From IMG/VR virus record IMGVR_UViG_3300009620_001332, positions 1 to 23,749 of that record: a stretch of 23,749 nt of DNA, one strand, 5' to 3'. This document shows positions 1 to 23,749 of the stretch, piece by piece. The notes beneath the pieces were generated by a model that saw nothing but the letters and a program-made list of their open reading frames with translations, had not been told where the DNA came from and searched no databases. The stretch is from a virus. How positions within the stretch are numbered: the stretch's first letter is position 1; each line of letters opens with the position of its first letter. The position numbers and the translations under genes are program-made.

Positions 1-432
1 ACAGATAACTGGGTTTACGTTAACTGGCAAAACTACACTTTAGAAAGAAAGTACCTGAAATCATTCTTCCTAAGTAATGGTTTTGACTGGGTTACATACG
101 TTGAAGAACCAAAAGAATTTAAAGAATACTTGGATGAACTTTCCCGACATGTTTACGCTATATGCCCTCCGGGTAATGGTTTGGACTGTTATAGAATTCT
201 AGAATGCATTTACGTTGGAACCATACCTATAGTGTTCAATAGTCCATGTATGGACTACCTTAAAGATTTACCAATACTAATTATTGACAATTTTGATGAA
301 TTAAATATTGAAAATCTAAAATCACAGTACGAATCAATATCTCAAAAGATGCAGGATTCCGGTGTGGACAAAGCTAAATTTTCGTACTGGAAGAATGAAA
401 TTTCCCAAGCTGCAAGAGCTTTAAATGAGTGA
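1..432 (+). CDS. Exostosin-like glycosyltransferase, C-terminal part (5' truncated)
   Basis: The reading frame is open from base 1, so the gene begins upstream of the window; 143 residues are visible. The segment around residues 55-80 contains CPPGNGLDCYRILE followed by a GTIPIVF strand. This matches the C-terminal nucleotide-sugar binding signature of exostosin/GT47-type GT-B enzymes, whose pattern is roughly P-x-G-x-G-x-D-x-x-R-x-x-E-x-(8)-G-x-I-P-V. The product therefore probably transfers a sugar from a nucleotide sugar to a glycan. An internal TTG at 130 could be read as a start, but the conserved frame upstream (tryptophan/tyrosine-rich) argues that it is internal. The end overlaps the next glycosyltransferase by 8 nt, which suggests translational coupling within one glycan operon. 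Family call is fairly firm; the donor and acceptor cannot be told. Confidence 0.72.
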   Translation, partial: TDNWVYVNWQNYTLERKYLKSFFLSNGFDWVTYVEEPKEFKEYLDELSRHVYAICPPGNGLDCYRILECIYVGTIPIVFNSPCMDYLKDLPILIIDNFDELNIENLKSQYESISQKMQDSGVDKAKFSYWKNEISQAARALNE

Positions 433-1498
433 TGCTATAAATATAATAAGCCCTATCAATCAACTAGGGTACGGTATAGCTGGATTGAACATTGTAAACA
501 CCCTGCACAAAGACGGTTATGAGGTGGGTCTCTCAATAATTGGTCAAGGAGAAGCCCCTCCTGAATATCATCCAATGATAAAGGAGTGTGTAGATAACGC
601 AAAGATGCCAAATTTCAACGCTCCATGTATTAGAATATGGCATCAGTTTGATATGAGTCAGTTTATCGGCAGGGGCGAAAGAATAGGGTTTCCTATTTTT
701 GAACTTGACACTTTTACCGAACAGGAAAAACATCACCTTTCCAGTTTGGACAAAATTTTTGTTTGTAGCCAGTGGGCGAAAAACGTTGTAAAAGAAAACA
801 ATATCAAAGTTGATACTTGCGTAATCCCCCTTGGAGTAAACAGAGATATCTTTTTAAGATCTGACGCCCCGCGTAAAAATACAATCTTCTTCAACTGTGG
901 AAAATGGGAAAAAAGAAAGGGTCACGATACCCTACCGGAAATTTTTTCCAAAGCTTTTACGTCGGAAGACGACGTGGAATTATGGATGATGTGCGAGAAC
1001 CCATTTTGTGGCCCAGAAGAAAATCATGCTTGGGCAGATTCTTATAAGAGGTCTGGATTGGGTGATAAGATAAGACTTATTCCACGCCAGCAGAGCCAAG
1101 AAGAGGTGTATAATATTATGAAGCAAACCGACTGCGGAGTGTTTCCATCCAGAGCAGAAGGCTGGAATTTAGAGTTATTGGAGATGATGTCCTGTGGCAA
1201 ACATGTGATCGCTACCAACTATTCCGCACATACAGAATTTTGCAATAAGGACAATTGTCATCTCGTAGAAATAAACAGCCTAGAGGAAGCTAAAGACGAC
1301 AAATGGTTTTTTGGGGGAGGTAATTGGGGATCTATTAAAGAGCTAGAAATAGACCAAATTGTTTCTCATATGCAGGAAATCCACAAACTCAAACAAGAAC
1401 AAAATCTGAAAATTAATAGCGCCGGAATTGAAACAGCGGAAAAGTTTTCTTGGAATAATACCGTGAAGGAAATTATATGTGGAATGTCCCAGATATAA
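425..1498 (+). CDS. GT-B glycosyltransferase (GT4/GT1-like)
   Basis: This 357-residue protein has the layout of a retaining GT-B glycosyltransferase. The N-terminus has a glycine-rich loop (NQLGYGIAGLN, about residues 12-22). The second Rossmann domain opens with NCGKWEKRKGHD near residue 160, the usual 'G-(R/K)-x-x-x-x-K-G' nucleotide-sugar site. Near the C-terminus lies the E-x7-E motif: E245 and E253 in AEGWNLELLE, followed by CGKHVIATNYSAHTEF, which matches the GT4 donor-binding region. Length is normal for the family. It starts at ATG 425 inside the end of the exostosin-like gene and overlaps the methyltransferase gene by 22 nt. It probably extends a glycan chain on a phage structural protein or a host surface polymer; specificity is unknown. 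Confidence 0.85.
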   Translation: MSDAINIISPINQLGYGIAGLNIVNTLHKDGYEVGLSIIGQGEAPPEYHPMIKECVDNAKMPNFNAPCIRIWHQFDMSQFIGRGERIGFPIFELDTFTEQEKHHLSSLDKIFVCSQWAKNVVKENNIKVDTCVIPLGVNRDIFLRSDAPRKNTIFFNCGKWEKRKGHDTLPEIFSKAFTSEDDVELWMMCENPFCGPEENHAWADSYKRSGLGDKIRLIPRQQSQEEVYNIMKQTDCGVFPSRAEGWNLELLEMMSCGKHVIATNYSAHTEFCNKDNCHLVEINSLEEAKDDKWFFGGGNWGSIKELEIDQIVSHMQEIHKLKQEQNLKINSAGIETAEKFSWNNTVKEIICGMSQI

Positions 1499-2385
1499 AC
1501 GCGATTAAATATTTTTCGATTGTTGATGAAGCACTAACTAATGATGAATTATTCAAAATCTTTAAACGGAATCATGACTACTATTCAATAGTAGGGATGT
1601 CATGTCAATCAGAGGCGGAATGGATGATAGGCAAACTGAAAGATAACGATGATATAAGCCTGAACATAGAAAAATTCAAGAGAAATGATACGATAGGTGA
1701 TCCCGAATTATTTGAATCAAAAGAGTACGGTTTAATTTCTGCCAACACTGTAAGATATATTAACTCGTTACAAAATATACAAAAACATATAGGAAGTCTT
1801 CACGGGAAAGACATCGTTGAGATTGGAGTGGGGTATGGTGGCCTCTGTTACATCCTGTCCACTTTTTACAACATTAAATCGTACAGACTAGTAGACGTGC
1901 CTAACGTGGCTTTGCTTGCGGTAAAATATTTGAGAGCTTTGGGATTGAATACAAGTCTTGTAACAGAAAGAAGCATAGAAGTCAATTTTGACCACAAAAC
2001 CTCAGTGATTCCCAAACACTTTGATACCCATCTTACTCCTAGTATTGTTGATACAATATCCGAAAATGGTAGAGAACCTAGAGTTGATTTTGTCAACCCC
2101 TCTGTGTCCAACACCCTGAACCGCTCTCCAGATCTATTTATAAGCGAGTATTGTATTTCGGAAATGAACGACGATGGTATAGATCATTTTTACGAGAACT
2201 ACATTCAGCGCTCTAAAAACATTTATATCTTTTCAAACCTGTGGGATAAAAAAAGGAAAGAACAATTCTTATCTAAACTAGGTGAAAAATTCAACCTAAC
2301 CGTGTTTGATGATCCTCTACCTCACGAAACAAAAATTTGTCCCGAGAAAACGAACTACATAATAATGGGAAAAAGGAGACTATAA
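1477..2385 (+). CDS. Putative sugar O-methyltransferase (SAM-dependent)
   Basis: This 302-residue protein contains a SAM-binding motif I at residues 114-122 (V-E-I-G-V-G-Y-G-G). It is followed by a strand ending in LVDVPNVALLAVKYLRALG, which is motif II with an acidic residue. The combination 'E-I-G-x-G-Y-G-G-L ... Y-x-L-V/I-D-(L/V)-P-x-V ... YL' is characteristic of the 'putative sugar O-methyltransferase' family (NanM-like) found in surface polysaccharide clusters. The likely reaction is methyl transfer from SAM to a hydroxyl of a glycan residue, perhaps as a chain cap. The ATG at 1477 lies within the preceding glycosyltransferase gene, and the stop abuts the next ATG, so it is part of one operon. 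Methyltransferase fold is well supported; sugar specificity is inferred from family and context. Confidence 0.72.
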   Translation: MWNVPDINAIKYFSIVDEALTNDELFKIFKRNHDYYSIVGMSCQSEAEWMIGKLKDNDDISLNIEKFKRNDTIGDPELFESKEYGLISANTVRYINSLQNIQKHIGSLHGKDIVEIGVGYGGLCYILSTFYNIKSYRLVDVPNVALLAVKYLRALGLNTSLVTERSIEVNFDHKTSVIPKHFDTHLTPSIVDTISENGREPRVDFVNPSVSNTLNRSPDLFISEYCISEMNDDGIDHFYENYIQRSKNIYIFSNLWDKKRKEQFLSKLGEKFNLTVFDDPLPHETKICPEKTNYIIMGKRRL

Positions 2386-2625
2386 ATGGCCTCTATTTTT
2401 ATCTACGAAGATCAAAAAACCGGAGAACTTTTTCATTACAAAAGAAGGGGTTCGCACAGAAAAAATGGCAGAAGGTTAGTTTTTATTAAGAAGTCAAGGG
2501 CGGAAACCTCATCAAATCATATTTTAAACAGAATAGAAGAATCCTACAGCGACGAAAAGGCTGGATATCCACCTAATTGCAACAAGGGATACGTAGAAAA
2601 AAATGGCAAGTGTGTACCAGAATAG
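2386..2625 (+). CDS. Small hypothetical protein with basic middle and short Cys-containing tail
   Basis: A 79-residue protein with a well placed ribosome site: AAGGAG at 2373-2378, seven bases before ATG 2386. The first half is rich in basic and aromatic residues (two beta-strand-like segments, then R-R-G-S-H-R-K-N-G-R-R). The tail reads PPNCNKGYVEKNGKCVPE, with two cysteines ten residues apart. This resembles the short 'C-x-x-G-(Y/F)-x-x-x-N-G-x-C-x-P' modules seen in small phage and extracellular proteins and could form a disulfide. I do not recognise a family for the full protein. It sits between sugar-modifying genes and may be a minor virion or surface protein. Confidence 0.55.
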   Translation: MASIFIYEDQKTGELFHYKRRGSHRKNGRRLVFIKKSRAETSSNHILNRIEESYSDEKAGYPPNCNKGYVEKNGKCVPE

Positions 2626-2636
2626 GGGAAGGACTG

Positions 2637-2828
2637 ATGAGAACTCTTAAGAATACTCACAAGTGGCTCGGTAGCATAAATCAAGAAAGAAAACAACTTC
2701 TGAAGAACTTATCTAGGATAAATAAAAAGCTGGACGATCTTCAGCACAAAGAGGACAGGTTAGTCAGGGACTTAGAAGCTCACGTAAAACTGGATACTTC
2801 TGACTTGCCGCCTTCTAGGACTAAATGA
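2637..2828 (+). CDS. Small coiled-coil protein, unknown function
   Basis: A 63-residue protein beginning at ATG 2637, preceded by the purine-rich AGGGGAAGG at 2623-2633. An in-frame upstream ATG at 2577 would overlap the previous gene by about 50 nt, and its extra residues merely mirror that gene in another frame, so 2637 is preferred. Residues about 8-48 are predicted helical with heptad-like spacing of leucine and isoleucine (LGSINQERKQLLKNLSRI, then KKLDDLQHKEDRLVRDL), indicating a short coiled coil. No enzymatic motif is visible. It could be a structural or chaperone-like accessory of the neighbouring genes; no function is assigned. Confidence 0.55.
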   Translation: MRTLKNTHKWLGSINQERKQLLKNLSRINKKLDDLQHKEDRLVRDLEAHVKLDTSDLPPSRTK

Positions 2829-2838
2829 GGAACTGATC

Positions 2839-3720
2839 GTGATATCCACTATTGTCTTTTCAAAAGACAGAGCTTGTCAGTTAGATTTCTTGTTGACAAG
2901 TTTAATTCAAAATGACAACGGGTTATTCGACATCAATGTTTTGTATAGACATTCAAACGATGAATTTAAAACTGGCTATGAAAAATTGATAAAGAAATAC
3001 CCGTTTTTAAATTGGATTCAGGAGACTGATTTTCAAAAAGATACAACCGACCTTGTAAAAAAAGGAGGTGATCTAGTCTGTTTTTTTGTGGACGATAACA
3101 TCCTATATCGTAAAATAGAAGTTGATGAAGATATCATAACAAAACTTTTTGACAATAGGGATGTTTTTTGCTTGTCTTTAAGGCTCGGAACCAATACTAT
3201 TGTTCAGAATGAATACACGATGCAGGACTGTGTTCTTCCTATAAGAGGAGAGATAGCTGAAGATACGTTTTTTATATGGAACTGGATCTCTCAATGCGAG
3301 CATTGCAGAGCACCTTTAACGGGTAATTATGCGTATCCTTTTTCGGTTGATGGTCATATTTTTAAGAAAAGTTTAGTGGAGAAGTTCATAGGAAATGAAG
3401 ACGATTTTGTTAAAATCAAATTTTCAACACCCAACGCTTTTGAAGGAGGCATATGGGATAAGGGGTGGGAAGTGGATGATTTTCCTAAAAGTATGTCTTC
3501 CTTCAAAGAAAGCTTAGTCGTAAATACACCATTGAACTTAGTAGGCTCTTCAGAAAACATGTCTGGTCAAAAATTTGGAGTTTCCCTAGAGGAACTCAAT
3601 AAAAAGTATTTAGAGGGACACGATCCAGACTTGGACAATATGGATTTTTCAAACATTCAAGGATGTCATCAAGAAATTCAACTTAAATTTAAGGAGGTTG
3701 CTAATGTTAGATCTATTTAA
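2839..3720 (+). CDS. GT-A-like glycosyltransferase-family protein (paralogue of 14272-15135)
   Basis: A 293-residue protein starting at GTG 2839, with GAGGA eight bases upstream. The start (ISTIVFSKDRACQLDFLLTS) resembles the first strand and helix of GT-A folds: 'T-x-x-x-S-K-D-R-x-x-x-L-x-x-L-L-x-S-L'. An acidic FVDDN at residues 83-87 occupies the position of the metal-binding DxD motif. The window contains a clear paralogue at 14272-15135. Shared blocks include SLRLG-x-NTI-x-QN, PFS-x-x-GH, and a C-terminal G-(V/I)-SLE-(E/D)-LN block. The protein probably transfers a sugar or has evolved from such an enzyme. Overlap of 17 nt with the next gene suggests coupling. The glycosyltransferase assignment is inference from fold-like motifs and context. 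Confidence 0.6.
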   Translation: MISTIVFSKDRACQLDFLLTSLIQNDNGLFDINVLYRHSNDEFKTGYEKLIKKYPFLNWIQETDFQKDTTDLVKKGGDLVCFFVDDNILYRKIEVDEDIITKLFDNRDVFCLSLRLGTNTIVQNEYTMQDCVLPIRGEIAEDTFFIWNWISQCEHCRAPLTGNYAYPFSVDGHIFKKSLVEKFIGNEDDFVKIKFSTPNAFEGGIWDKGWEVDDFPKSMSSFKESLVVNTPLNLVGSSENMSGQKFGVSLEELNKKYLEGHDPDLDNMDFSNIQGCHQEIQLKFKEVANVRSI

Positions 3721-3901
3721 GAAGCACTGGCTTTGTCTTTTATTGGGAGTCGGACTGGGTTACTCACTTCACTGGTGTCCATTGCTTGGACATAGTCACG
3801 TATGCCCTCACGCCGCAGCAAATGCATGCGCCTGTGATGATTGCGAATGTGGCGCAGACTGTGCTTGTCTAATCGGGGAAGTATGTGGATGTAAGGGCTG
3901 A
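3704..3901 (+). CDS. Membrane-anchored cysteine-rich (metallothionein-like) small protein
   Basis: A 65-residue protein. ATG 3704 is chosen over an in-frame TTG at 3698 because AAGGAGG (3691-3697) then lies six bases upstream. Residues 1-8 are basic (LFKKH), and residues about 9-22 are hydrophobic, so this is a short N-terminal signal or membrane anchor. The rest is very cysteine-rich: C25, C34, C42, C44, C47, C49, C53, C55, C61 and C63, including four C-x-C pairs, plus H23, H30, H32 and H36. Such spacing is typical of metallothionein-like metal-thiolate domains. With no other domain present, a metal-binding or disulfide-rich envelope peptide is the best description. It is the last gene before a terminator. 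Function is unproven. Confidence 0.6.
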   Translation: MLDLFKKHWLCLLLGVGLGYSLHWCPLLGHSHVCPHAAANACACDDCECGADCACLIGEVCGCKG

Positions 3902-3916
3902 GTAGTAAAATAATTT

Positions 3917-3940
3917 AACACCAGTTGGTGTTTTTATTTT
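3917..3940 (+). terminator. Rho-independent terminator after the first glycan operon
   Basis: AACACC (3917-3922) pairs with GGTGTT (3927-3932) around an AGTT loop, followed by a T-rich tract (TTTATTTT, then a second run of seven Ts near 3945-3951). It lies directly after the stop of the cysteine-rich gene, which fits the end of the operon that starts left of the window. Confidence 0.65.
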
Positions 3941-3971
3941 CTCGTTTTTTTACTTCAGTGGAGAGCTAGCA

Positions 3972-4145
3972 ATGATTAGTAAAGTTCAAGGTCTTTTTGG
4001 CTCGCGTAGATTCTGGGTCGCCGTTGGCGGCGTGGTTTTTGTTATCTTTGACGGTGTGGGCCTCGGTATATCCGCAGATCAAGTAAACCATTTGGTTCTG
4101 TTGGGCGGCGCTTGGATCGTTGGTGACAGTCTTCGATCAGCTTAA
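3972..4145 (+). CDS. Small two-TM holin-like peptide
   Basis: A 57-residue reading frame with ATG 3972 preceded by GGAGAG. The protein begins with a short polar segment (KVQGLFGSRRFW), continues into a hydrophobic stretch (VAVGGVVFVIFDGVGLGI, about residues 17-34), a short turn with ISADQ, and a second hydrophobic segment (LVLLGGAWIVGDSL). The arrangement 'S-R-(R/K)-F-W-x-A-x-x-G-x ... G-L-x-(I/L)-x-x-(D/E)-x-V ... G-x-x-I-V-G-(D/E)-S' is common among small phage membrane peptides often labelled holin-like. It stands alone between a terminator and the next small gene. Its GC-richer codons differ from the neighbours, suggesting strong expression. Holin function is inference. Confidence 0.6.
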   Translation: MISKVQGLFGSRRFWVAVGGVVFVIFDGVGLGISADQVNHLVLLGGAWIVGDSLRSA

Positions 4146-4170
4146 TTGCTAGACACAAAGGAAGGATTAA

Positions 4171-4359
4171 ATGGACGTATCCAAAGCTGTAAATGCTCAT
4201 TTCGAAGCTAAGAAGGCAGAAGCCCTTGTTAGATATCTCCTGTACACCAATAATGCCGTAGGAATTGGAGATCATTCTAATATCGTAGAAGAAGCTATAA
4301 AAGCTATCGAAGATTATGAGCATGCTGAAAGCTGTCTAAAAGCTTTATCGAAAGTTTAG
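4171..4359 (+). CDS. Small helical protein, unknown function
   Basis: A 62-residue, mainly helical, soluble protein. Its ATG has a good ribosome site (AAGGAAGGA at about 4158-4166). Composition is rich in alanine, lysine and glutamate; the helices are around residues 3-25 (VSKAVNAHFEAKKAEALVRY) and 38-60 (EEAIKAIEDYEHAESCLKAL). No motif is recognised. It stands three bases before the next gene and is probably cotranscribed with it. Confidence 0.5.
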   Translation: MDVSKAVNAHFEAKKAEALVRYLLYTNNAVGIGDHSNIVEEAIKAIEDYEHAESCLKALSKV

Positions 4360-4362
4360 TTA

Positions 4363-4767
4363 ATGAAACTTATAGCGGCTATTAAAAAGTTTTTTTCTCG
4401 AAAAGAGAAAGAAAAAGAGAAAGCGTTAGCTTCTTTAAAATTTGAAGTTGATTCTGCCGGGGATATATGGATAGATTGCTCTTGGCAGGATCAACCTGCC
4501 GCTAATATAATCTTTGCTGACCTCATGTACAAGGTCATGGACGGCGAGCTTTTTGCAGAAACCCTTTCTTTCATAAAAGAGGAGTGTGAAAAACGAAACA
4601 AACTGGATAACTTCATTGAGATATGGGCATATCTACACACCATGGAACAGGAGCTTAATGAAGAAGAAGCTTCAGAAGCTTCAGAAGATTCTACTGTAGT
4701 TAGTCCAACCAAGATGCTAGATATCTATAAACCAAAGATTATCCCCGATGATGAACACCTGATATAA
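4363..4767 (+). CDS. Hypothetical acidic protein
   Basis: A 134-residue protein with a basic N-terminus (KKFFSRKEKEKEK) and a central alpha/beta region (about residues 24-85) beginning FEVDSAGDIWIDCSW. A Glu/Ala/Ser linker near residues 100-110 is encoded by a 9-nt imperfect repeat (GAAGCTTCA twice, then GAAGATTCT, 4666-4692). A Lys/Pro tail follows. It starts three bases after the preceding stop, so coupling to that gene is likely; no strong ribosome site is visible. I recognise no family. Its position between small genes and the sigma-factor gene suggests an accessory role only. Confidence 0.5.
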   Translation: MKLIAAIKKFFSRKEKEKEKALASLKFEVDSAGDIWIDCSWQDQPAANIIFADLMYKVMDGELFAETLSFIKEECEKRNKLDNFIEIWAYLHTMEQELNEEEASEASEDSTVVSPTKMLDIYKPKIIPDDEHLI

Positions 4768-4784
4768 AAGATATTTTATCTTTT
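4766..4784. repeat. Perfect 8-bp inverted repeat in an intergenic gap
   Basis: AAAAGATA (4766-4773) and TATCTTTT (4777-4784) form a perfect palindrome around TTT, starting within the stop codon of the preceding gene. It is AT-only apart from one G/C pair and is followed by AGACTGG rather than a T-run. It could therefore be a weak bidirectional terminator, an operator or an RNA-stability hairpin. Confidence 0.4.
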
Positions 4785-4819
4785 AGACTGGTGTAATTAT
4801 CCCACAAAAAGGTGCTAGA

Positions 4820-5446
4820 ATGAAACCAAATAGAAAAATAGCGTGGGAAAAATGGGATGATGACCTTCTTGAGGAAGAAATAGCAGAAAAAATACGGGTA
4901 GATGACGACGACGAAGAGCTAACAGAAGATGCTCTGGAGCTTATGTCCAAGATCCCCAAGCTCGTTTCCACCCCTTTGGGGGTGTTTCAACTTTACGATA
5001 AGATGAATCCTATGCGGCAATACGAATGCTGGATGGGTCATACCAATTTTGATATAACACACCAAATACAAAAACAGGTTGAAAAAATAGAGGGAATAGA
5101 GCTTCTTTTTATTATCAGTAGGTATAGGTTTTTTCTAGGCGTTGCTAAAATGTTTAATTTTAGGGATGTCAGAATAGATATCGAGTCCCTTCTTAACTGT
5201 AATCAATCTGAGTCTAACTCAGGTACGGAAGATGACAGCACTACCACCGAAGAAACTGTTCAAATAATCAAAGAAATAATTTCCAACGACAAGCACTGGG
5301 CAATATTCGTAGACCCCGAGGGAAGGGTCGATTATGCGAGCACTAACATAGATCACGACATCTCTTTCCTAGAGAAGTTGAGATTGTACAAAAAACTATT
5401 CAACCGAAAGGGTGGAAGGATATTACATCCCGATAGTGAAGAATAG
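4820..5446 (+). CDS. Hypothetical protein upstream of the sigma factor
   Basis: A 208-residue protein. The N-terminus (about residues 8-40) is very acidic (DDDLLEEEIAEK and a later DDDDEE run). A central helical region with YECWMGHTNFDITHQI and LLFIISRYRFFLGVAKM follows. A low-complexity Ser/Thr/Asp/Glu linker lies around residues 130-147, and the C-terminal part includes WAIFVDPEGRVDY. It is separated by 15 nt from the sigma-factor gene. No catalytic motif is recognised. The acidic region could mimic DNA or contact a basic partner; that is only a guess. An accessory role to the adjacent transcription factor is possible from position. Confidence 0.55.
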   Translation: MKPNRKIAWEKWDDDLLEEEIAEKIRVDDDDEELTEDALELMSKIPKLVSTPLGVFQLYDKMNPMRQYECWMGHTNFDITHQIQKQVEKIEGIELLFIISRYRFFLGVAKMFNFRDVRIDIESLLNCNQSESNSGTEDDSTTTEETVQIIKEIISNDKHWAIFVDPEGRVDYASTNIDHDISFLEKLRLYKKLFNRKGGRILHPDSEE

Positions 5447-5461
5447 ATAACCGGAGGAACG

Positions 5462-5947
5462 ATGAAGGAAACAAAGCCTATAGGGGATGAGGAATTTGAA
5501 GAAGCTCGAAAAGATATTAACAACATAAAAATATTGAACAAGGTTTGCTCAAAATATTTTAAGGTAATACCTCAAGACGAGCTTGATAGGTGCAAATTAG
5601 TCGCTCTCTGGGAAGCGATGAAAGCGTATGACTCCGAGAAGGGCCAGAAATTCACGTCTTTTCTCTATAACAGAATAGATTGGGAATGCAAAAAGCAATT
5701 GTACGATTTTAACAAAAGAAAGAGGCAAAAATACTATAACGAGGCTCTCCATTTTGAAAATGATTCAAACGATGTAGAAATCTTTGACGTGATACAAAAA
5801 TTACACCCAAGACTAAGGCTTGTTGTACATCAAAGATTTTTTGAGCGGTTAACAATGGAGGAAATAGCGGAAAGAAACAGTTATAGTAGAGAAACAGCGA
5901 GAAGATATATACTTCAAGCCTTAAAAAAGCTAAGAGAGATCTACTAG
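5462..5947 (+). CDS. Phage RNA polymerase sigma factor (regions 2 and 4)
   Basis: A 161-residue protein with a strong ribosome site (CCGGAGGAACG before ATG 5462). Residues about 40-90 match sigma-70 region 2: an ELDRCKLVALWEAMKAYD helix pair, then GQKFTSFLYNRIDWECKKQL, the equivalent of the 'F-x-T/S-Y/F-x-x-x-x-I-x' segment that contacts the -10 element. Residues about 115-161 match region 4, with a helix-turn-helix LTMEEIAERNSYSRETARRY and a closing ALKKLREIY. Regions 1 and 3 are absent, as in ECF/late-phage sigma factors. It likely redirects host RNA polymerase to phage promoters, plausibly for late genes, because the virion genes begin 80 nt downstream. Assignment of family is firm; timing and promoter specificity are inferred. 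Confidence 0.8.
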   Translation: MKETKPIGDEEFEEARKDINNIKILNKVCSKYFKVIPQDELDRCKLVALWEAMKAYDSEKGQKFTSFLYNRIDWECKKQLYDFNKRKRQKYYNEALHFENDSNDVEIFDVIQKLHPRLRLVVHQRFFERLTMEEIAERNSYSRETARRYILQALKKLREIY

Positions 5948-5950
5948 AAA

Positions 5951-5965
5951 TGGTGTATAATACTA
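5951..5965 (+). promoter_or_regulatory. Putative promoter -10 block before the virion gene pair
   Basis: GGTGTATAATACTA contains TATAAT at 5956-5961. It lies in the 80-nt gap between the sigma-factor gene and the first abundant virion gene (ATG 6028, good GGAGG at 6018-6022). No TTGACA-like -35 is present at 17 nt spacing (the site reads AGAGAG), so recognition by a phage sigma or by an activator is possible. The 13-nt core GTGTATAATACTA recurs at 17247-17259. Confidence 0.45.
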
Positions 5966-6027
5966 ATGGACCGGATCGTTATTTATTAGGAAAAACAGGA
6001 ATAATACCTAGATAACTGGAGGTCGTT

Positions 6028-7077
6028 ATGACTGTTAGTACACACACGAGAACGCTAGGCATTACAGGAGCAGAAGCCACTGCAACAGTAACAGTTACTG
6101 ACTATGTGGAACTTAATACAGGCGACAAAGTTAATTTAATCGCTACTGATGGAACTAACTATGATTTTACAAACGGAGACCAAAGCTCGGTAGCTGGCAC
6201 TTGGGAGTCCACCGCAAGCAACGATCAAACTGCTACAAATTTAATGAACGTTATCAACACAGGCAGTGGACCCGCTGGAACCAGATTTTCTGCATCGGTA
6301 GATGGAGCGGTTGTTACCATTACACAGAGTTCCAGCAGCGAGGCCAGCCTCGAAGACGGAAACACAGCGATCACCCTCACGGACACTGCCCCCGCCGGTT
6401 TGACTAAAACAGACTTTACTGGTGGAAGCTCATCGGCAGTAGTTAATGATCGCGGCGTAGTTATGCAAGGCGGAAACATTGCCGGTTCAAAATATACAAA
6501 CAAGAGTATTTTGGATATCGTCAAAGGCGCAGATGAGTACGGTTCAAAGCTTGGTCTAGTTACAGGTACGGCACACAAGGTCGGTCTTGTTGTTGCTCGT
6601 AGCGTAGGAAGTCCCGCGTTTGCCTTCTTCCCGAAGAAGACAGATCGTACTGCTGCTAACTGCACCTTCTTGGCTAGAGGTCTTCAGACGCTGGTCGCTG
6701 GTGCTGCCTCAACAGAAAATATCATGGGAGTCCTCGGTCAGGACCAAGGCGCTCGCGGTATTCATCTTCATACTGACGATCACTACCAGAGGGGAAGCTG
6801 GGCTACGTTGGCATTCAACTTGTTCCGCAATCCTACTGCCGGGGATAACTCCGAAACTACCGGTCTCGTGCAAAGTGATGGAACGGTTAAAACTGGCGCT
6901 ACCAACTATGGCAGTGCTGCTATCTTCCGTAACTTGGCTGACCAAGATAATGCTAGACCAGTCACGAATGTTCCCACACGGGCCATTCCGGGTGAGCTAG
7001 TCTTCTTGGTTGACTTTGCTGATCGTTCAACCAGTGGTGGTAACTTTAAGGATTATTCAGCCATTACAGGCGGGTAA
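6028..7077 (+). CDS. Putative virion structural protein with inserted beta-rich domain (paralogue A)
   Basis: A 349-residue protein with a strong ribosome site. After a short N-terminal MTVSTH segment, residues about 18-130 form a Thr/Ser/Val-rich beta domain. It resembles the small repeats of phage tail and decoration proteins, with features such as DYVELNTGDKV, NYDFTNG, TATNLMNVIN and FTGGSSS. Residues about 135-349 are clearly homologous to the next gene, including HLHTDDHYQRGSWATLAFNL and the C-terminal SGGNF-x-DYSAITGG. Codon use is unusually GC-rich and regular against its neighbours, as in highly expressed proteins. A major or decoration protein of the particle is the best guess. I recognise no named family; capsid versus tail cannot be decided. 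Confidence 0.62.
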   Translation: MTVSTHTRTLGITGAEATATVTVTDYVELNTGDKVNLIATDGTNYDFTNGDQSSVAGTWESTASNDQTATNLMNVINTGSGPAGTRFSASVDGAVVTITQSSSSEASLEDGNTAITLTDTAPAGLTKTDFTGGSSSAVVNDRGVVMQGGNIAGSKYTNKSILDIVKGADEYGSKLGLVTGTAHKVGLVVARSVGSPAFAFFPKKTDRTAANCTFLARGLQTLVAGAASTENIMGVLGQDQGARGIHLHTDDHYQRGSWATLAFNLFRNPTAGDNSETTGLVQSDGTVKTGATNYGSAAIFRNLADQDNARPVTNVPTRAIPGELVFLVDFADRSTSGGNFKDYSAITGG

Positions 7078-7101
7078 TCTTACTTATAAGGAGATTGTAT
7101 T

Positions 7102-7782
7102 ATGACTATTAGTACTCATGTTGGCACAGCAACTGGCTCTGGCGGCGCAGACAATGACGGTGGCGTCATCGCAGGCGCTGGCAATGTCGGTAGTTCAAGA
7201 TGGACAAGCAAAAGCAGCTTGGATCTTGTCAAAGGCGCAGAAGATTATGGCTCAAAGCTTGGTGTATCTACAGGCACAAAATACGTTGTCGGCCTTGCCG
7301 TTGCACGTAGCTTAAATAGTCCCAAGTTTGGCTTTACTCCTAAGAGGTCAGATCGTTCTGCCACCAACTCCACCTTTATGATTAAGGGAGCTTCAACAAA
7401 GGTAGCTAACATTACTTCCTCGGAAAGCATTCTGGGGCTTCTTGGAAGCGACCATAGTGTTCGAAGCCTTCATCTTCATACTGATGATCATTACCAAAGA
7501 GGCTCTTGGGCTACCTTGGCCTTTAACCTCTTTAAAAACCCGACTGCTGGCTCTACCAGCAATCACGGTCTTGTCCAAAGCGATCTTACGGATAAGAGCG
7601 GTGCTACCAATTATGGTACTGCTGCGATCTTCCGCAATATTGCCGATCAGGACAATGCCAGACCGGTTACAAATGTTCCCTCAAGAGCGATTCCGGGTGA
7701 ATTGGTATTCTTGATTGATTTCGTCACTCGCACAACGAGTGGTGGAAACTTCCAAGATTATAGTGCCATCACAGGCGGTTAA
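7102..7782 (+). CDS. Putative virion structural protein, short form (paralogue B)
   Basis: A 226-residue protein with an optimal ribosome site (AAGGAG at about 7089-7094). It aligns over nearly its whole length with the C-terminal two thirds of the preceding protein: LDLVKGAEDYGSKLGVSTGT, RSDRSATNSTFM, HLHTDDHYQRGSWATLAFNL, ATNYGTAAIFRN, DQDNARPVTNVP and DYSAITGG. It lacks the roughly 110-residue beta domain and has instead a Gly/Ala-rich linker (residues 10-30). The pair forms a dicistronic unit ended by the strongest terminator in the window, which suggests high, controlled expression. Probably a repeated particle component; function inferred from context and composition. Confidence 0.6.
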   Translation: MTISTHVGTATGSGGADNDGGVIAGAGNVGSSRWTSKSSLDLVKGAEDYGSKLGVSTGTKYVVGLAVARSLNSPKFGFTPKRSDRSATNSTFMIKGASTKVANITSSESILGLLGSDHSVRSLHLHTDDHYQRGSWATLAFNLFKNPTAGSTSNHGLVQSDLTDKSGATNYGTAAIFRNIADQDNARPVTNVPSRAIPGELVFLIDFVTRTTSGGNFQDYSAITGG

Positions 7783-7800
7783 TCATTGTTGCAGTCACAG

Positions 7801-7836
7801 GGAGGGGACTGCTTTTGCAGTCCCTTCCTTTTTTTC
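7801..7836 (+). terminator. Strong rho-independent terminator after the virion gene pair
   Basis: GGAGGGGACTGC (7801-7812) pairs with GCAGTCCCTTCC (7817-7828) around a TTTT loop: 12 pairs with one G-U, followed by a run of seven Ts. This is the clearest terminator in the window and closes the 6028-7782 unit. Confidence 0.92.
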
Positions 7837-7856
7837 TTTGAAGAAAGAGATAACAA

Positions 7857-8177
7857 ATGGAATCAGACATTCTCTCAATTCCTGTATTAGCCGCAATCGT
7901 TGCTATAGTAATAGGATTAGGAAAGGTTATTGAGGTTCTCATTTTAAAAGCGGTTCCTTCAAAGTCAGTTTTGATGGATGATGAAAGAGGCTGGATGCAA
8001 CATACTTACAAGATAATCTCTCGTCAGGATTCCGATGGAACGCCGTTAGTTTACGTTCCTAGGAGTTGGGCAGAAACTCAAAAAGATATGCAACAAGTGA
8101 TGATACAAATCGTTAATGATCAACGAAGAATCGCTGATATTCTAGACAGAATAGATAAAAAGCTAGAGGATAAATAA
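7857..8177 (+). CDS. Single-TM protein with C-terminal coiled coil
   Basis: A 106-residue protein. Residues about 6-30 (LSIPVLAAIVAIVIGLGKVI) form one membrane segment. The rest is soluble, with a beta-like middle (GTPLVYVPRSW) and a C-terminal helix (about 75-105, MQQVMIQIVNDQRRIADILD) with coiled-coil spacing. It lies directly after the terminator and two bases before a peptidoglycan-hydrolase-like gene. A lysis role (holin or spanin-like helper) or a scaffold for the membrane proteins that follow is plausible from position. No holin family is recognised with certainty. Confidence 0.5.
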   Translation: MESDILSIPVLAAIVAIVIGLGKVIEVLILKAVPSKSVLMDDERGWMQHTYKIISRQDSDGTPLVYVPRSWAETQKDMQQVMIQIVNDQRRIADILDRIDKKLEDK

Positions 8178-8179
8178 TA

Positions 8180-8860
8180 ATGATCTTAGTCCCTTACCAT
8201 GAAGCTAAGCAACACATCCGAGAAGCAGACGTACTCTTGTTTCGTGGTAAGGGACTATCTAGCTGGTTAATCAAACGGTATGGTAGCGGGGTTCATAGTC
8301 ATGCTGGCGTAGCTCACTGGGACGGCGAAAGACTGGCAAATGGGGAGATGGCTGGAGACGGCGGTCATTTACAGTGTGTGGAATTCAGAGAGTTTAAAGG
8401 TGGCAGGGCTGTTTCTATGAAAAGTCAGGTAGAAACTCACCCAGACAATATAGACGTTTTTAGAGCCGCCTCTCCCGTTGGATACTCTAATTTTTCTGCT
8501 TGGCCTGAAAACAAAGAGAAGAGATCAATAAAAATTGATTATAGCGAAGAAAAGATACAAAACCCTTTTACGCCAAGAGATATTACCGATGTCATGATAA
8601 ATCTAACAGGATTACCATACGGATGGAAAAATATATGGAAATTAGCAAGACACTATCTGCCATTTTGTAGGCTAGCGCCACAAAACATCAAGGATGATGA
8701 TCCCATGAATGTTTTTGTATGCAGTACGGCAGTAGCTTATGCTTATCGACAAGCATACATAGATCCTGTACCATATTTGGCAGACTCGGCTGTTATGCCC
8801 GCTGATTTGGCTAGGTCGGCACTCTTTAAATATCAATTCACCATAAGTAAGGACTGGTAG
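8180..8860 (+). CDS. YiiX-like / permuted NlpC-P60 papain-fold hydrolase
   Basis: A 226-residue protein matching the circularly permuted NlpC/P60 group (YiiX/YaeF-like). Near the N-terminus, ADVLLFRGKGLSSWLIKRYG is followed by HSHAGVAHWDG (H39/H41), which supplies the catalytic histidine. The nucleophile lies late in the chain, in FVCSTAVAYAY (C181), at the start of a long helix. This histidine-before-cysteine order is the signature of the permuted group, opposite to classical NlpC/P60 enzymes. Members cleave amide or thioester bonds of peptidoglycan peptides or lipids. Next to a membrane protein and two exported proteases, it could act as an endolysin-like enzyme or a particle-borne hydrolase. 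The substrate is not known; no signal peptide is seen. Confidence 0.68.
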   Translation: MILVPYHEAKQHIREADVLLFRGKGLSSWLIKRYGSGVHSHAGVAHWDGERLANGEMAGDGGHLQCVEFREFKGGRAVSMKSQVETHPDNIDVFRAASPVGYSNFSAWPENKEKRSIKIDYSEEKIQNPFTPRDITDVMINLTGLPYGWKNIWKLARHYLPFCRLAPQNIKDDDPMNVFVCSTAVAYAYRQAYIDPVPYLADSAVMPADLARSALFKYQFTISKDW

Positions 8861-8862
8861 CC

Positions 8863-10911
8863 ATGAAAAAACTAATGCAAGCTTTAGTTTTGGGGCTGGT
8901 TTTATACTTCCCATCTTTGGGATTTGCTCAGCCGCTTACGATGGACGAGGCTTTGGAAGGAGTATGCAGGGTTACTACTAGAGGTTCCGCAGGCAGCGGG
9001 ACCGTATTTCAGGAAGACGAGGATAAATATTATGTTCTGACTAACGGACATGTGGTTGGTAGATCTAAAAGAGGTCATTTAGAATTCTTTCAAGACGGCT
9101 ACAAATCTGCCATGATCCCATTCAGAACAGAATATTCTGAATATAAAGAAGGCACCGCTCTAGACTTAGCAATTGTGTCTGTTAAAAAGAAGTATTTTGG
9201 TAGATTCCCTCCTAGAGTAATACCTCTTGCTCCGAAAGGGACAGAGATAAAAGCTAACGATTTAGTTATAGCTGGAGGGTGTCCTTCTGCTCAGTGGGCT
9301 ACCGCATGGAAGGGTAGAGTCCTTAGAAACGCAGGGGCTACCGTAAGCTTTAATGCTGCGCCCCTTGGTGGTCAGTCTGGAAGCGGCGTTCTTGTCCTTG
9401 TCAAAGATGACAAAGGAGAGAGTCATACTAGACTAGGTATCCTTCTAGCTTGGAGAATAGGAGACGGCGCATGGACAGATGATGGGCCAAACGACTATGG
9501 TGCTGGCTTATCTCTAAGACAGATCTACGAAATAATGGAGGGAAATGGTCAAGGCCATCCCATAGAAGCTTCTTATAGCATTGTTGCCGATAAAGAGGTC
9601 AAGTCCAGTAAGCCAGAGCGCCTTAACAAGCTCTGTCCACAATGTGGACGTAAAATTGAAGACCATGTCGTCATTCCCTATAAAGGGGGTCTTAGAAAGA
9701 CCACTAAGGGTGAGTTTATGTTTTGCCCCGAGCTTAAGTTTCCAGATGGCGGCATCGCAGATACTGCTAAATACTATGGGGGTATAAGAGTTGGCGAACT
9801 ATACGATAGTAATGGCTTATTCCCTTGGTGTCCTTGGGGTAATAGCCCTCCAAATCCAAACCCTCCCCCTAACCCACCAGACGGCGGCGGAAACGGTGAT
9901 GGGTGGAATGGTTGGCCCGGTAGACCAGACCCCGGTGGCCCCGTAGATCCTCCTACAGATTTTGAAAAGGAGCGTCAGGAATACCTTGATAAGATTTCAG
10001 GACTACAGGAAAAACTGACCAACCTCGAAAATATGTCTGATAGCGTTCAAGCTGAATTACAAACAAAACTAAATAGTTTGGAATCTTTATCTGAAGGTCT
10101 TAAAGCGGAACTTGGTGGAACAAACAGCAATCTTTTAGAGGCGCAAAACGCGGTTAACGGTTTGAGAGATCTCTTAGGGGCTGTCGAGGGACAAAAGGAT
10201 TCTCTAAAATCTAAAATAGGCGTCCTAGTGGGAACAATTGACGCAAGAGATGCACAGATATCAGATTTAGAGGCTAACAGTGGCCACTACATGGACGATT
10301 ATACCGGCGGTAATGGCAATAGCGTAGAAAATGTCAGCTTTACGCTTGGTGGTATGAGTCTAGGCATGCTGGCTCTTAAATACGGAGTTCCTTTCCTTCT
10401 AAACAGGAGACGACGAAAAAAGAAAAACGGAAAAAACATTGACAAAGATGATGAAGAGGGGTATGATAATGATACAAGACCATCTACACCGCAGTCTGCC
10501 GTAGATGACGACTGCAATAACTGTGATGGTTCTCATACACACGTCCATGAACATATTCATAAGCACCGGCACGAGAACGAATACGTTATGCCGCTAGATG
10601 AATTGCCAGAAGCTCCGAGAGCTACAGAAGATATTGATGATAGAACTGGTAAACATGGACTAAATCCGGGGTTTGTTCCTTATGGATTTCCTGTGAGCGA
10701 ACCTTATCATCAACAACCAGTTGCTATGCAAGGATTGCCACCGCAATTTTTGAATGTACCGTTCAGCACACGGAAACAAGCTACTGCTGAACAGATCATG
10801 ACGGTATTTGGAGAATTAGTAAATGAATACCAAAACGATCAAACGATGACAATGAGACAAGTTGACACATTGATACGTCATAGACTTAAACAGAAATTTA
10901 ACATAGAATAA
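8863..10911 (+). CDS. Membrane-anchored trypsin-like serine protease, multi-domain
   Basis: A 682-residue protein. Residues 1-22 are a Sec signal peptide with a likely cut after GFA. Residues about 30-230 form a chymotrypsin-fold (S1-type) protease with the triad H63 (TNGHVV), D101 (LDLAIV) and S172 (GGQSGSG). A putative zinc-binding unit follows: C258 and C261 (CPQC), C288 (FCPE), with C323 a possible fourth ligand. Then come a Pro/Gly-rich linker (about 327-365), a coiled coil (about 367-470), one membrane segment (about 492-510) and a stop-transfer run of Arg/Lys. The tail (about 515-682) is acidic, with a His-rich patch (558-573) and a C-terminal helical segment. Expected topology is protease outside, tail in the cytoplasm. 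No PDZ domain is seen. The call as protease is firm; its substrate is not. Confidence 0.82.
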   Translation: MKKLMQALVLGLVLYFPSLGFAQPLTMDEALEGVCRVTTRGSAGSGTVFQEDEDKYYVLTNGHVVGRSKRGHLEFFQDGYKSAMIPFRTEYSEYKEGTALDLAIVSVKKKYFGRFPPRVIPLAPKGTEIKANDLVIAGGCPSAQWATAWKGRVLRNAGATVSFNAAPLGGQSGSGVLVLVKDDKGESHTRLGILLAWRIGDGAWTDDGPNDYGAGLSLRQIYEIMEGNGQGHPIEASYSIVADKEVKSSKPERLNKLCPQCGRKIEDHVVIPYKGGLRKTTKGEFMFCPELKFPDGGIADTAKYYGGIRVGELYDSNGLFPWCPWGNSPPNPNPPPNPPDGGGNGDGWNGWPGRPDPGGPVDPPTDFEKERQEYLDKISGLQEKLTNLENMSDSVQAELQTKLNSLESLSEGLKAELGGTNSNLLEAQNAVNGLRDLLGAVEGQKDSLKSKIGVLVGTIDARDAQISDLEANSGHYMDDYTGGNGNSVENVSFTLGGMSLGMLALKYGVPFLLNRRRRKKKNGKNIDKDDEEGYDNDTRPSTPQSAVDDDCNNCDGSHTHVHEHIHKHRHENEYVMPLDELPEAPRATEDIDDRTGKHGLNPGFVPYGFPVSEPYHQQPVAMQGLPPQFLNVPFSTRKQATAEQIMTVFGELVNEYQNDQTMTMRQVDTLIRHRLKQKFNIE

Positions 10912-10923
10912 GTGGAGGCAAAA

Positions 10924-11724
10924 ATGCCAGAAGTAAATGAAAACTTAGTTATCCCTACTCACGATGCAATTCTTCCTTACATGTTTGAGGGAGTAAAGTG
11001 GGCTATTCCTAATGTTGGCGACAACAAGGAAACCCACAACATGGCAATTGCTCGCCTGTTTGAAAAGATTGGTGAGCATCTACAAGCATTTTCAGTGCGT
11101 ACTGATTGCTTTGTCCCCGGTCCTCCTACACTGTCTGCTGTCAAGCATCATCACAACATGTTTGTCCGTTTGTGCAACTTAATTGACACAAATACAAAGC
11201 CAGATAACATGGAAAGACTTGAAGCTCATCATATCACACATGAGCGTAGAGCTTTCAAGATTTATCCGATTCGTTATTTCGATGTCAAGAATGACTACTG
11301 CCGTCGATGGATCGAGCTTTGTCTTCAGGGCTTGAGTGATATGGCTCAGCTTTCTGAGAATACTTGGGCCAATGACTGGAGTGTCCAGACTGGCAAAGAG
11401 ATGAAAAAGCTTTTCCGTGAAGCTTACCGTCTTATGGCTGTTGAGTTGTTTAGGGTTCCCGTCATTGAAGCTCACTCAGTGTTTGATGAAGAAAACTCCT
11501 TCTATCTGACAAAAGAGCATTTCGATGGTTATGATGTCAGTCATATTCCAACAATCGAGTGGATTAAGCATCCTGCTCTCGGTAGCGAATTCACAGAAGA
11601 CGAACTTCGTCCAATTTCAACTCCTAACGTTCCGGTGGCACCCGGTGTTGCAGAGAACGAAGGCAATACGCCCCAGCGTGAGCTAGAGCGTAGAATGCAA
11701 GGTGGCGGCGAAGTAGTCAACTAG
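10924..11724 (+). CDS. Conserved-looking hypothetical protein, probably abundant
   Basis: A 266-residue protein. ATG 10924 is preferred over GTG 10912 because GGAGG (10914-10918) then sits five bases upstream. It is a soluble, mostly helical protein with many His and Trp residues (e.g. VKHHHNMF and LEAHHITHERR), ending in a Pro/Val-rich and Gly/Glu-rich tail. Codon use is GC-richer and more regular than the flanking protease genes, like the virion pair at 6028-7782, suggesting high expression. It is closed by a terminator at 11743-11784 and lies between the two exported proteases, so it could be a particle protein or a protease partner. No family is recognised. Confidence 0.55.
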   Translation: MPEVNENLVIPTHDAILPYMFEGVKWAIPNVGDNKETHNMAIARLFEKIGEHLQAFSVRTDCFVPGPPTLSAVKHHHNMFVRLCNLIDTNTKPDNMERLEAHHITHERRAFKIYPIRYFDVKNDYCRRWIELCLQGLSDMAQLSENTWANDWSVQTGKEMKKLFREAYRLMAVELFRVPVIEAHSVFDEENSFYLTKEHFDGYDVSHIPTIEWIKHPALGSEFTEDELRPISTPNVPVAPGVAENEGNTPQRELERRMQGGGEVVN

Positions 11725-11742
11725 CGTGTCAATTATCCAGCT

Positions 11743-11784
11743 AGGGGGTCTGGGGTAGATAAAACAAAACCCCCTTTTTATTCT
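11743..11784 (+). terminator. Rho-independent terminator with GC-rich stem
   Basis: AGGGGGT (11743-11749) pairs with ACCCCCT (11769-11775), followed by a T-rich tail (TTTTTATTCTTTT). An internal GGGGT at about 11752-11756 could compete for the same ACCCC partner, giving a shorter hairpin. It follows the stop at 11724. Confidence 0.75.
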
Positions 11785-11810
11785 TTTACAAGACATTAAG
11801 GAAGGAATCG

Positions 11811-12752
11811 ATGAAAAAAGCAATCTTGAGTTCTATTCTACTTCTTCTTATATTCTCCGCTCCCTTGCTAGGGAATGACAAACAGCTTTACCAACACCTA
11901 CAAGATGTATCTGTTACGGTAAAGTCTGGCTTCGGAGAAGGTTCTGGAGTAATTTTTACTCGAACCATTCCCATTACTAAAATTCAACCACCCGAACTAG
12001 GTAAACCTCTTACGGTAAAGGTAAACTTCGTGTGGACAGCGGCTCATGTTGTAGATGGTCTCCGTTCCGTTAGGACAACAATCAAGGATGGGCGATCAGT
12101 AAAGATTGTTGAATTTAAAGATGCTCAAATCGTCCAAGAATTAGTCGAAGATGGCCGTCGTGTTGGTGAGTTCAAGATGGAAGCCAAGGTTATCAAATAT
12201 AGCGATTCCGAAAACGGGGAAGACTTGGCCCTTCTAATGATTAGGAAGAAGGGTTTTATTGACAAGTCAGTCACCTTCTTTAAGGCTGAAGGTAAACCTG
12301 TGCCTATTGGTACTGAATTATATCATGTAGGCTCATTATTAGGACAAACTGGCTCAAATTCGATGACGCGAGGAATTTGTTCTCAAGTTGGAAGAGTTCT
12401 TGACTTGGGGGCGGGTGGTGGTGTAATATTTGACCAGACAACCGTTACGGCTTTCCCCGGATCAAGCGGGGGTGGAGTTTTTCTCAGCGAGAGGTCTGGC
12501 AAAGATGCGGGTCAGTACGTTGGAATGCTTGTCAGAGGCGCTGGAGAAACATTCAACCTAATTGTTCCAATTCGTAGGATGCGAGCTTATGCTGAAAAAG
12601 AAGGCATCTTGTGGGCTATCGATTCAGATCATCCCGTCCCTGCCCTAAAAGAAATTACGGAGTTGTCAATTGAAGGTGGATCATCAAAGAACAAAACCGG
12701 AAAGAGTATCTTGACCAAAGATAGTGTCAAGTTTCCCACGCTACTTAAATAA
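11811..12752 (+). CDS. Secreted trypsin-like serine protease
   Basis: A 313-residue protein with a strong ribosome site (AAGGAAGGA) and an N-terminal signal peptide (residues 1-21, MKK then a leucine-rich core, ending near LLGND). The chymotrypsin-fold triad is H79 (TAAHVVD), D138 (EDLALL) and S219 (PGSSGGGV). The histidine motif is preceded by a long insertion (about 40-70). A C-terminal Ser/Lys-rich tail (about 285-313) has no membrane segment, unlike the first protease. The similarity to HtrA/DegP-type peptidases is limited to the catalytic domain; no PDZ domain is present. Probably acts in the periplasm or outside the cell, or is packaged. It is followed nine bases later by a two-TM gene. 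Substrate unknown. Confidence 0.82.
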   Translation: MKKAILSSILLLLIFSAPLLGNDKQLYQHLQDVSVTVKSGFGEGSGVIFTRTIPITKIQPPELGKPLTVKVNFVWTAAHVVDGLRSVRTTIKDGRSVKIVEFKDAQIVQELVEDGRRVGEFKMEAKVIKYSDSENGEDLALLMIRKKGFIDKSVTFFKAEGKPVPIGTELYHVGSLLGQTGSNSMTRGICSQVGRVLDLGAGGGVIFDQTTVTAFPGSSGGGVFLSERSGKDAGQYVGMLVRGAGETFNLIVPIRRMRAYAEKEGILWAIDSDHPVPALKEITELSIEGGSSKNKTGKSILTKDSVKFPTLLK

Positions 12753-12761
12753 AGGATAGCA

Positions 12762-12989
12762 ATGTTTAAGAAGATTTTTGATTGGTACATGGAACAAAAA
12801 ATGAGTTACATACTGTTATCTATCTACCTTGTGGCGGCTATTACGGCGACCCTCGGTATACCGGGGCGTGAAGGATTGGTTCTTTGGGCTTGGGGCACTG
12901 GAGCAACTTTAATACTCGGTCCTTGGATGTGGTCCCTTAATAGGATTAACAAACAAACGACAGGAAAGAATCTCTGGGACAATGGATAA
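12762..12989 (+). CDS. Small two-TM membrane protein
   Basis: A 75-residue protein with AAAGGA upstream of ATG 12762. It has two hydrophobic segments (about residues 14-34, SYILLSIYLVAAITATLG, and 38-59, with WAWGTGATLILGP) joined by a short GREG turn, with a charged tail (NRINKQTTGKN). This size and topology resemble class II holins, but no family is recognised. It overlaps the thioredoxin-fold gene by 8 nt, so the two are likely translated together and the membrane protein may act with it. Confidence 0.5.
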   Translation: MFKKIFDWYMEQKMSYILLSIYLVAAITATLGIPGREGLVLWAWGTGATLILGPWMWSLNRINKQTTGKNLWDNG

Positions 12990-13293
12990 AAAAGATCTTC
13001 AGGTAGTAGTTTTTGTAACTAGCTGGTGTCCTCATTGCAAGAACATGAAAGATTCTGTGTGGACTGACCAGACCGTTCTTGAGTCGGTTAAGCCATATTT
13101 CGAAGGCATACCAGCTATTGTCCCGGTTGATAAACCCGGAAATGAATACTTATCTCAGCAGTTTAATATTGAAGTGTTTCCAACCGTAGTCATTATGGAC
13201 GAATCTCGTAAGGTACTTAGACGTGCAAAAAACATGACTAAAGAAGAAACCATAAAGTTTTTGGAAGAAACTGATAACGATGACAATCAGTAA
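12982..13293 (+). CDS. Thioredoxin-fold protein (CPHC active site)
   Basis: A 103-residue protein. VVFVTSWCPHCKNM contains the redox motif C16-P-H-C19, the DsbA-type sequence. The cis-proline loop is VFPTVV with P67. A short strand/helix end (ESRKVLRRAKNMTKEE) completes a one-domain thioredoxin fold. No signal peptide is present, so cytoplasmic activity is likely unless it is exported otherwise. It overlaps the genes on both sides (8 nt and 14 nt). Phage thioredoxins or glutaredoxins commonly reduce ribonucleotide reductase, and a NrdJ with a C-terminal Cys pair is encoded downstream, so a role as its reductant is possible. Disulfide chemistry for the secreted proteins is an alternative. Confidence 0.78.
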   Translation: MDKKDLQVVVFVTSWCPHCKNMKDSVWTDQTVLESVKPYFEGIPAIVPVDKPGNEYLSQQFNIEVFPTVVIMDESRKVLRRAKNMTKEETIKFLEETDNDDNQ

Positions 13294-14272
13294 ACACGAT
13301 AGCGTGCTAATTACCGGCGGAAAGGGCTTTTTGGGCCGAAGGCTTTACAGATCGCTAAATGAGGCTGGCTACAGTCGCCTCACAGCGGTAGGGGGCACTC
13401 AAGATGGTATTGATCTAGGCGAAGATGCTCACATAGGTTGGATGTTTGATATGTACCGTCCTGATGTAGTAATCCATCTTGCCGCTAGAGTGGGTGGAAT
13501 CGGAGCCAACATGAAATACCCCGGAGGTTTTCTGTATGAAAATCTTAACATGGGTATCAAGATGATCGAAGAAGCTCGCCAGTGGGAATGCAAAAAATTC
13601 ATCATGACAGGAACGGTATGCTCTTATCCTAAATACTGCCCTGTCCCTTTTAAAGAAGAAGACATATGGAATGGATATCCAGAAGAAACTAATGCTCCTT
13701 ATGGCATAGCAAAGAAAACGCTAATGGAAATGCTACAGGCGTACCATAGCCAGTTTGGAATGAACACTGTTAATTTAATACCTACCAACATGTATGGACC
13801 GGGAGATAATTACGATCCTAGAGCCAGTCATGTCATACCAGCCATTATGTCTCGCGTGGCTCATGCTAAGAAAAACAACGATCCTGAGTTAGAGGTATGG
13901 GGTTCTGGTGAAGCCAGTAGAGAATTTCTATTTGTTGAAGACTGCGCAAAAGCTATCCAGCTTGCTATGGAAAATCACGATGACGATCCCTCGCCAGTCA
14001 ATATAGGAACCGGTGAAGAAACTAAGATCAAAGACATGATCGAAACAATGTGTGAAATAATGGAATATGACGGAGAGCTTGTGTGGAACGATAGAAAACC
14101 TGACGGTCAGCCAAGAAGATGTCTAGACGTTACAAAAGCAAAAGAAAAATTTGGGTTCACAGCCTCTACTTCTCTCAGAAAAGGTCTAGAAATAACTGTC
14201 GAGTGGTTTAACCGGCATATGTCCCCGTACAAGAAGACGCTAAGAGAGCTTCCCCCTACGGAAATCTACTGA
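13280..14272 (+). CDS. fcl: GDP-L-fucose synthase (GDP-4-keto-6-deoxymannose epimerase/reductase)
   Basis: A 330-residue extended SDR enzyme. The NAD(P)-binding motif is ITGGKGFLG near residues 11-19. HLAARVGGIGANMKYP (about 66-81) and the catalytic region GTVCSYPKY are characteristic of GDP-L-fucose synthase (Fcl/WcaG). T112 and C114 stand at the E. coli Ser107/Cys109 positions, and Y141-x-x-x-K145 is the SDR pair. The C-terminal NIGTGEETKI and later KPDGQPRRCLDV fit substrate-binding parts. It catalyses the last step from GDP-4-keto-6-deoxy-D-mannose to GDP-L-fucose using NADPH. No GDP-mannose 4,6-dehydratase (gmd) is seen in this window; it may lie elsewhere or come from the host. It overlaps the thioredoxin gene by 14 nt and the next by 1 nt. 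Confidence 0.88.
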   Translation: MTISKHDSVLITGGKGFLGRRLYRSLNEAGYSRLTAVGGTQDGIDLGEDAHIGWMFDMYRPDVVIHLAARVGGIGANMKYPGGFLYENLNMGIKMIEEARQWECKKFIMTGTVCSYPKYCPVPFKEEDIWNGYPEETNAPYGIAKKTLMEMLQAYHSQFGMNTVNLIPTNMYGPGDNYDPRASHVIPAIMSRVAHAKKNNDPELEVWGSGEASREFLFVEDCAKAIQLAMENHDDDPSPVNIGTGEETKIKDMIETMCEIMEYDGELVWNDRKPDGQPRRCLDVTKAKEKFGFTASTSLRKGLEITVEWFNRHMSPYKKTLRELPPTEIY

Positions 14273-15135
14273 TGATTACCACCCTAATTCTTTCTGAAAA
14301 CAACGCTGTTAGACTTCACCTACTCTTAGAGAGTCTCCATTTAAACGGCGGTAACTTATTTGACATAACCGTTTTATACAGAGCCTCTTCCGAAAAATTT
14401 TTTGCAGGATACGAGAAAGCGTCTACCTACTTTAACCTTAAAAATCAATACGAGCATATCTTTCCAACCAGATGGATAGAAATGAGCGACCTTCCTGTCG
14501 CAAAAAATATGATATCATGCCTCAAGGAAGCAAGAGAATTAGTATGCATTTTTAATGATGAGAATATTTTATTCAAAAACCCACCATCTTATGATTCTAT
14601 AAAAACCCTTTTTGATGAACACAATCCTCTAACCTTGTCTTTACGGTTGGGTAACAATACTATTATCCAAAATCCTTATAGTCGAGATAGATATTTTGCC
14701 GAAATCCCTTCAGAGGGTGACTTCGTTTTGGATCAGTTCTTAGTATGGGATGCCGCTGAGATAACACCGTATACAAATTTTGGTATACCATTTTCAATTA
14801 ACGGACATGTTTACAAAAACGAACACTTGGCAAAGATTTTAGATCAATCGACCTCTTCCAATTTGGAAGAATTAGAATCAGAAGTCCAGCCACTTTTTTA
14901 TCAAGGGTCATCTTCTGGTTTACCTACTAAAATGTCTTGTCTCGAATATAGTGCCGTGATACATAACTCTTCGCAAAAAATTTCAGACGAAAGCGGTAGC
15001 AACTTAGGGATTAGCTTGGAAGATCTTAATGAAAGATACCTTCAGTCACAAACCATAGACTTAGACTACATTCCTTTTGAGCATATTTCTATGCCCTTTG
15101 AACACTTTGTTCTAAGGTTCCACAATGCAAATTAG
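14272..15135 (+). CDS. GT-A-like glycosyltransferase-family protein (paralogue of 2839-3720)
   Basis: A 287-residue protein whose ATG overlaps the stop of the fucose-synthase gene (TGATG). It aligns with the protein at 2839-3720 from end to end: ITTLILSENNAVRLHLLLES at the start, FNDEN (residues 94-98) where the other has FVDDN, SLRLGNNTIIQN, PFSINGH, and a C-terminal NLGISLEDLNERYL. The acidic tetrad corresponds to a GT-A metal-binding site but departs from the usual DxD. Its position right behind fcl suggests a fucosyl- or related sugar transferase; that is inferred. It overlaps the acetyltransferase by 11 nt. Confidence 0.6.
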   Translation: MITTLILSENNAVRLHLLLESLHLNGGNLFDITVLYRASSEKFFAGYEKASTYFNLKNQYEHIFPTRWIEMSDLPVAKNMISCLKEARELVCIFNDENILFKNPPSYDSIKTLFDEHNPLTLSLRLGNNTIIQNPYSRDRYFAEIPSEGDFVLDQFLVWDAAEITPYTNFGIPFSINGHVYKNEHLAKILDQSTSSNLEELESEVQPLFYQGSSSGLPTKMSCLEYSAVIHNSSQKISDESGSNLGISLEDLNERYLQSQTIDLDYIPFEHISMPFEHFVLRFHNAN

Positions 15136-15571
15136 AAGAATAGAAAGAGATGATTTAGACGAGCACTATTTAAATCTGAGAAGCCAACTAAGCCCTCTTC
15201 CACACGATTCCTGTAATGCCAATTTTGACAAAATATGGTCAACTTTTGTTAACGATAGTAATCACCATGTTATAGTCGCAGTACAAAAAATCTATGACTC
15301 TCCGAAATACGCTAATCTCGTTGTGGGGACGGGATCGTTGTTAATTGAACGGAAATTAACTGGCACAATTGCGGGTCGCATCGAAGATGTAGTAATTTTA
15401 CAGGAATACAGAAAGTGTGGCATGGGGACCGCCATAATCGATGGGCTTATCGATATAGCGACACAGGAAAAATGCTACAAAATCATTTTACACTGTTCCG
15501 ACAAAAATATACCGTTCTACAACAGGCTTGGTTTTCTTAAAGTAGACAACGGAATGAAGCTAGTACTATGA
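15125..15571 (+). CDS. GNA1-like glucosamine-phosphate N-acetyltransferase (GNAT)
   Basis: A 148-residue GNAT-fold protein. Residues about 78-137 closely follow the eukaryotic GNA1 pattern: GTIAGRIEDVVILQEYRK, then the acetyl-CoA-binding YRKCGMG turn, an IIDGLIDIATQEKCYKIIL helix and strand, and CSDKNIPFYNRLGF. Yeast GNA1 has an equivalent ending with C-Y-K-I-I-L-D-C-x-E-K-N-x-x-F-Y-x-x-x-G-F; here the Asp before the Cys is His. GNA1 converts glucosamine-6-phosphate and acetyl-CoA to GlcNAc-6-phosphate, towards UDP-GlcNAc. Length is close to the family norm. It overlaps the flanking genes by 11 and 4 nt. The role in phage glycan synthesis is inferred from its neighbours. Confidence 0.75.
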   Translation: MQIRRIERDDLDEHYLNLRSQLSPLPHDSCNANFDKIWSTFVNDSNHHVIVAVQKIYDSPKYANLVVGTGSLLIERKLTGTIAGRIEDVVILQEYRKCGMGTAIIDGLIDIATQEKCYKIILHCSDKNIPFYNRLGFLKVDNGMKLVL

Positions 15572-16482
15572 AAATCATTTGCACCACGGTTGTCAGAGCA
15601 GCCTCTCAGGGCGATGTCCACGGTGGATTGTATGTTATCGATATGGATTCTGAAGAGGTTGTACATCATTTTCCTTATGCAGAAGATTTTATCAATGACA
15701 ATGAACGTGGGGGAGAACGAGGGTTAAGGGGCCTAGCCGTTCTAGACGATAGGATTATTGTTGCAGATTCTTCCGGGCTAATGGAATTAGACAGAGACAA
15801 TTTTAAAATTACCAACAGGATTCAGGATGATAACATATTTAAATCAATACATGAGATATGTTTTTTCGATGGGAATCTGTGGATAACTTCGACAGCATAC
15901 GATAAGATCGTTGCAATGGATCTTAATTTTAAACTGCGCGGTATTTGGGAGGTAATAGGAGAAGACGGAGAAGACCGTAAAATTTTAACCGACTTAAAGC
16001 CCAGCAATCCCACGCCGCCTAAAACCGAAGACAAATATCACATTAACTCTATTTCCAGTAACAATGGTAGAGTAGTTTTTTCTGGATTGATTACGCATTT
16101 ACACTCTGCCACAAACATGGATGTTGTTGCTTCTATGCCCGTCATAGACAACGAAAAAAGTTTTCAGCACAACTTTTATGAATACGAAGATTTATGCCTT
16201 GTCAACCTTACAACTTTTGGATACGTGGGAATTATCAAAAAAGACTCCCCAAAGATCAACTACGTCGCAATCCCCAAGTCCAAAAAGGTGAAATACTCTG
16301 CTGACCAGATAGCCGCTAATAACTGGAATCGTGGATTGGCTCGCAAAGACAACTATATTCTCATCGGTACTTCACCAGCCAGAATACTTTTATATAACAT
16401 GGATACCGTCAGGATAGAAAAAGAAATACAGCTTGAGGAAGATGTAAGACACTGTATTCACGGATTAGAGATATTGGAGTAA
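15568..16482 (+). CDS. Beta-propeller-like protein in the glycan module
   Basis: A 304-residue protein. Repeated strand patterns such as RGLAVLDDRIIVADSSGLME, ICFFDGNLWITSTAYDKIVA, INSISSNNGRVVFSGLI and DNYILIGTSPARILLYNMD suggest four or more beta-propeller blades. The overall look, including HSATNMD and a final GLEIL, recalls the uncharacterised DUF4915/TIGR03032-like propellers found in polysaccharide and methyltransferase gene clusters, but I cannot confirm the family. No catalytic motif is evident. ATG 15568 overlaps the acetyltransferase stop (ATGA). It ends the second glycan block. Confidence 0.55.
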   Translation: MKIICTTVVRAASQGDVHGGLYVIDMDSEEVVHHFPYAEDFINDNERGGERGLRGLAVLDDRIIVADSSGLMELDRDNFKITNRIQDDNIFKSIHEICFFDGNLWITSTAYDKIVAMDLNFKLRGIWEVIGEDGEDRKILTDLKPSNPTPPKTEDKYHINSISSNNGRVVFSGLITHLHSATNMDVVASMPVIDNEKSFQHNFYEYEDLCLVNLTTFGYVGIIKKDSPKINYVAIPKSKKVKYSADQIAANNWNRGLARKDNYILIGTSPARILLYNMDTVRIEKEIQLEEDVRHCIHGLEILE

Positions 16483-16484
16483 AG

Positions 16485-16700
16485 ATGAAACTAGATGAAA
16501 AAAAGGTAAGTAGGAGCAAGGCCGAGTTATTGAAAATTGACGACAAAACTACAGCGCTGGTTTTGCCGGAAAATTTTGACGGTCTCGAAAACGGAAACGG
16601 GTTTCGCAAAATGATTGCATATGCGATTCATTCAAAATATATTTGGGTTCATTCAGACTTTAGGTTAAAGCATGGGAAAAACAGTAAGAAAAAAAAGTAA
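16485..16700 (+). CDS. Small hypothetical protein with basic tail
   Basis: A 71-residue protein starting two bases after the propeller gene, with GGAG nearby. It has a mixed alpha/beta core (ALVLPENFDGLENGNGFRKM) and a strongly basic C-terminus (KHGKNSKKKK) that could contact nucleic acid. The 3' end overlaps a second small basic frame. No family is recognised. Confidence 0.5.
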   Translation: MKLDEKKVSRSKAELLKIDDKTTALVLPENFDGLENGNGFRKMIAYAIHSKYIWVHSDFRLKHGKNSKKKK

Positions 16701-16776
16701 GCGAGACAAGAAGAAGCTAAAGAAGGAGCGTCGTTCAAGGAAAGAAAAACGTGAAAACGCATATAACATGGGATGA
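16672..16776 (+). CDS. 34-residue highly basic micro-protein (overlapping frame)
   Basis: ATG 16672 opens a short frame ending at TGA 16774-16776. The product is dominated by Lys and Arg: about half of all residues, including RKKSKRDKKKLKKERRSRK. It overlaps the end of the 71-residue gene by 29 nt and the start of the dCMP-deaminase gene by 26 nt, filling the gap exactly. A poorly matched ribosome site (TTAAAG) weakens the case. If real, it could be a nucleic-acid-binding peptide or a translational coupling leader. The basic content alone could come from the A-rich region before GTG 16751. Confidence 0.35.
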   Translation: MGKTVRKKSKRDKKKLKKERRSRKEKRENAYNMG

Positions 16777-17236
16777 TTACTTCATGGGTCTGGCCTATTA
16801 TGCCTCTATTAGAAGCCATGACGATCAAACCAAGGTTGGTTGTGTGATCGTTAGCGACAAGAGAGTAATTAGTATGGGCTACAATGGTTTCTGTAAAGGT
16901 GTCGATGACAGCGACCTTCCCACCGTAAGACCCAATAAATATCCGTTTATGGTTCACGCGGAGGAAAACGCTGTTAGCAACATGCTGATCAATCCTCCGT
17001 CACTAAAGCAAGTATATGTTACACACATGCCCTGCAATAGATGCGCTAAACTTCTATGGCAAAACGATATCCACGACTGGCATATCCCCGAGGGCTGCAA
17101 GGCTCACGGATATTCAAAAGAAGACGAAATTGTTTACCGACATCTGATAGACAACGGGCTTCAAATATCCTATGTCAACCCAGACCTGTCTTACTTGAAC
17201 AGACTGACGGATAAGGGAAAACCTTTGAGTCATTAG
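16751..17236 (+). CDS. Deoxycytidylate (dCMP) deaminase
   Basis: A 161-residue zinc-dependent deaminase starting at GTG 16751 with AAGGAAAG about seven bases upstream. The zinc/catalytic motif is H69-A-E71 (HAEENA), and the second motif is PC95NRC98. The N-terminal SHDDQTKVGCVIVSDKRVISMGYNGF is typical of dCMP deaminases (ComEB/T4 cd type), as is the RPNKYPFMVHAEENA context. It converts dCMP to dUMP and ammonia, feeding thymidylate synthesis. The dUTPase downstream also yields dUMP, and NrdJ supplies the deoxynucleotides. The 91 nt after its stop contain a promoter-like element. Family assignment is firm; whether dCTP feedback regulates it cannot be told. Confidence 0.86.
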   Translation: MKTHITWDDYFMGLAYYASIRSHDDQTKVGCVIVSDKRVISMGYNGFCKGVDDSDLPTVRPNKYPFMVHAEENAVSNMLINPPSLKQVYVTHMPCNRCAKLLWQNDIHDWHIPEGCKAHGYSKEDEIVYRHLIDNGLQISYVNPDLSYLNRLTDKGKPLSH

Positions 17237-17259
17237 CTCATATTTAGTGTATAATACTA
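17225..17259 (+). promoter_or_regulatory. Putative promoter before the nuclease-NrdJ operon
   Basis: TTGAGT (17225-17230) and TATAAT (17250-17255) are spaced 19 nt, slightly longer than ideal. The block GTGTATAATACTA (17247-17259) is identical to that at 5953-5965 before the virion genes. It straddles the stop of the dCMP-deaminase gene and starts the only long leader (91 nt) of this module. Confidence 0.45.
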
Positions 17260-17327
17260 CATGTCGACAAGAGTTATTCACAACGGCCCACCCCCTCTGG
17301 GTGAAGAAGAAAAGAGAGTCAACGAAG

Positions 17328-17690
17328 ATGAAGCAGCCACCGATAGGAATTACAACCAAAGGATCTGTCGTCAATGTTGTTGACGGCGATACGTTGGACG
17401 TAGAAGTAACAAGAACTATCAGAGTGAGACTTAAAGATTGTTGGTGTCCTGAAACAAGAACCAGAGATTTAGAAGAAAAGAAAAAGGGGCTAGCGGCCAA
17501 GGCTCATTTAAATGGGCTTTTAGAAGACAGCAAAGATGTAGTTTTATTTATCCCGGCAGATTCAGACGGTGACATAAAAGACGTGTTCACTCTGAATCGA
17601 GTGCTGGGATATATTTTTATAGATTCCGAAAATGTCTCGTCCAGAATGGTCACAGATGGACATGCAACCATAAGAAAAGAAAAAAAGTAG
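17328..17690 (+). CDS. Staphylococcal-nuclease-like (SNase) endonuclease
   Basis: A 120-residue protein. A longer frame beginning at GTG 17247 exists, but its first 27 residues lack family similarity and overlap the promoter block, so ATG 17328 is chosen. The SNase core is complete: VVDGDTLDVEV (D21 calcium site), RVRLKDCWCPET with R34, D37 and E42 as counterparts of the classic Arg35/Asp40/Glu43, and TLNRVLGYIF with R91 for Arg87. A two-residue insertion (CW) precedes the Pro-Glu. The C-terminal MVTDGHATIRK closes the OB-fold. No signal peptide is seen, so it likely degrades host DNA or RNA inside the cell for nucleotide recycling. It lies eight bases before NrdJ. Confidence 0.82.
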   Translation: MKQPPIGITTKGSVVNVVDGDTLDVEVTRTIRVRLKDCWCPETRTRDLEEKKKGLAAKAHLNGLLEDSKDVVLFIPADSDGDIKDVFTLNRVLGYIFIDSENVSSRMVTDGHATIRKEKK

Positions 17691-17697
17691 GAAGAAA

Positions 17698-19881
17698 ATG
17701 TCATTGAACGAATTGCAAAATTACACGTTTGTTAGTAAGTACGCGAGATGGATTCCAGAAAAGAAAAGAAGAGAAACTTGGAAAGAGTCAGTTGATAGAG
17801 TAAAAAATATGATGTATGCTAAATATCCCGAAGTGAACGGGGAAATAGAATGGGCATACGATCTAATGCACAAGAAACGTGTGCTAGGCTCTCAAAGAGC
17901 TTTACAGTTTGGAGGAAAGCCAATCTTTAAGCACCATGCTAGAGTCTACAACTGCATTGCTTCTTATGTAGACAGGCCAAGATTCTTTCAAGAATGTATG
18001 TATCTTTTACTATGCGGGTGTGGCGTAGGATTTTCGGTTCAAAAACACCACGTAAAGAAGCTACCAAATATTATTATCAAAAAGAACGGTACAAAAAAAT
18101 ATACAATACCCGATACTATTGAGGGGTGGTCTGACGCAATTGGCGTTTTGGTTAGTAGCTACTTTGTTGATGACAAACTGTTTCCTGAATACGAAGGAAA
18201 GAACGTAAACTTTGATTTTTCTGAAATCAGACCCGCTGGATCTTATCTTAGTTCCAGTTCGGGAAAAGCTCCCGGCCCAGAGCCACTTAAAAAAGCACTC
18301 ACTAATATTAAGAAGGTTTTAGACAGGGCTATAAAAGAATCGGAATTCGGCATAAAGAAATTGGAGCCAATACATGTCTACGACATTGTTATGCACGCTG
18401 CTGATGCTGTTATCTCTGGTGGTGTACGCAGAAGTGCTACGATCTGTGTTTTTTCTCCAGATGACCAAGACATGGCGATGGCGAAGACTGGTAACTGGTT
18501 TCACGATAATCCTCAACGTGGCCGTTCTAACAATTCTGCTTTACTCCTACGTGATAAAACCACTCCTAAACAGTTCTCCGGGTTGATGCAGTCAGTAAAG
18601 GAGTTTGGAGAGCCGGGTTTTGTGTGGTCAGATTCCACAGAGTTAATTGTGAACCCGTGTGTGGAGATTGGGTTGTATCCTGTTGATGAAGAAACAGGTA
18701 AGACAGGATGGCAAGCATGTAATCTCAGTACCATTAATTGTGCAAAAGTTAACACCAAGAAAGAATTTTTTGAATCTTGTCGCGCTGCTGCAATTATTGG
18801 AACGCTTCAGGCCGGTTTTACTGATTTACCATATTTAGGAGAGATCAGCGAGAGAATTTTCCGACGAGAAGCCCTATTGGGCGTTTCCATGACCGGGATT
18901 ATGGAACAGCACGAGCTTTGTCTCGATCCTGAAATCCAAAAAGAAGGCGCTAGGGTTATCAAAAAAACAAACAAGGAATTTGCTGCTAAGATCGGAATCA
19001 ATCCGGCGGCTAGAACTACTTGTGTCAAACCTGAAGGCACTGCCAGTTGCATCCTTGGTACTAGTAGCGGCATACATCCCCATCATGCTAAGCGTTATAT
19101 ACGACGTGTACAAGCTAACAAGATGGAGAATATTTATCAGCACTTCAGGAAAACAAACGAAAGAGCTTGTGAAGAATCAGTTTGGTCAACTAATGGCACA
19201 GACGACGTAATCTCTTTCTGTATAGAAGTACCAGATGGGTCAAAGCTGAAGAATAAAATTGGAGCCATAGGTCTTCTAGAATATGTTAAAAGCACTCAGA
19301 AAAATTGGGTAATGGGAGGTAGGAATGAGAGTCTTTGCGTTCAACCCTTTCTACAACACAATGTCTCCAATACTATCAATGTAAAGCCCGAAGAATGGGA
19401 AGAGGTAGAAAAGTTTATCTACAAGAATCGTAAATTTTTCTGCGGCGTGTCTCTGCTTCCTGTGAGCGGAGACAAAGATTACCCTCAAGCCCCATTCACC
19501 ACGGTCTATCTCCCCAGTGAAATGGTGTCTCATTACGGAGACGGAGCCGTGTTTGTCAGCGGCCTGATTGAAGTTGCTCTCAATTTATGGGAAGATAACC
19601 TATGGGCCGCTTGCGATGCCATAATTGGGCTTGGCGATAAAATAAAAGGCAACGGTAAAAAGATTTGGCAAAAAAGATGTCAAAAATTTGCCGACAAATA
19701 TATGGACGGAGACGTTAAGCGATTAACCTACTGCATGAAAGATGTTTATAACTGGAAAGAATGGGTTGACGTAAAGCGATCATATAAGCCTGTAGAATAC
19801 ACAACATGTATCGAGGAGCATGATAATACTAAACCAGAACAAGAACTAGCTTGCGCTGGAGGAATGTGTGAAATCATCTAA
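17698..19881 (+). CDS. nrdJ: Adenosylcobalamin-dependent ribonucleoside-triphosphate reductase (class II)
   Basis: A 727-residue protein of the monomeric class II type (L. leichmannii-like). Substrate-site cysteines are C86 (VYNCIAS) and C341 (WQACNLSTINC). The thiyl-radical cysteine is C321 in NPCVEIG, with E323. SGGVRRSATI, TTCVKPEGTASCILGTSSG and a C-terminal redox pair C719/C724 (ACAGGMCEII) complete the signature. It reduces ribonucleotides to deoxyribonucleotides using a B12-derived radical, needing no oxygen and no NrdB partner, so a host with cobalamin supply is implied. Length is normal and no intein or frameshift is present. It overlaps the upstream part of the dUTPase frame only if that gene used an earlier start. 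Assignment is firm. Confidence 0.93.
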   Translation: MSLNELQNYTFVSKYARWIPEKKRRETWKESVDRVKNMMYAKYPEVNGEIEWAYDLMHKKRVLGSQRALQFGGKPIFKHHARVYNCIASYVDRPRFFQECMYLLLCGCGVGFSVQKHHVKKLPNIIIKKNGTKKYTIPDTIEGWSDAIGVLVSSYFVDDKLFPEYEGKNVNFDFSEIRPAGSYLSSSSGKAPGPEPLKKALTNIKKVLDRAIKESEFGIKKLEPIHVYDIVMHAADAVISGGVRRSATICVFSPDDQDMAMAKTGNWFHDNPQRGRSNNSALLLRDKTTPKQFSGLMQSVKEFGEPGFVWSDSTELIVNPCVEIGLYPVDEETGKTGWQACNLSTINCAKVNTKKEFFESCRAAAIIGTLQAGFTDLPYLGEISERIFRREALLGVSMTGIMEQHELCLDPEIQKEGARVIKKTNKEFAAKIGINPAARTTCVKPEGTASCILGTSSGIHPHHAKRYIRRVQANKMENIYQHFRKTNERACEESVWSTNGTDDVISFCIEVPDGSKLKNKIGAIGLLEYVKSTQKNWVMGGRNESLCVQPFLQHNVSNTINVKPEEWEEVEKFIYKNRKFFCGVSLLPVSGDKDYPQAPFTTVYLPSEMVSHYGDGAVFVSGLIEVALNLWEDNLWAACDAIIGLGDKIKGNGKKIWQKRCQKFADKYMDGDVKRLTYCMKDVYNWKEWVDVKRSYKPVEYTTCIEEHDNTKPEQELACAGGMCEII

Positions 19882-19906
19882 TGGAATTTTAAAGGAGCAA
19901 CAACGG

Positions 19907-20353
19907 ATGGCGATTTCATCGGAAATAGGCGGGATAGAAGTTCAAAAGTTAAGTCCAAATGCCAGAATACCCACCAAGGCAACTTCCATGGACGCAGGGT
20001 TTGACCTGTACGCCTCGATGGTAGGGGCTACAATTTTAGCCCCTCAAGAAGTTAAATTGATCCCAACCGGAATAGCCATGGCTCTACCTAGGGGCTATGC
20101 TGGACTTATCTGGGACAGATCTTCAATGGGCGTAAAGGGTATACATAGGTTTGCTGGAGTAGTGGACGCTGGATATAGAGGAGAAATCAAAGTTTGTCTG
20201 TATAATAGTAATGACCGTCCCTATCGATTGAATTCAGGGGACAGGATAGCTCAAATTCTAATCCAAAAAGTGAACGATTTTTATTTGCGGGAAGTGGAAA
20301 ACCTGAATAAAACCGATAGAGGAGGCGGCGGTTTCGGTTCATCAGGTATATAA
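19907..20353 (+). CDS. dut: dUTP diphosphatase (dUTPase)
   Basis: A 148-residue trimeric-type dUTPase. ATG 19907 is preferred over an in-frame ATG at 19868 because AAAGGAG (19891-19897) sits nine bases upstream and the extra 13 residues lie inside the NrdJ tail. All five motifs are visible: DAGFDLYA (29-36), DRSSMGVKG (70-78), GVVDAGYRGE (84-93, catalytic D87), GDRIAQILI, and the C-terminal RGGGGFGSSG. It hydrolyses dUTP to dUMP and pyrophosphate, keeping uracil out of phage DNA and giving dUMP for dTMP synthesis. It follows NrdJ in one operon and is two bases before phoH. Confidence 0.92.
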   Translation: MAISSEIGGIEVQKLSPNARIPTKATSMDAGFDLYASMVGATILAPQEVKLIPTGIAMALPRGYAGLIWDRSSMGVKGIHRFAGVVDAGYRGEIKVCLYNSNDRPYRLNSGDRIAQILIQKVNDFYLREVENLNKTDRGGGGFGSSGI

Positions 20354-20354
20354 T

Positions 20355-21005
20355 ATGCGAAGAAAAAAGTCTGTAGGTAGACAACTCAAGCCAAAAACGG
20401 AGAATCAAGCAGAATACATCAGATCCATGGTTGAATCTGATGTTACAATATGTATTGGCCCGGCAGGAACCGGCAAAACAACACTTGCTGTAGGGCTTGC
20501 TTGTCAGTACCTTCTGGAAAACAAGGTGAATAAAATTATAATTACCCGACCAGTGGTAGAATCTGGTAAGGGATTAGGATTTTTACCCGGAACTTTTCAG
20601 GATAAAATACATCCTTATCTAGTGCCCATCTTTGATGAGATGAATTTGTACTTGTCAAAAGAGACCGCTGAAAAATGGCTAAGGGAAAAACGTGTAGAAA
20701 TTTGTCCTTTGGAGTATATGCGAGGGAGAAATTTTCATGACTCCTTCATCATATTAGATGAGGCACAAAACGCCACATACAAACAAATAAAAATGCTAAT
20801 TACAAGAATGGGTTCTAGATCCAAGTGTGTGATTAACGGCGATATAGAACAGACCGATTTGCCAGTTAGCATTAGCGGGGCTTTAGAAGAGTGTGTAGAC
20901 AGGCTTGAAAACCTCAAGGGTGTCAGTATCGTGGAACTATACCGGTGTGACATAATCAGAAACAAAATTATATCAAGCATCTTAGAGAGATTAGAAGATG
21001 ACTGA
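20355..21005 (+). CDS. phoH: PhoH-like P-loop ATPase
   Basis: A 216-residue protein. Walker A is G35-P-A-G-T-G-K-T42 and Walker B is FIILDEAQN with D135/E136. The motif RPVVESGKGLGFLPG and the late VINGDIEQTDLP are diagnostic of the PhoH family. PhoH-like ATPases are very common in aquatic phages; they are proposed to act in RNA metabolism (with nuclease or helicase links) and were named from phosphate-starvation induction in E. coli, but their phage role is unproven. It overlaps the following membrane-protein gene by 8 nt. Family assignment is firm. Confidence 0.9.
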   Translation: MRRKKSVGRQLKPKTENQAEYIRSMVESDVTICIGPAGTGKTTLAVGLACQYLLENKVNKIIITRPVVESGKGLGFLPGTFQDKIHPYLVPIFDEMNLYLSKETAEKWLREKRVEICPLEYMRGRNFHDSFIILDEAQNATYKQIKMLITRMGSRSKCVINGDIEQTDLPVSISGALEECVDRLENLKGVSIVELYRCDIIRNKIISSILERLEDD

Positions 21006-21324
21006 ACTGATAGCAAAACGAGACCATAAGTTTTACTTTGCTGTAATGTGGCTAGCTATCGGCATAATTTCTTCAATCGATTTATACTGGGCTGTTAAAA
21101 ATCAACACATAATGCTTTATTATGAGCAGAATCCTATTGGCAGATACTTAATAAGGCAAGATGATGGAGATGTCGCATTATTTATGGGTACAAAAATGGC
21201 TGGAACAATTCTGGCTCTAGGGTTTCTGATTTTCTTATATCACCACAAAAGACTTTATGCTTGGTTAAGCATAATATTTCTAACGATAGCACAATTTCTT
21301 TTGTTATTCTATCTAGGACAATAA
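20998..21324 (+). CDS. Three-TM membrane protein, unknown
   Basis: A 108-residue protein with three hydrophobic segments: about residues 12-33, 58-82 and 86-106. The loop between the first two is polar and has YYEQNPIGRYLI followed by DDGDVALFMG. The 'E-x-N-P-(I/L)-G-x-x-L-I' pattern followed by 'D-V-x-L-F-x-x-x-K' suggests a small bacterial membrane-protein type, but I cannot name a family. Its ATG lies within the phoH end. A role in envelope modification during infection is only a guess. Confidence 0.55.
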   Translation: MTELIAKRDHKFYFAVMWLAIGIISSIDLYWAVKNQHIMLYYEQNPIGRYLIRQDDGDVALFMGTKMAGTILALGFLIFLYHHKRLYAWLSIIFLTIAQFLLLFYLGQ

Positions 21325-21325
21325 A

Positions 21326-21691
21326 ATGCCGGAATATGCATACAGGTGTTTGGCTTGCGAACATACATTTTCTGATGTTATACCAATGAAACAGTACAAA
21401 AAAAGAAGAAAGTGTCCGTCTTGTAAGAAACATAAACTATCGCGAATCTTGGGCAGCTTTACGTCTTTTGTAAGAGCGGAGCCTACAACGCTGGGTCAGT
21501 TAGCTGAACGCAATACCCAAAAATTCGGAAAATACGAGTTAGACGAGAAAAAACGGCAACAAGCGAAGGGCAAAAATGTTGACAAAAAGGGCCAGCCTTG
21601 GTATCATAAAGATGGGGAAGCGTCTCAAAATGAAGTCTTCAAAATGACTCCCGAGCAAAAAAAGAGATATATTCAAGAAGGTAAAAAATGA
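21326..21691 (+). CDS. FmdB-type zinc-ribbon protein
   Basis: A 121-residue protein. The N-terminus MPEYAYRCLACEHTF is typical of the FmdB family zinc ribbon, with C8/C11 and C30/C33 (KCPSCKK) forming a four-cysteine site. The remainder is charged, helical and Lys/Gln-rich (e.g. ELDEKKRQQAKGK), longer than minimal FmdB proteins. FmdB proteins are proposed DNA/RNA-binding regulators. It is one base from the preceding gene and overlaps the next by 4 nt (ATGA). Family is clear; target unknown. Confidence 0.75.
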   Translation: MPEYAYRCLACEHTFSDVIPMKQYKKRRKCPSCKKHKLSRILGSFTSFVRAEPTTLGQLAERNTQKFGKYELDEKKRQQAKGKNVDKKGQPWYHKDGEASQNEVFKMTPEQKKRYIQEGKK

Positions 21692-21975
21692 GTGAGCAGG
21701 AGCCTACTGAAAGCGGACTGGAGGATTTGGGACACGAATTTATCAAATGCGTATCCTGCGAATCTGAACATGTTGACATATGGAAAACTAAAGAATCAAA
21801 CAGAATAACAACGGTAAAAGTAATCTGCGAAAACGAAGGGTGCGGCGGATCGAGTCCTACTAGAGAAATCATTGGAGAGTTTTATATCGGTTGTACGGAA
21901 TCGAGTCAACTTGTCAGTATAGATCAAGATACTGAAGATTATGTAGAAATACACTGTAAATCTATAGAGGTTTAA
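21688..21975 (+). CDS. Zinc-ribbon-like small protein
   Basis: A 95-residue protein whose ATG overlaps the stop of the FmdB-type gene. C21/C24 (KCVSCES) and C47/C52 (ICENEGCGG) give a probable zinc ribbon; the flanks are acidic. The C-terminal half has beta-like EIIGEFYIG and further strands. It may bind nucleic acid or a transcription component, but I do not recognise a family. It forms a pair with the preceding zinc protein. Confidence 0.55.
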   Translation: MSEQEPTESGLEDLGHEFIKCVSCESEHVDIWKTKESNRITTVKVICENEGCGGSSPTREIIGEFYIGCTESSQLVSIDQDTEDYVEIHCKSIEV

Positions 21976-21976
21976 C

Positions 21977-22306
21977 ATGGTAGATAAACACGAAGATTTC
22001 GGAGAGACTTCTAGGGAGATAAACCGTAGATATATCTTAGGCAGCGGTAAAGAAGTAGATAAAGAAACTCAACAGGTTTGTGCGAAGATGCACATTCTTA
22101 TCGATAACGGAAAGCATACCAATTTTTGCTACGTTAAATTCTTCAGGGGCAAAATGTTTGACCCCCAAGGAATCGATGCAACAAAAATAAGGCTTGCCGA
22201 GTTCAAAAGGGTTAAAGAAAATATATTTAACCTCTACTTCAATTACCTAAAAACCAAAAACGGGGAGTCCCTTATCAGAGCAGAAAGAGAGTATATACAT
22301 GTCTAA
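21977..22306 (+). CDS. Hypothetical protein
   Basis: A 109-residue basic protein with a helical N-terminus, a beta-like middle (HTNFCYVKFFRGKMFDPQG) and a helical C-terminus (LAEFKRVKENIFNLYFNYL). It lies one base after the zinc-ribbon gene and overlaps the next gene by 8 nt. No known motif was seen; the small size and position suggest an accessory of replication or recombination. Confidence 0.5.
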   Translation: MVDKHEDFGETSREINRRYILGSGKEVDKETQQVCAKMHILIDNGKHTNFCYVKFFRGKMFDPQGIDATKIRLAEFKRVKENIFNLYFNYLKTKNGESLIRAEREYIHV

Positions 22307-22631
22307 AAAAAGCGGTCCCTTAAATAGGGTTGAGAAATTTTACATAGATAATCATTCTGATAAAGGCGTTAAAGACCTTGCCGAAGAATTAAACAGAAAC
22401 CAAAAGGTTATATCAAAATACCTAGGAGGCAAACCCGAAAAAGCGACCACGTCTGAGGCTCAAGGCGAAGGCAAGGAAAATGTCATTGCTGGAGAACTGT
22501 TCGGCCATAAAGATGGCAGAGGAGTTACTGTTATGACACCGGCTGCATCAGAACAGGCTGATAGTTTTAAATCCAATGCATTATTAAAAAAATCAGAAAG
22601 CTCCTCCTGTATACATAGGATTAAAGACTAA
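22299..22631 (+). CDS. HTH-like small protein with conserved-looking tail
   Basis: A 110-residue protein. Residues about 10-42 (VEKFYIDNHSDKGVKDLAEE, then NRNQKVISKYLGG) resemble a helix-turn-helix DNA-binding unit. A Lys/Glu/Ser-rich linker follows. The C-terminal part contains GRGVTVMTPAASEQADS and ends in SCIHRIK; such short motifs after a disordered linker often serve as docking segments. A transcriptional co-factor is possible, but unproven. It starts within the preceding gene and ends just before the next ATG. Confidence 0.5.
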   Translation: MSKKSGPLNRVEKFYIDNHSDKGVKDLAEELNRNQKVISKYLGGKPEKATTSEAQGEGKENVIAGELFGHKDGRGVTVMTPAASEQADSFKSNALLKKSESSSCIHRIKD

Positions 22632-23075
22632 ATGTCTATAAGTATTTCCATCGACGGCTATATCAATCAGTATGCCGACAGCAATCCTATCTGGATAGCT
22701 ACTTTATCTGACGGTACTACTGTTTATCAGGACGACGACAGACCCGGTGAAGAGCCGAGCAGCGCATGGGAAAGATTGGGAGCGCATTGCAAAGAGAACA
22801 ACCTCTACATCACCGGCATGAAAATCAAAAACCGTTCACATATTGAGGTTGTCGGAGAGGGCGGTGACGGCTATTATTTTTGTAAGTGCGCCGGAAAATA
22901 TATGTTCGGAGACACAACCAACCATTCTTTTATAGTTGGGGTGTTAGAAAATGACGAGCTACGAGTCAGACACTGGAATCTGCCAGAAATAATACCAGAA
23001 CAATTTGAGACCAGAAACCCCACCGAAGCAGGGGCTTGCTTGATTGCCAAAAATAAATCATATGAAGAAGTATAA
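22632..23075 (+). CDS. Conserved-looking phage hypothetical protein
   Basis: A 147-residue mostly beta protein starting directly at the preceding stop. It contains WIATLSDGTTVYQDDDRPG, SAWERLGAHCKENNLYITGM and GDGYYFCKC with later NLPEIIP. The pattern 'W-x-x-x-L-S-D-G-x-x-V-x-Q-D-D ... S-A-W-x-x-L ... D-G-Y-(F/Y)-F' has the look of a family seen in tailed-phage genomes near replication genes, although I cannot name a function. It overlaps the following gene by 14 nt. Confidence 0.55.
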   Translation: MSISISIDGYINQYADSNPIWIATLSDGTTVYQDDDRPGEEPSSAWERLGAHCKENNLYITGMKIKNRSHIEVVGEGGDGYYFCKCAGKYMFGDTTNHSFIVGVLENDELRVRHWNLPEIIPEQFETRNPTEAGACLIAKNKSYEEV

Positions 23076-23481
23076 ACACGTTACGACTGGACAAGAATGC
23101 GATGCCGCTCAATACATAGCGGAGATGGTTTTATTGAGAGAGGCAGAAAAGGCAAATGAAGGTACTCCAGCCTTCAAATTGTGGAATACCACAAAATGGA
23201 AGAACAAATTCAGAAGTCAGGTGACAAAAGCGTACCAGCTTCTTAAGAAGTATGACGAAATCGCTATCATAAATGCTCTCAAGTCACCAAAGGGTAGCTG
23301 GATGTATTCACTACGTCTAAAAGCGCTGGAGAATATAATCAAATACGAGCAGATAAAGGTAGATAAAGAAAAAGATCGTGAAATTGTACCTAAAAAGTAC
23401 GTGATAGAAGAAGCTGCTCCTCCACGAAAACCGTTTGGCAGAAAAAGTACGATTCAGAAACTGAGGGATTTAGATGGCTAA
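23062..23481 (+). CDS. Hypothetical protein upstream of the recombinase
   Basis: A 139-residue basic protein. ATG 23062 (MKKYKHVTTG) is preferred to an in-frame TTG at 23044, which would lengthen the overlap. The central region is helical (CDAAQYIAEMVLLREAEKAN, then WKNKFRSQVTKAYQLLKKYD) and the tail is basic (RKPFGRKSTIQKLRDLDG). It overlaps the RecA/UvsX-like gene by 8 nt, so it may be a recombination or helicase-loading accessory, but this is a positional inference. No family is recognised. Confidence 0.52.
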   Translation: MKKYKHVTTGQECDAAQYIAEMVLLREAEKANEGTPAFKLWNTTKWKNKFRSQVTKAYQLLKKYDEIAIINALKSPKGSWMYSLRLKALENIIKYEQIKVDKEKDREIVPKKYVIEEAAPPRKPFGRKSTIQKLRDLDG

Positions 23482-23749
23482 AGCTGTAGCTGAAATGCTG
23501 AATGATGACACAACAAAAGAAATTATCAAAAAATATGGACACGTAGTACGGAGTGGATTAGAGGTTTTTGAAGAAAGATCTAATCTGCAAATCATTCCTG
23601 TTAGCCCTGCTTTAGATTTGGCTCTGGGTGGCGGGATACAAGAAGGGGGATGGGTTACCTTCACTGGCGATCCCAAAAGTGGAAAAACAACAACAGCCCT
23701 TCAGTTCGCCGCCACTTGCCAGCAGGAAAAATACGGTTCTAAACCGGTA
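23474..23749 (+). CDS. RecA/UvsX-like recombinase, N-terminal part (3' truncated)
   Basis: The frame runs from ATG 23474 to the right edge, giving 92 residues. LDLALGGGIQEGGWVTFTGD leads into the Walker A box G65-D-P-K-S-G-K-T-T73 and a following ALQFAATCQQEK helix. This is the RecA-family opening: 'D-x-A-L-G-G-G-(I/L)-x-x-G-x-x-x-x-x-G-x-x-x-S-G-K-T-T'. The N-terminal 50 residues are short and helical, as in UvsX/RecA oligomerisation segments. It probably drives strand exchange in phage recombination and repair. A RadA-like or DnaB-like RecA-fold ATPase cannot be excluded, because only the N-terminus is present. Confidence 0.78.
   Translation, partial: MAKAVAEMLNDDTTKEIIKKYGHVVRSGLEVFEERSNLQIIPVSPALDLALGGGIQEGGWVTFTGDPKSGKTTTALQFAATCQQEKYGSKPV

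Follow-up and report, generated by a model that had tools for sequence, protein, structure and literature searches.

Why would a phage encode an exported trypsin-like protease that continues, within one polypeptide, into a coiled coil, a hydrophobic segment and a conserved C-terminal tail? The question is raised by an open reading frame (ORF) in viral record IMGVR_UViG_3300009620_001332, analysed here over a stretch of 23,749 nucleotides (hereafter the window). An earlier note, made from the letters alone, had described its product, P0001, as a chain of signal peptide, protease with an H-D-S triad, cysteine unit, linker, coiled coil, membrane segment, acidic His-rich patch and helical tail. 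This layout is real: the ORF begins with ATG, contains no internal stops and encodes these elements in 682 aa, the membrane segment being a putative one.

8863..10911, + strand: whole gene, trypsin-like protease P0001 with putative membrane stalk, 682 aa (intact ORF; 31 homologous phage loci)
8863..8931, + strand: signal peptide, residues 1-23 (basic N-terminus; cut predicted by eye after LGFA)
8932..9567, + strand: trypsin-like protease domain, residues 24-235 (PF13365 and triad)
9049-9051, 9163-9165 and 9376-9378, + strand: catalytic codons of H63, D101 and S172 (triad conservation)
9610..9834, + strand: cysteine unit CPxC...C...C, residues 250-324 (family A only; C323 common to family B)
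9835..9960, + strand: Pro/Gly-rich linker, residues 325-366 (alignment; equivalent linker in family B)
9961..10275, + strand: coiled-coil stalk, residues 367-471 (heptad signal, model helices)
10333..10401, + strand: hydrophobic, putative transmembrane segment, residues 491-513 (GxxxG at G497 and G501, followed by RRRRKKK)
10405..10578, + strand: acidic and His-rich patch, residues 515-572 (family A only)
10732..10908, + strand: C-terminal helical tail, residues 624-682 (conservation, dN/dS 0.05)

Conservation of the window protein in family A

Homologues of P0001 at 31 phage loci, all on separate IMG/VR viral contigs and some near-identical, constitute family A (18 found with P0001 and 30 with an alignment, combined). 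One of them, L001, from IMGVR_UViG_3300025274_001348, is identical to window positions 1-20908. Recurrence on separate contigs rules out an assembly join or frameshift between protease and tail, a doubt that the earlier note had itself raised. The family A alignment, A2, contains the window and 23 of the 31 loci, its 24 rows forming 21 clusters at 95% identity; L001, four loci identical or nearly so to kept rows (L004, L005, L012 and L013) and three truncated ones (L016, L017 and L044) were left out.

Pfam Trypsin_2 (PF13365) matches residues 44-177 of P0001 at E 3.4e-8 (34.8 bits, cut-off 27.6), and the triad H63, D101 and S172 is invariant in all 24 rows of A2 as well as in the 16 rows of a more diverse protease alignment (A12). 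The best 15-residue hydropathy of the signal peptide is 2.02, and its A22 is present in every A2 row. Six cysteines (C35, C140, C258, C261, C288 and C323) are kept throughout A2, and those of the cysteine unit may form a zinc-binding site. The acidic and His-rich patch is little conserved overall (6 of its 58 columns are invariant), and the C-terminal tail retains 26 invariant columns out of 59. Across seven pairs of A2 rows, dN/dS is 0.03 in the hydrophobic segment, 0.05 in the tail, where pS is itself low (0.24) and the ratio less certain, and 0.06 in the protease; the remaining seven segments give 0.10-0.21. The hydrophobic segment, the tail and the protease are the most constrained parts of P0001.

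Gene context of family A

The gene lies in a block of five, which runs from a small membrane protein through a YiiX-like hydrolase, the protease and the gene g10912 to a second protease. The block is complete at 26 of the 31 family A loci and is cut by contig ends at the other 5.

7857..8177, + strand: small protein with an N-terminal hydrophobic segment, candidate holin (hydropathy of the G003 homologue, block membership)
8180..8860, + strand: permuted-papain (YiiX-like) hydrolase, candidate endolysin (profile match to PDB 3kw0)
10912..11724, + strand: g10912, 270 aa, proposed cytoplasmic partner (directly downstream of the protease at 36 of 36 loci)
11811..12752, + strand: second exported trypsin-like protease, 313 aa (PF13365, E 6.6e-10)

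Family matches of the candidate holin are all weak and sub-threshold (E 0.06-0.07). The hydrolase, which we take to be YiiX-like from its motif, has a profile that matches the "cysteine peptidase" 3kw0 at E 0.0015 and PHROG family phrog_1128, labelled enoyl-CoA hydratase-like, at E 1.8e-8; a Pfam scan and a comparison with phage records each returned zero matches for it. The second protease begins within 400 bp downstream of g10912 at 36 of 36 loci, and no C-terminal hydrophobic segment is seen in it by eye.

Several other genes were noted nearby. A small Cys-rich protein of 67 aa (window 3698-3901), to which Pfam gives no match, is encoded at 23 of 31 family A loci; the remaining 8 begin downstream of it. 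Two tandem paralogues, possibly structural (window 6028-7077 and 7102-7782; 68% identity across 210 aa), were seen at some family A loci only. A thioredoxin-like protein (window 12982-13293) scores above its Pfam cut-off, and thioredoxin-like proteins or stretches also lie near or inside trypsin-like proteins at L168:7389-7874, L170 and L191-L193 (mostly by eye). Genes for tmRNA are found at L027:18151-18493 (-) and L031:7704-8041 (+), on the contigs of L007 and L001; both were confirmed by Rfam RF00023 (135 and 133 bits) and by ARAGORN, with tags AEKQYALAA and AEKQFALAA. In the 161-kb relative G003, the proteins scanned include rIIA/rIIB-like and MotA/ExbB-like ones, and 1 of 73 matches Pfam MotA_ExbB. 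A MotA/TolQ/ExbB-like gene followed by one for a TolR-like, one-segment protein was seen, mostly by eye, at L021:11191-12921, L116:7882-9035 and L161:13712-15428, with a third membrane protein after the pair in L021 and L161 (by eye).

Recurrence of the domain order in diverged phages

A search with an alignment of the YiiX-like hydrolase led to sister phages that have no family A gene at the corresponding place. The A2 profile matched a diverged protease elsewhere in the genome in 3 of 6 sister records, and matched three family A records too. These diverged proteins define family B, represented by five full proteins with ORFs of 762-800 aa, in which signal peptide, protease, CPxGxCPP, Pro/Gly linker, coiled coil, hydrophobic segment and cytoplasmic part follow one another in the order of P0001. 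Thus, the domain order that the earlier note had proposed to seek in other phages was found, and with it homologues that share the architecture. Profile alignment (hhalign) joins the two families with 100% probability from residue 1 to the coiled coil; anchor and tail were not joined by sequence in this comparison. After the coiled coil, both families present a glycine-bearing hydrophobic segment, a basic flank and a predicted cytoplasmic part, which in family B is longer and helical-looking. In the joint alignment of families A and B (A9), C323 is the only one of C258, C261, C288 and C323 to remain, and the family B rows contain neither the His patch nor the CPxC unit. These two elements are features of family A, and a general role for them in the architecture is not supported. 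A matrixin-type metalloprotease with a lipoprotein-like start was seen near the family B protease at L116:5257-5886 (Pfam M10, E 2.6e-29), and another matrixin-type protein at L118:11132-11743 (by eye).

A combined profile reached 68 loci, comprising 30 of family A, 5 of family B and 33 others, from which 28 ORFs were read (L175, L178, L180, L181 and L184 were left out). Thirteen of the 28 (L153, L154, L161-L169, L171 and L172) carry a C-terminal-proximal segment that reaches a hydropathy of 1.5-1.7. L156 has the same layout, but no segment reaching 1.5; L170 is short and ends in a thioredoxin-like stretch; and none of the 13 ORFs read among L173-L190 shows a C-terminal segment. Trypsin_2 exceeds its Pfam cut-off in all six relatives scanned (L116, L153, L156, L161, L166 and L193). 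The layout is common in nearer relatives, not universal. Near the stalked protease of L153 are, by eye, a TatA-like protein of 75 aa (L153:5647-5874) and an exported YiiX-like protein (L153:5928-6449), for which neither Pfam nor the YiiX-like profile gave a hit.

A common cellular origin was considered and rejected, the first genome scan having yielded 0 relatives among 368 pattern matches. In the second, 4 cellular loci turned up among 101; three came from planctomycetes, and one was weak. A search of this phylum, in which some first-look candidates were scored per genome, gave a match at E 1e-12 in 1 of 246 genomes, the seed itself. The planctomycete proteins L191 (Rhodopirellula rubra), L192 (Rubripirellula obstinata) and L193 (strain K23_9) resemble P0001 in their signal-like start and trypsin-like domain and, by eye, in a C-terminal hydrophobic segment and basic tail. 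They differ in that no coiled coil was seen in them, and L193 differs further in a thioredoxin-like stretch (E 0.0078, below cut-off). The combination of export signal, protease and C-terminal hydrophobic segment recurs in further phage and planctomycete relatives, so uniqueness of the plan is not supported. Searches of 50,697 phage records produced no match to P0001, a family B protein, the L153 protease domain or the L166 protein, and the protease domain of P0001 alone drew four chance-level matches there at E 10. As read from these sequences, what the group has in common is a protease predicted to be exported and anchored near its C-terminus, to which families A and B add a coiled-coil stalk and an exchangeable cytoplasmic module.

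Tail classes and their neighbouring genes

The proposed cytoplasmic partner of family A is the product of g10912. Its gene follows the protease directly at all 36 loci found with g10912's own profile (35 by BLAST hit and L070 via the full ORF of the same contig, L018), and its alignment of 16 rows has a mean column identity of 85%. Pfam assigned g10912 to no known family, and among phage records it obtained one chance-level match only (E 0.06). It was found in 3 of 3 family A records searched and in none of 6 sister records, which are fragments, so that the absence is weak evidence.

All five full family B proteases are followed by a different protein, of 211-214 aa. A 216-aa homologue of this type B partner comes after the protease of L156, whose tail shows homology to those of family B. 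In L119, from G010, a fourth of the six sister records, the sequence begins inside a family B tail and the type B partner gene comes next. A relationship between g10912 and the 211-aa protein was tried and rejected (hhalign probability 0.75%). Tail class therefore tracks the downstream gene, with g10912 in family A and a non-homologous 211-aa protein beside B-type tails. Since neighbouring genes are conserved in these phages anyway, the evidence for pairing amounts to few independent lineages. L153 and L161 have different tails, and the flanks retrieved for them contained neither partner type, as did those of L191-L193. The earlier idea of a tether linked to a cytoplasmic partner has gained circumstantial support, in that the tail is constrained like the protease and its class follows the neighbouring gene.

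The AlphaFold model of g10912 is mostly helical and poor (mean pLDDT 50.4). A fold search with this weak model gave no credible match (best E 0.66), and a globin-like fold, suggested by eye, found no support in that search, in a PDB profile search or in Pfam.

The hydrophobic segment and the stalk

The segment at residues 491-513 has a 19-residue Kyte-Doolittle mean of 1.37-1.46 in all 24 A2 rows, against a usual threshold for a membrane segment, taken here as 1.6; the corresponding values in the five family B proteins are 1.02-1.57. K506 and P510 lie within it and are invariant in A2, and a rough insertion score is positive, i.e., unfavourable. Outside the signal peptide, the hydrophobic segment is nonetheless the strongest in 12 of 12 rows of A9, and G496, G497 and G501 are invariant across both families in the same rows. 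We treat insertion of this marginal segment into the membrane as likely. It resembles the GlyGly-CTERM sorting signal, which lies at the extreme C-terminus of its proteins, but this assignment was rejected: 169 residues follow the segment in P0001, so its position is wrong, and GlyGly-CTERM is missing from the 15 NCBIfam families that a search with full-length P0001 listed at E 10.

In each of the 12 rows tested, heptad periodicity in the coiled coil, defined as the longest proline-free stretch, exceeds that of 500 shuffles (p <= 0.006). The stretch spans 87-139 residues, which as a straight helix would measure 13-21 nm, or 16 nm in P0001. In structure prediction, another check that had been proposed, the stalk helices were modelled at residues 367-416 and 421-471 with low to moderate confidence, within a poor model overall (AlphaFold, mean pLDDT 44.5).

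Comparison with known proteases and spanins

Comparisons can be made with several established systems. Like HtrA/Deg proteins (DegP and DegS, of the S1 type), P0001 has an exported trypsin-like domain, and in a search of solved structures with the diverse protease profile, HtrA and V8-type proteases were nearest (best E 2.4e-8); the family A profile alone reaches solved proteases only at E 0.6. P0001 differs from HtrA in that a Pfam scan at E 0.1 detects no PDZ domain, as the earlier note had said, and HtrA models in NCBIfam score far below their cut-offs (e.g., 13.6 bits vs 416.2). Relative to the anchor position in DegS, that of P0001 lies on the C-terminal side, after linker and coiled coil. 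V8-type glutamyl endopeptidases share the fold class (profile match E 2.3e-7), but their listed chains are 216-274 residues long, whereas in P0001 the stalk, anchor and tail come after the domain.

A different resemblance is to the unimolecular spanin of phage T1, gp11, which according to PMC6139136 has an N-terminal export signal and a C-terminal transmembrane segment. P0001 likewise has an N-terminal export signal, and its segment towards the C-terminus is conserved but marginally hydrophobic for a transmembrane one. Unlike gp11, it contains a protease domain and a coiled coil and has no lipobox: its signal peptide ends LGFA-Q, without the lipobox cysteine, and lipobox scans of the window found none for the gene and no lipobox ORF near it. 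Two-component spanins pair an i-spanin bearing an N-terminal type II segment with an o-spanin lipoprotein, whereas P0001 has an export signal and a C-terminal segment. P0001 is therefore a Trypsin_2 protein, placed outside HtrA because PDZ is missing and outside the spanins because the lipobox is missing, which could still function in a spanin-like manner. A literature search that covered few subscription journals returned no paper that we recognised as treating an architecture of this kind.

Proposed mechanism

The reading that we favour, with moderate confidence, is that P0001 is a type I inner-membrane protein which holds its protease on a periplasmic stalk of 13-21 nm and whose tail docks a partner encoded by the neighbouring gene. 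The Sec system would export the N-terminus, and the trypsin-like domain would gain activity in the periplasm. The hydrophobic segment and its basic flank would then halt transfer, leaving the C-terminus inside the cell. Two or more copies, paired through the coiled coil and GxxxG, would form a rod at whose end the protease would stand some 13-21 nm away from the membrane (16 nm in P0001), within reach of peptidoglycan or of the outer membrane. On the cytoplasmic side, the conserved tail would dock the g10912 product, which may recruit or gate the complex, and the protease would cleave host envelope proteins, most likely late in infection.

Read directly from the genes are an intact protease with its triad, heptad periodicity, an order that both diverged families conserve, an anchor and a tail under strong constraint, and constant pairing with g10912 in family A. 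Membrane insertion, oligomerisation, partner binding, substrate and timing are the steps that we infer. The weak points of this reading are the marginal hydrophobic segment and the poor structure models.

Possible roles in infection

What such a protein is for can be read in several ways. A tentative possibility is lysis or egress, in which the protein would act like a spanin: once holin and endolysin had done their work, its type I anchor and stalk would carry the protease across the periplasm, where it would cleave proteins responsible for tethering or shaping the outer membrane. The gene follows the small membrane protein and the YiiX-like hydrolase at 26 of 31 family A loci, although the lysis roles of those two genes are themselves candidate assignments and the family B protease lies apart from the YiiX-like gene. 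The stalk length of 13-21 nm is also consistent with this role. No recognised endolysin appears among the families listed for 103 of the 188 predicted G003 ORFs (including the best 25 of 37 and the best 25 of 79 matches), nor in the tape-measure protein. Clear lipoprotein genes were not seen either: each of the 13 all-frame lipobox hits in G003 overlaps a longer predicted ORF, 3 of the 4 in genome G001 are contained in longer ORFs, and the single hit in the window is antisense to a longer ORF. The rules used here were home-made and were relaxed after a stricter version missed a clear family B lipoprotein of L116. Against the lysis role, one 97-aa lipobox candidate remains in G001 (39450-39743), and the family B cluster of L116 has the lipoprotein-like metalloprotease. 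PMC6139136 (section 15) names type I inner-membrane proteins with a C-terminal anchor as possible i-spanins, which would allow such a role for P0001.

A more specific form of this proposal, a proteolytic spanin, can be put forward as an improbable case: in phage lineages without a recognisable lipoprotein spanin, the periplasm-length coiled-coil stalk of a type I protein would, during lysis, present an active protease to the outer membrane, and a phage partner dedicated to this task would control it from the cytoplasmic side. The remaining 97-aa candidate in G001 lowers its likelihood.

Superinfection exclusion seems unlikely. Here the stalked protease would work at the infected cell's own envelope, trimming receptors or the proteins of arriving phages; export and tethering would confine its activity to that cell, and further exported proteases do lie nearby in some lineages (the window, L116, and L161 by eye). 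In L162 and L166, however, the gene sits by eye inside the head-tail block, between capsid and head-tail genes, which suggests late expression.

The same positions, together with those in L169 and L171, where the gene follows tape-measure and tail genes (by eye), would suit a membrane-anchored morphogenesis protease or a particle-associated one, as would the two paralogous, possibly structural proteins just upstream in the window. We give little credence to such a virion or assembly role: in G003 about 93 kb separate the gene from that of the terminase, with terminase and tape-measure genes on the opposite strand, and a signal peptide is atypical of tailed-phage virion proteins.

It is quite unlikely that the protein is a transmembrane sensor or anti-defence switch, by which periplasmic events would change the tail-bound partner, or the reverse; the constraint on the tail, equal to that on the protease, and the match between tail class and partner gene would fit, but Pfam scans recognise no signalling domain in tail or partner. 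Finally, a soluble or surface-bound periplasmic protease whose hydrophobic segment is not inserted, as the marginal hydropathy and the invariant Lys and Pro might suggest, is improbable given that families A and B agree in where the segment lies, in its glycines and in the basic flank, and that 13 of 28 more distant ORFs, L156 not among them, reach 1.5-1.7 near the C-terminus.

Implications for phage biology

P0001 and its relatives define a phage protein architecture in which an exported protease, a putatively anchored stalk and an exchangeable cytoplasmic module occur together in several phage lineages. Tail, partner and protease are separately testable even without a spanin-like role. Were the proteolytic spanin to prove true, disruption of the outer membrane would in these phages be enzymatic rather than brought about by membrane fusion. 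In PMC6139136, about 13% of the genomes analysed are reported to have no spanin found; if P0001 does act in a spanin-like manner, it would answer the question posed there of how some spanin-less phages open the outer membrane.
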